This document shows, one piece after another, positions 1 through 64,000 of a stretch of DNA of 64,000 nt (positions within the stretch are counted from its first letter, which is position 1; each line of letters starts with the position of its first letter). The notes beneath the pieces were generated by a model, which saw only the letters and a list, made by a program, of their open reading frames with translations, was not told the origin of the DNA and searched no databases. This DNA is from Polaromonas vacuolata (GTDB lineage Bacteria > Pseudomonadota > Gammaproteobacteria > Burkholderiales > Burkholderiaceae_C). Position numbers and translations under genes: made by a program. The DNA lies in the NCBI RefSeq assembly GCF_012584515.1, contig NZ_CP051461.1:3773687-3837686 (forward strand), in the 5' to 3' direction.

Positions 1-510
1 ACATCGCCAACAATTTCTTCTTCCGCTACAGCAGCATCCACACTCACCCATTTTGATGCTCAAGGCCAAGCCCATATGGTGGACGTAGCGGCCAAAGCCA
101 CCACCCACCGAATTGCCATTGCACAAGGCCGCATCGTGATGAATCCGGCCACCCTAGCCATCATCATGCAGGGCAACGCCAAAAAAGGTGATGTGCTGGG
201 CATAGCCCGCGTGGCCGGCATCATGGCGGCCAAAAAAACCAGTGACCTAATTCCACTTTGCCACCCCTTGGCCTTAACTCGCGTGACGGTAGATTTCACT
301 TGCGACGAAATCAACGCCAGCATACATTGCCGCGCCTGCGTGGAAACCGTAGGCCAGACGGGCGTGGAAATGGAAGCGCTGACAGCCGCGCAAATTGCCA
401 TGCTCACCATTTACGACATGTGTAAAGCCGTCGACCGGGGCATGACAATTACCGATGTCAAAGTGTTGGAAAAGCATGGCGGTAAATCAGGAAGCTTTAC
501 TAATCCTTGA
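1..510 (+). CDS. moaC: Cyclic pyranopterin monophosphate synthase MoaC (5' end outside window)
   Basis: MoaC converts the 3',8-cyclo-dihydro-GTP made by MoaA into cyclic pyranopterin monophosphate, an early cytoplasmic step of molybdenum cofactor synthesis. The frame is open from base 1 through [18 protein letters not shown], which matches the usual MoaC N-terminus. The ATG at 76 is therefore internal and the true start lies upstream of the window. Family signatures seen are [11 protein letters not shown], the [13 protein letters not shown] stretch, [11 protein letters not shown] and the C-terminal KHGGKSG. The gene ends four bases before the convergent ligase gene. Identification is secure; only the first residues are missing. 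Confidence 0.95.
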
Positions 511-514
511 GCGC

Positions 515-2053
515 TCATTCACGCTTGATTCGCTCACATCTTCGCTTTTTTTGCGCCGGATTGAGCTGCATCCAGCGCTCAAACTCCAGCGGAAAAGACT
601 GCTGGTAACGCCGCATTTGCGCCTTGGCCTCGTCCTCAAAACCCAGCATTAAAGCGCTCTCAATACGTTTTTCAATCACACGTGGCTCGGGCGAAAAATG
701 CAGCAACAAGCCTGACGACTCAAAGATCGTTTGTGCATTACTCGGCGTGAGCGGTGTGAGAATCAAGGTAGCAAACCGAGCCTGACCAGCAAACAGCCGT
801 GAATGGTTTATCTTGGTCAGTGTGTCTTCACGGTAGTTAGGGATACGCAACTCAGGCATGAGGTAAATCTGACTGATACGCTGGTAATCCCGTGCCGCAT
901 AAATGCACGCCAGAGCCAAAAATACAGCGGTAATACCCACTAATAAACGAGGTAACAGCGACGGTTTTTCTGCTGTATTGCGCCGCCATAAAAACAATAA
1001 ACAAAGCCCTGCGGCCATCTGAAACGGACCGTACCAAAGGGGATACTCCAGCAAGCTGTGCAGCAGTATCAGCGCCAACACAGCCCACGCCAGCTGCCGC
1101 GTCACGTCGCGCTCACGCCAAGGCTTTTGCGTCCAAATCCAAAATACGAATGCAGCGCATAAAGTCAGCGCAATCGGCAAGCCCAGCTCGACCGCTAAAT
1201 GCAACGGTAAATTGTGTGCGTTATCTAAAATATCGCAAAACCGCGGACCCGTATAAAGCGCCCAATGATGGGCATAAGACAGCTCACCCCAACCCCAACC
1301 TAGCCAAGGTTTTTGCGCAATCAAATGCAGCACGTTTGCCCATAACGTCAAGCGACTACTGCACACAGCATCGATCGTATTAAGACGAGCGACCAGGCCT
1401 AGTGAGAAAAAGTCACCGCCAGCAAACCAGGGCAAAAGCATCAAAGACAGAGCATAGCTAAGCACACCCACTAACAAAAGATTGCGCGGCAACGCCGCAC
1501 GCCAGCCAGTCCAAACCAACGGAGCGACTAAGGCCAGCATGGCAATTTGAACTAAACCGGTACGCGAAGAAGACGCCGCATTACCCACAGCAAGTAGCGC
1601 TGCAGCAAGTAAAAATAAGGCGTGAGAAAATCGTGATACTGGCTTTTTCATTAGCAGCGCCAACCCAAGCAAAGCCGCTAATGCCAGCATGGTCAGCGTC
1701 GCAAACTGATTGCGTTGACGCAAATTAGCAAACGCCTCGCCGAGCGAGGTATGGTTAATCCAAGGACTAAAGACTGCGGAATAGCCTAGGTATTGCAGCA
1801 AACCAAACACACTGCTGATCAGGCCCGCAGCGACCCAAGCGTAGGCCACGGGTAAGACCCAGCGTTGATTAAAAGACAAGGGAATTCGATCTTTGATCGC
1901 CACCGGAAAAACCGAAAGCAACAGCAAGAAAGCGCTGGCAGCCAGACACACCAGCCATGGAACAACCGCTGCGGATGGACCGGGTGCGAAAGGGTTGAGC
2001 CAGGGCAGTAGCAAGGCTAGAAATGCCGCCGCACGAAAAAATTTCAGACTCAT
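515..2053 (-). CDS. Wzy/PglL-type O-oligosaccharide ligase (probable pilin glycosylation), copy 1
   Basis: A 512-residue polytopic inner-membrane protein of the O-antigen ligase/polymerase (Wzy_C) superfamily. It has about ten hydrophobic segments, the family motif LRQRNQFATL near residue 111, a long central loop with AHNLPLHLAVELG near residue 280, and a hydrophilic C-terminal tail that resembles the Wzy_C_2 region. Members of this family move lipid-linked glycans onto pilins (PglL/TfpO) or onto lipid A (WaaL). It is the second of two related ligase genes downstream of a type IV pilin on the same strand, which favours a pilin O-oligosaccharyltransferase role; that role is inferred from context. 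A 294-bp gap separates it from copy 2. Confidence 0.8.
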   Translation of the reverse strand: MSLKFFRAAAFLALLLPWLNPFAPGPSAAVVPWLVCLAASAFLLLLSVFPVAIKDRIPLSFNQRWVLPVAYAWVAAGLISSVFGLLQYLGYSAVFSPWINHTSLGEAFANLRQRNQFATLTMLALAALLGLALLMKKPVSRFSHALFLLAAALLAVGNAASSSRTGLVQIAMLALVAPLVWTGWRAALPRNLLLVGVLSYALSLMLLPWFAGGDFFSLGLVARLNTIDAVCSSRLTLWANVLHLIAQKPWLGWGWGELSYAHHWALYTGPRFCDILDNAHNLPLHLAVELGLPIALTLCAAFVFWIWTQKPWRERDVTRQLAWAVLALILLHSLLEYPLWYGPFQMAAGLCLLFLWRRNTAEKPSLLPRLLVGITAVFLALACIYAARDYQRISQIYLMPELRIPNYREDTLTKINHSRLFAGQARFATLILTPLTPSNAQTIFESSGLLLHFSPEPRVIEKRIESALMLGFEDEAKAQMRRYQQSFPLEFERWMQLNPAQKKRRCERIKRE

Positions 2054-2347
2054 GACCGACAGACCAACATCAGTGCAAAAGCTGTTGCAAGGCTGCTCAA
2101 AGCCTTGAATTCATAGGCCGTTATAGGGCCGTGGTGCCGTGGATAAACGGGTGCTGGCGCAAAGCTGTCATGAACGTCAATGGGCAAAATTCGATGGGTG
2201 GAAAGGGCGTGCATGGCTTGCATTTTAGTGAAGCTCTTGCCAGTCTCGAAAAGATCACAGCACTTGATTTAAAGGATTGCAATTTAACTGAGCTAACACT
2301 TTATTTAGCCAAGCAACGGGTGCCGCGTACCGCTTATTTTTACGCCC
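2054..2347. other. Intergenic spacer between the two ligase genes
   Basis: This 294-bp stretch lies between two co-directional ligase genes. I saw no convincing hairpin terminator, RNA gene or conserved ORF. A 77-codon plus-strand frame crosses it, but it resembles nothing I know and runs into the 3' end of copy 2. It may hold a promoter for the downstream copy, but I could not pick one with confidence. Confidence 0.4.
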
Positions 2348-4051
2348 TTAATTTGAAGATTTAGCCGATAGGAGAGTTGGCGGTGCGATGAAAGAAAGCT
2401 GTGGATAGCGCAACTGCAAGGCGAGCCACTCTGCTTGGGCTTCCAGGCAGCGCGCGCTTGAATGAATGCGGCAGATTGAATCTAATGTGTCTCGCGCAAC
2501 ACGCGGTTGAGCGTTTAAACCAGCCGCCAATGCGTAGCGAAATAGTACCGGCGCGTAAGCATATCGCAGCGCAACCATACGCATGGCGTCAAGCGCAGCG
2601 GGCGTCATATCCGGTGTCGCCTGTGTGCTGACAAAGCGCTGATACGCTTCTAGCTGATTGAGTAGCCGCCTCGGTTCAATCGGCGTTGAGATAGCATTAA
2701 CGCCAATACGCGCAGACTCCAAACGCAGTGTGCGGTGCGCTTCTTCAACGTCTAAGTATTCGGTAGCAGTCCAGACAAAAAATACGGCTAACGAACCCAC
2801 ACAAAAAACTGCAAATTTGCGCGGTATCAAAACTTGTACTTTTGACGGCGCCAACCTTTCTAAGCAGCCCATGATCAGGCCCAAAGGAATCAAGAAATAA
2901 GCGTATTCAAGCGCGTATTCGAGCAGGCCATGAATAACAATACCGCCAGCCAACACCATCAACCAAACAGAGCCCGCGTCAGTGATTGCCCGCAGCCGAG
3001 AAACTAGCCACCAGGTAAGCAGTGCCGCAATAGTCAGGCCCGCAGGAATACCGTTCCACAGCAGCAAATCCAAAATAAAGTTGTGACTGTGCTCAAAATA
3101 GTCCCCGATTGGCTGATGGTTCAAAGCAATACGTTGCTGAGCCGAGCCGACCTGCTGCCAGCCGTAACCCAACCATGGCTCTTGGCGAATAGCGTCCAGC
3201 ATGGCGCGCCAATAAATTAGACGAATGCCGGGTAGCATTTGGTCGGTCAAAGTGCGGCTGGACGTTAACAGCAGCATCTCGCATAAACGCGGCCACAGCA
3301 ACACCCACCCAATGAAAATACTGCCTAACCCAGTCAACTGCGGCAAGGATACTCGCGAGGTATAAAACCGCCGCGCTAGTGCACCAGCGACCAGGACTAA
3401 CCCAACCTGAAGCCAGCCAGTGCGCGACTGCGACATGGCCATACCAAAAAGCAGAAAGACGCCAGCCAACCAAAAAACCAGCCGCTGTACCTCACGCCGC
3501 TCATAAAGCCATAGCAAGCTGCATAGCCCAATGAGGCAAATTGTCGCGAAGTGGTTGGGCTGGGCCACATTGGCAAACGGTCTTGCGCCCGGTGGTAAAT
3601 CTGCCATGTAAATACCCAAACTCAAAGCGCCAGTCCACTGAACAAGGGCGATACCCACCGACAAAATCGCAACGATAACCCAACCAAAGGTTAATGCATT
3701 AAGTATGTCGCCGGAAAAACGCGACGCTGTGATAAGGGCACCAGTGCCGACAGCAGCCAGCCATAACGCAATATAAAAAGCCGACATAAGGGCATCGCCG
3801 TAAAACCAAATTCGGCCAGTAAGCCATTGAAACAGCAGCACCAAACCACTTATAACTGCAACCAATAATAGCGGTCGTGAAACCTTGATATCTGGCGGAG
3901 CACGCCACAAAATCACTGCGGCTAGCAACAGCAAAATAGCAATAGCTATGCCGTCGCCCCAAGCAGTCGACCACGGTAAATAATGGTTAGGCATAAGCCA
4001 ACCAACACCAGAAAAACTGGTGAGAATAATTATTAAAGACGATGTGCGCAT
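2348..4051 (-). CDS. Wzy/PglL-type O-oligosaccharide ligase (probable pilin glycosylation), copy 2
   Basis: A 567-residue polytopic membrane protein of the same Wzy_C superfamily as the neighbouring 512-residue protein. It has multiple hydrophobic segments, the motif QPNHFATICLIG near residue 160, and a periplasmic-loop motif SHNFILDLLLWNGIPAG near residue 330. The C-terminal 150 residues are soluble. The start is the ATG at 4051, which lies only a few bases past a strong hairpin (4057-4081) that should terminate the upstream pilin transcript. It is therefore probably made by readthrough from the pilin gene. The two copies are divergent in sequence rather than a recent duplication. Transfer of an oligosaccharide to the pilin is inferred from the family and from adjacency. 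Confidence 0.82.
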   Translation of the reverse strand: MRTSSLIIILTSFSGVGWLMPNHYLPWSTAWGDGIAIAILLLLAAVILWRAPPDIKVSRPLLLVAVISGLVLLFQWLTGRIWFYGDALMSAFYIALWLAAVGTGALITASRFSGDILNALTFGWVIVAILSVGIALVQWTGALSLGIYMADLPPGARPFANVAQPNHFATICLIGLCSLLWLYERREVQRLVFWLAGVFLLFGMAMSQSRTGWLQVGLVLVAGALARRFYTSRVSLPQLTGLGSIFIGWVLLWPRLCEMLLLTSSRTLTDQMLPGIRLIYWRAMLDAIRQEPWLGYGWQQVGSAQQRIALNHQPIGDYFEHSHNFILDLLLWNGIPAGLTIAALLTWWLVSRLRAITDAGSVWLMVLAGGIVIHGLLEYALEYAYFLIPLGLIMGCLERLAPSKVQVLIPRKFAVFCVGSLAVFFVWTATEYLDVEEAHRTLRLESARIGVNAISTPIEPRRLLNQLEAYQRFVSTQATPDMTPAALDAMRMVALRYAYAPVLFRYALAAGLNAQPRVARDTLDSICRIHSSARCLEAQAEWLALQLRYPQLSFIAPPTLLSAKSSN

Positions 4052-4056
4052 TAACG

Positions 4057-4081
4057 AAAAAAGCGGCCAAGGCCGCTTTTT
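4057..4081 (-). terminator. Intrinsic terminator between pilin and ligase
   Basis: Arms AAAAAGCGGCC and GGCCGCTTTTT are separated by only two bases, followed on the minus strand by a T-rich run. It lies after the pilin stop codon and directly before the ATG of the ligase, leaving no room for a separate promoter. It probably sets a high pilin to low ligase ratio. Confidence 0.8.
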
Positions 4082-4097
4082 ATATTAAAAATATTTT

Positions 4098-4586
4098 TTA
4101 AACTGTTCTGCACGAACCTGGTAAAAATTTAGCAGGTAAGCCAGCCGCCGCAGTAGGTCCACACACCCACATTTGAATGGGTGTACCGGCAACTATAGCG
4201 TTACATGTTGCGAAAGTTGTAGCAGTCGCATTACTGCATGGCTGCAATTGAATGCTGCCAACAGCAGTTCCTCCAAGATTTTGAGTTAATACAGTAACAA
4301 CTCCAGTTCCAACAGTCGTAACCGATGCAACGAACCTAGTAGTTGGGGATGCCGATTCACAGCCCCAAGCGTTTACTGCTGCAGCTAAGGGAAGTACGGT
4401 AGCAGTTTGCACAGTCTCAGTAATTGAGGTTCGGCAAGTAGAGCCAGCGAGAATCACTTCAGACACCTTAGCCTTGACCGTGTAATCCTGATACGCCGGC
4501 AGTGCCACAGCAGCCAAAATACCAATAATCGCCACGACGATCATCAATTCGATAAGGGTAAAACCCTGTTGTAGTTGACGTTTCAT
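4098..4586 (-). CDS. pilA: Type IV pilin (PilA-like major pilin)
   Basis: A 162-residue class IVa prepilin. It starts with a short basic leader MKRQLQQG, followed by the prepilin peptidase site G|F and the hydrophobic N-terminal helix [20 protein letters not shown], with the conserved Glu at mature position 5. Six cysteines are present, the last two close to the C-terminus as in the D-region loop of pilins. The chain is rich in Thr, Ser and Ala, giving plausible O-glycosylation sites. The start at 4586 is preferred over an in-frame ATG 12 bases upstream because a GGAG ribosome site sits just before it. Two oligosaccharide ligase genes follow. Whether it is the major pilin or a minor one cannot be settled here. 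Confidence 0.92.
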
Positions 4587-4754
4587 AAAGAACTCCAAAA
4601 AAGTAAGGACAGATATCCGCTTTTTGTCACAGCAAATCGCGACCAGATAAAAGACGAATGCCGATTACAGTCTAGCCCGATTTTCGCTTCAATATGTGAC
4701 GTTTTTAGTATAAAAAAAGAAAATGGTCGCCAATATGTTACGGAACGAGACGTC

Positions 4755-5384
4755 TTAGTCCTGAACAAACTGCATCGCAGTACCAGCGAGCATCAACATA
4801 TCGCCGTTTTTGAGTAACGCTGCATCATCGCCAATCGGCAAACCGTTGAGCAAGGGTCGCTCTTGACCGTCCACATGCACCAACACAAAGCCTTGCGCTC
4901 GCTTGGTAATAGTCGCTACCGCTTGGCCAGGCTTGCCTATCGTTGTGACGACCTTAACCAGAACGATTTCGCGATCCGCTGCCACACCAGACAGGACCTT
5001 GATAGAGGCATTAAAACTGGCCACTGAATGCGGGGCTGTGATGCGCGTGGCTGTATCTGACTCGCTGGCGTGCCGACTTCCAACGCTGCTATTTTCGGGC
5101 TCGCTTAGGTACTCGATCTTGAAGTTACCAATTTCAATTACGTCCTTGTTTTGTAAAAGCTGCCTTTTCACAACCTTGCCATTCACGCAGCTGCCGTTGG
5201 TGCTATTTAAATCTTCTAAGAACACATCTTCGCCGCTTATTTGCACCAACGCATGCTCGCCGCTGACGGCAAGATTATCGATCACTATGTCGTTATAAGG
5301 TCGCCTACCTAGGGAGGTTCGGCTCTTCGTCAATTGGACTTCATTGATGACGACACCATCTTTAGAGACGATTATTTTCGGCAT
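4755..5384 (-). CDS. FHA domain protein (tandem FHA)
   Basis: A 209-residue cytoplasmic protein that binds phosphothreonine peptides. The first FHA domain spans about residues 20-95 and shows the key residues: SLGRR, SGEH and the STNG loop followed by VNGK. A second, degenerate FHA-like fold covers about residues 128-207 (TIGKPGQAVATI, LLNGLPIG, LKNGDML), without the canonical Arg and Ser. It follows a PP2C phosphatase gene by 38 bp, so the two likely form an operon dealing with reversible Thr phosphorylation. No kinase gene is nearby. Its partner protein is unknown. Confidence 0.88.
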   Translation of the reverse strand: MPKIIVSKDGVVINEVQLTKSRTSLGRRPYNDIVIDNLAVSGEHALVQISGEDVFLEDLNSTNGSCVNGKVVKRQLLQNKDVIEIGNFKIEYLSEPENSSVGSRHASESDTATRITAPHSVASFNASIKVLSGVAADREIVLVKVVTTIGKPGQAVATITKRAQGFVLVHVDGQERPLLNGLPIGDDAALLKNGDMLMLAGTAMQFVQD

Positions 5385-5422
5385 GGCCGACTCCTGTTTA
5401 ATTTTGCTCTGTCAGGCTGTAT

Positions 5423-6208
5423 TTATTTGCCCAGCATACGGGACAAAAAACTGCGTTTTTCAAGCGCTTGACTGGCCAGTACCAGCAACACAGAAATGTT
5501 ATCGCGCCCGCCGCTGGTGTTGGCCGCCGAAGTCAAGCGCCAAGCTTTTTGCTCTAATGATTCAAAGCCTTGCATGATCTCGGAAATCACTTCATCGCGC
5601 ACCATATCTGAGAGTCCGTCGGAACACATCAAATACAGATCACCAGACTCCACACGGTGCTCGTGAATCTCTAGCGCCACACCATCTTCAACCCCCAAAG
5701 CACGCGTCACCAAGTTACGGTTGCTAGAAGTCAACGCCGCCTCTGGCGTGATCAGCCCAGCATCAATTTGCTCTTGCAACAGGGAATGGTCTTTAGTGAT
5801 TTGCACCAGCGCATCGCCGCGCAAGCGGTAACAACGCGAGTCACCGATATGGCCTAGCGTTAAGCAGTCGTTATGAAACACACCAACTACCAAAGTAGTG
5901 CCCATGCCGGTGTACTGAGGATTGGAATTGCCGGCGTTATAAATCGAATGATTGGCATTTTCAACGCAGATTTCCATCGCCCGCCTAACGCCTTTGGGCA
6001 ACGGATTTAGCCCAGTTTGTGTGAGCCAGCGACCCATCTCAGCGTTAATAAAGGTCGCCGCCATAGCACTGGCAACTTCACCTGCGTTATAGCCTCCCAT
6101 GCCGTCGGCAAGTATGCACAAACGCGTTGACACATCAAAGCAGACCACGTCTTCGTTATTGCTTCGAATCAGTCCTGGATCGGTTTGACTGAAGAACTCA
6201 TAATTCAT
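5423..6208 (-). CDS. PP2C-family Ser/Thr protein phosphatase
   Basis: A metal-dependent protein phosphatase of about 261 residues that removes phosphate from Ser/Thr residues. The metal-binding motifs of the bacterial Stp/PrpC group are present: NNED at 17-20, LADGMGGYNAGEVAS around 33-47, GDSRCYRLR, CSDGLSDM and GGRDNIS near the C-terminus. I place the start at the ATG at 6208 because family members begin with a short strand leading into the TDPG-x-RSNNED motif; an in-frame ATG at 6265 would add 19 unconserved residues. The FHA gene lies directly downstream. The cognate kinase is not in the window. Confidence 0.9.
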   Translation of the reverse strand: MNYEFFSQTDPGLIRSNNEDVVCFDVSTRLCILADGMGGYNAGEVASAMAATFINAEMGRWLTQTGLNPLPKGVRRAMEICVENANHSIYNAGNSNPQYTGMGTTLVVGVFHNDCLTLGHIGDSRCYRLRGDALVQITKDHSLLQEQIDAGLITPEAALTSSNRNLVTRALGVEDGVALEIHEHRVESGDLYLMCSDGLSDMVRDEVISEIMQGFESLEQKAWRLTSAANTSGGRDNISVLLVLASQALEKRSFLSRMLGK

Positions 6209-6456
6209 TTTTTTGCAACTTAAGTCGCAGCAGCTCTTGGGCTCGAGCGCCACAGTTGGCGACATTGAAGAAGTCGGACTTACGCACGAACGGCTCCACT
6301 TATCTGAGCGAGTCTATCAGGCAAGTCCGCGCAAAAGGGCTAAAAGCTAAAGCACTTGTGTCACGAAAAAATCCCCAAAGCTTGTCATTTCGGAGTTGAA
6401 AAATCTACGCTTTCGCTACTAGTCGCCTACCCAACCGAATACCGACTGCAATAGTA

Positions 6457-7152
6457 TTAATCCAAAGTAGCGTTGCTGCGCCGATTAAGAATACTGCCCA
6501 GCCCAGTCACTAGCAGCGCGCCCAGTACGCCGGCAAAAATCACCACTTGCTGACTGATCACGCCAAATTGCGCGCTGATAGCGGGATCGGTGAGCAGCAT
6601 CTCGCCAGCCAAAAAACCCAGCATCGCGGCACCGACGGTGATGATGACGGGAAAGCGCTCCATCACCTTGGTCAAAAAAGTTGCGCCGAAAATGATCAGC
6701 GGAATACTCACCAGCAAGCCCAAAATGAGTAGCGGTAAATTACCGTTTGCGGCGGCAGCGACGGCCAGCACATTGTCTAGACTCATGATCAGATCAGCGA
6801 CCAAAATAGTCCGAATCGCGACCAGCATGCTGCTGACCATATGACCGCCTTCACTGGCCTCATTTCCGCCCTTGAGCAGGTCAACACCAATGTAGACAAG
6901 TAGCACCGCACCGCCTGCTTTGAGGTAGGGCAAGGAGAGCAACTCAATCGCTACAACAGTCAGCACAATGCGCATCACTATGGCCGCAGCAGTGCCCCAG
7001 AAAATGGCTTGGCCGCGCTGCTTGTGCTCTAGCGTGCGTGCAGCCATCGCAATCACCACGGCGTTGTCGCCTGACAGCACGATATTGGCCAGTACTATAG
7101 AGCCAAAGGCGCTCCACACCTGCGCTGAAGAAAGATCAAGTCCGAAAATCAT
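6457..7152 (-). CDS. TerC family integral membrane protein
   Basis: A 231-residue polytopic membrane protein of the TerC/Alx/YjbE family, many of which export Mn2+ or other divalent metals. The hallmark acidic intramembrane motifs are present in both halves: LSGDNAVVIAMA near residue 28 and MSLDNVLAVAAA near residue 120. The ATG at 7152 is chosen because a GGAG ribosome site lies about ten bases upstream; an upstream in-frame TTG at 7188 would fall inside the hairpin at 7174-7203. Manganese transport is a family-level guess. It sits downstream of sucCD. Confidence 0.85.
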   Translation of the reverse strand: MIFGLDLSSAQVWSAFGSIVLANIVLSGDNAVVIAMAARTLEHKQRGQAIFWGTAAAIVMRIVLTVVAIELLSLPYLKAGGAVLLVYIGVDLLKGGNEASEGGHMVSSMLVAIRTILVADLIMSLDNVLAVAAAANGNLPLLILGLLVSIPLIIFGATFLTKVMERFPVIITVGAAMLGFLAGEMLLTDPAISAQFGVISQQVVIFAGVLGALLVTGLGSILNRRSNATLD

Positions 7153-7173
7153 GGCAGCTCCGATAGAGGAAAC

Positions 7174-7203
7174 GAAAGAAAGCGCCAACAGGCGCTTTCT
7201 TTC
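7174..7203 (-). terminator. Perfect 13-bp hairpin between sucD and terC
   Basis: Arms GAAAGAAAGCGCC and GGCGCTTTCTTTC pair perfectly around a four-base loop, with a T-rich tail on the minus strand. It fits an intrinsic terminator for sucCD. It also lies only about 21 bases before the terC start codon, so any terC promoter must be upstream and the hairpin would then be in the terC leader. Confidence 0.75.
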
Positions 7204-7334
7204 AAAGTTCTTTCAGTCTAGCCCGGGCTTGGCGCGTATTGCATTGGTAATACTGCTTACACAATTAAGCGACCAAGATGCAATCCCAGCCGATTTTCAA
7301 TTCACGTCCTAAAGCCTGCCGAAATTGCCGACGC

Positions 7335-8228
7335 TTAAAGTAACGCCTTGAGCAACTTAGCCATCTCGGACGGATTACGCGTGACGGTAAAACCGCAAGC
7401 TTCCATGATGGCCAACTTGGCATCCGCCGTGTCTGCGCCACCAGAAATCAGCGCACCGGCATGGCCCATGCGCTTACCTGCTGGAGCGGTAACGCCAGCG
7501 ATAAAACCAACGATAGGTTTTTTCATGTGGAGCTTGCACCACTCGGCCGCTTCAGCTTCATCGGGTCCGCCGATTTCACCAATCATGATGACAGCGTCGG
7601 TATCCGGATCATCGTTGAAAGCGCGCATCACATCGATATGCTTCAAACCATTGATTGGGTCGCCACCAATGCCGACGGCGCTGGACTGACCCAAGCCGAT
7701 TTCGGTCAACTGCGCAACCGCTTCATAAGTCAGCGTGCCGGAGCGGCTAACCACACCGATACGGCCCTTGCGGTGAATATGGCCGGGCATGATGCCGATC
7801 TTGAGTTCGTCTGGCGTGATCAGGCCCGGGCAGTTAGGGCCGAGCAGCAGCGTGCGTTTGCCGCCAGCAGCTTCCTTGGCCTTCATGCGGTTGCGAATTT
7901 CCAGCATGTCGCGAACCGGTATGCCTTCAGTGATGCAAATGGCCAGGTCGAGGTTAGCTTCTACAGCTTCCCATATAGCCGCAGCCGCACCAGCTGGTGG
8001 CACGTAAATGACCGATACCGTGGCGCCCGTGGCCGATGCGGCTTCAGACACGTTAGCAAAAATTGGTATGCCTTCGAAATCTTCACCGGCCTTTTTCGGG
8101 TTCACGCCAGCCACGAATGCGGCCTTTCCATTGGCGTACTCACGGCACATGCGGGTGTGGAATTGACCGGTCTTGCCAGTAATGCCTTGCGTGATGACTT
8201 TGGTGTCTTTATTGATGTAAATCGACAT
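7335..8228 (-). CDS. sucD: Succinyl-CoA synthetase alpha subunit
   Basis: A 297-residue alpha subunit of ADP/GDP-forming succinate-CoA ligase, which interconverts succinyl-CoA and succinate in the TCA cycle with substrate-level phosphorylation. The CoA-binding Rossmann motif QGITGKTGQFHT is near the N-terminus. The GPNCPGLI segment is present, and the phosphohistidine lies in GHAGALISGG (His near residue 256). It follows sucC by 32 bp and is probably co-transcribed with it. Length and motifs are normal for the family. Confidence 0.97.
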   Translation of the reverse strand: MSIYINKDTKVITQGITGKTGQFHTRMCREYANGKAAFVAGVNPKKAGEDFEGIPIFANVSEAASATGATVSVIYVPPAGAAAAIWEAVEANLDLAICITEGIPVRDMLEIRNRMKAKEAAGGKRTLLLGPNCPGLITPDELKIGIMPGHIHRKGRIGVVSRSGTLTYEAVAQLTEIGLGQSSAVGIGGDPINGLKHIDVMRAFNDDPDTDAVIMIGEIGGPDEAEAAEWCKLHMKKPIVGFIAGVTAPAGKRMGHAGALISGGADTADAKLAIMEACGFTVTRNPSEMAKLLKALL

Positions 8229-8260
8229 GATGTGTTCTTTCGCTATTGGCTATGCTGGCG

Positions 8261-9433
8261 TTAGGCTTTTGCAGTGCTGACGGCTTTAACAGCAGCTTGT
8301 GCTGCTTCTGCCATGGTGTTGGCCGCAATAATGGGCAGACCGGAGTCAGCCAGCATTTTCTTGCCCAAGTCTTCGTTAGTGCCCTTCATGCGCACCACCA
8401 AAGGCACCGACAGATTGACGGCTTTACAAGCTGCAATCACGCCGCCGGCAATGGTGTCGCACTTCATGATGCCGCCAAAGATGTTGACCAAAATACCCTT
8501 GACTTCTGGATTTTTGAGCATGATCTTGAAGGCTTCTGTGACTTTTTCTGCAGTTGCGCCGCCGCCCACATCCAAGAAGTTAGCCGGCTCGCCGCCAAAC
8601 AATTTGATAGTGTCCATAGTCGCCATAGCCAGGCCTGCACCATTGACCAAGCAGCCGATATTGCCGTCTAAGCTGATGTAGGCCAGGTCGAACTTGCTGG
8701 CTTCGATTTCAGCTTGGTCTTCTTCGTCCAAGTCGCGGTAAGCGACTAACTCGGGGTGGCGAAACAGTGCATTGGGGTCAAAGTTGAACTTAGCGTCCAA
8801 TGCTTTGATATGACCATTGCCTTCAAGCACTAACGGATTGATCTCGACCAGCGAGGCATCCGTGTCCATATAGACTTTGTAAAGCTTTTTGAGCACATCA
8901 ATGCACTCGGCAGTAGAGGCGGCCGGTACGGTCATGCCGTCGGCCAGTTCCTTGGCTTGCGCATCGGTCAGACCCACAGCTGGATCGACGAAAACCTTGA
9001 TGATTTTCTCCGGCGTTGCGTGGGCAACTTCTTCGATGTCCATACCGCCTTCTGACGACGCCATCAGAGCGACGCGCTGAGTTGCGCGGTCGGTCACGGC
9101 CGAAACGTAATATTCTTTTTTGATGTCCGCGCCTTCTTCGATCAAGAGGCGGCGAACCTTTTGGCCAGCCGCATCGGTCTGGTGTGTGACCAGCTGCATG
9201 CCGAGGATTTCGGTGGCCAGTGCACGAACTTCTTCGACACTGCGAGCGAGCTTAACGCCGCCGCCTTTGCCGCGACCGCCAGCGTGAATCTGAGCTTTAA
9301 CTACCCAGACTGGACCGCCGAGTTTTTGTGCGGCTTCTACCGCTTCTTGCACTGTGAATGCCGGAATGCCGCGTGGCACTGGCACATCGAAACTACGCAA
9401 GATTTCCTTGCCCTGATACTCGTGAATTTTCAT
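8261..9433 (-). CDS. sucC: Succinyl-CoA synthetase beta subunit
   Basis: A 390-residue ATP-grasp beta subunit that binds nucleotide and pairs with SucD. It begins [12 protein letters not shown], the standard SucC N-terminus, preceded by a GAAGG ribosome site; the in-frame TTG 42 bases upstream is not needed. It shows the ATP-grasp glycine loop [11 protein letters not shown] near residue 52, the nucleotide/metal site VEINPLVL, and the C-terminal ligase domain with [10 protein letters not shown]. It is the first gene of the sucCD unit. A 283-bp divergent spacer separates it from argC, in which I recognise no clear regulatory site. Confidence 0.97.
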
Positions 9434-9716
9434 GAAAAAACCTTCAGAATTCAATAAAGAGGGGGTCTGCAACAAAGCTTCATGGGGGGGCGGTCAAGAC
9501 ACTTTTAGCCTCTAACGCCGACTCAAAACGCTGTGTTAGCGTTGACGGGGATAGCAAGGGAGAACTGTATCATGGTGCATTGCACAAAACTTTTCTTAAA
9601 CTTACGCAGGTTTTCAAGCCTATTAATGCGCTACTTATTTAAGAAAATGCCTGAAACTAATCACTGCCAAGCAAGGCTTTGCGCCCGCCTTGTTTAACCG
9701 AGAGCCCAGAACCCAT

Positions 9717-10628
9717 ATGCCAAAGATTTTCATTGACGGCGAAGCCGGTACCACTGGCTTGCAAATCCTAGAGCGTTTGCAGGCCATGCCGCAAATCACG
9801 CTGCTCAGCATCACGCCTGAGTTGCGCAAAAACGCAGCCGCTAAACTGGATTTAATGGCACAAGCCGATCTGGTCATACTCTGTCTGCACGACGACGCTG
9901 CGCGCGAATCGGTGGCCATGATTGACAGCTTAAGCGGCAAAAAACCCAAGATTATTGATGCCTCAACGGCACACCGCACAGCCCCTGGTTGGGTCTACGG
10001 CTTTCCCGAACTAAGCCGCACTCACGCCGCGCTAGTCGCTGACGCCGAGCGCGTTGGCAACCCGGGCTGCTATGCCACCGGCGCCATCGCACTCATCAGG
10101 CCGCTAATAGACGCCGGTCTGCTTGACGCGGATGCAGCGCTGGCCTTGCCAGCTGTGAGCGGCTACTCCGGCGGTGGTCGCCAGATGATTGAAGCCTACC
10201 AAGCGGGAGACGCGCCGCTTTACGAAATCTACGGCCTTAGCCTTGAGCACAAGCACCTGCCAGAAATCATGCGCCACACGGGTTTAAGCCGGCGTCCTGT
10301 TTTCACGCCAGCCGTCGGCAACTTCATGCAAGGTATGTTGGTGCAACTGCCGCTGCATTTAGATTTAATGCCCGGTAAGCCAACAGCGGCGCGTATCAAA
10401 GAAGCGCTTAGCCAACACTATGCGGACAGCCCATGGGTGTCAGTAGAAGATGCGCCAGAGTCCGGCAAACTTGACGCGCTGGCTTTAAATGACAGCAACA
10501 AAATGGAACTACGCGTCTTTGGCAATGAAAAATATCGCCACGCGGTGCTGATTGCACGGCTGGACAACTTAGGCAAAGGCGCCTCGGGTGCAGCGGTGCA
10601 AAATCTTAGATTAATGCTGGGGCTTTGA
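9717..10628 (+). CDS. argC: N-acetyl-gamma-glutamyl-phosphate reductase (short type)
   Basis: A 303-residue enzyme of arginine synthesis that reduces N-acetylglutamyl phosphate to the semialdehyde with NADPH. The N-terminal [17 protein letters not shown] is the nucleotide-binding signature of the short, type-2 ArgC subfamily. The catalytic cysteine is Cys118 in GNPGCYATG, with HKHLPEI further on. The ATG at 9717 is chosen over an upstream in-frame TTG at 9690. It stands alone, between sucC and recX, with no other arg gene adjacent. Subfamily assignment comes from length and motif pattern. Confidence 0.93.
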
Positions 10629-10664
10629 ACTATACGAGTTCATACGGCGCCAGTCGCTAACGGG

Positions 10665-10720
10665 TAATCGAGTAATCGAGTAATCGAGTAATCGAGTAAT
10701 CGAGTAATCGAGTAATCGAG
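10665..10720. repeat. 8-bp tandem repeat, seven perfect copies
   Basis: Seven identical head-to-tail copies of TAATCGAG occupy the 247-bp spacer between the convergent ends of argC and recX. Flanks are unrelated single-copy sequence. Copy number could vary by slippage, but no promoter or coding frame is evident here. Confidence 0.98.
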
Positions 10721-10875
10721 TCTGAGTATTGCCAACCCAAGCATAGCTAACAAGATACCGGTAATTGCGGGCTGGCAAACCCGCATCAACCGTTAATACC
10801 GCAACTCTCGCAAGCTTGGATCGGCCTACTTTTCACATCTTCTCTTGGCTGTTTAAGCCTAATTCAGCTTACTTT

Positions 10876-11394
10876 TCAGTCTTCTTCTAGCCGCGCAATC
10901 ACGCGCCGAATCACATCCCCGCTAAAACCGCGCCCGGCCAAAAACCTCGCTTGTTTGGCGCGCGCTGCGCCGTCAATGCCGGGGACTGCAAACTTCTTGC
11001 GCCAGATCAGGCTGGCCCGCTCGAATTCACTGGCCTTGAGCGCATCTACCGCATCCGTCACCACTTGAGCGCCCAGTCCCTTGGACTGCAACTCGTAACG
11101 CAGTCTTGCGGCGCCAAAACGCGCTGCCTTACGGTGTACAACCGAGTCGGCCACGCGTTGCTCGCTGATGAAGTCCTTGGCCTGCAAATCGTCTAGCACT
11201 TGGGCTAGCTGGCCTGGCGATTCTTCATGCGGCGCCAGCTTGCGTTCAAGCTCGCTGCGCGAATGCTCTCTGGCGCTGAGGTAACGCAGGGCTCGACCCT
11301 TGAGTGACAGCGTCATGCCGGATTTGCTGCGCGGCTTGTCCGAGTGAGTCCGCGCCGCACTGCTGCGAACGGCGTCGTCGGATGGCTTAAACAT
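10876..11394 (-). CDS. recX: Recombination regulator RecX
   Basis: A small basic all-helical cytoplasmic protein of about 172 residues that modulates RecA filaments. Family features are the repeated three-helix modules, with RALRYLSAREHSRSELERKL and DFISEQRVADSVVHRKA in the first half, YELQSKGLG in the middle and KQARFLAGRGFSGDVIRRVI at the end. The ATG at 11394 has a GGAG site a few bases upstream; the adjacent GTG at 11397 is an alternative start. It lies 24 bp downstream of recA on the same strand and is likely expressed by readthrough of the recA transcript. Confidence 0.93.
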   Translation of the reverse strand: MFKPSDDAVRSSAARTHSDKPRSKSGMTLSLKGRALRYLSAREHSRSELERKLAPHEESPGQLAQVLDDLQAKDFISEQRVADSVVHRKAARFGAARLRYELQSKGLGAQVVTDAVDALKASEFERASLIWRKKFAVPGIDGAARAKQARFLAGRGFSGDVIRRVIARLEED

Positions 11395-11418
11395 CACTCA
11401 CTCCGCAAAGCCTTGGTG

Positions 11419-12549
11419 TCAAGCCGCAGCCTTGGGCGCCTTGTCTATCTTCTCGGCTTTTTCTGCTTTCTCGGCTTTAGCTGGCTTATCCGCAGACTTA
11501 TCCGCACCGCCTTGGCCCGGCTGTATCAAAGGAATGCCGAGTGACTCACGCACCTTGTTTTCGATTTCCATCGCCAACGCTGGATTTTCCTTGAGAAATT
11601 CACGCGAATTGTCCCGCCCTTGGCCGATTTTTTCACCGTTGTAGGCATACCAAGCACCGGCTTTTTCAACAATATGGCCAGCCACGCCTAGGTCTAACAC
11701 TTCGCCCAAGCGGCTAATGCCTTCACCGTAAAGAATGTCAAACTCCGCCGTTTTAAAAGGTGAGGCAACCTTGTTTTTGACCACTTTGACACGCGTCTCG
11801 TTGCCTATGATTTCTTCGCCCTTTTTGATCGAACCAATGCGGCGTATGTCTAAGCGTACCGACGCGTAAAACTTCAGCGCGTTGCCGCCTGTCGTCGTCT
11901 CGGGTGAGCCAAACATGACACCAATTTTCATGCGAATTTGATTGATAAAAATCACCATGCAATTGGCTTTTTTGATGGTCGCAGTGAGTTTACGCAGCGC
12001 CTGGCTCATCAATCTAGCCTGCAGACCGGGCAACGAGTCACCCATCTCACCTTCGAGTTCGGCCTTGGGCGTGAGCGCGGCGACCGAGTCAATCACGATC
12101 AAGTCAACTGCGCCGGAGCGAGTCAAAGCATCAACGATTTCCAGCGCTTGCTCACCGGTATCGGGCTGACTGATCAGCAACTCTTGCAGATTAACGCCTA
12201 GCTTTTGCGCGTACTGAATGTCCAGAGCATGCTCGGCATCGACAAAAGCACAGGTGCCGCCCAGCTTTTGCATCTCGGCAATCACTTGCAAAGTCAATGT
12301 CGTTTTACCCGAGGACTCAGGGCCGTAGATTTCGACCACCCGGCCGCGCGGCAAGCCGCCAACACCGAGTGCGATGTCTAGGCCTAGGGAGCCGGTGGAG
12401 ACAACTTGAATGTCTTCGATCACCTCTCCAGCACCCAACTTCATGATGGTGCCCTTGCCAAACTGTTTCTCAATCTGTGCCAATGCGGCCTGCAAGGCCT
12501 TGGCTTTTTCTGTGTTCAAGGCGGGGTTGGCTTTATTTGGCAAGTCCAT
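11419..12549 (-). CDS. recA: Recombinase RecA
   Basis: A 376-residue DNA strand-exchange ATPase and LexA coprotease. Walker A is GPESSGKTT at residues 76-84. The MAW-like region VVEIYGPE, the Walker [11 protein letters not shown], loop 1 and loop 2 sequences ([24 protein letters not shown]) are all standard. The C-terminal tail is an extended Lys/Ala repeat (AEKAEKAEK), common in Burkholderiales. An AGGAG ribosome site precedes the ATG. A LexA-like box lies about 70 bp upstream, implying SOS control. Confidence 0.99.
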
Positions 12550-12621
12550 AAAAAACTCCTGGGTAGGTCAATAATTTAAAAAGTTGAGCATTTGTTTGAC
12601 GTTACTGGCGTTAACAACATG

Positions 12622-12637
12622 CTGGATACATAACCAG
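12622..12637 (-). promoter_or_regulatory. Probable LexA (SOS) box upstream of recA
   Basis: CTGGATACATAACCAG has the dyad CTGG-N8-CCAG, close to the proteobacterial LexA operator CTGT-N8-ACAG, with TAC continuing the symmetry on one side. It lies in the recA/marR divergent spacer, in the usual position for recA autoregulation through LexA. It may also influence the divergent MarR gene. Confidence 0.72.
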
Positions 12638-12715
12638 TACTTTATGGCTGACATACCAATAAGTAAACCCTATTTTTAGTCAGTTTACCTGTCTATATTT
12701 TGCTACCATGAAGCC

Positions 12716-13216
12716 ATGCAAACTTCTATAACCAGTCCGACAACACACCCGGGTGACAGTTGGCGTCTCACGCATTTAGGCCGTCTGCTGGGTCAGTCCA
12801 TGCGCCGTTTTGACGAGCGCGTCCTGTGGCTGATGGCACGCAATGTAGAGGTGCCGTTGGCGCTGGCCAATTTAGCCGCGCGCAACCAAGTCGGGGCGGC
12901 CCATATACACATCACCCGACATCTGGCGGTGACAGGCTCGCGGCTAACCGATTTAGCGGCGAGTGCCGGCATGAGCAAACAAGCCATGGCTGAACTGGTC
13001 GATCAATGCGAAGCCTGGGGCTTGGTAACACGCGAGAATGATCCGCACGACAAGCGGGCGCGCCAAGTGCGTTTTACCGACACCGGTCAGCTCTGGCTAA
13101 AGGCCTTCCAGCGGGCAGTGGAACAAGCCGAGGAGGAGTTTCGCCAAGCGGTTGGTCAAGACGTAGCCACCGTGGTAGCTCTCGGTCTGGAGGCCTATGC
13201 GGGTGCGCAAGATTAG
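12716..13216 (+). CDS. MarR family transcriptional regulator
   Basis: A 166-residue DNA-binding protein with the MarR winged helix-turn-helix. It has an N-terminal dimerisation helix (residues 20-45), the recognition region LTDLAASAGMSKQAMAELVDQ near 80-100, and the wing RENDPHDKRARQVRFTDTG typical of MarR. It is divergent from recA and shares its 166-bp upstream spacer. No obvious partner gene is adjacent, so its ligand and targets are unknown. The ATG at 12716 has no strong ribosome site, so the start is less certain than the fold. Confidence 0.85.
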   Translation: MQTSITSPTTHPGDSWRLTHLGRLLGQSMRRFDERVLWLMARNVEVPLALANLAARNQVGAAHIHITRHLAVTGSRLTDLAASAGMSKQAMAELVDQCEAWGLVTRENDPHDKRARQVRFTDTGQLWLKAFQRAVEQAEEEFRQAVGQDVATVVALGLEAYAGAQD

Positions 13217-13341
13217 TTTTAAAAACCACCGAAGAAAAGCGTCAAAATAGCGCGACTGAACAATAGCCTAAAATTTGTAAGTAAATATATCAACACGCCA
13301 GCCAGCACCAGCACAGTGGGGTCGGTTCACGGAGGACAAAC

Positions 13342-14016
13342 ATGCGAATTTTGATTGCCGAAGATGACCAAGTTCTAGCCGATGGCTTGTTGCGTACTCT
13401 GCGTGCGTCTGGTGCAGCCGTCGACCATGTCGCTAGTGGCACCGAGGCTGATGCCGCTTTGCTGACGAATACTGAGTTTGATTTATTAATCCTCGATCTA
13501 GGACTGCCGCGCATGCACGGACTCGAAGTGCTCAAGCGCTTGCGGGCGCGCGGCTCAGCGTTACCGGTGCTCATTCTCACGGCCGCCGACAGCGTAGAAG
13601 AGCGCGTCAAAGGCCTGGACTACGGCGCTGACGACTACATGGCCAAGCCCTTTTCACTGCAAGAACTCGAAGCCAGAGTGCGCGCGCTGATTCGCCGCGG
13701 CATGGGCGGCGCAAGCAGCACCATCAAGCACGGCCCACTGGTGTATGACCAAGCTGGCCGCGTCGCCACCATAGACGGACAAATGCTAGAACTCTCAGCA
13801 CGTGAACTGGGCTTACTCGAGGTGCTGCTACAGCGCGCTGGCCGTTTAGTTAGCAAAGATCAGTTGGTCGAGCGCCTGTGCGAATGGGGCGAGGAGGTCA
13901 GCAACAACGCGATCGAAGTCTACATTCACCGGCTCCGTAAAAAGATTGAAAAAGGCCCGATACGCATTGCAACTGTTCGCGGTTTAGGTTATTGCCTTGA
14001 GAAAATTCCCGGTTAA
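13342..14016 (+). CDS. OmpR-family response regulator (TctD/QseB-like)
   Basis: A 224-residue two-component response regulator. The receiver domain covers residues 1-115 with the acidic pocket EDD at 7-9, phosphoacceptor Asp52 in LILDLGLPRMHG and the conserved Lys in DDYMAKPFS. The C-terminal OmpR/PhoB winged helix (about 125-222) includes the recognition stretch NAIEVYIHRLRKKI and ends in RGLGYCLE. A GGAGG ribosome site precedes the ATG. The partner kinase gene follows 79 bp later. The nearest named relatives are TctD-like, which control tricarboxylate uptake, but no transporter gene is next to it. Confidence 0.93.
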   Translation: MRILIAEDDQVLADGLLRTLRASGAAVDHVASGTEADAALLTNTEFDLLILDLGLPRMHGLEVLKRLRARGSALPVLILTAADSVEERVKGLDYGADDYMAKPFSLQELEARVRALIRRGMGGASSTIKHGPLVYDQAGRVATIDGQMLELSARELGLLEVLLQRAGRLVSKDQLVERLCEWGEEVSNNAIEVYIHRLRKKIEKGPIRIATVRGLGYCLEKIPG

Positions 14017-14095
14017 TGATTCACGCCATGGCGTTCTCAACGCCCACGCAAACCTGCACCAGCCACGCTGCGCACAAGACGGTAAATAACAAGCT

Positions 14096-15559
14096 ATGAG
14101 ACTTTTCCAACGCGAGCGGCGTAGCTTATTTGGCGAGATTTTGGATTGGATGCTCACGCCCTTATTGCTGCTTTGGCCCATCAGCATGGCGCTGACTTGG
14201 TTGGTGGCGCAAAACATCGCCGGCAAGCCTTTTGATAGAGCGCTTGAGAACGACGTACAGGTTTTGGCAAAGCTAGTCATAGTCAAAAACGGTCAACTGC
14301 AATTTAATCTGACCACACCCGCACGCGAAGTAATGCATGCCGACGACTCTGACCAGATTTACTACCAAGTGCTGGGCCAGAACGGTCAATACATCAGCGG
14401 CGAGCGTGATCTAGCGAGTCCACCGCTTGACGACAAGATAGTGGATGGCGAAGTGCTGCTGCGCGAGGACAACATTCAGGGCGTGCCCGTGCGTGTCGCC
14501 TATGCATGGCTTAAGCGCGATCTGATCGACTCCGCAGCTGCCGACAGCAACACTGCATTAGTGCTGGTACAAGTCGCTGAAACGCTAGGCAAACGCAAAA
14601 CACTGGCCACCGAAATCGTCAAAGGCACTATGGTGCCGCAGTTCGTAACGCTGCCGCTAGCCGTGCTACTGGTTTGGCTGGCATTGGTGCGCGGCATTAA
14701 GCCGCTGGCCGAATTGGAAAGACGCATACGCGCGCGAAAGTCCGACGACATGAGCCCACTTGACGACACGGAGGTGCCCGAAGAAGTCGCGCCACTGGTC
14801 TCATCGGTTAACGATTTACTCAGCCGTTTAAAAATCTCGCTCAACACCCAAAAACGCTTTCTGGCCGATGCCGCACATCAGCTCAAAACACCACTCGCAG
14901 GCCTGCGTATGCAGGCCGACATGGCGCAACGCGAAACCGATGCGGACGAGCTCAAAAAGTCACTCAAACAAATCGGCCAAGCCAGCGTACGCGCCACCCA
15001 TACCGTGAACCAACTACTGGCCTTGGCAAGGGCCGAAAGCACGGGTCGCAACTTGGCCAAGCAACGTGTGGATCTGGTGCAGCTGGCGGCCGAGGTGATG
15101 TCCGACTCAGTACCACGCGCATTGGAGAAAAGAATTGATCTCGGCTACGAAGGCCCAGCTGCAGGCGAGCAACCCACAGAGCTAGAAGCTAACCCCACCT
15201 TGATCAAAGAGATGGTGCGAAACCTCTTAGATAACGCGATTAACTACACGCCAGAAAACGGTCAAATCACGTTGAAAATTCTGACCGACCAATACGGCGG
15301 CGTGTTGATGCTCATCGTCGAAGACTCAGGCCCTGGGATTCCAGAGTCTGAACGTGATCTGGTGTTTCAACCCTTTTACCGCGCGCTCGGCACCAACGTT
15401 GATGGTTCTGGTTTAGGCCTTGCTATCGTGCAAGAAATCGCCAACCAACACGACGCCAGCATCAGCGTAGAGGACGCCAACCTCAGCGGCCACAACAGCC
15501 TGCCAGGCACACGTTTTACGCTGCGGTTTATTGGTTTGCGGATGCGACGCACGTATTAG
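14096..15559 (+). CDS. Sensor histidine kinase (TctE-like)
   Basis: A 487-residue membrane kinase that presumably phosphorylates the upstream regulator. It has a TM segment at about 20-42, a periplasmic 2CSK_N-type sensor region at about 43-175 and a second TM at about 182-200. HAMP-like and HisKA domains follow, with phosphoacceptor His261 in ADAAHQLKTPLAGLR. The HATPase domain carries the N box LLDNAINYTPENG and the G boxes VEDSGPGIP and GSGLGLAIV. This architecture matches the TctE/QseC group. The signal is unknown; a carboxylate is a guess from the family. Confidence 0.93.
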   Translation: MRLFQRERRSLFGEILDWMLTPLLLLWPISMALTWLVAQNIAGKPFDRALENDVQVLAKLVIVKNGQLQFNLTTPAREVMHADDSDQIYYQVLGQNGQYISGERDLASPPLDDKIVDGEVLLREDNIQGVPVRVAYAWLKRDLIDSAAADSNTALVLVQVAETLGKRKTLATEIVKGTMVPQFVTLPLAVLLVWLALVRGIKPLAELERRIRARKSDDMSPLDDTEVPEEVAPLVSSVNDLLSRLKISLNTQKRFLADAAHQLKTPLAGLRMQADMAQRETDADELKKSLKQIGQASVRATHTVNQLLALARAESTGRNLAKQRVDLVQLAAEVMSDSVPRALEKRIDLGYEGPAAGEQPTELEANPTLIKEMVRNLLDNAINYTPENGQITLKILTDQYGGVLMLIVEDSGPGIPESERDLVFQPFYRALGTNVDGSGLGLAIVQEIANQHDASISVEDANLSGHNSLPGTRFTLRFIGLRMRRTY

Positions 15560-15620
15560 GCAACGCGATGGGCGACATGATGGGCGCCGTCGTAATCAGC
15601 AGCTATTTTCAATTTCATAA

Positions 15621-16148
15621 ATGATAAAAATCGATATAAAAGAGACCCGCATTCGCGCGCTAGAAGTGACCGATGCCGCCGACTACCGCGCCTTTAGGCT
15701 GCGCGCATTGCGCGAAAACGCATCCGCTTTTACCTCTAGTTTTGAAGAAGAAAATCTCAAACCCATGAGTGCCACATTAGCCCGACTAGCAACCAGCGAA
15801 TACGAAAAACTCTGGGGCGGATTTGTCGGTGCGCAGATAGTCGGCATGGTCGGAATGAGCGCGGAGACGCGGCTTAAAAATCGCCACAAAGCCGCGCTGG
15901 TGAGCATGTATGTAGCGCCCGAATACAGCGGACAAGGCATAGGCCAAGCCTTGGTCAAAACAGTGGTGCTGCAGGCCGAGCTAAGCGCTCTTGCGCGGCT
16001 GCTGCTGACAGTTACCAGCAGCAATCACAAAGCACTGGCACTCTATGAAAAATGCGGCTTCAAAGCCTTTGGCACAGAGTTAGATGCGATTCGCATTAAT
16101 GGCCAAAGCTTTGACAAAATACATATGTCTCTAGACCTAAGCAAATAG
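15621..16148 (+). CDS. GNAT family N-acetyltransferase
   Basis: A 175-residue acetyl-CoA-dependent acyltransferase with the GNAT fold. The N-terminus has the RALEVTDAADYRAFRLRALR segment common in this family. Motif A is YVAPEYSGQGIGQALV with the pyrophosphate-binding Q-x-x-G-x-G/A pattern, and motif B ends in ALALYEKCGFKAFG. It resembles small-molecule or peptide GNATs; the substrate cannot be read from the sequence. It lies between the kinase gene and the convergent topB gene. Confidence 0.88.
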   Translation: MIKIDIKETRIRALEVTDAADYRAFRLRALRENASAFTSSFEEENLKPMSATLARLATSEYEKLWGGFVGAQIVGMVGMSAETRLKNRHKAALVSMYVAPEYSGQGIGQALVKTVVLQAELSALARLLLTVTSSNHKALALYEKCGFKAFGTELDAIRINGQSFDKIHMSLDLSK

Positions 16149-16209
16149 GCCGTCAAACAGTTAGGCAGCGCTTTTACAGCGCATACGCAGCGCCGCGCCT
16201 CGCGCCCGG

Positions 16210-19200
16210 TTATTCCTGCTTAGTCAAATGCTTGCCCACAATTCCAGCTAACTCAAACATAGTGACCTGCGGTTTACCAAACACTGCCAGCAGTTTCTCA
16301 TCCGCATTGATGGCGCGTTTATTCGTCGCGTCTTGCAGGTTTTCTGCTTTGATGTAATCCCAAAGTTTTTTAATCACTTGCGTGCGCGCCACCGGCTCTT
16401 GGCCAATCACCGCCGCCAATGCCGAACTTGGCGTCAGACCTGCGCCTGGCGTCGCCACGCGCGCCACTTTGGGTTTTGCAGTTTTCACCGCAGCGACTTT
16501 TTTAACAGCCACTTTTTTTGCGGCTACTTTTTTCGCTGCCGGTTTAGTCGCGCCAGCCGTTTTAACCGCAACGACTTTGCCAAACGGCGTTTTAATCGTA
16601 GCCGGCCCGGTTTTAGCGGATGCCGGTTTACGCGGCGGAAATTTAGACGGCGCAAATTCAAAATTAACTTTAACCGCCACAGCATCCCAAGACAGCATAG
16701 CCTTGAAGGCGCGGCGCGTGCGCATGGAAACAAACTTATCTAACAAATCGGTCTTACCAGTTTCCAGCAGCTTAACCATTTGCTCGCGCTCAATCGGTTG
16801 CTGCAAAATTACCTGTCCGGTTTTAAACGTGCAGCTTGGTGTTGGCTGCGCATTGGTCGGCACGGATTTTTCACAAATATAATTTTTACCATGTTCAAAA
16901 ACAGCTGAACCGCAGATAGGACATTTGCCCAAACTTTGCTGTTCACCGAGCTCCACAATCTCGCCTGACTCGGCGTTTTTGTCATCGCCAAAATCAAATT
17001 CAAGTTTGTAGTTTTTGGTTTCTTCGTCGAACTTAATCACCATCTCAGCGGTGAAAGGCCAACCGGCTTTAGATCTAAAACCTTCAAGTGGACCGATCTT
17101 TTTATCGCGTAAAAATTGCTCTACCTCGACGGTTTCAAACGTTCTTCCCGCCGGTGTTTTGCCAAACGAAAAACCGCAGCCATCATCACCCTTGTGGCCG
17201 ACACAGGTGTAGCGCCGATAGTTTTCCTTGACCACGCCAGCGCAATTCGGACACGGCGTTGCAAGCGTGGCGTAGTCGCCCGGAATGCTGTCTTTGTCGT
17301 AGCCCTTGGCCTTGGCCACCATGCGCTCTGTCATGGCGGCGATCTCGGCCATAAAGGTTTCGCGGCTGAGTTTTCCGTGCTCCATTTGTGAGAGTTTGAA
17401 TTCCCACTCACCGGTTAATTCGGCCTTCGAGAGTTCTTGCACATCAAGGCCGCGCAGCAGCGTCATGAGCTGAAAAGCTTTGGCAGTGGGAATCAAATCA
17501 CGGCCGTCGCGCAGCATATATTTCTCAGCAATCAAACCCTCGATCGTGGCCGCGCGGGTAGCTGGCGTGCCCAAGCCTTTTTCCTGCATTGCGTGACGCA
17601 ATTCGTCGTCATCTATGGTTTTACCTGCACCCACCATGGCGGCGAGTAAGGTGGCTTCGTTATAGCGTGCGGGTGGTCGGGTTTTAAGACCTTTAGCGTC
17701 AACACTGTCAACTGCAACTTGCTCGCCGGGTTTAACTGGCACCAAGGTTTTGCTGTCTTTTTCGTCGCTGCTTTCGTCTTGAACTTCTTTACCGTAAATC
17801 GCCAACCAGCCGGGCTTGACCAACACCTTGCCCTCGGTTTTAAAGCTGTGGCCGGCGGCCACCGAAATACGCGTGGTCACCAAGTGTTCAGCACTCGGGA
17901 AAAACACCGCCATAAAGCGGCGCACCACCAAGTCGTAGAGTTTTTGTTCCACATCGCTCAAGCCACTAGGCGCTTGCAGCGTGGGAATAATCGCAAAGTG
18001 ATCACTGACCTTGGCGTTGTCAAAAATGCGTTTGTTCTGGCGCAGATAGCCGTTGTTTAAGGCCACCAAAGCATGTGGTGCGAGATGGCGCATATCACTG
18101 CCAGCAAGCATTTCAAACGTCTTTTTAACCACCGGTAAATAGTCTTCCGGCAAGGCCCGCGAATCGGTACGCGGATAGGTCAATGCCTTATGCCGCTCAT
18201 ACAAACTTTGCGCAATCGAGAGTGTCGTTTTGGCGGAAAAACCGAACTTACCATTGGCCTCGCGCTGCAAAGATGTCAGGTCAAACAACTGACCCGGTGC
18301 CTGCGTTGTCGGCTTGCTTTCTTCGCTGACGCTGGCGTGTTTACCGCGCACCGCGTCAGCAATAGTTTGCGCTTGTGCGGCAGTCCAAACGCGGTCGTTT
18401 TTAAGTTCGGGGTCAGACTCTGGCGCGGCCAATCCATCTTGCGGCGCTGCGCTATTGATACGGGAAGCGGCGGCGGCATGCGCCGCAGCTTTGGTCCACG
18501 TTGGATCAAACCACTTGCCCGGATACTGACCGGCCTCGGCTTCAAAGACGGCTTGCACTTCCCAATAGTTGCGGCTGATAAATTTACGAATTTTTTCTTC
18601 GCGCTCAACCACTACTGACAAAGTCGGCGTCTGCACCCGGCCCACCGTGGTGAGAAAAAACCCGCCATCGCGGGAGTTAAATGCCGTCATGGCACGGGTG
18701 CCATTAATGCCGACTAACCAGTCCGCTTCTGAACGCGAACGCGCTGCGTCGGCCAGCCCCTGCATTTGTTGCTCGCTACGCAGGCTCTCAAAACCATCAC
18801 GAATCGCGGCTGGCGTCATGGACTGCAACCACAGTCGCTTGACCGGGTGCTTGGATTTAGCGTACTGCTGGATCAGGCGAAAAATCAGCTCGCCCTCGCG
18901 GCCCGCATCGCAGGCGTTAACCAATGCGCCCACGTCTTTGCGTTTGCTCAGCTTGACAATGGCGTTAAGCCGCGTCTTCGTCTTGTCCATCGGTTTTAAG
19001 TCGAAAAACGGCGGTATGACAGGCAGGTTGGCAAAACTCCATTTGCCGCGCTTGACGTCAAACTCTTCCGGCGCTTGGATCTCGACCAAGTGACCCACTG
19101 CGGACGTGACTAGCCACTCTTCGCTCTCGAAATATTCGTCGTGCTTTTCGAACTTGCCCGCAAAAGGCGTGATGGCGCGAACAATGTCTTGCGCCACCGA

Positions 19201-19230
19201 TGGTTTTTCTGCAATTACCAGAGTTTTCAT
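16210..19230 (-). CDS. topB: DNA topoisomerase III with C-terminal SWIB domain
   Basis: A 1006-residue type IA topoisomerase that passes single DNA strands and helps resolve recombination and replication intermediates. The TOPRIM domain (1-150) has IAEKPSVAQDI and DAGREGELIFRLI. The catalytic tyrosine is Tyr352 in ALTYPRTDSRALP. Two zinc-ribbon-like modules follow (CPNCAGVV...CVGHKGDDGCGF, and CPICGSAVF...C), then a Lys/Ala/Val-rich, histone H1-like linker at about 875-925. A SWIB/MDM2 fold occupies about 925-1003 (TQVIKKLWDYIKAENLQD, MFELAGIVGKHL). E. coli TopB is about 650 residues, so this is a much enlarged form. The N-terminus and ATG at 19230 are standard. Confidence 0.95.
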   Translation of the reverse strand: MKTLVIAEKPSVAQDIVRAITPFAGKFEKHDEYFESEEWLVTSAVGHLVEIQAPEEFDVKRGKWSFANLPVIPPFFDLKPMDKTKTRLNAIVKLSKRKDVGALVNACDAGREGELIFRLIQQYAKSKHPVKRLWLQSMTPAAIRDGFESLRSEQQMQGLADAARSRSEADWLVGINGTRAMTAFNSRDGGFFLTTVGRVQTPTLSVVVEREEKIRKFISRNYWEVQAVFEAEAGQYPGKWFDPTWTKAAAHAAAASRINSAAPQDGLAAPESDPELKNDRVWTAAQAQTIADAVRGKHASVSEESKPTTQAPGQLFDLTSLQREANGKFGFSAKTTLSIAQSLYERHKALTYPRTDSRALPEDYLPVVKKTFEMLAGSDMRHLAPHALVALNNGYLRQNKRIFDNAKVSDHFAIIPTLQAPSGLSDVEQKLYDLVVRRFMAVFFPSAEHLVTTRISVAAGHSFKTEGKVLVKPGWLAIYGKEVQDESSDEKDSKTLVPVKPGEQVAVDSVDAKGLKTRPPARYNEATLLAAMVGAGKTIDDDELRHAMQEKGLGTPATRAATIEGLIAEKYMLRDGRDLIPTAKAFQLMTLLRGLDVQELSKAELTGEWEFKLSQMEHGKLSRETFMAEIAAMTERMVAKAKGYDKDSIPGDYATLATPCPNCAGVVKENYRRYTCVGHKGDDGCGFSFGKTPAGRTFETVEVEQFLRDKKIGPLEGFRSKAGWPFTAEMVIKFDEETKNYKLEFDFGDDKNAESGEIVELGEQQSLGKCPICGSAVFEHGKNYICEKSVPTNAQPTPSCTFKTGQVILQQPIEREQMVKLLETGKTDLLDKFVSMRTRRAFKAMLSWDAVAVKVNFEFAPSKFPPRKPASAKTGPATIKTPFGKVVAVKTAGATKPAAKKVAAKKVAVKKVAAVKTAKPKVARVATPGAGLTPSSALAAVIGQEPVARTQVIKKLWDYIKAENLQDATNKRAINADEKLLAVFGKPQVTMFELAGIVGKHLTKQE

Positions 19231-19520
19231 AAATACTTCTTCAAACCTTCTACATCTTCGGGAAACAACTTCCCGTTTTCAGCCAATACCGCTGTGCACA
19301 TGTGCCTGAGTACACCACAAGCTTATGGCGAGCGGCTCAAGCCGTCTGCCAATCCCGGAATTTGTATAAATCCAAAATCGGTATGAATCAGGAATTCGTG
19401 TGAATCATATGGCAGGCTTGAGGCCTCACTACAATCACCTCTTTATAGGTGGGTTACGCTGCATCAGCGCTCGCTCAGAGACTAATTAACCATACCAAAA
19501 AATTGAGGGGATACTTCGCC

Positions 19521-20087
19521 TTGGATAAAAATCAGGCTTACGCAAATTTGCCAGCCGAGACCGCAGCCGCTAATTTCACCGCGCCAGTCAGTGCCGGACG
19601 TAGGCTGCAGACACGCCGCTCCGGCGTACATGGCAAGGGCGTATTTGCCGAAATAGACTTAGCCGAAGGCGAGCGCCTGATTGAGTATTTGGGCGAAGTC
19701 ATCAGTTGGTCCGAAGCACTCGAGCGCCATCCGCATGACCCCAAAAATCCCAATCACACGTTTTACTTTCATGTCGATGAGCTCCATGTCATCGACGGTA
19801 AACAAGGCGGTAACTCCTCACGCTGGATTAACCACAGCTGCGATCCCAACTGCGAAGCCGATGAACAAAAAGGCCGCATTTTCATCAAAGCCTTGCGCAA
19901 TATCAGCGCCGGTGACGAGCTTTTCTACGACTACGGTTTGGTCATAGATGCCCGCTACACGCCAAAACTGTTGGCCGACTACCCCTGCTGGTGCGGCGCA
20001 CAAAACTGCCGCGGTACATTGCTCGCCCCCAAGAGCAAGCGCAGAACGCTGGCCACACCAAAATCCAACGGCATAGCCAAGGCCTAG
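19521..20087 (+). CDS. SET domain lysine methyltransferase
   Basis: A protein of about 188 residues with a complete SET domain, the eukaryotic-type protein lysine methyltransferase fold. The N-terminal strand has RRSGVHGKGVFAEIDLAEGE. The SAM/knot motifs are RWINHSCDPNCEAD and GDELFYDYG, and a post-SET zinc cluster follows with CWCGAQNCRG. I favour the TTG at 19521 because GAGGGG precedes it by ten bases; an in-frame GTG at 19449 would add 24 residues. The substrate is unknown. The neighbouring topB encodes a protein with an H1-like Lys-rich linker, but any link is speculation. Confidence 0.85.
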   Translation: MDKNQAYANLPAETAAANFTAPVSAGRRLQTRRSGVHGKGVFAEIDLAEGERLIEYLGEVISWSEALERHPHDPKNPNHTFYFHVDELHVIDGKQGGNSSRWINHSCDPNCEADEQKGRIFIKALRNISAGDELFYDYGLVIDARYTPKLLADYPCWCGAQNCRGTLLAPKSKRRTLATPKSNGIAKA

Positions 20088-20090
20088 CCC

Positions 20091-20969
20091 ATGATACAAG
20101 AGCTACTAAAGCCGATTCGCTGGCCCGCCGAAAGCATTTGGCAAGCGGTCTACCCCAGCTTGCCGGACTTCACCGTCGAAGTGCTGCCGCAAATAGATTC
20201 CACCAATAGCGAATTGATGCGGCGTTTTCGCGGCGGGCCTGGCCTTGCACCACGGCCAGAAGCGACGCTGCTTGTGGCCGAGCAGCAAAGCGCTGGCCGC
20301 GGCCGACTCGGGCGCAGCTGGCAAAGCCGGCGCGGCGATACCCTGACTTTCTCGCTAGGACTGCTTTTGCAACCGGTGAGTTGGTCTGGCTTGTCCTTAG
20401 CCGTTGGCGTCAGTCTGGCCGACAGCTTAGAGCCTTTGCAAGGCCTGCAGCCGCCGCGCATACAGCTGAAGTGGCCGAATGATTTGTGGCTAAACGCGGG
20501 CGCGACCAAGCCGCCAAGCAAACTTGCCGGCATCTTGATAGAGACCACTAGCGTGGAGAACTTGCGCTATGTCGTGATCGGCGTGGGCATCAATATTCGG
20601 GCCTTAGAACTGGTGCCTGCCGACGCCCAGCCGGGTCAGCCATCAGCCTTAAAGCCGGGCGCGCTACAAAGCGTGTTTCCAGAGCTCGATGCGCCCCAGA
20701 CTTTGCTGCGCGTGCTCGCGCCGCTGGTTCAAGCGGTGCAGGCTTTTGAGCAATTTGGTTTTGCGCCGTTTCAATCACGCTTTGCGCGGCGTGATGCGCT
20801 CAATGGTCTTGCGGTACAACTGTTTGAAGGTCAGCAAATCACTGAGGGCACGGCTCACGGCGTGACCGACAGCGGCGCGCTGCTGCTGCACAGCGCCACG
20901 GGCATGCGCGAGATCAGCAGCGCCGAGGTCAGCATAAGACCGCTGAGTACCCCGGGCCAGCCATGCTAA
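20091..20969 (+). CDS. birA: Biotin--[acetyl-CoA-carboxylase] ligase
   Basis: A 292-residue enzyme that activates biotin to biotinyl-AMP and attaches it to the biotin carboxyl carrier protein. It has the adenylate loop GRGRLGRSWQSRRGDTLTFS and KWPNDLW, followed by KLAGILIET and VVIGVGINI. There is no N-terminal helix-turn-helix, so it is the monofunctional form without repressor activity. It starts three bases after the SET gene and its end overlaps the next gene by seven bases, suggesting co-transcription. Confidence 0.93.
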   Translation: MIQELLKPIRWPAESIWQAVYPSLPDFTVEVLPQIDSTNSELMRRFRGGPGLAPRPEATLLVAEQQSAGRGRLGRSWQSRRGDTLTFSLGLLLQPVSWSGLSLAVGVSLADSLEPLQGLQPPRIQLKWPNDLWLNAGATKPPSKLAGILIETTSVENLRYVVIGVGINIRALELVPADAQPGQPSALKPGALQSVFPELDAPQTLLRVLAPLVQAVQAFEQFGFAPFQSRFARRDALNGLAVQLFEGQQITEGTAHGVTDSGALLLHSATGMREISSAEVSIRPLSTPGQPC

Positions 20970-21619
20970 GGCCTTTGCTACTCCTGCTGGTGTTGGCCAA
21001 TTTGGTTTTTTATGCGTGGCGCTCAGGCTCTCTAGCAGATATCAGCTTTGCGCCTGTGGTTGAATCCGAACCGCAACGGCTAAGCCAACAAATCGATCCC
21101 GACACTTTGCACATTCTCCTGCCCGCCGAAGCAGCGCAACTACTGCAGAACGTCGCTCATTCAAACGCCAGCCAGTGCTTAGAAGCGGGCGTGTTTAGCG
21201 AGGCCGAAGCCGGCGTCCTGCGCGCCAGTCTGAACGCCGGCGTGGCGCCTGAACGCTGGCTTATTGAGCCCAGCACAGAGCCAGCGCGCTGGATCATCTA
21301 CATGGGCAAATACGACAGCGCGCAAACCGTGGCAAAGAAAAGAACCGAGCTGCGTCGGCTCAACATTAAAGCGGAATCCGTGAGTAATGCGCAGTTAGAA
21401 CCCGGCCTCTCACTGGGCAGCTTTGACTCCCAAGCCAGTGCCGAGGCCGATCTACAGCGCATCTCCAAACGCGGCGTCAATACCGCTAAAGTAATACTGG
21501 CTCAGCCTGAACGCAGCGGTCAAAAACTGAAACTCGCTGCGGTAGACGCCCAGCTACAAGCCCAACTAGATACACTCAAACTCCCACTGGCCGGCAAAAC
21601 GCTAAAGGCTTGCCGTTAG
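20963..21619 (+). CDS. SPOR domain protein
   Basis: A 218-residue protein with one N-terminal membrane anchor (LLLLLVLANLVFYAW) and a C-terminal SPOR-like domain at about residues 105-180 (WIIYMGKYDSAQTVAKKRTE, LSLGSFDSQASAEADLQRI). SPOR domains bind denuded peptidoglycan at the division septum. The start overlaps the birA end by seven bases, so translation is likely coupled. I did not recognise it as a specific named protein such as FtsN or DedD. Confidence 0.82.
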   Translation: MLRPLLLLLVLANLVFYAWRSGSLADISFAPVVESEPQRLSQQIDPDTLHILLPAEAAQLLQNVAHSNASQCLEAGVFSEAEAGVLRASLNAGVAPERWLIEPSTEPARWIIYMGKYDSAQTVAKKRTELRRLNIKAESVSNAQLEPGLSLGSFDSQASAEADLQRISKRGVNTAKVILAQPERSGQKLKLAAVDAQLQAQLDTLKLPLAGKTLKACR

Positions 21620-21694
21620 GCCAGCCAGCACGCCAACAGCCTTGCTAAGATCAAAGATTCGCGCTTGAGAGCGCCGCACCCGGAAACACACCGC

Positions 21695-22171
21695 ATGAAA
21701 ATTGAAAAAAACACCGCCGTTACCTTGCAGTTTAGAGTCGCCGACAGCAACGGCAAACTGATAGAAGAAAGCGACGGCCCTATGGTTTACCTGCACGGCG
21801 GCTACGGCAATACATTGCCAAAAATTGAAGAAGCCCTGGACGGTCAAATCGCAGGTTACGCAGTCACCCTGCAACTCAAAGCCGAAGACGCCTTTGGCCT
21901 GCGCGACGAAGGTCTGCTGCGCAGCCTGCCAAAAACCCAGTTTCCACCCGGCGTCAAAGTCGGTGGTCAGCTAGAAGGTCACAGTGAAGACGGCCGCATG
22001 CAGGTGTTTCATGTCATGAAGATCAAGGGCGACACCGTGCTGCTAGACGGCAATCACCCGCTGGCTGGCAAAGAATTGCGCTTTATCCTCAAGGTTACCG
22101 ATGTGCGCTTGGCCTCTGAGGAAGAAATCTCCCACCAGCATGTGCACGGCGTGCACGGCCATCATCACTAA
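21695..22171 (+). CDS. FKBP-type peptidyl-prolyl isomerase, SlyD-like
   Basis: A 158-residue cytoplasmic proline isomerase/chaperone. The FKBP core has the interrupted insert-in-flap layout: TLQFRVADSNGKLIEES, then PMVYLHGGYGNTLPKIEEAL, the IF domain (AEDAFGLRDEGLL to about residue 120), DGNHPLAGKELRF and a His-rich C-terminus (HQHVHGVHGHHH). The His tail should bind Ni2+ or other metals, as in SlyD. The start at 21695 gives MKIEKN, matching the family. The upstream in-frame TTG at 21665 is not supported. Confidence 0.9.
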   Translation: MKIEKNTAVTLQFRVADSNGKLIEESDGPMVYLHGGYGNTLPKIEEALDGQIAGYAVTLQLKAEDAFGLRDEGLLRSLPKTQFPPGVKVGGQLEGHSEDGRMQVFHVMKIKGDTVLLDGNHPLAGKELRFILKVTDVRLASEEEISHQHVHGVHGHHH

Positions 22172-22186
22172 AACTCGGCCACACCC

Positions 22187-23419
22187 TTGAGCACCACGCC
22201 AGCCCGCCACAGCCAAGCCGTCTGGCCCATGCTGTTAGCGCTGGCGACTGCGTTTGCGCTAAGCCAAGCTTGGCGCACGGTCGCGGCCATCATGGCCACA
22301 CCACTGGCCGCTGAATTCAAATTAAGCGCCCACTCACTTGGTCTGTTTGCTGGCACTTTTCACTTTGCGTTTGGTGCTATGCAACTGTTTATGGGTATAG
22401 GCATAGATCTGCATGGTGTGCGGCGCACCGTGCTGCTGGCTTTTCCGATCGCCATAGCCGGCTCATTGCTCTCAGCCCTTGCTAGCAGCTATAGCGCGCT
22501 AATCTGGGGCCAAGTTTTGATTGGGATTGGCTGCGCGCCAGCCTTTTTGGTCTGCACGGTTTTCATCGCCCGACACTTCCCAGCCGGCCGTTTCGCAGCC
22601 ATCTCTGGCATCACGCTGGGTCTGGGCGGCACCGGCATGCTGCTGACGGGCACGCCGCTGGCGTGGCTGGTGCAGGTCAGCTCTTGGCGACTCGGCTTTG
22701 TGCTGCTGGCGCTGCTGGCAACCCTGTCTTGGCTACTGATTTGGTGGCTGGTGCATGAGCCTGAAGACGACAATCCAGCAATGCGTCAGCCTGCACGGGA
22801 AACACTAGGTCAGGCTTTGCGCGGCTTTGGCGCTTTATTCTTAATTCCTCACACGTGGGGGATTGTGATGTTGGCGAGCGTGAGCTACGCCGCTTTCATT
22901 ACCTTGCGCGGCCTCTGGCTGGGGCCAATGCTAATTGAGCGGCTTGACTTTTCACTGGTGCAAAGCGGTCATGTAGCGTTGGTGATGTCGCTCGCGTCAC
23001 TGCTTGGCTCACCGCTGTTTGGCTGGTTAGACCCCGGCGCAGGCCGACGTCGGCGTTGGATACTGGGCTTTAGTTTGCTAGTTTCCATACTCTTTGCGCT
23101 AATCGCTGTGACGCAAAATCTACTCGTCGGTATATTGGTGCCGGTTGTCATTGGCTTACTCTCCGGTTTTATCGTGCTGCAATACGCCGATGTGCGCAGC
23201 GCCTATTCGTCAGCCATTACCGGCCGCGCTATGGCCATGCTCACCATGGCCATGTTTTTAGGCGTAGCGGTCATGCAGTGGCTCACGGGCGCGATTGCCT
23301 CGCTAGCCATCAGCCAAAACGTCGAACCCTATATCGCTGTACTGGCCAGCATTGCCGCATTACTCGCCGTAGGTGCTCTGGGCTTTGCGCTGCTACCCAA
23401 GCCCATAGACAAAACTTGA
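22187..23419 (+). CDS. MFS transporter
   Basis: A 410-residue polytopic membrane protein with 12 predicted hydrophobic segments and the central cytoplasmic loop typical of the major facilitator superfamily. The loop 2-3 region has GIDLHGVRRTVLLAFP, a loose form of the MFS signature. The TTG at 22187 is used because it gives the short N-terminus seen in the family; the ATG at 22229 is an alternative. Substrate unknown. It follows the SlyD gene closely. Confidence 0.82.
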   Translation: MSTTPARHSQAVWPMLLALATAFALSQAWRTVAAIMATPLAAEFKLSAHSLGLFAGTFHFAFGAMQLFMGIGIDLHGVRRTVLLAFPIAIAGSLLSALASSYSALIWGQVLIGIGCAPAFLVCTVFIARHFPAGRFAAISGITLGLGGTGMLLTGTPLAWLVQVSSWRLGFVLLALLATLSWLLIWWLVHEPEDDNPAMRQPARETLGQALRGFGALFLIPHTWGIVMLASVSYAAFITLRGLWLGPMLIERLDFSLVQSGHVALVMSLASLLGSPLFGWLDPGAGRRRRWILGFSLLVSILFALIAVTQNLLVGILVPVVIGLLSGFIVLQYADVRSAYSSAITGRAMAMLTMAMFLGVAVMQWLTGAIASLAISQNVEPYIAVLASIAALLAVGALGFALLPKPIDKT

Positions 23420-23447
23420 AAAACCGCGGCTTTGGCGTCAGGTAAGA

Positions 23448-24563
23448 ATGATCTTGAACCAACAACCCAGCCAAACAGAAAGCCCCGCCATGCTAGATAG
23501 CCAGACCAACCCAGTCATTTCACGCCAGTCACTGGGCCCCACTTGGCCAACCATGGACCCATTTTTGTTTTGCGCCTACCACGACGATGCCTATCCAGCC
23601 GGCAATGCCGAGATGGGCCCAGATGCCTCGCTAGCCGGCCGCAATATCGGCCAAGACTTTAGTCGCAAAGACGGCTGGAGCATGTACCACGGCCAAAAAG
23701 TAGCCGGCTTTCCGCCGCACCCGCACCGCGGGTTTGAGACCGTCACACTGGTGCGCAAGGGCTTGATAGACCACAGCGATTCGCTGGGCGCTATTGCACG
23801 CTTTGGTCAGGGCGATGTGCAGTGGCTAACGGCCGGCAGCGGCATCGTGCATGCGGAGATGTTTCCCCTGCTGGAGACAACCCAGCCAAACCCACTCGAG
23901 CTGTTTCAAGTCTGGCTCAATCTGCCCGCGAAAAACAAAATGGCCAAGCCGCACTTCACCATGCTCTGGTCGCAGCAAATCCCGCGCTTGATTGCCAAGG
24001 ACGCACACGGGCGAGTCACCGAAGTAGTCGTCGTAGCCGGCAAACTGCAAGCGGTAGGCAATCCAACAGCAGCAGAAAAAAGTGTGCATCCGCTGCCACC
24101 ACCGCCTGATTCGTGGGCCGCAGAAGTTGACTCAGACTTGGCTATCTGGACCCTCAAAATGGCGCCCGGCGCCAGTTGGACACTGCCCGCTGCAAGTGCT
24201 AAAGACACAGTGCGTAATCTATATTTCTTCAAAGGTCAGAGCGTTAGCCTAAACGGACAACCAGAGCGAGAGCACGCGGCAATCGAGCTGCAGGCTGACC
24301 AAGACGTGATGCTAGAGAACACAGGATCCGACGAAGCCGAATTTTTACTCCTGCAAGGCCAGCCAATCGCCGAGCCAGTAGTGCAACACGGCCCATTTGT
24401 GATGAACACGCAGGCCGAGATAGTGCAGACCTTGAGTGACTACCGCCGCACACAGTTTGGTGGCTGGGCGTTTGACCCCTATGCGCCAGTGCATGGTCGC
24501 GAAGCAACACGCTTTGCGCGGCATCCGGATGGGCGCGAGGAAAAACCCAGTGCGCAAGAATAA
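23448..24563 (+). CDS. Pirin family protein
   Basis: A 371-residue bicupin. The N-terminal cupin has the metal-ligand motif PPHPHRGFETVTLVRKG, then DHSDSLG and GSGIVHAEMF, which carry the His and Glu ligands of pirin. The C-terminal half has the pirin_C cupin (LQGQPIAEPVVQHGPFVMN, IVQTLSDYRRTQFGGW). Bacterial pirins include quercetin 2,3-dioxygenases and regulators of metabolic enzymes; which applies here is unknown. The ATG at 23490 is an alternative start. Confidence 0.9.
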   Translation: MILNQQPSQTESPAMLDSQTNPVISRQSLGPTWPTMDPFLFCAYHDDAYPAGNAEMGPDASLAGRNIGQDFSRKDGWSMYHGQKVAGFPPHPHRGFETVTLVRKGLIDHSDSLGAIARFGQGDVQWLTAGSGIVHAEMFPLLETTQPNPLELFQVWLNLPAKNKMAKPHFTMLWSQQIPRLIAKDAHGRVTEVVVVAGKLQAVGNPTAAEKSVHPLPPPPDSWAAEVDSDLAIWTLKMAPGASWTLPAASAKDTVRNLYFFKGQSVSLNGQPEREHAAIELQADQDVMLENTGSDEAEFLLLQGQPIAEPVVQHGPFVMNTQAEIVQTLSDYRRTQFGGWAFDPYAPVHGREATRFARHPDGREEKPSAQE

Positions 24564-24663
24564 AGCGCAGTCTTTTTCATAGGGTTGGCGAAAAGTTGCG
24601 CACGCCTTGAAGGCTTGCTTAGGCTCTGATTATTGGCATGAAGGCAAGAAATCTTTCGCCGCA

Positions 24664-25872
24664 TTACTTGCCACGCGCTAACCCCACTGGCCAAAGCCGC
24701 ACAGCCAAGCCACCCAACGCAGCCAGCATTGCCAGCACACATACTCCGCGCCAGCCGGCTTGAGCCAGCACCACACTGCCTAGCCAAGCGCCGCCAGACA
24801 TACCGCTAAACATGCCGACGAACAGCACGGCGTTAAGCCGACTGCGTGCGGCAGGGTCTATGCCGTAAATAATGCTTTGATGCGCAATCAAAGCGGCTTG
24901 AATACCTAAATCAAACAGCACAGCGCCGAGCGCAATTAGCCACAACTGGCTACCGCCAACGGCCATCGCCGCAAAAGCAATCGCCACCAGTACTGCGCCT
25001 AGGCGCGTCACCAATTCTGGCCCCTTGCGGTCCGCTAAACGCCCAGCCAACGGCGCGGCCAAAGCACCAGCAGCACCGGCCAAACCAAAAGCGCCAGCAG
25101 CGCTGCTGCCCAGATGAAACGGCGCGCTGTGCAACATCACTGCTAGAGTTGACCAAAAAGCACTAAAAGACAAGCTGAGTAAACCTTGGGCCACGGTCGC
25201 GCGGCGCAGCGTCGGATGCAGCCGCCAGAGATGTAGCAAAGAGGCCAGCAAAGCGCCGTAACCAAGACTGGTAGTAGGCGCAAAAGCCGGCAAACGCCGC
25301 CACAGTACCAAGCCCAACAGCGCAATACTGACTGCCGCCGCCACAAACATGCTGCGCCAGCCTAGGTGCTCGGCCCAGAGACCGCTGATCACGCGGGACA
25401 GCAGTATGCCCAGCAGCAAGCCAGTCATCACCGTGCCCACCATCTTGCCGCGCTCTGCCGGCGCAGCAAGTGATGCGGCCGCCGGCACTATGTCTTGTGC
25501 CAGCGTTGCCGCTAAACCAATGGCCAGACTGGCCAATAGCAACACCAGCAAAGATTGCGCCGTAGCCGCCAGTAGCAGCGCCGCACACAGCGCCACGGCC
25601 TTGCCCAAAATAATACGGCGCCTGTCATAACGGTCACCCAGAGGGGCAAAAAATAATATGCCTAGCGCGTAACCCAGCGTGGTCAACGTAGGCACCAAGC
25701 CAATCGCCGATGGCGAGACATTGAACTGCGCGCCCAGCTCGCCCAACATAGGCTGGCTGTAATAAAGACAGGCGGCGGACAAGCCAGCGCCAATAGCTAA
25801 CAGCAGTAGCAGCGCGAAAGGAATACCGGCGGCCTGAGCCGAGCGGTCAGGCGCTGTGGCGCTGGAATGCAT
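24664..25872 (-). CDS. MFS transporter (5' region duplicated downstream)
   Basis: A 402-residue major facilitator with 12 hydrophobic segments. The loop 2-3 motif is LGDRYDRRRIILG, a good match to the MFS signature G-x-x-x-D-R/K-x-G/R-R-R. It resembles drug or amino-acid exporters of the DHA1 type. The start ATG is at 25872. Its first 72 codons and upstream region are repeated about 750 bp away as a fragment (26407-26622). The gene itself is intact. Substrate unknown. Confidence 0.86.
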   Translation of the reverse strand: MHSSATAPDRSAQAAGIPFALLLLLAIGAGLSAACLYYSQPMLGELGAQFNVSPSAIGLVPTLTTLGYALGILFFAPLGDRYDRRRIILGKAVALCAALLLAATAQSLLVLLLASLAIGLAATLAQDIVPAAASLAAPAERGKMVGTVMTGLLLGILLSRVISGLWAEHLGWRSMFVAAAVSIALLGLVLWRRLPAFAPTTSLGYGALLASLLHLWRLHPTLRRATVAQGLLSLSFSAFWSTLAVMLHSAPFHLGSSAAGAFGLAGAAGALAAPLAGRLADRKGPELVTRLGAVLVAIAFAAMAVGGSQLWLIALGAVLFDLGIQAALIAHQSIIYGIDPAARSRLNAVLFVGMFSGMSGGAWLGSVVLAQAGWRGVCVLAMLAALGGLAVRLWPVGLARGK

Positions 25873-26406
25873 TGAAAACCTTTAAACAAAATCGCAGCTT
25901 ATAGTAGCTAGGCCCACAGCGCTGACACGCCTTTAAGCGAGCCCGTGAGCGACGGGCTATTCGCCGCATCGGTGAAACGCCAGCTAAAAGCGACTAAAGC
26001 AACTAAAGCAACACAAGCCGCTAAATTCTCTGAAGCCACGCAAGCACAAACGCTGGTTTTGTTTTCTTCTTCTTTTTATTTGTTTGACCCAAACCTCGAA
26101 ACCACAAAGCCAGATGAAGTTGATCGCCCACTGCACCTTAATGCTCAGCGCTGCCGCAGACTGCCCAGTCGTCGTCATGCTCAGACCGCGCGGCGGAAAC
26201 GCCCAGTGGTTAATTAGCGAGCACCTCGAACTGCTGCCCTGGGTACCGTCAACAGAATACATAGACAGTTATGGCAATCTGTGCCAACGCTTAGTCGTGC
26301 CGCAAGGGCAAATGCGCATCAGCACCAAAGTATTGATGCAAACCGATGCACAAATCGCGGTGGACTTCAGCGCCATGCGTATGCCAATCGACCAGTTGCC
26401 CGACGA
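25657..26406. repeat. Tandem duplication, unit 1 (about 750 bp)
   Basis: This unit contains the first 72 codons of the MFS gene on the minus strand, the divergent spacer, and the first 98 codons of the transglutaminase-like gene on the plus strand. It is followed directly by a second unit at 26407-27165. The two differ by a few substitutions and one 9-bp insertion in unit 2. The boundary is at TATGCCTAGCGCG, found at 25657 and again at 26407. Confidence 0.93.
26113..26406 (+). pseudogene. 5' fragment of the transglutaminase-like gene
   Basis: This is the duplicated N-terminal part (first 98 codons) of the complete gene at 26873-27670. It begins MKLIAHCTLML and is nearly identical to the intact copy. 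The frame runs into MFS-derived sequence at the junction and stops at 26422. It lacks the catalytic Cys, His and Asp, so it should have no transglutaminase or protease activity. If its promoter works, it might make a 104-residue peptide. Confidence 0.88.
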
Positions 26407-26622
26407 TATGCCTAGCGCGTAACCCAGCGTGGTCAACGTAGGCACCAAGCCAATCGCCGATGGCGAGACATTGAACTGCGCGCCCAACTCGCCCAACATA
26501 GGTTGACTGTAATAAAGACAGGCGGCGGACAAGCCAGCGCCAATAGCTAACAGCAGTAGCAGCGCGAAAGGAATACCGGCGGCCTGAGCCGAGCGGTCAG
26601 GCGCTGTGGCGCTGGAATGCAT
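26407..26622 (-). pseudogene. 5' fragment of the MFS transporter gene
   Basis: This is the first 72 codons of the MFS gene duplicated with its upstream region. It starts at the ATG 26622 (MHSSATAPDRS) and covers about two membrane segments. At the junction the frame continues into sequence antisense to the transglutaminase fragment and stops near 26269, giving a chimeric ORF. It cannot form a transporter. Two copies of the same divergent promoter region are thus present. Confidence 0.88.
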
Positions 26623-27165
26623 TGAAAACCTTTGAACAAAAACGCAGCTTATAGTAGCTAGGCCCACAGCGCTGACACGCCTTTAAGCGAGCCCGTGAGC
26701 GACGGGCTATTCGCCGCATCGGTGAAACGCCAGCTAAAAGCGGCTAATGCAACTGAAGCGAATGAAGCAACACAAGCCGCTAAATTCTCTGAAGCCACGC
26801 AACCACAAACGCTGGTTTTGTTTTCTTCTTCTTTTTATTTGTTTGACCCAAACCTCGAAACCACAAAGCCAGATGAAGTTGATCGCCCACTGCACCTTAA
26901 TGCTCAGCGCTGCCGCAGACTGCCCTGTCGTCGTCATGCTCAGACCGCGCGGCGGAAACGCCCAATGGTTAATTAGCGAGCACCTCGAACTGCTGCCCTG
27001 GGTACCGTCAACAGAATACATAGACAGTTATGGCAATCTGTGCCAACGCTTAGTCGTGCCGCAAGGGCAAATGCGCATCAGCACCAAAGTGTTGATGCAA
27101 ACCGATGCGCAAATCGCGGTGGACTTCAGCGCCATGCGCATGCCAATCGACCAGTTGCCAGACGA
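26407..27165. repeat. Tandem duplication, unit 2 (about 759 bp)
   Basis: Second copy, with a 9-bp in-phase insertion within the GCAACTAAA-like repeat tract of the divergent spacer (about 26745-26765). Here the transglutaminase-like gene is complete, while the MFS start is a fragment; in unit 1 the reverse is true. Confidence 0.93.
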
Positions 27166-27670
27166 AGTGCTGCTTTATTTGCTGCAAAGCCGCCACTGCC
27201 CCTCAGACAAAATGGCCGAGCGAGCGCAATCCATAGTCGGTTTGGCGCAGCCGGGTTACGCCCAAGTAGACAGCATCTGCACTTGGATACACCACAACTT
27301 AGCCTACTGCTACGGCGTGAGTGGCGGCAGCACTGATGCGCTAGACACCTTGGCCCAAGGCGCTGGCGTATGCCGGGACTTTGCCCATGTGGGAATCGCA
27401 CTATGCCGCAGTTTGGGCATTGCAGCGCGCCTAGTAGTGGGCTATTTGCACGAATTGCAGCCTATGGATTTGCACGCGTGGTTTGAAGCTTTTATTGGCG
27501 GGCGCTGGTATACCTTTGACGCCACGCAGCCCAACCCACGCGGCGGCCGAATTGTTTTAGCCTATGGACGCGACGCAGCAGACGTCGCCTTTCTATCCGA
27601 CTACGGTCCGCTACCGCTAACACTCACCGAGATGCAGGTGAGTGTGCAAAGCCAAGACGAAAACTTCTAA
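26873..27670 (+). CDS. Transglutaminase-like cysteine peptidase family protein
   Basis: A 265-residue protein with an N-terminal beta-rich domain (residues 1-90) and a transglutaminase-like core. The catalytic triad is visible as Cys167 in GAGVCRDFAHVG, His201 in DLHAWFEAF and Asp216 in YTFDATQ. Bacterial members act as transglutaminases or as cysteine proteases; the substrate is not known. The start MKLIAHC is chosen because relatives begin there; an in-frame ATG 126 bases upstream would add a Lys-rich and hydrophobic lead that exists only through the 9-bp insertion. It is divergent from the MFS fragment. Confidence 0.87.
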   Translation: MKLIAHCTLMLSAAADCPVVVMLRPRGGNAQWLISEHLELLPWVPSTEYIDSYGNLCQRLVVPQGQMRISTKVLMQTDAQIAVDFSAMRMPIDQLPDEVLLYLLQSRHCPSDKMAERAQSIVGLAQPGYAQVDSICTWIHHNLAYCYGVSGGSTDALDTLAQGAGVCRDFAHVGIALCRSLGIAARLVVGYLHELQPMDLHAWFEAFIGGRWYTFDATQPNPRGGRIVLAYGRDAADVAFLSDYGPLPLTLTEMQVSVQSQDENF

Positions 27671-27677
27671 GGCGGGC

Positions 27678-28994
27678 TTAAAACACAAAGGTGTAAATCA
27701 GCCAAAAATTGGCCGCCGTGATCACACCAAACAAAGACCAAGCCGCCAACTTAGTCACAGGTCCATTCACAAACTTGCCCATCATGGCCTTGTTGCTGGT
27801 GAACTGAATCAAGGGCCACATCGCAAACGGCAGCTGAAAACTCAGCACCACTTGACTCAGCACCAGCATCTTGCTTATGCCGTTGTCACCGAACCAAAGC
27901 ACACCAAAATAAGCCGGAATCAAGGCCAGCGCGCGCGTGATCACGCGGCGTTGCCAGCAGGGAATCTTCAGATCCAGAAAACCTTCCAGCACGATTTGAC
28001 CGGCGATAGTGCCGGTAAAAGTCGAGCTCTGACCAGAGGCTAAAAGCGCGATCGCAAACAAGCTTGCGGCCAGCGCGCTGCCGACAATCGGTTCGATCAA
28101 GCGATGTGCGTCAGCGATGTCGCTGACTTCGCGGTAGCCGCTGCTATTAAAAGCACTAGCGGCCAAAATCATAATTGCCGCATTGACCATAAAAGCCAAT
28201 GTCAGGCAGACCATGGTGTCTAGCGTTGCAAAGCGCAGCGCTTCGCGCCGGCCCGCATCGGTAGGATGAACTTGACGCGTCTGCACAATCGATGAGTGCA
28301 GATAAAGGTTGTGTGGCATCACAGTGGCGCCCACTACAGCAATCGCCAGATAAAGCGCACCCGGCTGCTGTAGCCGCTCAAGGCTAGGCACCAGACCCAT
28401 CGCCACGCCTAACCAGTTAGGCTCAGACATAGCCAGCTGCACCACGAAGCAACCCGCAATTGTCACGATTAGGCCTAGCATGATGGCTTCTACACGGCGA
28501 AAACCTGCGCCCTGCAGACCGAGCACCAAGATTGTGTCAAATGCCGTGATGGCTATTCCAACGGGGATAGACACGCCAAATAAAAGATGTAGCGCCAACG
28601 CGCTGCCCAGTACTTCAGCAAGGTCGGTGGCAATAATGCTGATCTCCGCACCCAACCATAAAAAACGGTTCACGCGCGGCGAGTAATGATCGCGGCAAGC
28701 ACGCGCCAAATCTTTTTGCACAATCAGACCAAGACGCACGCAGAGTGTTTGCAGCAGCATGGCCGCAATACTTGCCAGCAACACAACAAATAGCAGGCCG
28801 TAGCCGAACCGCGAACCGGCCTCGATATCAGTGGCCCAATTGCCCGGGTCCATATAACCCACCGAGACCAGCAAGCCAGGGCCGGCAAAACGCAGTAGCT
28901 TTTTGTGCAGCGGCAGACCGGGGTCAAGCTTGATACTACCCTTGACTTCAGAGGGACAAAACGGAGCTGTGGCGGTGCGGGGCAACTTATACAT
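27678..28994 (-). CDS. mntH: NRAMP family Mn2+/Fe2+ transporter
   Basis: A 438-residue proton-coupled divalent metal importer with 11-12 membrane segments. The metal-binding TM1 motif YMDPGNWATDIEAGS and the TM6 motif VMPHNLYLHSSIVQTR are both present, as are the intervening QTLCVRLGL and the conserved transport signature. The start is the ATG at 28994, three codons inside an upstream TTG. I saw no obvious MntR or Fur box in the 100 bases upstream. Mn2+ is the usual substrate for bacterial MntH. Confidence 0.93.
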   Translation of the reverse strand: MYKLPRTATAPFCPSEVKGSIKLDPGLPLHKKLLRFAGPGLLVSVGYMDPGNWATDIEAGSRFGYGLLFVVLLASIAAMLLQTLCVRLGLIVQKDLARACRDHYSPRVNRFLWLGAEISIIATDLAEVLGSALALHLLFGVSIPVGIAITAFDTILVLGLQGAGFRRVEAIMLGLIVTIAGCFVVQLAMSEPNWLGVAMGLVPSLERLQQPGALYLAIAVVGATVMPHNLYLHSSIVQTRQVHPTDAGRREALRFATLDTMVCLTLAFMVNAAIMILAASAFNSSGYREVSDIADAHRLIEPIVGSALAASLFAIALLASGQSSTFTGTIAGQIVLEGFLDLKIPCWQRRVITRALALIPAYFGVLWFGDNGISKMLVLSQVVLSFQLPFAMWPLIQFTSNKAMMGKFVNGPVTKLAAWSLFGVITAANFWLIYTFVF

Positions 28995-29095
28995 GGTGGC
29001 CAAGTGTAGTCGTGTGAAAGACTTGTAAAGACTCGTTTTGGCTATGCCCTCGATAGTCGACGCTAGAGATGAACTGAGAGCGTAAAGGCGAAAAA

Positions 29096-29120
29096 AAAAC
29101 GCGCCCAGTGGACGCGTTTT
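29096..29120 (-). terminator. Intrinsic terminator downstream of gap
   Basis: An 11-bp stem with one G-U pair and a three-base loop (arms AAAACGCGTCC and GGGCGCGTTTT on the minus strand), followed by a run of T. It lies 16 bases after the gap stop codon. Confidence 0.85.
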
Positions 29121-29135
29121 ACTAGCTAAAAAATA

Positions 29136-30197
<1,062 letters not shown>

Positions 30198-32273
30198 TTA
30201 CTTTTTCAACACCTTGCGCACCGTGTCGGCGACGTTTTCAGGTGTGAATCCAAAATGTTTAAACAGCACCGGTGCGGGCGCTGACTCGCCATAACTGTCT
30301 ATACCGACAACAGCGGCGCAGCGGTATTTCCACCAGCCGTCAGTCACACCCATCTCGACGGCAATGCGCGGCAAACCTTCTGGCAACACCAGCGATTTAT
30401 AGGCGGTTTTTTGTTTATCAAAGGTCGTGGTGCTGGGCATGGAAACCACACGTACGGCGATTTTGTAAGTGGCGAGCAACTCCTGCGCCTTGAGCGCGAG
30501 CTGCACTTCAGAGCCAGTCGCAATAATCACGGCTTGGGCTTTTTTAGTTAAACCCACCTCTTCTGGCTCGGCCAGAATGTAAGCGCCTTTGCTGATTTCA
30601 CCGAGATTGGTTTTGGGCGCATACGGCAGGTTTTGGCGGCTTAGCAGCAAAGCCGTTGGCTTGTCCTTGTTCTGTAATGCAACCGCCCATGCGACTGCTG
30701 TTTCAGCCGTGTCGCCCGGACGCCAGACGTCGAGGTTGGGGATTAAACGCAGACTGGCCGCATGCTCGATTGACTGGTGCGTAGGGCCGTCTTCGCCCAA
30801 ACCGATGGAGTCATGTGTGAACACATGAATCACGCGCAACTTCATGATCGCAGCCATGCGAATGGCGTTGCGGCTGTAGTCGCTAAAAGTCAAGAACGTG
30901 CCGCCGTAGGGAATATAGCCGCCATGCAGGGCCGCGCCATTCATGATGGCCGCCATGCCGAATTCACGCACGCCGTAATTAATGTGGCGACCGCCGATTT
31001 CTTTGCCATCAGCGCCGGCTGTGAGCACGACTTTGCCGTCGGCGTCAAAACGCAAGTTAGGCGTGGACTTGGTATTCGTCAGGTTTGAACCCGTCAAGTC
31101 AGCCGAGCCGCCGAGCAGCTCAGGCATGCCGGCGGTGAAGGCTTCGAGCGCGAGCTGCGAGGCTTTGCGCGACGCCACGGTTTCAGCTTTGGTGTGAGCC
31201 GCCACCACAGTGTCTACGGCTAGCTGAGAGAAGCTCTTAGGCAGCTCGCCCAGCATGCGGCGGGAAAGTTCTGCGGCGAGTTCTGGATAGGCCGTTTTAT
31301 ACGCCGCAAAGCGTGCATCCCAATCGGCTTCTAGCGCCAATCCTTTGACCTTGGCATCCCAAGCGGCGTAGCTTTCCTGCGGAATTTCAAACGGCGCGTG
31401 CGGCCAGTTAATGGCTTCGCGGGTGAGCTTGATTTCTTCGGCGCCGAGTGGCTCGCCGTGGGCTTTGGAAGTATTGGCGCGGTTCGGTGAGCCCTTACCA
31501 ATATGCGTCTTGCAAATGATTAGGCTGGGCTTGTTATCTGTGCTTTGTTTTGCGCTGGCGATGGCGGCATCGACTTGGTCTGCATCGTGGCCGTCGACCG
31601 GGCCTATGACGTTCCAGCCGTAAGCGGCAAAACGCTGCGCAGTATTGTCTATAAACCAAGGCGCGACTTGGCCATCAATCGAGATGCCGTTGTCGTCATA
31701 CAGCGCAATCAGTTTGCCGAGTCGCCATGCGCCTGCCAGTGCGGCGGCTTCGTGGCTAATGCCTTCCATTAAGCAGCCGTCACCCATAAAGACATAGGTG
31801 TTGTGCGCCACTACGTTATGGCCGTCACGGTTAAATTCCTGCGCCAGCAGCTTTTCAGCCAGCGCCATGCCGACGGCATTGGTCAAGCCTTGGCCAAGCG
31901 GGCCAGTGGTGGTTTCAACGCCTGGGGTGTAGCCAACTTCCGGGTGACCCGGAGTTTTGCTGTGCAGCTGGCGGAAGTTCTTGAGCTCTTTAATTGGCAG
32001 CGCATAGCCCGTCAGGTGCAGCACGGCATACAGCAACATAGAGCCGTGGCCGTTAGACAGCACGAAGCGGTCGCGGTCAAACCAATGGGGATTGTGTGGG
32101 CTGTGCTTGAGATGTCGGCCCCAGAGTGCCACTGCCATATCCGCCATGCCCATGGGCGCGCCGGGATGGCCGGAATTGGCTTGTTGCACCGCATCCATGG
32201 CAAGCGCCCGGATAGAAGCGGCCATGAGGGAGGCGCTGTGGTCTGCAGTAAGAGTCATTGGCTTGGTATCCAT
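30198..32273 (-). CDS. tkt: Transketolase
   Basis: A 691-residue thiamine-diphosphate enzyme of the pentose phosphate/Calvin pathway that transfers two-carbon units between sugar phosphates. It shows [15 protein letters not shown] near the N-terminus, the ThDP-binding [18 protein letters not shown], the central domain with [15 protein letters not shown], and the C-terminal domain with GSEVQLAL. The start ATG is at 32273 (MDTKPMTL), with a second ATG five codons in. It is upstream of gap, a common Burkholderiales pairing. Confidence 0.97.
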
Positions 32274-32479
32274 TAGGTAGACGCAAGGTCTGGGTGTGGG
32301 TAAATACAGCGGCGCCCGTTGGCACGGGGAAACCCGGATTTTACGGGATGAAGCATGACAAGCTGGCGAAGCGGACTTGAGTCAGTCTGTTTTCGCTATG
32401 GAATCAATAGCTGCCTAAGACGGTTTAAAGGGCATTACAGACAGGTTTCATTGACAAAAGGGCCATAATCCAAAGTTGT

Positions 32480-33178
32480 ATGACGATAAAAGCAATGATT
32501 CTTGCCGCTGGTCGCGGCGAACGCATGCGGCCGCTGACCGATGTGTATCCCAAGCCGCTGCTGCAGGTACGCGGCAAGGCTTTGCTCGACTGGCAGGTTG
32601 AAGCACTGGCGCGGGGAGGCTTCGCGCAGCTGGTCATCAACACCGATTGGTTGGGCCATCAAATCGAGCAGCATTTTTCAGACCAGCCCGATATTGTTTT
32701 TTCGCACGAAGGCCAAGACTTTGGCGCTGCGCTAGAAACCGCTGGCGGAATAGCCCGCGCTCTGCCATTGCTAGGCGATATGTTTTGGGTTTTAGCCGGC
32801 GATGTTTTTATGCCGGGCTTTGAATTTTCTCAATCAGCGGTAGACCACTTTGCCGCCAGCGACAAGCTCGCCCACCTCTGGCTAGTACCCAATCCAGCGC
32901 ACAACCTATCGGGTGACTTTGGCCTATCGGATACGGGGCTGGCGCTTAACCTGGATGCTGCATCCAGCGAGCCACGCCACACCTTCAGCACGGTGGCGCT
33001 TTATCGCCGCGCATTTTTTGACAGTCTGCCCGCCGGCAATCCACAAGGACAACGGGCGGCATTAGCACCACTGCTGCGCCTGGCCATGGCGCGCCAACAA
33101 GTTAGCGCCCAGCTATACCAAGGCGCTTGGACCGATGTCGGCACACCGGCGCGATTAGCCGAACTAAACCAAACATGA
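32480..33178 (+). CDS. murU: Sugar-1-phosphate nucleotidyltransferase, MurU-like
   Basis: A 232-residue NTP_transferase. The N-terminus has the nucleotide-binding GXGTRMRP-type motif as AMILAAGRGERMRPLTD, followed by PKPLLQVRGKALLDWQVEAL. MurU charges MurNAc-1-phosphate with UDP in the anhydro-MurNAc recycling pathway with AmgK. The short length and sequence fit MurU better than longer mannose-1-phosphate guanylyltransferases, which carry an extra C-terminal domain. An AmgK-like gene lies about 11 kb away in this window rather than adjacent. MurU activity is the best guess, not proven. Confidence 0.72.
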   Translation: MTIKAMILAAGRGERMRPLTDVYPKPLLQVRGKALLDWQVEALARGGFAQLVINTDWLGHQIEQHFSDQPDIVFSHEGQDFGAALETAGGIARALPLLGDMFWVLAGDVFMPGFEFSQSAVDHFAASDKLAHLWLVPNPAHNLSGDFGLSDTGLALNLDAASSEPRHTFSTVALYRRAFFDSLPAGNPQGQRAALAPLLRLAMARQQVSAQLYQGAWTDVGTPARLAELNQT

Positions 33179-33196
33179 TTTGAAAAGGGAAAACCT

Positions 33197-34624
33197 ATGA
33201 GCCTTAACTCCGTTTACCAAAAACGCCGCGCATTAGTCGCCAAAGCCTTAAAGGCTGCCGGCGGCGGTGTCGCCTTGCTGCCAACCGCACCAGAGCACCC
33301 GCGTAACCGCGACAGCGACTTTCCCTATCGGCACGACAGCTACTTTTACTATCTGACCGGCTTTAGCGAGCCAGACAGCTGGCTGGTGATTGAAGCCAGC
33401 GGCAAGAGCACACTGTTTTGCCGACCGAAAGACACCGAACGTGAAATCTGGGATGGCTTGCGCTTGGGTCCAGACTCTGCACCAGCCGGCTTGGCACTAG
33501 ATCAAGCCTTTGGCGTTGACAGCTTGGACGAGAAAATGCCAGCACTACTGGCCAATCAGCCGGCAGTCTGGTTTCCGTTTGCGACCCACAAAGGCTTGGA
33601 GACGCAAGTTGACGGCTGGCTAGACAAGGTCAGAGCGCGCGTGCGCTTGGGCGCCCAGTGTCCGCGAAGCCTGCACGACTTATGCCAACTGCTAGACGAG
33701 ATGCGTTTGATTAAGGACGCGCATGAAATAGCCATCCTGCGGCGCGCAGGGAAGATTTCGGCAGGCGCCCATGTGCGGGCGATGCAAACTTCAGCCGCAA
33801 TGCTGCGCGCCAACGTTAAAACCACCAAGGCATCAAAGTCAGCCAGCGCCGCCAAAGACAGTTTGCGCGAATACCATTTAGAAGCTGAATTACTGCACGA
33901 ATTTCGTCGCCACGGCGCGCAGTTTCCGGCCTACACCAGCATTGTTGCGGCCGGAGCGAACGCCTGCATACTGCACTACCGAGCCGACACGGCCGAAGTC
34001 AAAAATGGTGACTTGTGCCTGATAGACGCCGGCTGCGAGCTCGATGGCTATGCCAGCGATATCACCCGCACATTCCCGGCAAATGGCAAATTCACACCGG
34101 CCCAACGCACGCTCTACGACATCGTTTTGGCCGCGCAGCAAGCGGCCATCAAGGTCAGCAAACCCGGCAAACGTTTTACCGATCCGCACGACGCCGCTAC
34201 CCGTGTGCTGGCCCAAGGCATGCTGGACACCGGCCTGCTAGACGCCAAACAACACGGCACGGTTGACGATGTGATTGCCTCTGGCGCCTACCGCCAGTTT
34301 TACATGCACCGCACCGGCCACTGGATGGGCATGGATGTGCATGACTGCGGCGACTACACCGAGCCCAATGGGAAACCCAAATTAGAAAAAGACGGGCTTG
34401 GCCAAATGGTGATGAAAAAACCGCCACGCATTTTGCGCGCCGGTATGGTGCTGACGATTGAGCCCGGGATTTACGTGCGACCCGCCAAAGGCGTGCCGAA
34501 AGAATTCTGGAATATTGGCATACGTATAGAAGACGACGCCTTGATCACGGCCAAAGGCTGCGAGTTGCTTACACGTGGCGTGCCAGTAGACGCCGACGAA
34601 ATCGAGGCGCTGATGCAAGCCTAA
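33197..34624 (+). CDS. pepP: Xaa-Pro aminopeptidase P
   Basis: A 475-residue M24 metallopeptidase that removes N-terminal residues before proline. It has an N-terminal AMP_N domain (residues 1-165) and a C-terminal pita-bread catalytic domain. Metal ligands are visible in LIDAGCELDGYASDITRTFP (two Asp), the HRTGHWMGMDVHD His, VLTIEPGIYV (Glu) and GIRIEDDALIT (Glu). It is 18 bp from the murU-like gene and may be in the same transcript. Length is slightly above the E. coli PepP. Confidence 0.94.
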   Translation: MSLNSVYQKRRALVAKALKAAGGGVALLPTAPEHPRNRDSDFPYRHDSYFYYLTGFSEPDSWLVIEASGKSTLFCRPKDTEREIWDGLRLGPDSAPAGLALDQAFGVDSLDEKMPALLANQPAVWFPFATHKGLETQVDGWLDKVRARVRLGAQCPRSLHDLCQLLDEMRLIKDAHEIAILRRAGKISAGAHVRAMQTSAAMLRANVKTTKASKSASAAKDSLREYHLEAELLHEFRRHGAQFPAYTSIVAAGANACILHYRADTAEVKNGDLCLIDAGCELDGYASDITRTFPANGKFTPAQRTLYDIVLAAQQAAIKVSKPGKRFTDPHDAATRVLAQGMLDTGLLDAKQHGTVDDVIASGAYRQFYMHRTGHWMGMDVHDCGDYTEPNGKPKLEKDGLGQMVMKKPPRILRAGMVLTIEPGIYVRPAKGVPKEFWNIGIRIEDDALITAKGCELLTRGVPVDADEIEALMQA

Positions 34625-34794
34625 ACGGCTAAAGCGTTGCGCTTTCAGCGATCCGCCTTCAAACCAAGACTCGATTCATCTCAGTATTGTCAGGGCTACC
34701 CAAACCCTGATACTGCTACCCATCGGCCTACAATCGCAGACCGAAGAAGCCATTCCACAAGCTTATAACCAGCTAATTCCGGAGACATTTTTTC

Positions 34795-37113
34795 ATGCCT
34801 ACAAATATTTCGACAGCGTCTGACAATAGCGACGAAAAACGCGCGGAACTGCGCCGTGCAGCGCTCGAATACCACGAATTTCCAAGCCCAGGAAAACTCT
34901 CCATCGCGGCAACCAAACAACTGGTGAATCAGCGCGACTTGGCATTGGCCTACTCGCCCGGCGTTGCCGCGCCCTGCGAAGAAATTGTTAAAGACCCAAA
35001 CAACGCTTACCGCTACACCAGCCGCGGGAACTTGGTAGCCGTGATCACCAATGGCACTGCAGTGTTGGGTCTGGGCAATATCGGCCCATTGGCGTCCAAG
35101 CCGGTGATGGAAGGCAAGGCAGTACTGTTTAAAAAGTTCGCTGGCGTTGATGTGTTCGACCTAGAAATTGACGAGACCGACCCCGCCAAACTTGTCGACA
35201 TCATTGCCTCTTTAGAGCCCACCTTTGGGGCTATCAATCTTGAAGACATCAGGGCCCCTGACTGCTTTTATGTCGAGCGCGAACTGCGCAAGCGCATGAA
35301 AATTCCCGTCTTTCACGACGACCAGCACGGTACGGCAATCACTGTAGCGGCGGCAATGCTCAACGCCTTAAAGGTAGTTGGTAAAAATCCCGGCGACGTC
35401 AAACTGGTCACATCTGGTGCCGGCGCTGCGGCATTGGCTTGCCTCAAACTGCTGTTAAAAGTCGGTATTAAGCGCGAAAACGTTTACGCCACTGACTTAG
35501 CTGGTGTGGTTTACGTGGGCCGCACCGAGCTGATGGACGAGGACAAGATTGAGTTCGCGCAAGAAACGTCAGCCCGCACGCTAGCTGAGATTATTGACGG
35601 CGCCGACATCTTCTTGGGCCTGTCCGCTGGCGGTGTTCTAAAGCCTGACATGGTGCGCAAGATGGCGGCCCGGCCAATTATTTTCGCCTTGGCCAACCCC
35701 AATCCCGAGATCAACCCTGACGAAGTCAAAGCCGTGCGCGACGATGCAGTGATTGCCACCGGTCGCTCGGATTACCCGAATCAGGTCAACAACGTCCTGT
35801 GTTTCCCCTATATTTTTCGCGGAGCGCTCGACGCTGGCGCATCGACCATCACACTAGAGATGGAAATCGCGGCCGTGCATGCGATTGCTAACTTAGCGCA
35901 AGCCGAGCAAAGCGAAGTCGTGGCCGCCGTTTATGTCGGCGAGAAAATGGCGTTTGGTCCCGAATATGTCATTCCTAAGCCGTTCGATCCGCGGCTGATG
36001 ATTAAGATCGCACCAGCTGTGGCGCAAGCCGCCGCAGACAGCGGCGTAGCACTTCGTCCGATACAGGACATGGATGCTTACCGCGAACGCCTGCAAAGCT
36101 TTGTCTATGCCTCAGGCACCGTGATGAAGCCGATATTTGCCGCCGCCAAGGCAGCGACTCGCAAGCGCATTGCTTATGCCGAGGGTGAAGAAGAACGTGT
36201 GCTGCGTGCCTGCCAAATCGTGGTTGATGAGGGCCTAGCCCGGCCGACGCTGATTGGCCGTCCCGCCATCATCGCTAAGCGCATCGAAGAATTTGGTCTG
36301 CGTTTGAAAGAAGAGCTTGATTACGACATCGTCAATGTAGAGGACGATCTGCGCTACCGTGACTTCTGGCAAACCTATTACAACATGATGGAAAGACGCG
36401 GCGTCACAGTGCAAATCGCCAAGATAGAGATGCGTAGACGCCTGACGCTGATTGCCGGCATGCTGCTGCACAAAGGCGATGTAGACGGCTTGATCTGCGG
36501 CACTTGGGGCAATACTGCACATCATCTGGACTACTTGGACCAAGTCATCGGCAAGCGCGAAGGCGTCAATACCTATGCCTGCATGAACGCGTTGTTGCTG
36601 CCAGGTCGTCAAGTATTTTTGCTCGATACCCATGTCAACTTAGATCCAACCGCCGAACAGCTCGCCGAAATCACCATGATGGCGGCAGAAGAGATGTTGC
36701 GGTTTGGCATCAAGCCCAAAGCAGCGCTGTTGTCGCATTCGAACTTTGGTTCGTCCAATACGCCTAGCAGCATCAAAATGCGCCGTACGCTCGAATTGCT
36801 GCGCGAGAAAGCACCATGGCTAGAAGTCGATGGCGAAATGCACGGCGATCTAGCGCTTGACGCCGATGCTCGCCGGCTGATCATGCCCAACAGCACGCTG
36901 ACTGGCGAGGCCAATCTGTTGGTCATGCCCAATATTGATGCGGCGAATATTTCTTACAACCTGCTCAAGACCGCCGCCGGCGGCAATATCGCTATTGGCC
37001 CTGTTCTTTTAGGCGCCAACAAACCGATGCACATTCTGACCGCCACCGCGACTGTACGCAGGATTGTCAATATGACAGCTTTGACAGTTGCGGACGCCAA
37101 CGCGAGCCGATAA
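34795..37113 (+). CDS. maeB: NADP-dependent malic enzyme with phosphotransacetylase-like domain
   Basis: A 772-residue MaeB-type enzyme that decarboxylates malate to pyruvate with NADP+. The malic domain (about 20-430) has [14 protein letters not shown] and the NAD(P)-binding [18 protein letters not shown]. The C-terminal third (about 445-765) is a phosphate acetyltransferase-like domain ([28 protein letters not shown] region, and [15 protein letters not shown] end), which is regulatory in this family. Length matches other MaeB. It is transcribed away from pepP, and a hairpin lies after it. Confidence 0.95.
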
Positions 37114-37137
37114 AAATCGGCGAAACAGCAAGCACTA

Positions 37138-37168
37138 ACTTACGGACGCCTTTACGGGCACCGTAAGT
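37138..37168 (+). terminator. Weak hairpin downstream of maeB
   Basis: Arms ACTTACGG and CCGTAAGT around a 15-base loop, followed by an AT-rich stretch (TTAAATTTTC). It could terminate maeB, but the T tract is short. Confidence 0.4.
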
Positions 37169-37319
37169 GCTTAAATTTTCAGCAGACGCTTGCGTTTTTC
37201 ACGCACATGCGTCAAACTACACGACTTGAAATTTGAGGGTTAACCCGGGAAACTTGGTAAGCATTTTGGCGTCGCCGTCATGCTAAAAAATAGAGCCTGA
37301 CTTCAGTAAAGGCGTTTAA

Positions 37320-37805
37320 ATGTTTAAAAGCGTGTGGCGCTCAAGAAGCTTAAAAAGCTCGAAATCAGAGAAAACCCAAAGCAAGCAATGGATTAAAGCT
37401 ACGGCTGCAATGCGCTTGTTTTTCTCGGTCGCCGTGATCGGTGTGGCAGGTCTAGTAAGTTTGAGTTTTAGCGTAGTTCACGCCAGAACACTTTCAGATG
37501 CTCAGACCCAAAAGCTGGACATGGTTTCAGTTTCTCGCTTACCCGCACAAGCTCAGGACATGTTGACGCTTATTTATCAAGGCGGACCATTCAGGTACGA
37601 CAAAGATGGAGTGGTTTTTGGTAACCGGGAACGAATTCTCCCTGCTAAAGACCGAGGATTTTATCGGGAATATACCGTCAGGACGCCAACAGAGCGCAGT
37701 CGGGGAGCCCGGCGCATAGTTTGCGGTGGCTTAAAACCTGCTGCGCCCGATGCGTGTTTTTACACCGATGACCACTACGCGAGTTTTCGCAAAATCGTTC
37801 AGTAA
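37320..37805 (+). CDS. Barnase-like guanyl-specific ribonuclease (secreted)
   Basis: A 161-residue protein with a basic N-terminus, one hydrophobic segment (about residues 32-52) that looks like a signal peptide or anchor, and a C-terminal RNase N1/T1-Sa/barnase domain (about 72-161). Catalytic residues can be placed as Glu117 in YREYTV, Arg131/Arg132 in RGARRIV and His152 in TDDHYASF. Cys135 and Cys146 could form a disulfide, which suits the periplasm. The barstar-like inhibitor gene follows 54 bp downstream. A role in RNA scavenging or competition is inferred. A start at the ATG 37410 is a less likely alternative. Confidence 0.87.
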   Translation: MFKSVWRSRSLKSSKSEKTQSKQWIKATAAMRLFFSVAVIGVAGLVSLSFSVVHARTLSDAQTQKLDMVSVSRLPAQAQDMLTLIYQGGPFRYDKDGVVFGNRERILPAKDRGFYREYTVRTPTERSRGARRIVCGGLKPAAPDACFYTDDHYASFRKIVQ

Positions 37806-37859
37806 TTTGAACTGTGGTTGTTTTTTTGTATGGTCAACTAAAGAGAAAGAGAAACGGAG

Positions 37860-38306
37860 ATGGATACACCACTTCGTCGAGACAGCGAGACGCCAACCGG
37901 CACGACTGAAATCCCGCTTAAGGGAATCAGGCCAAATCTCGTTCAGTCTATACGTGCGTTTCGGGTACCGGAACTTCAAGATGCAGCCACTCAGTTGGAA
38001 CAGCACTTTTTGTATGCCAACTTGGGTAACGCCCAGAGCAAACAAGATGTGTTGGACATGATTGCTGCTCAGTACACCTTTCCCGCGCACTACGGCAAGA
38101 ACTTTGATGCTCTGTACGACTGCATGACGGACTTGGTACATAAATCAGGCCCACAGCCAGGTTTTGTCGTCGTGCTGGAACAAATTCCTGCGAATGCAAA
38201 ATTTGACAAAGAAGCACGCGAACAGCTTTTAGACATTTTCAGAGATGCAGCGGACTACTGGGCGGATCGCAAGATACCGTTTAGATGTTTCTATTCTTTT
38301 CTGTAG
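37860..38306 (+). CDS. Barstar-family ribonuclease inhibitor
   Basis: A 148-residue cytoplasmic protein with a barstar domain in its C-terminal half (about 60-148). The RNase-binding helix has HYGKNFDALYDCMTDL, where the aspartates correspond to barstar Asp35 and Asp39, and PGFVVVLEQI supplies the acidic Glu76 region. It would protect the host from the barnase-like enzyme encoded just upstream. The first 55 residues are not conserved barstar sequence. The pair looks like a simple toxin/antidote unit without a secretion-system partner. Confidence 0.86.
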   Translation: MDTPLRRDSETPTGTTEIPLKGIRPNLVQSIRAFRVPELQDAATQLEQHFLYANLGNAQSKQDVLDMIAAQYTFPAHYGKNFDALYDCMTDLVHKSGPQPGFVVVLEQIPANAKFDKEAREQLLDIFRDAADYWADRKIPFRCFYSFL

Positions 38307-38374
38307 CCCGCTCCCCAGACATAGGCCAAGGGGATCGGGCTAGTGAGGCCCAAAACGCAGAAGGTGCAGAAGTT

Positions 38375-38464
38375 ATGCCGACCGATAAACTGGTCGATAT
38401 CTCACCACTCGCATTACGCATGAGTAGTCCGTTTAACGCGGGATACTGGCTAACAGCGGCTTAA
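38375..38464 (+). other. 29-codon unidentified short ORF in the barstar/rsmA spacer
   Basis: The peptide begins MPTDKLVDISPL and ends NAGYWLTAA. The frame is open back into barstar, so it may be the remnant end of a lost gene. I recognised no family, and no strong ribosome site precedes the ATG. Confidence 0.2.
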
Positions 38465-38484
38465 ACCCGCCGTTATCCACCCAC

Positions 38485-38523
38485 AAAAAAGCCCGCTTAG
38501 AGCAATCAAAGCAGGCTTTTTTT
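38485..38523. terminator. Bidirectional terminator between barstar and rsmA
   Basis: Arms AAAAAAGCCCGC and GCAGGCTTTTTTT, with one mismatch, enclose a 14-base loop. T runs occur on both strands. It could terminate the barstar transcript on the plus strand and rsmA on the minus strand. Confidence 0.75.
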
Positions 38524-38576
38524 ATGTCAGTAATGAACTAGGCTGTAGCCCAAAGTTTGGCACCAGCCAAATCACT

Positions 38577-39383
38577 TTAGGCAGGCTGTGTAATGGCTTT
38601 AGTCGTGGCTTGCTGCGCTAAATCAGCGGCGACCTGAAGCGCCAAAGCAATGTATTCATCAACGGCTACTTCCTCAGCGCGGCGCTGCACACTAAAGACA
38701 CCGGTAAAAGCTTTCTCTTCCAGCCAGCGGCCTAGCGTGTGGCGCAGCAGTTTGCGGCGCTGACTAAAGGCTACGCGAACCAATTCACTGAACAGCGCAA
38801 CATTGACCGCCGCAGGCTCTGCACGCGGCAGCATACGTACGATGGCACTGTTAACACGTGGTGGTGGATCAAAGCTTTCGGGCGGTACAAACAAAACGTT
38901 TTCCATGGCATAACGCCATTGCAGCATTACGCTAAGCCGGCCGTACTCGCCGCCCTTGGGTGTGGCGACCATACGGTCTATGACTTCTTTTTGCAGCATG
39001 AAGTGCTGGTCTTCAATCACATCAGCGGCGTCGAGCAGGTGGAACAAAATCGGGGTCGAGATGTTGTAAGGCAGATTGCCAACAACACGTATCTTGGTGC
39101 CGGCCGCCGTAGCCAATGCACGAAAATCTACTCTGAGCACATCGGACTCTATCACCGTCAAATTTTTGTGCCCGCGCAGCTGAACCGCAAGATCGCGGTC
39201 CAACTCAATGACGGTTAAGTGGCCAAGTCGCTCGGCCAGTGGCCGGGTCATGGCGGCTAGGCCAGGGCCGATCTCAACCATGGACTGACCAGGTTGCGGC
39301 GCAATCGCTTCAACAATTTCTTGAATTACGCTGCGGTCGGTTAAAAAGTGTTGTCCAAAACGCTTGCGGGGAATATGTTTCAT
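38577..39383 (-). CDS. rsmA: 16S rRNA dimethyladenosine transferase RsmA
   Basis: A 268-residue methyltransferase (KsgA) that dimethylates A1518 and A1519 in helix 45 of 16S rRNA. It begins [16 protein letters not shown]. The SAM site is [15 protein letters not shown], and the family catalytic motif is [18 protein letters not shown]. The C-terminal portion with [13 protein letters not shown] is standard. It follows surA by nine bases, completing the lptD-surA-rsmA run. Confidence 0.97.
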
Positions 39384-39392
39384 GTTTTCGTA

Positions 39393-40811
39393 TTACTTAG
39401 GCGAATCGCGGTACTCGACATAAGCCCTTCCGCGCACTTCTTGAGCCCACAGGGCGTAGGCTTCTTCCTGCTTTTTATCACGCAGCACATTGCGGGCCGT
39501 CTCGCGCAACTCACGCGCCGTGAGCTTGGCCTCACGCCTCTCAAGCACTTGGATCAAGTGGACACCAAAGCGAGACACCAGCGGCTCTGAAATCTGGTTC
39601 AGGGCCAAGCCATTCATGGCTTGCTCAAACTCAGGCACGAACATGCCGGGGCTGGCCCAGCCTAAATCGCCGCCGTCTTTTGCCGAGGCATCCTCACTAT
39701 TGTCGCGCGCCAATTGCGCAAAGTCAGACTGACCGGAGAGCACACGGCGCTTGTAGTCAGCCAGCTTGGCCTGGGCCATCGCTTCGGTGAACTGGGGCGT
39801 CAAGCGCAACAAGATATGGCGCGCATGGGTTTGCGTGACATTCACAGCGGCAGCATTACCTTGTTTTTTCTCAATGAGCTTGAGCACATGAAAGCCAGCG
39901 CCGCTTCGGATCGGACCGGCGATGCCACCCACCGCCAAACGTTGTGTGGCGTCTACAAACAAGCTGGGATAGCGGTCCGCACTCCGCAGGCCTATCTGAC
40001 CGCCATTGTTAGCGGTTTGAGCATCAGAATACTGGCCGACCAGCGCTGCAAAATTGGCACCAGCACGCGCGCTATCGGCAGCGCTCTGGGCCTTGGCTTG
40101 AAAGGCTGCGACTTGCGTAGGAGTGGCGTTCTCAGGAACAGACACGAGAATTTGTGCGAGATTTATCTCAAGACTTCCACTCAATGCTTGGTCGCGCAGG
40201 TATTGGTCAATATCTTGATCAGCAATCACAGCGCGCGAGTCGACCTCGCGTTGACGCAGCCGGCTAACCAGCACCTCGTCACGCAACTCATTACGAAACT
40301 GGCTGTAGGCAATTCCATCGACCTCAAGCCGGCGACGCAACTCGTCAACGCTGATCTGGTTTTGCCGAGCCACTGACTCTACGGCGTTCTCGACCGCGTT
40401 CTCATCGACTTTCAAGCCCGACAAGCGTGCCAACTGAAGTTGCGCTTTGTCACTGATTAAGCGTTCCAGCACTTGCGGCAGTAATTCGCTGCGCGGCGGT
40501 ATAGGCGCTCCTTGTTGGCTTAACTGCTGCTCGGCGCGCAGCAGCTTGATGCGCACCTCGGTATTGGTAATCGGTTCTGAGTTGACAACTGCAACAATGA
40601 AGTCAGCACTGCGCTGAACATTGGCCGCAGGCCCAGACACCACTGGAGAGCTGCCGAACTGCTGCGACAGCTTGAGTCCTTGAGCCTGGACCGCCACGCC
40701 TGCAAGGCTCAGACCAGCCAAGATCAGCGCCGAAACCAGCACGCTACGATTGGCCAAAGCGCTGGTAGAGGAAAGACGAGGTAAAAGGGATGAAAAATAA
40801 AATTTAGTCAT
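39393..40811 (-). CDS. surA: Periplasmic chaperone/PPIase SurA
   Basis: A 472-residue outer membrane protein chaperone. The N-terminal segment has a hydrophobic signal (residues 20-45) ending near AVQAQ. The SurA N-terminal domain is followed by two parvulin domains, the first at about 210-310 (NLAQILVSVPENAT) and the second at about 320-420 (ARHILLRLTPQF, DLGWASPGMFVPEFEQAM). The start codon overlaps the end of lptD by eight bases, so the two are translationally coupled. It assists LptD and other beta-barrels. Confidence 0.94.
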   Translation of the reverse strand: MTKFYFSSLLPRLSSTSALANRSVLVSALILAGLSLAGVAVQAQGLKLSQQFGSSPVVSGPAANVQRSADFIVAVVNSEPITNTEVRIKLLRAEQQLSQQGAPIPPRSELLPQVLERLISDKAQLQLARLSGLKVDENAVENAVESVARQNQISVDELRRRLEVDGIAYSQFRNELRDEVLVSRLRQREVDSRAVIADQDIDQYLRDQALSGSLEINLAQILVSVPENATPTQVAAFQAKAQSAADSARAGANFAALVGQYSDAQTANNGGQIGLRSADRYPSLFVDATQRLAVGGIAGPIRSGAGFHVLKLIEKKQGNAAAVNVTQTHARHILLRLTPQFTEAMAQAKLADYKRRVLSGQSDFAQLARDNSEDASAKDGGDLGWASPGMFVPEFEQAMNGLALNQISEPLVSRFGVHLIQVLERREAKLTARELRETARNVLRDKKQEEAYALWAQEVRGRAYVEYRDSPK

Positions 40812-43332
40812 AGTTGGTAAAGCGGCTTGGAGCGGCGACCTTATCGCGCAATAGCTGGTAACGGGGAATATTGGTTTTCAATGCTTCCAACGGATTAGAG
40901 CCGATGCGGGAAAAGCCAACCAGTTCGAGTTGAAAAAGGATTCGGCTATTCGATGTAGCCAGGCTGCTTTGTGATCGCTGGAATACGACTCGGCCTATCC
41001 AGCAGCAACCGTCATACTCTACACCCAAGACCAAATCGACAAACTTTTTGTCTGGCACGCTGTAGTTCATACGGCCCACACTGTAGTAACGGCCTTCGCC
41101 TTGGCCACGGCCAGCACCCAGGTCTTTTCCCTTGTCGCCCCACAAGTCATTGATGGGCCACTGCCAACCCACATCGACCAAATTACTTTGGGCCGCCAGA
41201 TTATTTTGATCAACCTGGCGCCTTAGTGCGGCACTGACCACGCGGTAATCGCCTGGCGAGTAACGCAAACCAAAGGTCGAGCGCTCAGACTTTTTGGTTT
41301 TGGGGTTGTACTGCACCGTGCTGTCAAAAGTCCATTGCGGCGTCCAGTTGATAGTGGTGCCAACCAACAAATCGCTGATGCGGTCGGTGATCGGTAAAAA
41401 GCCAGGCAAAGTCACCAGTTGGTCTTCAAAGCGCAGGCGCTGAGCTACGCCAAAGCGGGCCGTCTCTGCACCCGTATCCGGATCTAACAGCCTTGTAGTT
41501 GCACCCAAAGTCAGCAAGTTCGCGTCCGAAATGCGGTCATTGCCAGAAAATGCATTCTCGGTAAACACCGTCGCAAAATTAAAGTCGTTCGCACCCGAGT
41601 CATAGTTGGGCAACACACTCTGATTGCGAAACGGCGTGCGCACATAAAACGCGCGTGGCTCCAGAGTCTGAGTAAAACTGCGGCCAAAGAAATTAGCGGG
41701 ACGCTCAAATTGCAAACCGCTGTCTAAGCTAAAGGTCGGCAGCACGCGTGACTCCGAGCTGTTTCCAGTGGTTGGGAAAGGCGAGTCGTAGCGGTAGCTG
41801 GTGGCATGCAGCTGCAGCTTAGGCGTGATGAAAGCACCTGGCGAAATCCAAGGCCGGCTGACCTGCGCAGAAAGCAGGCCGCGCTCACCATTAGGCTGGC
41901 CATTGGGCGGAGAAAACAGTGATCGGTCGATTGAAAAGTGTGAATACTGGGCAGTGGTAGACCAGTCAAAACCACTCATGCCAGCAATCGGCACATTCAC
42001 ACGGGTGTAAGTAGCAGTAGCTTGCGGCAACAAGTCATACGGCGGCGTGATGGGTGAAGCCAGATCTTGCAGCGTTTGCCATTTGAGGACACGTATGCTG
42101 GTCGATAAAAAGCCTTTGCCCCAACTCAAGCTCGCATCATTGGCCAGTAAACGTCGGGTTAATGTATCCCCGTTACGAGTGAAATCGCGCCAATATTCGT
42201 TATCACTGACACGGTTTAAATTCAGGTTTAAACCAAAATTACCGACGCCGGGTATGTCGCTGCGCAGTGTCTGTGCATGCTGCAGCGAGTATGACCAGCG
42301 ATTAGTACCGCGCAGCTTGTCGCTGGGCAAATAGTTGCCCGCAATCTTGCCGTTGAAGTCATGTTCAAGATAGCGATATTCACCGCCTAAGTCGATGCCG
42401 CGCTTACTTAAAACGGTTGGCGAGAAGGTCGCGTCGCGGTTCGGTGCGATGTTGAAATAATAAGGCTGGGTTATTTGTAAGCCACTGATGCTGTCCACGC
42501 CGATAGTGGGCGGTAACAGGCCAGATTTACGCTTGTCACTGAGTGGAAAGCTGACCGTCGGAAAAGCCAGAATGGGCACATCTTTAAAACGCAGCACTGC
42601 GCCTGTGGCCTCGCCGGTTTCGGCTTCCATGTCAAACTTAAAACTGTCAGCGGTCAATATCCAAGCCGGCTTCCAAGACGCCTCATCGGTGCGCTCACAG
42701 GTGGTGTAGGTCGCTTGGATGGCGACCAAGCGCTGGTCATCAATAAAGTTAATTCTGTCGGCACGACCATTGCCAGCATTGCTCAAAAAGCGATACGTGG
42801 TGTTACTAAAAAACCCCTCGAAAGTATCGAGCTTGATCTGCAACTCTGAGCCGTAGTACTGGTTGCCAGCATTGCTAACATGCACATTGCCTAAAGTTTT
42901 GACGCTGTCATCGGGCTGGAAATACTCAATACGGTCAGCCCGCACAGCGGTTGGGCCGCGGCGTAATTCGGCGTTGCCCTCAATCACGGTCTCCAAGTCT
43001 GCTCGACCAGAAATATTGTCGCCAAAGACAAATGTCGGCACTTCGTTACCAGGGCCTTGCGGTGGCTTTTCGGCCAGCATGGGACTACTTTTAAGTCCCG
43101 TTTGTGAGACGGAAGCAGGCACGACAAGCAAGTCGGCCACTGGCAGCTCCTGTATTCGTCCTTGCGACCAAGAGGCGGGCGCGTAGCCCAGCCCCAGCAT
43201 AGCCACGGACGTTAGCGCAGCAAGACGCAGGACGGCGCAGGACACCGGGGAGAAAGTAAAAGGCTGGGGGGATGCGGTTCGCATCTTAAATATTGGGTGA
43301 GACCGTTGGTTAAAACAAAGCTGATTATCCAT
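40804..43332 (-). CDS. lptD: LPS-assembly protein LptD
   Basis: An 842-residue outer-membrane protein that inserts LPS into the outer leaflet with LptE. It has an N-terminal signal region, a periplasmic OstA/LptA-like domain (about 105-215, with DLETVIEGNAELRRGPTAVRAD and TLGNVHVSNAGNQYYGSEL) and a C-terminal beta-barrel (about 230-800) ending in LFQLELVGFSRIGSNPLE. It is the first gene of lptD-surA-rsmA and is divergent from the amgK gene. Length and order are normal. Confidence 0.95.
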   Translation of the reverse strand: MDNQLCFNQRSHPIFKMRTASPQPFTFSPVSCAVLRLAALTSVAMLGLGYAPASWSQGRIQELPVADLLVVPASVSQTGLKSSPMLAEKPPQGPGNEVPTFVFGDNISGRADLETVIEGNAELRRGPTAVRADRIEYFQPDDSVKTLGNVHVSNAGNQYYGSELQIKLDTFEGFFSNTTYRFLSNAGNGRADRINFIDDQRLVAIQATYTTCERTDEASWKPAWILTADSFKFDMEAETGEATGAVLRFKDVPILAFPTVSFPLSDKRKSGLLPPTIGVDSISGLQITQPYYFNIAPNRDATFSPTVLSKRGIDLGGEYRYLEHDFNGKIAGNYLPSDKLRGTNRWSYSLQHAQTLRSDIPGVGNFGLNLNLNRVSDNEYWRDFTRNGDTLTRRLLANDASLSWGKGFLSTSIRVLKWQTLQDLASPITPPYDLLPQATATYTRVNVPIAGMSGFDWSTTAQYSHFSIDRSLFSPPNGQPNGERGLLSAQVSRPWISPGAFITPKLQLHATSYRYDSPFPTTGNSSESRVLPTFSLDSGLQFERPANFFGRSFTQTLEPRAFYVRTPFRNQSVLPNYDSGANDFNFATVFTENAFSGNDRISDANLLTLGATTRLLDPDTGAETARFGVAQRLRFEDQLVTLPGFLPITDRISDLLVGTTINWTPQWTFDSTVQYNPKTKKSERSTFGLRYSPGDYRVVSAALRRQVDQNNLAAQSNLVDVGWQWPINDLWGDKGKDLGAGRGQGEGRYYSVGRMNYSVPDKKFVDLVLGVEYDGCCWIGRVVFQRSQSSLATSNSRILFQLELVGFSRIGSNPLEALKTNIPRYQLLRDKVAAPSRFTNYD

Positions 43333-43475
43333 GACGCCTACTGACTCTTAATCCCCTTTGAATGACAAGCAGTTCTGAGCCCACAGAGGCTCACAACGAG
43401 ATACTTTTCAGCCTACCGTGGATTAATCCAGCGGCTCCAATAAGTACCCCTTCAAGAGCCACGATACTACTGGCT

Positions 43476-44615
43476 ATGAACGCTACCAACGACGACCCTT
43501 TCGCCAGCCCCATCATTTGGACCGACAGCGCCCGCGCCAGTGCTTTTTCTAATTGGCTACAAGGCCTGCAAGTAAAGCATGGACTCGTACCCAACAGCTT
43601 GCGGCCAGCTTCAGCCGATGCCAGTTTCAGGCGCTACTTCAGAATCGACAGCAGTAACCAGCGCAGCTTCATCATCATGGATGCACCGCCAGCGCAGGAA
43701 GACAGTCAGTCATTTGTCAAAGTCGCGCAGCTCATGCGTGACGCCAAATTGAATGTGCCTGAAGTGCTGGATTGGGAGCAGTCCCTAGGCTTTATGTTGC
43801 TCAGCGATCTGGGCGATAAGACCATGATGGATGGGATGCAAACGCCGCCCGAACTTCTCTGCACACAACCCGCTAGCTTGGCCATGCCAGCGGCACCCTC
43901 GCCCGCCCAATACGCACTTTACATGCAGGCCGTCGATGCGCTAATTGTTTGGCAATTGGCTTCCAAGCCCGGCGTTTTGCCCGAGTACGACGACGCTTTG
44001 CTATCGCGCGAGCTGGCGCTTTTCCCCGACTGGTATGTTGCCAAACACCGTGGTTTTGTCATGGATGCGGAACAAACCGAGACTCTCAAGCTAGCGTTTG
44101 AGCAGATCAAGACTAACTGTCTGACGTCTCTAGGCGGCGCCAGAGTTTATGTACACCGCGACTTCATGCCGCGCAACCTAATGCCCGCACCAGCTGGTCT
44201 GGTTATAGAACTAGGCTTGGGCGTATTAGACTTTCAAGATGCGGTTTACGGCCCGATTAGCTACGACATCGCCAGCTTGATGCGGGACGCATTTTTAAGC
44301 TGGGAAGAAGATGTCGTGCTCGACATCACCGTGCGTTACTGGCAAAAAGCACGCAAAGCTGGCTTGCCGGTGGGCGACGATTTTGGTGAGTTTTTTCGTG
44401 CAGTGGAATGGATGGGCTTGCAGCGCCACCTCAAAATTCTGGGTATTTTTGCGCGCCTGACGCTGCGGGATGGCAAACCCAAATACCTAGCCGATACGCC
44501 GCGCTTTATGCGTTATGCGCGCGCCACCTGCGCGCGTTATCGCCAACTTGGCCCATTCATGGTGCTGCTCGACGCTATCGAGGGCAACGAAACCCGCATA
44601 GGCTACACCTTTTAA
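43476..44615 (+). CDS. amgK: Aminoglycoside phosphotransferase-fold kinase, AmgK-like
   Basis: A protein of about 379 residues with the APH/choline-kinase fold. The N-terminal motif SADASFRRYFRI is characteristic of AmgK, the MurNAc/GlcNAc anomeric kinase of the MurU recycling pathway. The catalytic loop is VYVHRDFMPRNLM, with the metal-binding LGVLDFQDAVYGPISYD. In Pseudomonas, amgK lies beside murU and lptD; here it is beside lptD, but the murU-like gene is at 32480. An ATG at 43362 would add 38 residues with no matching family sequence. Confidence 0.85.
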   Translation: MNATNDDPFASPIIWTDSARASAFSNWLQGLQVKHGLVPNSLRPASADASFRRYFRIDSSNQRSFIIMDAPPAQEDSQSFVKVAQLMRDAKLNVPEVLDWEQSLGFMLLSDLGDKTMMDGMQTPPELLCTQPASLAMPAAPSPAQYALYMQAVDALIVWQLASKPGVLPEYDDALLSRELALFPDWYVAKHRGFVMDAEQTETLKLAFEQIKTNCLTSLGGARVYVHRDFMPRNLMPAPAGLVIELGLGVLDFQDAVYGPISYDIASLMRDAFLSWEEDVVLDITVRYWQKARKAGLPVGDDFGEFFRAVEWMGLQRHLKILGIFARLTLRDGKPKYLADTPRFMRYARATCARYRQLGPFMVLLDAIEGNETRIGYTF

Positions 44616-44706
44616 TGACTCAAACATTTGCCACTTCTAGCCATCGTGCGCGCGCAGCGATGGGTGTTTCGGACTGTTCCCCCTCAACCCCGGCTGCGAC
44701 ACAAAT

Positions 44707-45441
44707 ATGAGCGCGCGCTTTTTTGTGGATTTGCCGCTTCTACCAGGCAGCAGCATCAGCCTGCCTGAGTACGCCGCCCGTCATGTGCAGGTACTGCGTC
44801 TGCAGCCCGGCGGCATGATCACGCTTTTCAACAGCATGGGGCCAGAAGAGGGTGAGTTTTTAGCCACTGTCGATCGCATGGGTCGCAGTGATGTTGACGT
44901 CACGATAGGCCAATGGACGGCTACACAACGCGAAGCACCCCGTGCAGTCCACCTAATCATGGGCATGCCGGCCAACGATCGCATGGATTGGCTGGTCGAG
45001 AAAGCCACTGAACTTGGCGTTGCCAGTATTCAGCCCTTGATAACCGAGCGCAGCGTACTTCGCCTGAGTGGCGAGCGCGCCAGCAAAAAACTCTTACATT
45101 GGCGCGGCGTTGCGGCTGCAGCTTGCGAGCAATCTGGCCGCAACCGCGTGCCGGTCATTCATGCCGTCGCTAGCCTGAGCGACTGGCTCAAGCAAAATCC
45201 TGATCAGGGCGACTCTCAGCGCCTGCTGCTGTCTCTGCAAACCGGTACCCAGCCGCTGGTGCAACAAGTCGCCGGCAGCGCTGCTGTGCGCTTTTTAAGC
45301 GGTCCTGAAGGCGGCCTAGGACCGAGCGAAGAAACGGCCGCTATGCGCAGTGGGTTTTTACCCGTCACGCTAGGGCCACGCGTGCTGCGCGCAGAAACCG
45401 CTCCGCTAGCCTGTCTGGCGTTGCTTGGCCTAATGTCTTAG
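44707..45441 (+). CDS. rsmE: 16S rRNA m3U1498 methyltransferase RsmE
   Basis: A 244-residue SPOUT-family methyltransferase that modifies U1498 of 16S rRNA. It shows an N-terminal PUA-like domain (about 1-70), then the SPOUT knot with MDWLVEKATELGVASIQPL, ERSVLRL, EQSGRNRVPVI, the SAM-binding FLSGPEGGLGPSEE and LGPRVLRAETAPLACLALL. It lies 91 bp after amgK. Confidence 0.95.
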   Translation: MSARFFVDLPLLPGSSISLPEYAARHVQVLRLQPGGMITLFNSMGPEEGEFLATVDRMGRSDVDVTIGQWTATQREAPRAVHLIMGMPANDRMDWLVEKATELGVASIQPLITERSVLRLSGERASKKLLHWRGVAAAACEQSGRNRVPVIHAVASLSDWLKQNPDQGDSQRLLLSLQTGTQPLVQQVAGSAAVRFLSGPEGGLGPSEETAAMRSGFLPVTLGPRVLRAETAPLACLALLGLMS

Positions 45442-45476
45442 ACCCAAAATCTATTTGCCCTAACTGTGAAAACGCC

Positions 45477-46655
45477 ATGAACCGCAACCTTTGGCTTTTA
45501 GCCATTTGTCAGGGCTTGTTCCTGACCAATAACGTGACCTTTATCGCAATCAATGGTTTGGTTGGTTTAAACCTTGCACCATTGGGTTGGATGGCGACTT
45601 TGCCGGTCATGGGTTATGTGGTGGGCGGCGCGCTGTCGACCGGATTGGTGGCGAAAACGCAGGCCCGCTATGGCCGCAAGATGTCGTTTCAATTGGGGCT
45701 GCTGGTGGCTGTCGCCTCGGCGCTGCTGTGCTGCTATGCGGCTTACAGCCGTGATTTCTGGTTGTTAGTAGCCGCCACCGTAGTGGCGGGTTACTACAAC
45801 GCCAATGCCCAGCTCTACCGCTTTGCGGCAGCCGAGTTGGCTCTGCCGGCTTTTCGTGACAAAGCCATTTCGCTAGTCATGGCTGGCGGCTTGATTGGCG
45901 CGGTAGCTGGGCCTAACTTAGCGTCGGCCACACGCAGTCTGACGGCAGTACCGTTTGCCGGTGCTTATCTGGCCTTGGCGGGTGTGGCACTCCTTGCCAT
46001 GCTGCTGCTGGCCTACATAGACTTTGCGCCGGCCCCGGTCAAAAACGCAAGCAGCGCAATCGACACTGGCCGACCGTTAAGCGTGATCATGCGCCAGCCG
46101 GTATTCATAGTCGCCGCCGGTGCCGGTGCACTCAGCTACGGCGTGATGAATCTACTCATGGCGGCCACGCCGATTGCTATGCAAATGTGCAGCCTGCCGT
46201 TCTCCGACGTAGCGCTAGTGCTGGAGTGGCATGTCATCGGCATGTTTGCGCCCGGCTTTTTCACCGGTCATTTGATTAAACGCTTTGGCACGCTCAGCAT
46301 CATGTCTGTAGGCTTGGTACTCAATGTGTTGTGTGTGGCGATAGCGCTATCAGGCGTTGAGTTTCAACAGTTTTTGTTGGCGCTATTTCTGCTAGGTTTG
46401 GGTTGGAATTTTCTCTTTACTGGTGCGACTTCGTTAGCCTTGACGGCTTATCAGCCCGAAGAAAAAGACAAAGCTCAAGGAGCACTGAACTTTTGCGTTT
46501 TCGCGGTGCTCGCCATTTCGTCTCTCGCCTCTGGTGTGCTGGTCACCAATCAAGGCTGGACTTGGCTGAATTTAGGCTCTTTGCTACCGCTAGGCTTATG
46601 CGCGGCAGGCCTAATTTGGCTGGCGCTAAAACAGCGCAAGCCAGTGAATGCCTAA
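45477..46655 (+). CDS. MFS transporter
   Basis: A 392-residue polytopic membrane protein with 12 hydrophobic segments of the major facilitator superfamily. The loop 2-3 region KTQARYGRKMSFQLGLL is a divergent form of the MFS signature. It begins 35 bp after rsmE and may share its transcript. No substrate can be named. Confidence 0.84.
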   Translation: MNRNLWLLAICQGLFLTNNVTFIAINGLVGLNLAPLGWMATLPVMGYVVGGALSTGLVAKTQARYGRKMSFQLGLLVAVASALLCCYAAYSRDFWLLVAATVVAGYYNANAQLYRFAAAELALPAFRDKAISLVMAGGLIGAVAGPNLASATRSLTAVPFAGAYLALAGVALLAMLLLAYIDFAPAPVKNASSAIDTGRPLSVIMRQPVFIVAAGAGALSYGVMNLLMAATPIAMQMCSLPFSDVALVLEWHVIGMFAPGFFTGHLIKRFGTLSIMSVGLVLNVLCVAIALSGVEFQQFLLALFLLGLGWNFLFTGATSLALTAYQPEEKDKAQGALNFCVFAVLAISSLASGVLVTNQGWTWLNLGSLLPLGLCAAGLIWLALKQRKPVNA

Positions 46656-46717
46656 ACACGCAGCGCTGCCGTATCCGCTGCGCACCTAGACCTGGCCGAT
46701 GATTCGCTAGAGTCGGC

Positions 46718-48193
46718 TCAGCCGGGCACGCTGGCCATCACATGGGCCACGGCCGCAGTTAGCTTTTTGGCATAGGGCACGTGCAAAAATTCGTTTGGAC
46801 CGTGCGCATTGCTTTTAGGGCCCAACACGCCGCACACCATCATTTGTGCGTTTGGAAAACCCTTGCTTAACATGCTCATCAGCGGAATCGTACCGCCCTG
46901 ACCAATCGTGCCGCAGGGCGCGCCAAAAAAGCTTTGCGAGGCGTCGTTGAGCGCGTTTTCAAACCATGGCACGGTGGCCGGTGCGTTCCAGCCAGTAGCA
47001 CCGCCATGGCTCTGAAACGTCACCTTGGCTTGATAGGGTGCGTTGTCTTCTAGCAGCGCCTTGAGCTCTTGTACCGCAGCACCAGCGTCTATCAGCGGTG
47101 GGAAACGCAGCGATAACTTAAAGGCGGTGTAAGGCCGCACCACATTGCCAGCATCTTGCAAGGTCGGAAAACCTTCTGCGCCGGTCACGCTAAGCGTCGG
47201 ACGCCAGGTGCGATTGAGCAGCGCTTCGACTGGGTCGGTAGTAGTGGGCAGCGTCAGCATGGTGGAGCCTTCGCAGTCGTAATGCGCCCACGGGAATCGC
47301 TTGTAAATTTCATCGCCCAAAATAGCTGCCGTTGCCTCAGCCTGCAACCTGCGGTCAGCCGGAATTTCGCAGTGAAAGCTTTGCGGCAGCAGTGTGCCGG
47401 TCTTGCTGTCTTCGAGCCGGTCCAACACATGGCGCAACACGCGAAAGCTAGAAGGCACCAAACCACTGGCGTCGCCAGAATGTATGCCTTCGGTCAATAC
47501 TTCTACTTTGAGCACGCCGGCAGCATTGCCGCGCAAGCTGGTGGTTAGCCAAAGCTGGTCATAGTTGCCAGCCCCTGAATCTAAGCAAACCACCAAGGCG
47601 ACTTCACCCAGCCGGTCTTTCAAGGCGGTCACATAGGGCAGCAAATCGTAAGAGCCGCTTTCCTCGCAGGTTTCAATCAAGCCAACGATGCGCGGATGCG
47701 GCACGTTCTGGGCTTTGAGGGCCTGCACTGCGGCAATGCTGGCGTAGGCGGCATAACCATCGTCCGCACCGCCGCGGCCGTAGAGTTTACCGTCCAAATA
47801 CTTAGGCGTCCACGGGCCAAGGTCGTTGCGCCAACCGGTGAATTCTGGCTGCTTATCGAGGTGACCATACATCAACACGGTTAGAGTAGAGTGGGCACGG
47901 GTCGCAGGGATTTCAAAAAACAGCACTGGCGTGCGGCCTTCTAAGCGCACGATTTCTAACGTCAGGCCTTGGATTTTTTGCGCCTCGATCCAACTCGCCG
48001 CATTGCGCATCACGGTGTCAATGAAGCCGTGCGCCGCCCAATCACTGTCGAAGGTGGGGGATTTGGCGGGAATCGCAATGTAGTTGCTGATCTGCTCGAC
48101 GATGTCCTTATCCCACTGGGCGTCGATTTGGGTCTGGGCGCGAGTGGCATCAAGAATATTGGCCGGTATTTCGCGGTGCAGGGGTGCGTTCAT
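46718..48193 (-). CDS. M20 family metallopeptidase
   Basis: A 491-residue zinc peptidase of the ArgE/DapE/carnosinase group. The metal-binding motifs are MYGHLDKQPEFTGW, LYGRGGADDGYAAYAS (bridging Asp) and IGLIETCEESGSYDLLPY (Glu-Glu pair). A dimerisation insert lies in the middle, and the C-terminal CGTIGQGGTIPLMSML and GPNEFLHV supply the last ligands. The start is the ATG at 48193, preceded by GGAG. It is probably a dipeptidase or amidohydrolase, but the substrate is unknown. Confidence 0.9.
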   Translation of the reverse strand: MNAPLHREIPANILDATRAQTQIDAQWDKDIVEQISNYIAIPAKSPTFDSDWAAHGFIDTVMRNAASWIEAQKIQGLTLEIVRLEGRTPVLFFEIPATRAHSTLTVLMYGHLDKQPEFTGWRNDLGPWTPKYLDGKLYGRGGADDGYAAYASIAAVQALKAQNVPHPRIVGLIETCEESGSYDLLPYVTALKDRLGEVALVVCLDSGAGNYDQLWLTTSLRGNAAGVLKVEVLTEGIHSGDASGLVPSSFRVLRHVLDRLEDSKTGTLLPQSFHCEIPADRRLQAEATAAILGDEIYKRFPWAHYDCEGSTMLTLPTTTDPVEALLNRTWRPTLSVTGAEGFPTLQDAGNVVRPYTAFKLSLRFPPLIDAGAAVQELKALLEDNAPYQAKVTFQSHGGATGWNAPATVPWFENALNDASQSFFGAPCGTIGQGGTIPLMSMLSKGFPNAQMMVCGVLGPKSNAHGPNEFLHVPYAKKLTAAVAHVMASVPG

Positions 48194-48332
48194 GGGAGAC
48201 TCCGTCAAATAAATATTGACCTACTCTACTCCAGCATGAAGTCTGCTGCCCATGCGGGACTTACGGGCCCGATTTAACGCTGCGCTCTGCGTCATTCAGC
48301 CACGCTTCACACGACTGTTTATTGAATATAAA

Positions 48333-49181
48333 TTATTGGTTATTCGCCATGGACTCACCCAAGCGCACCGCGCGTTCAGGTGCCCATGCCGGATTAAAGT
48401 CCATTGCTCGCTTGGGGAACAACATGACGACTGTCGAGCCAAGCAAAAAGCGCCCCATCTCATCGCCCTGTTTAAGGTCTACGGCGGTCTTGCCTTCATA
48501 GCGCCATTCGCGCGGCGCAGGCAGTCGCGGCGGATTGACCACGCCGTGCCAGACCGTGGCCATGCTGCCGACGATAGTCGCGCCCACCAAGACCAACACA
48601 AATGGACCGTGGGCAGACTCAAATACGCAAACCACGCGCTCGTTGCGCGCAAACAAACCAGGCACGCCACGGGCGGTCACCGGATTGACGGAGAACAAGT
48701 CGCCGGGAACGTAAATCATGCGTGTCAGTCGTCCATCACACGGCATATGTATGCGGTGATAGTCACGCGGACTGAGGTAAATGGTGGCGAAGCTGCCGTC
48801 TTGAAAATGATCGGCTAGCGCCACGTCACCGCCAACCAGCGCCGTCGTGCTGTAGTGGTGACCTTTGGCTTGAAACAACTGGTCGTGCAAGATGTCGCCA
48901 AACTGGCTGACCGCACCGTCAACTGGACAGATCAAGTCAGCCTTAGCCAGCGGCCTGGCGCCGGGCTTGAGGGCGCGGGTGAAAAAGGCGTTGAAACTTA
49001 AATAGCTGGTGATGTCCGAGTCAAGCGCCTCGTCCATATTGACGCGGTACTTAGCCACGAAACGGCGAATAATTTCGGTGGTTATCCAACCGCGTTCATG
49101 CCCAGCAACAAAGCCGGCAAAAGCTGTCAGTGCGTGCTTGGGGACAAGATATTGAAACAGGACAGCAAGACGATGGTGCAC
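48333..49181 (-). CDS. psd: Phosphatidylserine decarboxylase proenzyme
   Basis: A 282-residue membrane enzyme that makes phosphatidylethanolamine. The autocatalytic cleavage site LGST is at residues 247-250, giving a pyruvoyl group on Ser249. The core motifs FFTRALKPGARPL, CPVDGAVSQFG and DYHRIHMPCDG are present. The start is a GTG at 49181 that gives HHRLAVLFQYLVPKHALT, matching the usual N-terminus of this group. Confidence 0.95.
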   Translation of the reverse strand: MHHRLAVLFQYLVPKHALTAFAGFVAGHERGWITTEIIRRFVAKYRVNMDEALDSDITSYLSFNAFFTRALKPGARPLAKADLICPVDGAVSQFGDILHDQLFQAKGHHYSTTALVGGDVALADHFQDGSFATIYLSPRDYHRIHMPCDGRLTRMIYVPGDLFSVNPVTARGVPGLFARNERVVCVFESAHGPFVLVLVGATIVGSMATVWHGVVNPPRLPAPREWRYEGKTAVDLKQGDEMGRFLLGSTVVMLFPKRAMDFNPAWAPERAVRLGESMANNQ

Positions 49182-49249
49182 AGGCTTTACCGCAGTATGT
49201 AAACCGTGGATTCTATCGAAACTGGCCTGACTAAACGCAGGCTAGTTAA

Positions 49250-51094
49250 TCAAGTTGCGGTTGCGGTTGAATCAGACGATGGCTTTGGCGCCAAGGGCGG
49301 TAGGCTCTTGCATTCCCAGAAAATACGCGCCGTGCAAGTTTTGCAAATTAAAGGGTCGAGCTTGGGGAAAATTGTCGCAATCGCGATGCGTTTATCGGAG
49401 AACTGATGTTCCGGACCAAGCACGCGGGTAAAGCCTGTTGTCTTCCACATTTCAATCACCTCAGGCCGTGGCCGGTGAAAGTACAAGTCGCCGCCCATGG
49501 CGCGACGTGCTGACAACTCAGCCTCCCAAAGTTCAGCACCCGCCAGATCGATAAAGTTCATACTTTTACCCATCACCAGCAAATGTTTTTGCGGGTGCAA
49601 CTGATGGCGCAGCGCGTACAAAGTATCGGCCACATGTTGGCTGGCACCGAAGTACACCTCGCCCTCCATACGCAGCAGCTTTAGCTGTGGGCATTCTGGT
49701 AATCGCTCGGTGTTGGGGTTTCCCAGAACGACGAATTGACGCTCAGGACTCCAGCCATCAAAACCCATGCTGCGCATAGCCGGCTTAGAGGTGCGGTACA
49801 AAAACGACATCAAAGACAGCAAAGTGCCCAGCAAAATCGCCATTTCGAGACGAATCGAAACCGTCGCCATCAAGGTCGTCAACGCCACCGCAAATTCAGT
49901 GCGGCTTAGCTGAAACAGTTGTCGCCAGCGTTTCAAATCAAGTAAGCCAACAGCTACCAGTAGCAATAAAGCAGCTAATGCCGCCATGGGAATTTGCGCT
50001 AGCAATGAAGCACTTAACGCGACCAATGCCAGCAGTAACAAAGCCGATGAAACCGCAGCAAGAGGACTGCGAGCGCCGGCTTGCAAATTAGGTACCGAGC
50101 GGTTCATTGAGCCGCACGAGACATAGCAAGAAAAGAAACCGCCCACTATGTTGGACAAGCCTTGACCGCAAAATTCACGATTCGGATCTATGCGTTGGCC
50201 AGAGCGCGCAGCCACCGCCTTGGCAATCGAGATCGATTGACCCAGGGCAACAATCGTCAACGCAAAAGCCAAACCCAAGAGTTCGGGAACTGCCGACCAG
50301 CTGATGCGGGGAATTTCAAAGCGCGGCCAGGGTGTAGTCATCTGGCCAACCGTGCGCAGCGCCGTATCAGGTGTCGGCAAAACCGATCCCGGCCACTTCA
50401 GCCACAGCCAAGCCAAAAGAGTAGACGCCACCAAGCCAATCAACATATACGGCCAGCTGGGTTTGAGGCTGTGCACACTCCAGGCCACAAGCGCTGTAAT
50501 AGCGGCCACCGCTAAGGCCGTTGGCTGCACCTGACTGAGTTGCGAGAACACATGACTCAAAACTGAAGCCGCACCATGCACACTGGCGGGCGCCAGTCCG
50601 AGCAAATCTGGCAAGGCATAAACCGCAATCAAAATTGCCGCACCAGAGGTAAAGCCAAACAATGCAGCCGGCGAAATAAAGTTGGCCAGCGAGCCCAATC
50701 TCAGCGCACCGATGAGCCACTGCATGATGCCCACCATCACCGTCACCACCAACGCCAACTGAATATAGGCTGGGCTAAAAGCCAGCGCCAGCGGTGAGAG
50801 CATGGCAAACATGGCCAAAGAGTTGGCATTGGTAGGGCCAGACATCACATGCCGACTCGATCCAAACAAAGCCGCGATGATGCAAGGCACAACGGCGGTG
50901 AACAGGCCGTATTGAGGCGGCAGACCAGCCAGCGTAGCAAAAGCGATACCTTGCGGTAAGACCAGTACTGCGCCAAGCAGACCGGCCAGGGCATCGGCGC
51001 GTAACGAAGACGGCGTGATTTCACGAACCCAAGCGCCGAACAATCGCGCCGACATATTCAGACTTGCACGGCGAAGTGAGGTGATAACTTGCAT
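49250..51094 (-). CDS. SulP family inorganic anion transporter with STAS domain
   Basis: A 614-residue inner-membrane transporter. The membrane domain (about 20-430) has the SulP signature region LLGAVLVLPQGIAFATLAGLP and the conserved GLPPQYGLFTAVVP. A cytoplasmic STAS domain follows at about 480-585 (MEGEVYFGASQHVADTLY, KSMNFIDLAGAELW). Sulfate or bicarbonate are usual substrates; neither can be chosen here. It lies downstream of metW. Confidence 0.9.
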   Translation of the reverse strand: MQVITSLRRASLNMSARLFGAWVREITPSSLRADALAGLLGAVLVLPQGIAFATLAGLPPQYGLFTAVVPCIIAALFGSSRHVMSGPTNANSLAMFAMLSPLALAFSPAYIQLALVVTVMVGIMQWLIGALRLGSLANFISPAALFGFTSGAAILIAVYALPDLLGLAPASVHGAASVLSHVFSQLSQVQPTALAVAAITALVAWSVHSLKPSWPYMLIGLVASTLLAWLWLKWPGSVLPTPDTALRTVGQMTTPWPRFEIPRISWSAVPELLGLAFALTIVALGQSISIAKAVAARSGQRIDPNREFCGQGLSNIVGGFFSCYVSCGSMNRSVPNLQAGARSPLAAVSSALLLLALVALSASLLAQIPMAALAALLLLVAVGLLDLKRWRQLFQLSRTEFAVALTTLMATVSIRLEMAILLGTLLSLMSFLYRTSKPAMRSMGFDGWSPERQFVVLGNPNTERLPECPQLKLLRMEGEVYFGASQHVADTLYALRHQLHPQKHLLVMGKSMNFIDLAGAELWEAELSARRAMGGDLYFHRPRPEVIEMWKTTGFTRVLGPEHQFSDKRIAIATIFPKLDPLICKTCTARIFWECKSLPPLAPKPSSDSTATAT

Positions 51095-51152
51095 GCTCTA
51101 GAGCATAGCCGTCATAGCCAAGGCTTTAGGCATCAAGTTATCGCTTGTGCAC

Positions 51153-51782
51153 TCAGAGAGGTAGCTGGCCTTGAAACTTAAACACCGCGCGCGTGGCCCG
51201 TAAATTCGGCCAAAAGCGAACCTCTCGGCCATCTTGCAAGCCAAAGCTATCGAGAATGTGCAACTGGTTTTGCAACGCCAGCGCTTCAAAGTCGCGCAGC
51301 GTGCCGACACGAATATTCGGCGTGTCATACCACTGGTAAGGCAAAATTTTGGTGACTGGCATACGGCCGCGCAGCACGGCTAAACGATTCGGCCAATGCG
51401 CAAAATTTGGGAACGCCACGATGCCCATGCGGCCAACACGCGCCGTCTCTCTGAGCATGATCTCGGCATTGCGCAGATGCTGCAGCGTGTCTATTTGCAG
51501 CACCACATCAAATGAGTTGTCGGCAAACAGTGCCAAGCCTTCATCTAAATTGAGTTGCATGACGTTAACGCCACGCGCCACGCAGGCTTGTACGTTGGCA
51601 TCGCTAATTTCTACGCCATAGCCCGAGCAGCCGCGCTGATTGATCAGGTAGGCCAGCAATTCACCGGTACCACAACCGAGGTCAAGCACGCGCGAACCTT
51701 GTGGCACCAAGCGGGCAATTGAGAGCAAGTCAGCAGACGGCAACGGCAACGGCAACGGCGTAGCTTCAAACTGAGAATTCAT
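51153..51782 (-). CDS. metW: Methionine biosynthesis protein MetW
   Basis: A 209-residue SAM-binding methyltransferase-fold protein that partners MetX. Motif I is [15 protein letters not shown] at about 35-50, and the family-specific [11 protein letters not shown] and [13 protein letters not shown] are present. Its start codon overlaps the metX end by four bases (ATGA type), so the two are translated together. In bacteria with MetX/MetW, MetW is needed for or stimulates homoserine acylation. Confidence 0.93.
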
Positions 51783-52942
51783 AGCAGCACCTTGCTTTCG
51801 AAATAAGACCTGACAACACCTAGGTAACGCGTATCGTCGAGCAAAAATGCATCGTGGCCATGCGGCGCGTCTATCTCTGCATAGCTCACGTCGAGCTGGT
51901 TGTCTATCAAGGCCTTGACAATTTCACGGCTGCGCGCCGGCGCAAAACGCCAGTCAGTGGTAAAACTCACCAGTAAAAAACCGGCCTTGGCGACCGAGAG
52001 TGCCCGGCTCAAGTCGCCACCAAAGGCCGCGGCAGGGTCAAAATAATCGAGTGCTCGGGTGATCAGTAAATAGGTATTAGCGTCAAAGTATTCGGCAAAC
52101 TTGTCGCCTTGATGGCGAAGATAGCTCTCAATTTGAAATTCGATTTCTTGCGTTGAAAACCGGTAACCGCTGGCATGCTCAGATGAAATTTCGCGCAACT
52201 GACGGCCGAACTTTTCGTTCATCACATCATTGCTCAAATAAGTAATGTGACCAATCATGCGGGCGATACGTAGGCCACGCTTAGGCAGCACGTTGTGACG
52301 GCCGTAATGGCCGGCATGGAAGTCGGGATCGGTGACGATGGCGCGGCGTGCGACTTCATTAAAGGCGATGTTCTCAGCCGTCAGGTTGGGCGCGCTAGCG
52401 ACAACTACCGCGTGCCGCACGCGATCGGGATACTGCAGCGTCCAACTCAGTGCTTGCATGCCGCCCAGACTTCCGCCCATCACCGCAGCAAGCGTCTCTA
52501 TTCCCAGCGCATCAAGCAGCAAGGCCTGGACATTTACCCAATCCTGAACGGTCACGACCGGGAAATCCGCACCATAAATTTGCTGCGTATCAGGATTGGC
52601 CTGCATAGGGCCAGTCGATCCAAAGCAAGAACCTAAGATATTGACGCCAATAACGAAAAAACGATTCGTATCGACCGGCTTACCCGGACCAATCATGGTG
52701 TCCCACCAGCCTTCGGATTTCTTCACCGGCTGGCCAGCAGCGTCAAGGTAAACGCCGGCCACATGATGGGAGGCATTGAGCGCGTGACAAATTAAAACCA
52801 CGTTAGATTTATCGGCATTGAGCTCGCCGTAAGTCTCGTAGCTAATGTCGTAGGCGCGTATTGATTTACCGCTTTGCAGCAGTAATTCATTCGCAAAATG
52901 CATGGACTGGGGGGTGGGCGTTAATAGCAAATCGGAGGGCAC
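51779..52942 (-). CDS. metX: Homoserine O-acyltransferase MetX
   Basis: A 387-residue alpha/beta-hydrolase that acylates homoserine in methionine synthesis, using acetyl- or succinyl-CoA. Early motif [20 protein letters not shown], the nucleophile elbow [14 protein letters not shown] and the C-terminal [13 protein letters not shown], with His and Asp of the triad, are all present. The start is uncertain: GTG at 52942 gives [16 protein letters not shown], which aligns with family N-termini; TTG 52972 and ATG 52903 are alternatives. A SAM-II-like riboswitch and terminator lie upstream. Confidence 0.93.
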
Positions 52943-52983
52943 GTTAAAAATTCGCAATCCGCAGGCCAGCAATACCGACCCGC

Positions 52984-53022
52984 AAAAAATAAAACCCGGC
53001 GTCGCCTAAAGCAAATCCGGGT
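52984..53022 (-). terminator. Terminator in the metX leader (riboswitch expression platform)
   Basis: Arms AACCCGG and CCGGGTT around a 17-base loop, with a following TTTTATTTTTT run on the minus strand. No minus-strand gene ends just upstream of it, so it belongs to the metX leader. It lies directly 3' of the SAM-II-like aptamer. Confidence 0.8.
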
Positions 53023-53031
53023 TGGGGAGAT

Positions 53032-53084
53032 TCATCTTTAGCGGTACTTTTAAAGCGCCCGCAAGGTCAGGAAATCGGCGCTAA
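53032..53084 (-). promoter_or_regulatory. Probable SAM-II riboswitch aptamer upstream of metX
   Basis: Read on the minus strand, the leader has AGCGCC-GATTT near the 5' end, then CCTGACC, TTGCGGGCGCT and TAAAAGTACCGCTAAAGATGA spaced as in the SAM-II (SAM-alpha/metA) family. The P1 stem AGCGCC/GGCGCT is at 53077-53082 and 53054-53059, and the conserved GCTAAAGA lies 3' of it. It is placed before metX, a classic SAM-II target. High S-adenosylmethionine should stabilise the pseudoknot and lower metX expression. Identification is by memory of the consensus, not by a covariance search. Confidence 0.75.
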
Positions 53085-53087
53085 ACC

Positions 53088-53093
53088 AGTATA
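53088..53093 (-). promoter_or_regulatory. Candidate extended -10 element for metX
   Basis: TATACT on the minus strand is preceded by TG one base away (TGCTATACT), an extended -10. Transcription from it would begin just at the riboswitch P1 stem. The -35 region is not clear. Confidence 0.5.
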
Positions 53094-53099
53094 GCAAGA

Positions 53100-53403
53100 C
53101 ACGTTTGAAACGCCTAAAACTAGCCAACTACTTTAGATCAATTTTGCTGGCGACTGGCACTGCTTGTAGTGAGAAAAGAGTGACGCAACACTTACCATTT
53201 AAAAAAATATGACTGCCGTTTAGGTGTTAGCGATAGTTGCTTGTAAATAAGCTATCTGAAGCATAATGCAATGACATATATGCGTAGCATGTATGCAAGT
53301 TAGGTGATCGGTCAGTTTCGCGTGCTACAGCGGTACGTTCAATGATTTGTTGTGCTATCGGGACCCCATCGCTTTTGTCATTGTGTTTTAGAGGAGTCCC
53401 TTC
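53100..53403 (+). other. Upstream region and leader of the RNA-binding protein gene
   Basis: About 300 bp between the metX promoter and the RNA-binding protein start. It is AT-rich and contains TTGTAA (53241-53246) and CATAAT (53262-53267), a poorly spaced promoter candidate for the downstream gene. A GAGGAG site precedes the ATG at 53404. If that promoter is used, the 5' leader would be about 130 nt, but I saw no recognisable RNA motif in it. Confidence 0.4.
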
Positions 53404-53898
53404 ATGGGCAACAAACTTTACGTCGGCAATCTGCCGTACTCAGTTCGCGACGAAGATTTGCAACAGTCTTTCGGCCAGTTCGGTGCTGTCACCAGCGCTA
53501 AAGTCATGATGGAACGCGACACCGGTCGCTCCAAAGGCTTTGGCTTTGTTGAGATGGGCAATGATGCTGAAGCACAAGCTGCTATCAATGGCATGAACGG
53601 TCAGCCTTTGGGCGGCCGTAGCGTCGTTGTGAATGAAGCCCGTCCAATGGAAGCGCGTCCTCCACGCACTGGCGGCTTTGGCGGTGGTGGTGGCGGTGAT
53701 CGCTCCGGCGGTGGTGGATACGGCGGCGGCGGCGGTGATCGTTCCGGCGGTGGCGGCTACGGCGGTGGTGGTGATCGTTCTGGCGGCGGTGGTCGCTCCG
53801 GCGGCGGCGGTGGTGACGGTGGTTTCCGCAGTCCTTACGGCGGTGGCGGCGGTGGTCGCTCCGGTGGTGGTGGCGGCGGTGGACGCGGCGGCTATTAA
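53404..53898 (+). CDS. Glycine-rich RRM RNA-binding protein
   Basis: A 164-residue protein with one RRM at residues 1-80 (RNP2 LYVGNL at 4-9, RNP1 KGFGFVEM near 45) and a long C-terminal tail made of GGGG-Y, DRSGGG and GRSGGGG repeats with interspersed arginines (RGG-like). Such proteins occur in cyanobacteria and proteobacteria and are often cold-induced; RNA binding is secure, the role is not. The repeats are codon-biased to GGC/GGT and are prone to length change. Confidence 0.9.
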   Translation: MGNKLYVGNLPYSVRDEDLQQSFGQFGAVTSAKVMMERDTGRSKGFGFVEMGNDAEAQAAINGMNGQPLGGRSVVVNEARPMEARPPRTGGFGGGGGGDRSGGGGYGGGGGDRSGGGGYGGGGDRSGGGGRSGGGGGDGGFRSPYGGGGGGRSGGGGGGGRGGY

Positions 53899-53974
53899 TC
53901 CTCGCTTTAAAACTCAGATTTAACTCAGTTTTAATTCGCAAATCTAGCCTACTGACTTGAAAAATCCAGTAGCA

Positions 53975-54010
53975 AAAAAGGCTTCAGAATCAAGGTTTTG
54001 AAGCCTTTTT
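53975..54010. terminator. Bidirectional terminator downstream of the RNA-binding protein gene
   Basis: Perfect 11-bp arms AAAAAGGCTTC and GAAGCCTTTTT flank a 14-base loop. The T run supports the plus strand; the complementary run would also serve the convergent SDR gene on the minus strand. Confidence 0.8.
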
Positions 54011-54167
54011 ACATTCTTGCGCTAAATTTATCTGGGCAAATATTTAATGCATTGCTAAAAAGTGCGCAACAAATAATTCAGCCGCACGCAGCATTTGGCG
54101 CCCAACAATAAAGTCACTGCTCCAATAGCAGACCAATCGCAAGCATCACAGCATGGTGCCGGAAGCC

Positions 54168-54947
54168 TTATCCAACATCCTGCCGACTTTTACGCGCGCG
54201 GCCGGTCAGCAATCTGTCAAATACAGCATTCGGTAAAACGCGCAGTAACTTAGCAACCAGACCCATTTGCCAAGGAATAACGCGGTAACTGCTGCCCGCT
54301 AATATGGCCGCATAAGCCTGTTCTGCAAAATCCTTCACCGGCATTAAAAATGGCATGGCATATTTGTTTTTGCGCGTCAAAGGCGTGTCAATATAACCAG
54401 GACAAATCGTCACGACTTTTACCCCGGCGACCCTTAGCTCACCTCGCAGGCTCTCGCAATAAGCGATCACGCCAGCCTTGCTGGCACAGTAAGCTGCGTG
54501 GCCTGGTAGACCGCGAATGCCAGCCACACTGGCAATACCCACAAGTGTGCCGCTACCCCGTTGTGCCATCGGCGCGATGAAAGGCTGAAAAGTTGCAGCC
54601 AAACCGGTATTGTTGGTGGCAAAGGTTTGTTGCATAACGTGAATGTCCCCGCGCATGGCGCTATCCATGCCTATGCTGATACCCGCGCTGGCGACGACTA
54701 TATCTGGTAGACCTTGGCGCAGCAGGCATTGCTGACCCGCAGCAACAATGCTGTCCACGTCTGACACGTCAGCGTTATAGATTTGAAAACTGTCCGCAGC
54801 TATTGCATTAACCGCAGCCCAAGACTCTATGACGTCGGTGTGATGGCGCGTGACCAAAGCGAGTTGCCAACCGGCTTGAAAAAAGCGTAACGCCAGCGCC
54901 TGACCTATGCCGCTAGAGGCGCCTGTGATGAAGACTAATCCAGACAT
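54168..54947 (-). CDS. SDR family NAD(P)-dependent oxidoreductase
   Basis: A 259-residue short-chain dehydrogenase. The NAD(P) motif TGASSGIGQALA is at 7-18, the active-site YCASKAG with Tyr and Lys is in the middle, and the NNAG-equivalent is VASAGIS. Its substrate is unknown. It occupies the position just after lptC, where other Burkholderiales usually carry lptA and lptB. Confidence 0.87.
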   Translation of the reverse strand: MSGLVFITGASSGIGQALALRFFQAGWQLALVTRHHTDVIESWAAVNAIAADSFQIYNADVSDVDSIVAAGQQCLLRQGLPDIVVASAGISIGMDSAMRGDIHVMQQTFATNNTGLAATFQPFIAPMAQRGSGTLVGIASVAGIRGLPGHAAYCASKAGVIAYCESLRGELRVAGVKVVTICPGYIDTPLTRKNKYAMPFLMPVKDFAEQAYAAILAGSSYRVIPWQMGLVAKLLRVLPNAVFDRLLTGRARKSRQDVG

Positions 54948-55013
54948 AAGAAAATGCCTTTTCGAAAAAACAGTGACGCTAAAAATAAAGCCTTGACCAC
55001 TCGCCAGACAGAC

Positions 55014-55670
55014 TTACTTTGCCTGCGCTGCGCGAGGCAGCAAAAACCCTTTGACTCGGCCTTTTAAATCGGCGACTCCCGTCAAATTATCATAGGCAAA
55101 AGTATCTCCGGTGAACTCGTCACCGCCACGTGTCAACACCACAGGTTTGTGCGATTGCACTCGCTCGTCGTTAGCGAAAATATACAAGAACTCACCTTGA
55201 AACTGCAGCCTCGGGCTGGCCACGCCAGCATCGTTAACGCTGGCGGCACGCACGATGAGCGCGTTACCAATGAGCTGCACTTCGGAGCCGTCGCCATTGC
55301 TAATGGCTTGGTTAGAAGTAGACGTTGTCAGCCGTCCTAACAAGTCGGTGCTGCGAATACGTGCTTGGTCAATTTCAAGCGTATCGGTGTCGGGAAAGTG
55401 CTGCGCTTGCACGCCGTAAATTTCGCTTTTAAGCGTGCCCGCTTCATCAAAATTTTTGATGGTGAAACGCTCCATAAAGTAATCTGCCTCGTGCGAGACT
55501 ACTTTAGATACGGACTCACCGCTAAAAGTGGGCGTGTTGCGCACCAGCCAATAAGTACCCAGCGCGAGCACGCCCATCATCATCAAAGGCAGGTAAATTG
55601 AGCCATGGTCCCAAAGCTTGAGCCAGCGCCGCCAAACTTGGCTTGCAGGTGATAAGTTAAGGCCGCTCAC
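55014..55670 (-). CDS. lptC: LPS export protein LptC
   Basis: A 218-residue bitopic inner-membrane protein of the LPS transport bridge. A single N-terminal TM (about 24-45, IYLPLMMMGVLALGTYWLV) leads into the periplasmic LptC/OstA beta-jellyroll with DYFMERFTIKNFDEAGTLKSEI and DTLEIDQARIRS. The ATG overlaps the kdsC stop by four bases, consistent with an operon. The expected lptA and lptB are not downstream. Confidence 0.9.
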   Translation of the reverse strand: MSGLNLSPASQVWRRWLKLWDHGSIYLPLMMMGVLALGTYWLVRNTPTFSGESVSKVVSHEADYFMERFTIKNFDEAGTLKSEIYGVQAQHFPDTDTLEIDQARIRSTDLLGRLTTSTSNQAISNGDGSEVQLIGNALIVRAASVNDAGVASPRLQFQGEFLYIFANDERVQSHKPVVLTRGGDEFTGDTFAYDNLTGVADLKGRVKGFLLPRAAQAK

Positions 55671-56236
55671 GCTGCGTAAACCTGCAATAAAGACGCATAG
55701 TGGCCACTGGCCACTAGAAGCAGATCACAAAACTCACGCGCCGCACCATGGCCACCGGCCAGCGCACTGACATGGTCGGCAATCGCTTTGACCTCGGCAT
55801 GTGCGTTGGCTGGCGCAAAGCTGAGGGCAGCGCGCCGCATCACCGGCAAATCTGGCCAGTCATCTCCGATGGCCGCAGCATCAGACCAATCTAGTCCCAG
55901 CGCACGCAGCGATTTAAGCGCTGCAGGCGCTTTGTCTTCGGTACCGAAATGCGCATGCACAACGCCTAGGGCGAGCAGCCTTGCGCGTAAAGCGGCACTG
56001 TCACGTCCGGTGATAACCACCGGCGTTATACCGGCTTTTTGCAGCAGCTTGATGCCATGACCATCTAGGGTATTGAAACGCTTTAGCGATTCACCTTGTT
56101 CAGACATATACAGGCCGCCATCGGTCAACACACCGTCAATATCAAAAAAAGCCACCTTCACGCTCTGGGCTTTGAGCAAAAGCGTTGGCGCAAACATTAG
56201 CACTGGCTGCAATGGTTGGATAAGTTTGGCGCTCAT
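55667..56236 (-). CDS. kdsC: 3-deoxy-D-manno-octulosonate 8-phosphate phosphatase
   Basis: A protein of about 189 residues of the HAD superfamily that dephosphorylates Kdo-8-P. The nucleophile motif is AFFDIDGVLTDGGLYM, with VITGRDSAALRARL and the IGDDWPDLPVM loop typical of KdsC. The start at ATG 56236 overlaps the kdsD stop by four bases (ATGA). An upstream in-frame start at 56281 would lie inside kdsD and is not needed. It is followed by lptC in overlap. Confidence 0.93.
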   Translation of the reverse strand: MSAKLIQPLQPVLMFAPTLLLKAQSVKVAFFDIDGVLTDGGLYMSEQGESLKRFNTLDGHGIKLLQKAGITPVVITGRDSAALRARLLALGVVHAHFGTEDKAPAALKSLRALGLDWSDAAAIGDDWPDLPVMRRAALSFAPANAHAEVKAIADHVSALAGGHGAAREFCDLLLVASGHYASLLQVYAA

Positions 56237-57231
56237 ATGACTTTTGCCCGCATCAAATCGTTGGTGTTGAGCGCGCCACAAAGTCGATCCTCATCATCGA
56301 GTACCAATATGCTGGTGATGCGGTATTGCTCCATCAAGGCCACAGCATCAACGGCGAGCGCGTTGACCTTAATGGTGCGCGGTTTTGCATGCATGACTTG
56401 ACCCGCCTTACAGTTACGCAAGTCCACGCCTTGTTCGACTAAGCGACGTAAATCACCATCGGTAAAAACGCCGAGCACGCGGTGCTCGGCATCGACTATC
56501 GCCGAAGCACCCAAGCCCTTGACACTCATTTCACGCATCAATTCGCTAAAACTAGCTTCTAGACCAACCTTGGGTATAGCGTCACCGCTGCGCATTACAT
56601 CGCTGACATGCGTGAGCAGTTTGCGCCCGAGTGCGCCGCCCGGATGGGAGCGTGCAAAATCTTCTTCTTTGAATCCGCGCGCATCTAGCAAGGCAACCGC
56701 TAGCGCATCGCCTAGCGCAAGCTGGGCAGTGGTACTGGCAGTGGGAGCGAGATTAAGTGGACAAGCTTCTTGCTCTACGCTGCTATCAAGAATGACTTGC
56801 GCATGGTTGGCCAACGCAGACTGTGCGCCACCAGTTATCGCAATCATGGGTACGCCCTGACGGCGCAACACGGGCAAGATCGCGCTGAGCTCAGCGCTCT
56901 CACCGCTGTTAGAAATAGCCAGTACAACATCTTGCGCTTGAATCATGCCCAAATCACCGTGACTGGCCTCAGCCGGATGTACGAACATTGCCGGTGTTCC
57001 GGTAGACGCCAGTGTGGCGGCAATCTTGCGGCCTATGTGGCCGCTTTTTCCCATTCCCATCACCACCACCCGGCCGCGGCAATCGAGCATTATTTTGACC
57101 GCTTGCGCAAAAGACGGGCCAACGCGAGGCATTAAATCGAGCAAAGCGTTAGCTTCGATCTCAAAGGTTTTACGGGCTAGCCGTTGTGCTTGGTCGGCAT
57201 CAAAAAAAGGGAGGGAAGCATCAGAACTCAT
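56233..57231 (-). CDS. kdsD: D-arabinose 5-phosphate isomerase
   Basis: A 332-residue enzyme that interconverts ribulose 5-P and arabinose 5-P for Kdo synthesis. The N-terminal SIS domain has VVVMGMGKSGHIGRKIAATLAS, the HPAEASHGDLGMI stretch and ISNSGES. The C-terminal half is two CBS domains (KGLGASAIVDAEHRVLGVFTDGDLRR and ITSILVLDDEDRLCGALNTNDLM). It is the first gene of kdsD-kdsC-lptC and is divergent from the Kef-type antiporter. Confidence 0.96.
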   Translation of the reverse strand: MSSDASLPFFDADQAQRLARKTFEIEANALLDLMPRVGPSFAQAVKIMLDCRGRVVVMGMGKSGHIGRKIAATLASTGTPAMFVHPAEASHGDLGMIQAQDVVLAISNSGESAELSAILPVLRRQGVPMIAITGGAQSALANHAQVILDSSVEQEACPLNLAPTASTTAQLALGDALAVALLDARGFKEEDFARSHPGGALGRKLLTHVSDVMRSGDAIPKVGLEASFSELMREMSVKGLGASAIVDAEHRVLGVFTDGDLRRLVEQGVDLRNCKAGQVMHAKPRTIKVNALAVDAVALMEQYRITSILVLDDEDRLCGALNTNDLMRAKVI

Positions 57232-57374
57232 GCCTGCATTCTATCGAGGCTGGTTTATGCCCTGGAACTTGTCCAGCATTAATCAGCCAGCCCATCGACT
57301 GGAATAAAAAATTCGTTCCATGAGAGCTATTTTTGAATCATTTTGAAGACTGTGCCTCAGCTACTATCAGTTGT

Positions 57375-59381
57375 ATGAGCGCTCTTGAACTGACCTTGTT
57401 GTATTTGCTAGCCGCTGTGCTGGGAGTCGTGGCTTGCCGCTCACTCAAACTACCCCCTATGCTGGGCTATTTAGCAGTAGGCGTCATCATTGGTCCGCAT
57501 GCGTTGGCACTGGGAAAAAATTCTGAAGGTATTCGGCACCTGGGTGAATTCGGGGTGGTTTTTTTAATGTTTGTGATTGGGCTGGAATTTAATCTGCCCA
57601 AATTACGCACCATGCGCCGACACGTTTTTGGTCTAGGCTTGCTGCAAGTGGTGACAACCCTAGCGTTAGGCACTGCAGGCTCGTTGCTGCTGGCGTGGAT
57701 ATTACCCAACTTTTGGAGTATGGAATGGCGCACCGCATTAGCACTGTCAGGCGCAATGGTCATGAGCAGTACAGCCATCGTAGTCAAACTGTTATCTGAA
57801 CGACTAGAACTTGAATCCGAGCATGGCAAGCGCATTATTAGCGTGCTGTTGTTCCAAGATTTGGCCGTGGTACCACTGCTGGTTTTAATACCCGCATTTG
57901 GCTCAACACCAGACAAGCTGTTTATGGCGCTTGGCATAGCCGCGCTAAAAGCGACGTTGCTACTGGGTTTACTGCTAAGCGGTGGCAAATGGGTGATGCG
58001 TTGGTGGCTTACTCAAGTCGCTAGGCGTAAAAGTGAAGAGTTGTTTGTGCTCAATCTTTTACTCGTTACTCTGTCTTTGGCATGGCTGACTGAAATGGCG
58101 GGTTTGAGTTTGGCGTTAGGCGCTTTTGTTGCCGGCATGCTGATTTCAGAAACTCAGTTCAAGCATCAGGTAGAAACTGACATCCGGCCTTTTCACGACG
58201 TTTTACTCGGGCTTTTTTTCATCAGCATAGGCATGATGTTGGATTGGCATTTGGTACTGGCACGCTGGCCTTTGGTGCTGTTACTCGCGACATTACCGAT
58301 TCTTTTTAAGCTGGTACTTGTCACTGGTCTAGCGCGCGCATTGGGCGCGACAACCGGCGTCTCGCTGCGCACTGGTTTGTTTTTAGCGCAAGCGGGCGAA
58401 TTCGGTTTTGTATTGTTGACGCTAGCTGGTGAGAACCAACTGGTGCCGCCAGACTTGATAAACCCAATACTTGCAAGCATGGTTTTATCCATGTTGGCGA
58501 CTCCCTTCATGGTCATGTATAGCAACCGCATTGTGATGAAACTGGTCTCTAGCGAGTGGATGCAGCAATCGCTGCAAATGACGTCGATTGCCCGCAAATC
58601 GATTAACGTTAACAAACATGTGATTATTTGCGGTTACGGCCGATGTGGCCAAAATCTAGGCCATATGCTGGACCGGGAAAACATTCCTTATATTGCTTTG
58701 GATCTTGACCCCGATAGAGTGCAGCAGGCAGCCGCAGCTGGTAACTCGGTTGTGTTTGGTGATGCGGTAAGGTTGCAAGCACTGATGGCCGCGGGACTGG
58801 TCAGGGCCAGTGCTGTGGTGGTGACTTATCTAAACACAGCGAGTGCGCTCAAAGTGTTGGCCAATATCCGTGAACATGCGCCCACGGTACCCGTCATCGT
58901 GCGCACAGTTGACGACACAGATTTAGAAAAACTCAAAGCTGCTGGCGCGACAGAGGTGGTCCCAGAAGCCATAGAAGGTAGCCTGATGTTGGCTAGTCAT
59001 GCATTAGCGCTGGTTGGTGTGTCTATGCGGCGCGTCATACGCGTGGTGCAAGATCAGCGCGATGAACGTTATAAATTACTCAGAGGCTACTTTCGCGGTG
59101 CTGATGATGACACTGCTAATGAAATCAATGAGGAACGTTTGTTCACGCTCACCATACCGTCTGACATTGAGGTTGTGGGCTGCGTATTAGGAGAAATGGC
59201 GCTGGAAACGCTTGATGTTCAAGTCGTCAATCTACGCCGCAGCAACGGCCAAATAGTGCCGGCCACAATGGAATCCAAGCTAGAAAGTGGTGACACCTTA
59301 GTACTCTCAGGCAAGCCAGAGGCACTGGCGATTGCCGAAGAACGGCTGCTAAACAAACTGGTCGGCAGCGCAGCAGGATAA
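57375..59381 (+). CDS. CPA2 family K+/H+ antiporter, Kef/YbaL-like
   Basis: A 668-residue membrane protein with about 12 hydrophobic segments of a Na_H_exchanger domain (residues 1-385), then a TrkA-N domain (HVIICGYGRCGQNLG, with the nucleotide-binding Gly pattern) and a TrkA-C domain at the C-terminus. The ATG at 57375 is chosen over an upstream TTG. It is divergent from kdsD, a common arrangement in this group. Cation specificity cannot be read; K+ is the usual substrate of Kef proteins. Confidence 0.9.
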   Translation: MSALELTLLYLLAAVLGVVACRSLKLPPMLGYLAVGVIIGPHALALGKNSEGIRHLGEFGVVFLMFVIGLEFNLPKLRTMRRHVFGLGLLQVVTTLALGTAGSLLLAWILPNFWSMEWRTALALSGAMVMSSTAIVVKLLSERLELESEHGKRIISVLLFQDLAVVPLLVLIPAFGSTPDKLFMALGIAALKATLLLGLLLSGGKWVMRWWLTQVARRKSEELFVLNLLLVTLSLAWLTEMAGLSLALGAFVAGMLISETQFKHQVETDIRPFHDVLLGLFFISIGMMLDWHLVLARWPLVLLLATLPILFKLVLVTGLARALGATTGVSLRTGLFLAQAGEFGFVLLTLAGENQLVPPDLINPILASMVLSMLATPFMVMYSNRIVMKLVSSEWMQQSLQMTSIARKSINVNKHVIICGYGRCGQNLGHMLDRENIPYIALDLDPDRVQQAAAAGNSVVFGDAVRLQALMAAGLVRASAVVVTYLNTASALKVLANIREHAPTVPVIVRTVDDTDLEKLKAAGATEVVPEAIEGSLMLASHALALVGVSMRRVIRVVQDQRDERYKLLRGYFRGADDDTANEINEERLFTLTIPSDIEVVGCVLGEMALETLDVQVVNLRRSNGQIVPATMESKLESGDTLVLSGKPEALAIAEERLLNKLVGSAAG

Positions 59382-59399
59382 AACTCAAATTTAAATTTT

Positions 59400-60836
59400 T
59401 TATTTTCCAATACAAAATTTAGAAAAAATCTCGCCTAATAAATCGTCTGGCGTGAACTGCCCGGTGATATCACCCAAATGCTGTTGTGCTTGACGTAAGT
59501 CCTCAGCGAGCAAGTCTAATGCAGGCATGACAGCGTGTAATTGCGCCGCCCCTTTGGCCAATTGTTCATGTACCTTGGCCAGAGCTTGCAGATGTCGTTC
59601 ACGCGCCATGAAAACGCCTTCCGTCGCCGGTTGCCATCCAACCACACGCAGCAAGCTGGCGCGTAAATCGTCTAAGCCAGCACCAGTTTTAGCCGAAATC
59701 AGCACACCCGTACGCGCTAGTGATAGTTGTTCTGGCAAAGCACTATCGGCTTTATTCCAGACGTCAATTACCGGTGTTTTAGCCGGTAAGTTTTTGCGCA
59801 GTAAATTCATAATCTCAGCATCCGCAGCAATGTAGTTAAGCGCGTCTTGGGGCTGGTTTGGATTGTCATAGCGCATTAAATCGTGCAAAAAAAGCACTGC
59901 ATCAGCGCTGTGAATTTCAGCCCAAGCGCGTTCAATTCCAATTTTTTCAACTTCATCTTGCGCTTCGCGCAAGCCGGCGGTATCCACCACGTGCAGCGGT
60001 ACGCCATCTATCGCAATGAGTTGGGTAACCTTGTCGCGTGTAGTGCCTGCGACCGGTGTAACGATGGCCAATTCAGCACCGGCCAGTGCGTTAAGAAGTG
60101 AGCTTTTTCCGGCGTTAGGTTGACCAGCAATCACCACCTTAATACCGTCTCTTAATATGGCGCCCTGACTGGCACGTTGCATTACCTGATCGAGGGATTC
60201 TTGCAACCGGAGCAACTGACCACTGGCGTCGGCTTTCTGTAAAAAATCAATGTCTTCTTCTGGAAAATCAAGGGTCGCTTCAACCAACATACGCAGGTGA
60301 ATCAGGCGCTCTAACAATGTATTGACGGCCAGTGAAAACTCGCCAGATAACGATCGGGCAGCTGATCGTGCGGCGCTCTCAGTGCTGGCATCAATCAAGT
60401 CGGCAATAGCTTCAGCTTGCGCCAAATCTATCTTGTCATTAAGAAAAGCTCGCTCGGTAAATTCTCCTGGCCTAGCCAGTCGTAGCCTTGATAAAACAGC
60501 CTTCTGGTTATGCGTGTTAATGGCCGATGCAGCCTCAAGGCAACGTGCCAGCAGTAGTTGCAGCACCACTTGACCACCGTGTGCCTGCAGTTCTAATACA
60601 TCTTCGCCCGTGTAAGAAAACGGCGCAGGAAAAAAAATCGCCAAACCTTGGTCAATGATGGCGCCAGCCGCGTCTCGAAACGGCAGATAGCTCGCTTGCC
60701 GCGGCTGTAACTCACGCCCGCAAACTGCGCGCACCAAACCCACCAAGTCTTTGCCCGAAATTCGAACAATCCCAACCGCGCCTCGACCAGGTGCAGTTGC
60801 GATAGCAGCGATAGGATCTTGGTGTTTGACCAGCAT
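59400..60836 (-). CDS. mnmE: tRNA modification GTPase MnmE
   Basis: A 478-residue GTPase that, with MnmG, makes 5-carboxymethylaminomethyl uridine in tRNA wobble positions. The N-terminal folate-binding domain is followed by helices, then the G domain with [16 protein letters not shown] (G1), TPVAGTTRD (G2), DTAGLRE (G3) and VWNKAD (G4). It ends in the C-terminal CIGK, with the catalytic Cys. A hairpin (60869-60907) sits between it and yidC. Confidence 0.97.
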
Positions 60837-60868
60837 AAAAAGCGCTCAATTCAATAAAAGAAAAAATG

Positions 60869-60907
60869 AAAAAAGGCCGCGAAGCATTATTGCCAGCGGC
60901 CTTTTTT
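60869..60907 (-). terminator. Intrinsic terminator between yidC and mnmE
   Basis: Perfect 12-bp arms AAAAAAGGCCGC and GCGGCCTTTTTT flank a 15-base loop, with further T-rich sequence on the minus strand. It ends 33 bp before the mnmE start codon, so mnmE is either readthrough or has a very short promoter region. Confidence 0.85.
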
Positions 60908-60924
60908 AAGAACGAAGCCTCAGC

Positions 60925-62643
60925 TTACTTGAACTTAGGCAAGTTAAATTGTGGCGGCACACCCATACGCGTATTGATCATCCACTGCTGCGCAATCGAG
61001 AGTATGTTGTTGGTTATCCAATACAAAACCAGACCGGCGGGGAAAGTAAAGAACATCACACTAAAAGCCAGCGGCATGATCCACATTAGCTTGGCTTGCA
61101 TAGGATCCGGCGGTGCAGGGTTGAGCGCTGTTTGCAGCAAAGTCGTCAATGTCATCACCACCGGCAATATGAATAGCGGATCTTTTGCTGACAAATCGGT
61201 AATCCACAAAATCCACGGCGCATTACGCATTTCAACACTGGAGAGCAGCACCCAGTAAAGGGCAATAAACACCGGTATCTGAATCATGATGGGAAAGCAA
61301 CCGCCCATAGGATTGACTTTTTCATCCTTGTACATTTTCATCATGGCTTGCTGCATTTCTTGCGGCTTGTCCTTAAGACGTTCGCGCATCTCCATGATTT
61401 TTGGATTGATGGCTTTCATTTTTGCCATGCTGGAGTAAGCCTTGGCGTTGAGCCAGTAAAACGCAATCTTCAGCAAAAGAACCAGCGCCATGATGGACCA
61501 GCCCCAGTTTTGTATGACTGTGTGCAATTTATCCAACAGCCAATAAAGTGGCTTAGCCAAAATCGTCAACCAACCGTAGTCTTTGACCAGCTCTAAACCA
61601 GGACTGATGGTTTCGAGAATTTTTTCTTGTTGCGGGCCGGCAAAAAACTTCACATCTATCTGCTTGCTTTGCCCTGGTGCGATTGATTCAAACGGTGTGA
61701 TCATTCCAACCGCATAAAGATTGTTATCAACCTTGCGTGTGAACAAGTCGCGTTGTATGCCATCACCTAAAATCCAAGCGGACGCAAAGTAGTGCTGAAC
61801 CATGGCCACGTAACCGTTAGTGGCTACCTTTTCAACGTCGACTTTATTGCTTTCAATATTTTTGAAATCAACTTTTTGGTATTTCTTAGCTTCGGTATAA
61901 ACCGCAGGACCAGTGAAAGTTGAATAAAAAGAAGATCCGCCTGGAGGCGCATTGCCATCGCGGACTAATTGAAGATAAAGCTGTGGTGAAACTGGCGTGG
62001 TGCCGACGTTGAGCACTTCATGGCGCACAGTAACTTGGTAAACGCCACGTTTAAACGTATAGGTTTTAATCAGTTTTACGCCGCCGACTTCTTGCGACTC
62101 AAAGCGAAGCTCTAATTGATTTTGACCAGACTGCAATGTGCGCTCGCCGGGAACCGCTGTCATCATGGTTTGGTGGGTTGGAAAAGCACTACCGGCCGTA
62201 CCAGCGATCAAGCCCGTTTGAGCTAAGTAAACACGCTCAGGACTTTGGTCAAAAAGAACAAAGCCGTCAGCATTTTCTGCAGCGTTTCTAAACTTCTTAA
62301 AAGAAGAGTGCACCAGTGTGCCGCCTTCAGTATCAAAGGTCAGTTCTAGTAAATCAGTGTTGATCACCACTTGTTCTCTGACCGCAGGCATAGCCGCAGC
62401 AGGTGCGCCACCAGGGACTGCAGCCACACCTATGGACGCAGCTGCAGGCGTAGCAGATGCAGAAGGGACTGAAGAAACAGCACCGGTCTTAGCAACAGGT
62501 GTCGAATCTGGCGCAGTGACAGCAGAGGTTGCACCCGGAAAGAAGGTTGGCTTTTGACCATTGAAAACCTGCCATTGATCCCACAGTAAAACCATAGAAA
62601 AACCAAAGATAACCCATAAGATGGTTCGGCGAATGTCGTTCAT
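60925..62643 (-). CDS. yidC: Membrane protein insertase YidC
   Basis: A 572-residue inner-membrane insertase. It has an N-terminal TM, a large periplasmic domain (about 60-355) and the C-terminal 60KD_IMP domain with the conserved hydrophobic segments (WLTILAKPLYWLLDKLH, NWGWSIMALVLLLK, MGGCFPIMIQIPVFIALYW) and the loop KMKAINPKIMEMRERLKD. The ATG overlaps the yidD stop. It acts with the Sec translocon and alone on some small proteins. Confidence 0.97.
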   Translation of the reverse strand: MNDIRRTILWVIFGFSMVLLWDQWQVFNGQKPTFFPGATSAVTAPDSTPVAKTGAVSSVPSASATPAAASIGVAAVPGGAPAAAMPAVREQVVINTDLLELTFDTEGGTLVHSSFKKFRNAAENADGFVLFDQSPERVYLAQTGLIAGTAGSAFPTHQTMMTAVPGERTLQSGQNQLELRFESQEVGGVKLIKTYTFKRGVYQVTVRHEVLNVGTTPVSPQLYLQLVRDGNAPPGGSSFYSTFTGPAVYTEAKKYQKVDFKNIESNKVDVEKVATNGYVAMVQHYFASAWILGDGIQRDLFTRKVDNNLYAVGMITPFESIAPGQSKQIDVKFFAGPQQEKILETISPGLELVKDYGWLTILAKPLYWLLDKLHTVIQNWGWSIMALVLLLKIAFYWLNAKAYSSMAKMKAINPKIMEMRERLKDKPQEMQQAMMKMYKDEKVNPMGGCFPIMIQIPVFIALYWVLLSSVEMRNAPWILWITDLSAKDPLFILPVVMTLTTLLQTALNPAPPDPMQAKLMWIMPLAFSVMFFTFPAGLVLYWITNNILSIAQQWMINTRMGVPPQFNLPKFK

Positions 62644-63014
62644 TTCGGGTTCTTTTTAGATGATGTTGATGTCACGGGTATGACCAATCGTGTAAATAAG
62701 GATTTTTGAGCTGCTGCGCTACTGGCCTTATGCTTTTTCAAAGGCACTGGATCAAATCCACCATCACACCAAGGATGACAGCGACCAAGACGTTTGAGCG
62801 TCATGTAACTACCTATCGCTGCGCCATGAATCTCTAATGCTTGCAGACTATAAGTGGAACAACTGGGCTCAAACCTACAGTTGTTACCCAAGCTAGCGCT
62901 AAGAAAAAGCCGATAAGCTTTCACCAAAATAATTAGCAGTGTGCGAGGAAAATTGAATAGAAAAATGACGACCGGCTTGGCCGCTAATTTGGTCAACATG
63001 TCTGTCAGCAACAT
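62640..63014 (-). CDS. yidD: Membrane protein insertion efficiency factor YidD
   Basis: A 124-residue small membrane-associated protein. The core shows the three-Cys pattern FEPSCSTYSLQALEIHG and RCHPWCDGGFDPVP, with the basic SASLGNNCRFEPSC segment. The ATG overlaps the rnpA stop by one base (TAATG) and its end overlaps yidC by four bases. The C-terminus is longer than the usual 80-90 residue form. Confidence 0.93.
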   Translation of the reverse strand: MLLTDMLTKLAAKPVVIFLFNFPRTLLIILVKAYRLFLSASLGNNCRFEPSCSTYSLQALEIHGAAIGSYMTLKRLGRCHPWCDGGFDPVPLKKHKASSAAAQKSLFTRLVIPVTSTSSKKNPK

Positions 63015-63424
63015 TAGCGAGCAGTAGCGCCGTCGCGCATCAATGTTTCCAATTCGTTGCGCACAGCAAGTTTGAGGTGTTCAGAACTTGCACTGAGAAA
63101 TTCTTTACGTGAAAACTCACGCCGCAAGCGCACCAAAAAGGCGGCTTCAGGGTATTCATCACAGAAAACTGAACTCACAATGTAAATTTGTCTCTTGATA
63201 GCGTTACGCGTAACCGCCCGTTTGGCCCAACGCTTAGGCACCATAGCGCCTAACCAAATATCTTGAACTGGGAACAAAGAACATGTCACCTGTGCAGCAC
63301 CGGATAAATCTTTTGGTTTTTTAACGGTCAGCGCGTTGCGATGCAAAGCAAAGTGTTCTGTCCTCGCGACCACAGAACCAGCAAGAACTGCTTGGAACTG
63401 AGGGCGAGTTAGAAGTCGCTGCAT
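63014..63424 (-). CDS. rnpA: Ribonuclease P protein component
   Basis: A 136-residue RNase P protein that matures tRNA 5' ends with the RnpB RNA. It has the small basic fold: MVPKRWAKRAVTRNAIKRQI carries the RNR-type motif (TRNAIKRQI), and there are many basic residues. The ATG at 63424 is standard. It lies in the rpmH-rnpA-yidD-yidC run. The rnpB gene was not seen in this window. Confidence 0.95.
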   Translation of the reverse strand: MQRLLTRPQFQAVLAGSVVARTEHFALHRNALTVKKPKDLSGAAQVTCSLFPVQDIWLGAMVPKRWAKRAVTRNAIKRQIYIVSSVFCDEYPEAAFLVRLRREFSRKEFLSASSEHLKLAVRNELETLMRDGATAR

Positions 63425-63519
63425 AAGACTTTGTAAACCGCAGCATAATTTTTAACCGAAAGCAAAGTCTAAAGACTCAATGCCTTGGCTTTCAAAAAAT
63501 GTTGCAGTCTTAACTGTAA

Positions 63520-63654
63520 TTAAACAGCCAAGCGTTTACGGCCTTTTGCACGGCGTGCAGCAATCACGGCACGACCGCCACGAGTTTTCATACGGGTAAG
63601 AAAACCGTGCGTACGTGCGCGCTTGACTTTGGAAGGTTGATATGTGCGTTTCAT
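63520..63654 (-). CDS. rpmH: 50S ribosomal protein L34
   Basis: A 44-residue very basic ribosomal protein. [18 protein letters not shown] and [20 protein letters not shown] are canonical L34. The start is the internal ATG at 63654; a longer in-frame reading from 63813 is not the gene. It heads the rpmH-rnpA-yidD-yidC run near the origin. Confidence 0.98.
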
Positions 63655-64000
63655 GATAAATCCTACTAGCTTAGAGCTACAAAACTTTCCCGGAGATTCG
63701 AATGATCTTGGTGGCCGCACAATACGGCCAACTTTGGCAAGTCCGCAGGACATGCAGCGCGCTTGAGTCTTGCCTTCATCGAGGACAAAGCCAAGACATA
63801 AAGCGTAGATCAAACGGCATTAATCCGCTACGAATCAGGAAACCGACGATTATCACAGATTTATCAGTGCATTCTCGATACTGCTAAGCACTTAGCTAGC
63901 TTTCTTAGCGTAAAGCCTTCAACAAGTCAGCCATGCACAGCTTGAATAAACACTGAAATGACTGTGGAAAGCCTGTGATCAAGTTAACCCTGATCACTTG
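63655..64000. other. Origin-proximal intergenic region (candidate oriC side of dnaA)
   Basis: This 346-bp stretch upstream of rpmH has no gene. Its right end carries a 23-bp imperfect palindrome at 63975-63997 (GTGATCA on the left and TGATCAC on the right, with GTTAAC in the middle). CTTTCCACA (read on the minus strand at 63962-63970) is a 7 of 9 match to the DnaA box. rpmH next to dnaA is the usual origin position in many bacteria. dnaA itself is outside the window, so this is only a candidate. Confidence 0.45.

Follow-up and report, generated by a model that had tools for sequence, protein, structure and literature searches.

A SAM-II riboswitch with an intrinsic terminator and a likely antiterminator in the metX leader of Polaromonas vacuolata

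The metX leader in the 64,000 nt stretch of Polaromonas vacuolata DNA analysed here (the window, the terminal part of a 3.84 Mb contig) is a SAM-II riboswitch followed by an intrinsic terminator, a known kind of element whose type is common in its clade; we infer its function from its sequence. Sequence and comparison together establish the aptamer, the terminator, the gene behind them and the complementarity between aptamer and terminator, and we hold it quite probable that the element is an OFF switch on metX-metW transcription. Three points are new: a proposed antiterminator that comparison supports, the likely identity of a published "metXZ" element with SAM-II, and the size of the gap left by Rfam. 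A broad collection of natural SAM-II attenuators for which a specific antiterminator is proposed would be useful for both mechanism and annotation.

The aptamer and its genes

Aptamer and terminator occupy 53096-52984 of the minus strand and are followed by metX and then metW, so that genes of methionine/SAM biosynthesis lie directly downstream (Table 1). The metX product scored 620.5 bits against NCBIfam MetX_succinyl (cut-off 560; homoserine O-succinyltransferase, MetX family), which upholds metX as the target named in the original prediction, and the metW product scored 240.3 bits against TIGR02081 (cut-off 189.5). The closest titled relatives of metX come from Polaromonas sp. metagenome assemblies, with protein identity of up to 87%. 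From the position of the extended -10 element TGCTATACT, the transcript would be expected to begin at approximately the first P1 base, in agreement with the start at the aptamer edge given in the original prediction. Using our own list of -10-like hexamers, one was found 8-20 bases upstream of the aptamer core in 86/90 Comamonadaceae-type rows vs. 9/82 other rows. A simple scanner detected no two-hexamer promoter at the window leader, and no terminator in 52500-53600, where its loop limit was 8 and the loop of the window terminator is 17.

All the pieces of the SAM-II consensus that had been read in the metX leader are where they were said to be, on the minus strand: a 6-bp P1 aligns and closes a loop that starts with GAUUU, and the UUGC and GCUAAA strands of the pseudoknot P2 are both present, with three P2 pairs possible in the window (53062-53060 with 53041-53043). 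The base after GAUUU is C in the window and G in most of 48 relatives. An Rfam scan of the whole window at gathering scores gave no match. The covariance search suggested in the original prediction did return the expected family, RF00521, as the sole Rfam match under the E-value threshold in 52850-53200 (full model length, E 0.0035 in 351 bases), but at 23.0 bits, under the gathering cut-off of 36. Across the whole genome (3.84 Mb) no RF00521 match is better (E 0.009, as against 0.51 for the second best). Only 2/61 relatives searched, the own genome counted, passed the cut-off; among the remaining 60, 41 (picked by score) yielded 45 loci in which the same aptamer block could be read. A model (R1, with P1 as its sole modelled helix) built from an alignment (A1) of 48 relatives, the window left out, scored the window element at 60.6 bits; the runner-up within the window reached 12.1 bits and that in the own genome, a metK element described below, 21.8 bits. 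P1 and P2 pairing held in 94.0% of 432 cells (48 relatives), against 18-53% when slid. Since most pairs are invariant, covariation in P1 and P2 is small (two pairs change both sides), and two P2 core pairs that are invariant in all 48 relatives are uninformative in this respect.

The available text of Corbino 2005 (PMC1273637) describes a start site that usually lies a few bases upstream of P1, and the window element resembles SAM-II (SAM_alpha, RF00521) as given there in its P1, GAUUU, UUGC, GCUAAA, P2, P1-edge start, terminator and methionine gene, whilst it differs from the RF00521 consensus in a shorter L1 and in its score under the Rfam gathering value.

Table 1. Features of the metX leader and the adjoining genes (positions in the window)
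Feature	Position	Strand	Basis
Extended -10 promoter element TGCTATACT	53088..53096	-	read from sequence
P1 5' strand AGCGCC	53077..53082	-	RF00521 and R1 alignments, sequence reading
L1 GATTT, SAM-II core	53072..53076	-	RF00521 alignment, sequence reading
TTGCGG, P2 pseudoknot 5' strand (TTGC 53064-53061)	53059..53064	-	read from sequence; core pairs counted in relatives
P1 3' strand GGCGCT	53054..53059	-	RF00521 and R1 alignments, sequence reading
CCGCTAAAG, P2 3' strand and ligand-binding strand (GCTAAAG 53042-53036)	53036..53044	-	RF00521 and R1 alignments
Proposed antiterminator 5' strand CGCTAAAGATGAATC	53029..53043	-	predicted pairs with 53017-53003, comparative support
Proposed antiterminator 3' strand GATTTGCTTTAGGCG, within terminator hairpin	53003..53017	-	predicted pairing
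Terminator hairpin, 7-bp stem and short apical helix, -16.1 kcal/mol	52993..53023	-	predicted fold
Terminator arms AACCCGG / CCGGGTT	53023-53017 / 52999-52993	-	read from sequence
Terminator U-tract TTATTTTTT	52984..52992	-	read from sequence
metX, start GTG 52942 or TTG 52930 (listed ORF begins 52972)	51779..52942	-	NCBIfam
metW, overlaps metX end	51153..51782	-	NCBIfam TIGR02081

The ligand-binding strand as a proposed antiterminator

The terminator of the original prediction is supported by its arms and U-tract (TTATTTTTT); folding predictions, backed by comparison, also indicate that it would compete with an alternative fold. In the window, CGCUAAAGAUGAAUC (53043-53029) pairs with 53017-53003 inside the terminator through 14 predicted pairs with one unpaired base per side, a helix that is predicted to be mutually exclusive with the terminator stem unless knotted and that uses the strand which SAM binding would lock into P2. 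Nascent folding from 53084 passed from P1 alone to P1 plus this helix at 78-86 nt, then to the terminator from 90 nt. An RNA ending before the 3' arm was predicted to fold into P1 plus the helix at -20.6 kcal/mol; with CCGCUAAAG blocked as in the bound state, the fold reached -13.5. The folding models thus point to the ligand-binding strand GCUAAAG and its flank, paired with the terminator hairpin interior, as the likely antiterminator. Because the finished terminator hairpin is predicted to be more stable than the antiterminator, antitermination would have to rest on kinetics and not on equilibrium. A 4-bp pairing of aptamer CGGG with CCCG of the terminator arm was rejected as a candidate, since in the window's family the GC-rich strand paired no better with own than with other terminators; a pairing of the U-tract with CCGCUAAAGAU in the full-length fold was set aside, since it requires bases made past the termination point.

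We propose that RNA polymerase would start at the P1 edge, so that the aptamer is the first part to be transcribed. When SAM is scarce, GCUAAAG and the adjoining downstream bases would pair with the emerging terminator interior before the 3' arm of the hairpin is made, which would delay the terminator and allow metX to be read. With SAM bound, GCUAAAG would be held in P2, no antiterminator could form, and the terminator would fold and stop transcription. SAM binding, the direction of control and actual termination are the presumed parts of this scheme.

Comparison of own with unrelated terminators supports the pairing, the controls being mechanical hairpins with a T-run, many of which resemble coding sequence. 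In a first test against 51 unrelated terminators, own terminators paired at -11.77 vs. -6.70 kcal/mol and 64% of 88 rows fell in the best 5%; the window ranked 0.059 against the same controls, with a shuffled-loop p of 0.11. A cleaned test counted L047, L136 and L140 with the window's family and left out two doubtful pattern hits (in L030 and L040) and a control from L067 that is the terminator of a truncated riboswitch. It comprised 93 rows of the window's family, where own and control pairings were -11.72 vs. -5.64 kcal/mol and 61/93 rows fell in the best 5% (58 stricter controls), and 77 rows of other families, where they were -10.86 vs. -7.16 kcal/mol with 33/77 in the best 5%, here against 12 stricter controls only. 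Looser controls gave 54/93 (151 controls) and 32/77 (44 controls) in the best 5%, respectively, and the window's own rank was 0.017 with the stricter set (58) and 0.04 with the looser (151). Outside the stricter comparison, the window's own pairing is thus of moderate strength. The motif TTTRGC, the GCUAAA complement with wobble allowed, occurs in 52/93 own hairpins vs. 4/58 stricter controls in the window's family and in 16/77 vs. 0/12 in other families. In nascent folding, counted as positive when at least 5 of 7 bases (GCUAAA plus one) were paired into the terminator interior, the GCUAAA strand paired in 81/93 rows of the window's family vs. 32/465 control folds, and in 38/77 rows of other families vs. 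38/385. A further sample, 69 order loci collected once the hypothesis had been framed (67 rows with a terminator, 7 without), gave -10.7 vs. -8.0 kcal/mol and placed 25% of its 67 terminator-bearing rows among the best 5%; since the effect in this order-wide sample is smaller, we regard the antiterminator effect as weaker outside the window's family.

Compensatory changes between the two strands support the antiterminator, weakly when relatedness among the rows is taken into account. The position 3' of GCUAAA (X) and its loop partner (Y) are G-C in 45 rows, G-U in 26, C-G in 9 and U-A in 1, and do not pair or are of doubtful register in 12 (G-G 5, U-G 5, G-A 1, C-U 1), in a count that dropped 16/109 rows without the pattern, the window among them, and did not thin rows for kinship; all five U-G rows have GCCCAGC as their loop, where another pairing register is possible. 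On a MetX tree of 59 rows, with the states of the window set by hand, X changes four times. Across the three independent well-supported pairs Y follows X in 2.3 on average and never goes the opposite way, and with only three such pairs a p of 0.05 is unreachable. Exchanging terminators between sisters made pairing worse in ~11/22 pairs, better in 4 and equal in 6 (median p 0.049, range 0.038-0.15). Among 13 rows of other families, the foreign terminators as good as the own were 0/12 for L040 and L045, 9/12 for L007 and 10/12 for L003; L045 combines CUAAACG with CGUUUGG.

An alternative, which we consider improbable, is that bound SAM acts mainly on translation and that the terminator is constitutive, as proposed for Sinorhizobium meliloti metA, where according to the available text of PMC9373788 a SAM-II that controls translation has a terminator behind it for which no response to SAM is predicted. 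The metX start lies ~94-106 bases 3' of the window aptamer, beyond the terminator, no clear ribosome site was seen near the aptamer, and the aptamer strand complements the interior of its own terminator better than that of unrelated ones, all of which speak against this alternative. No clear ribosome site was seen for the metX start either. The S. meliloti metZ riboswitch is a SAM-II predicted to act by transcription termination, with read-through mRNA reported lower under high SAM, but belongs to an alphaproteobacterium and to metZ (PMC9373788).

It is highly unlikely that the antiterminator of the window is instead another aptamer part, the GC-rich P2 5' strand (CAGCUUGCG), a proposal close to the guess of Leyn 2014. 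In other families duplex ranks would favour this strand as a second design; there it gave -10.7 vs. -7.2 kcal/mol with 34/77 rows in the best 5% (44 controls), 49/77 against the stricter controls, which were only 12, and where its complement GCGCAAGC occurs in 17/77 own hairpins vs. 0/44 controls; in the window's family, however, it gave -6.0 vs. -6.4 kcal/mol for controls with 0/93 in the best 5%, and nascent folding did not favour it in either set (1/93 vs. 70/465 control folds; 11/77 vs. 64/385). GC-GCAA-GC is a GNRA tetraloop hairpin and stable, and terminators may favour it for that reason.

Distribution in the order and the published metXZ element

R1 matched 215/300 genomes of the order in 111/140 genera (E 0.001 or better), a figure whose weaker matches may include the metK-type element, whilst the RF00521 cut-off was passed in 39/300 genomes drawn in the same way; both order-wide searches used stricter filters, by which weak matches can be lost. 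The Rfam threshold is thus indicated to hide SAM-II in most carrier genomes of the order, and because of this difference we regard the cut-off as a matter of curation and do not count it among the features that define the class. The aptamer pattern was present in 66/80 metX loci, 65 of them with a terminator by our rule; the exception, L104, failed solely on its T-run. Chance likeness next to an ordinary intergenic terminator, with no riboswitch at all, is scarcely credible: the sub-threshold Rfam score would fit it, but R1, from which the window was excluded, scores the element at 60.6 bits, and the matches in 215 genomes and the pattern in 66 metX loci also stand against it.

The 14 metX loci without the pattern comprise three that are truncated upstream (L067, L096, L110) and 11 that lack it (L062, L064, L082, L083, L088, L097, L103, L106, L107, L129, L130); L082, L106, L107 and L130 have a TATACT-like box a short distance 5' of the likely start codon, which would fit a loss of the leader. 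In 19/66 riboswitch-bearing metX loci (e.g. L066, L071, L072, L076, L084, L114) the stretch from the P1 3' strand to GCUAAA is ~12 or more bases longer, in most of them by a predicted additional hairpin in the aptamer linker. In the wider order the same aptamer stands upstream of metX-, metZ- and metH-like proteins, an assignment made by visual inspection of the translations.

In the available portion of Meyer 2009 (PMC2704228), SAM-II is reported as commonest in Alpha-, Beta- and Gammaproteobacteria. The accessible part of Corbino 2005 (PMC1273637) places SAM-II in alphaproteobacteria with few in other lineages, includes Bordetella bronchiseptica in its alignment and notes putative intrinsic terminators in many representatives; given this, and the terminators in 65 of the 66 aptamer-bearing metX loci, the view of the original prediction that a termination output in a betaproteobacterium is less usual is not supported. 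Leyn 2014 (PMC4239095), in the text at hand, reports SAM-II only in two alphaproteobacterial orders and publishes as novel, not as SAM-II, a "metXZ RNA regulatory element" of beta-proteobacteria, for which an antiterminator was guessed in GC-rich regions 3 and 4. It shares with the window element a place before metXW or metZ and the clades in which it occurs (there 10/11 Comamonadaceae genomes), and its conserved regions form a pseudoknot with a terminator after it. From this match in gene, clade, layout and pseudoknot, the metXZ element is very probably a SAM-II riboswitch of the window type, and the Rfam gap would explain why that survey, so far as its available text shows, found SAM-II in alphaproteobacteria only and a separate "novel" element (PMC4239095). 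The literature searched showed no printed correction of the metXZ element and, in the portions available, no antiterminator for beta SAM-II besides the guess of Leyn. A term search of the accessible text of a Bordetella RNase paper (PMC8386462) and of the TaRTLEt paper (PMC12121620) found no mention of SAM-II, and the parts of PMC3723493 and PMC2965389 at hand hold nothing on it beyond one reference.

On balance, we lean towards a wider reading in which the SAM-II riboswitches of Burkholderiales have in common an expression platform for which the literature searched gave no description, the terminator loop complementing one strand of the ligand-binding pseudoknot (in most cases GCUAAAG, on the 3' side), and the antiterminator would then be the ligand site itself; in which the metXZ element is the same riboswitch; and in which the same genomes hold a diverged SAM-II-like aptamer at metK, with GAGUUA in L1, whose ligand preference could differ.

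Further SAM-II-like elements

The metK element of the own genome lies outside the window, at G000:C1:3195474-3195578 (+) (locus L221 from base 276). It has a P1 of GUCGCC/GGCGAC, an L1 with GAGUUA instead of GAUUU, a GCAG::CUGC pseudoknot and GCUAAAGCG, and the aptamer is followed by a long hairpin with no U-run. The copy tested scored 16.0 bits with RF00521 and 13.0 bits with the SAM-II long loop model, far under the Rfam cut-offs. A model (R2) from an alignment (A2) of 22 genomes of the genus matched 47/300 genomes of the order, with MetK downstream in 19/30 loci read. The available portions of the literature searched contained no published description of a metK-linked element.

One member of the genus (L047, G024:C9:4194300-4197300) carries a second, diverged SAM-II with a terminator, and the protein downstream was not recognised as a methionine gene.

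Tandem SAM-II and SAM-II/SAM-V riboswitches are known, and in the available text of PMC9481103 the first SAM-II has a terminator, as in the window, where the aptamer is single. Tandem SAM-II-like aptamers were seen in L249, L250, L252, L253, L258, L259, L262, L269, L002, L030, L153, L167, L181, L191 and L198; a hairpin and T-run come after the first aptamer in most cases, and the second (often GAGUUAAUCGACAACUUGC) is situated just upstream of an open-reading frame, which in many of these loci encodes ~100 aa and begins MYDC or MFDC. No Pfam family was found for this small open-reading frame. A MATE-like transporter (named by eye) lies downstream in five loci read further (L002, L153, L249, L253, L256). 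Sub-cut-off matches to RF02424 (Burkholderia sRNA Bp2_287) fall on the strand opposite SAM-II in L191 348-484 (+), L167 332-502 (-) and L153 1431-1577 (+), so this family may be a wrong-strand reading of a SAM-II leader.
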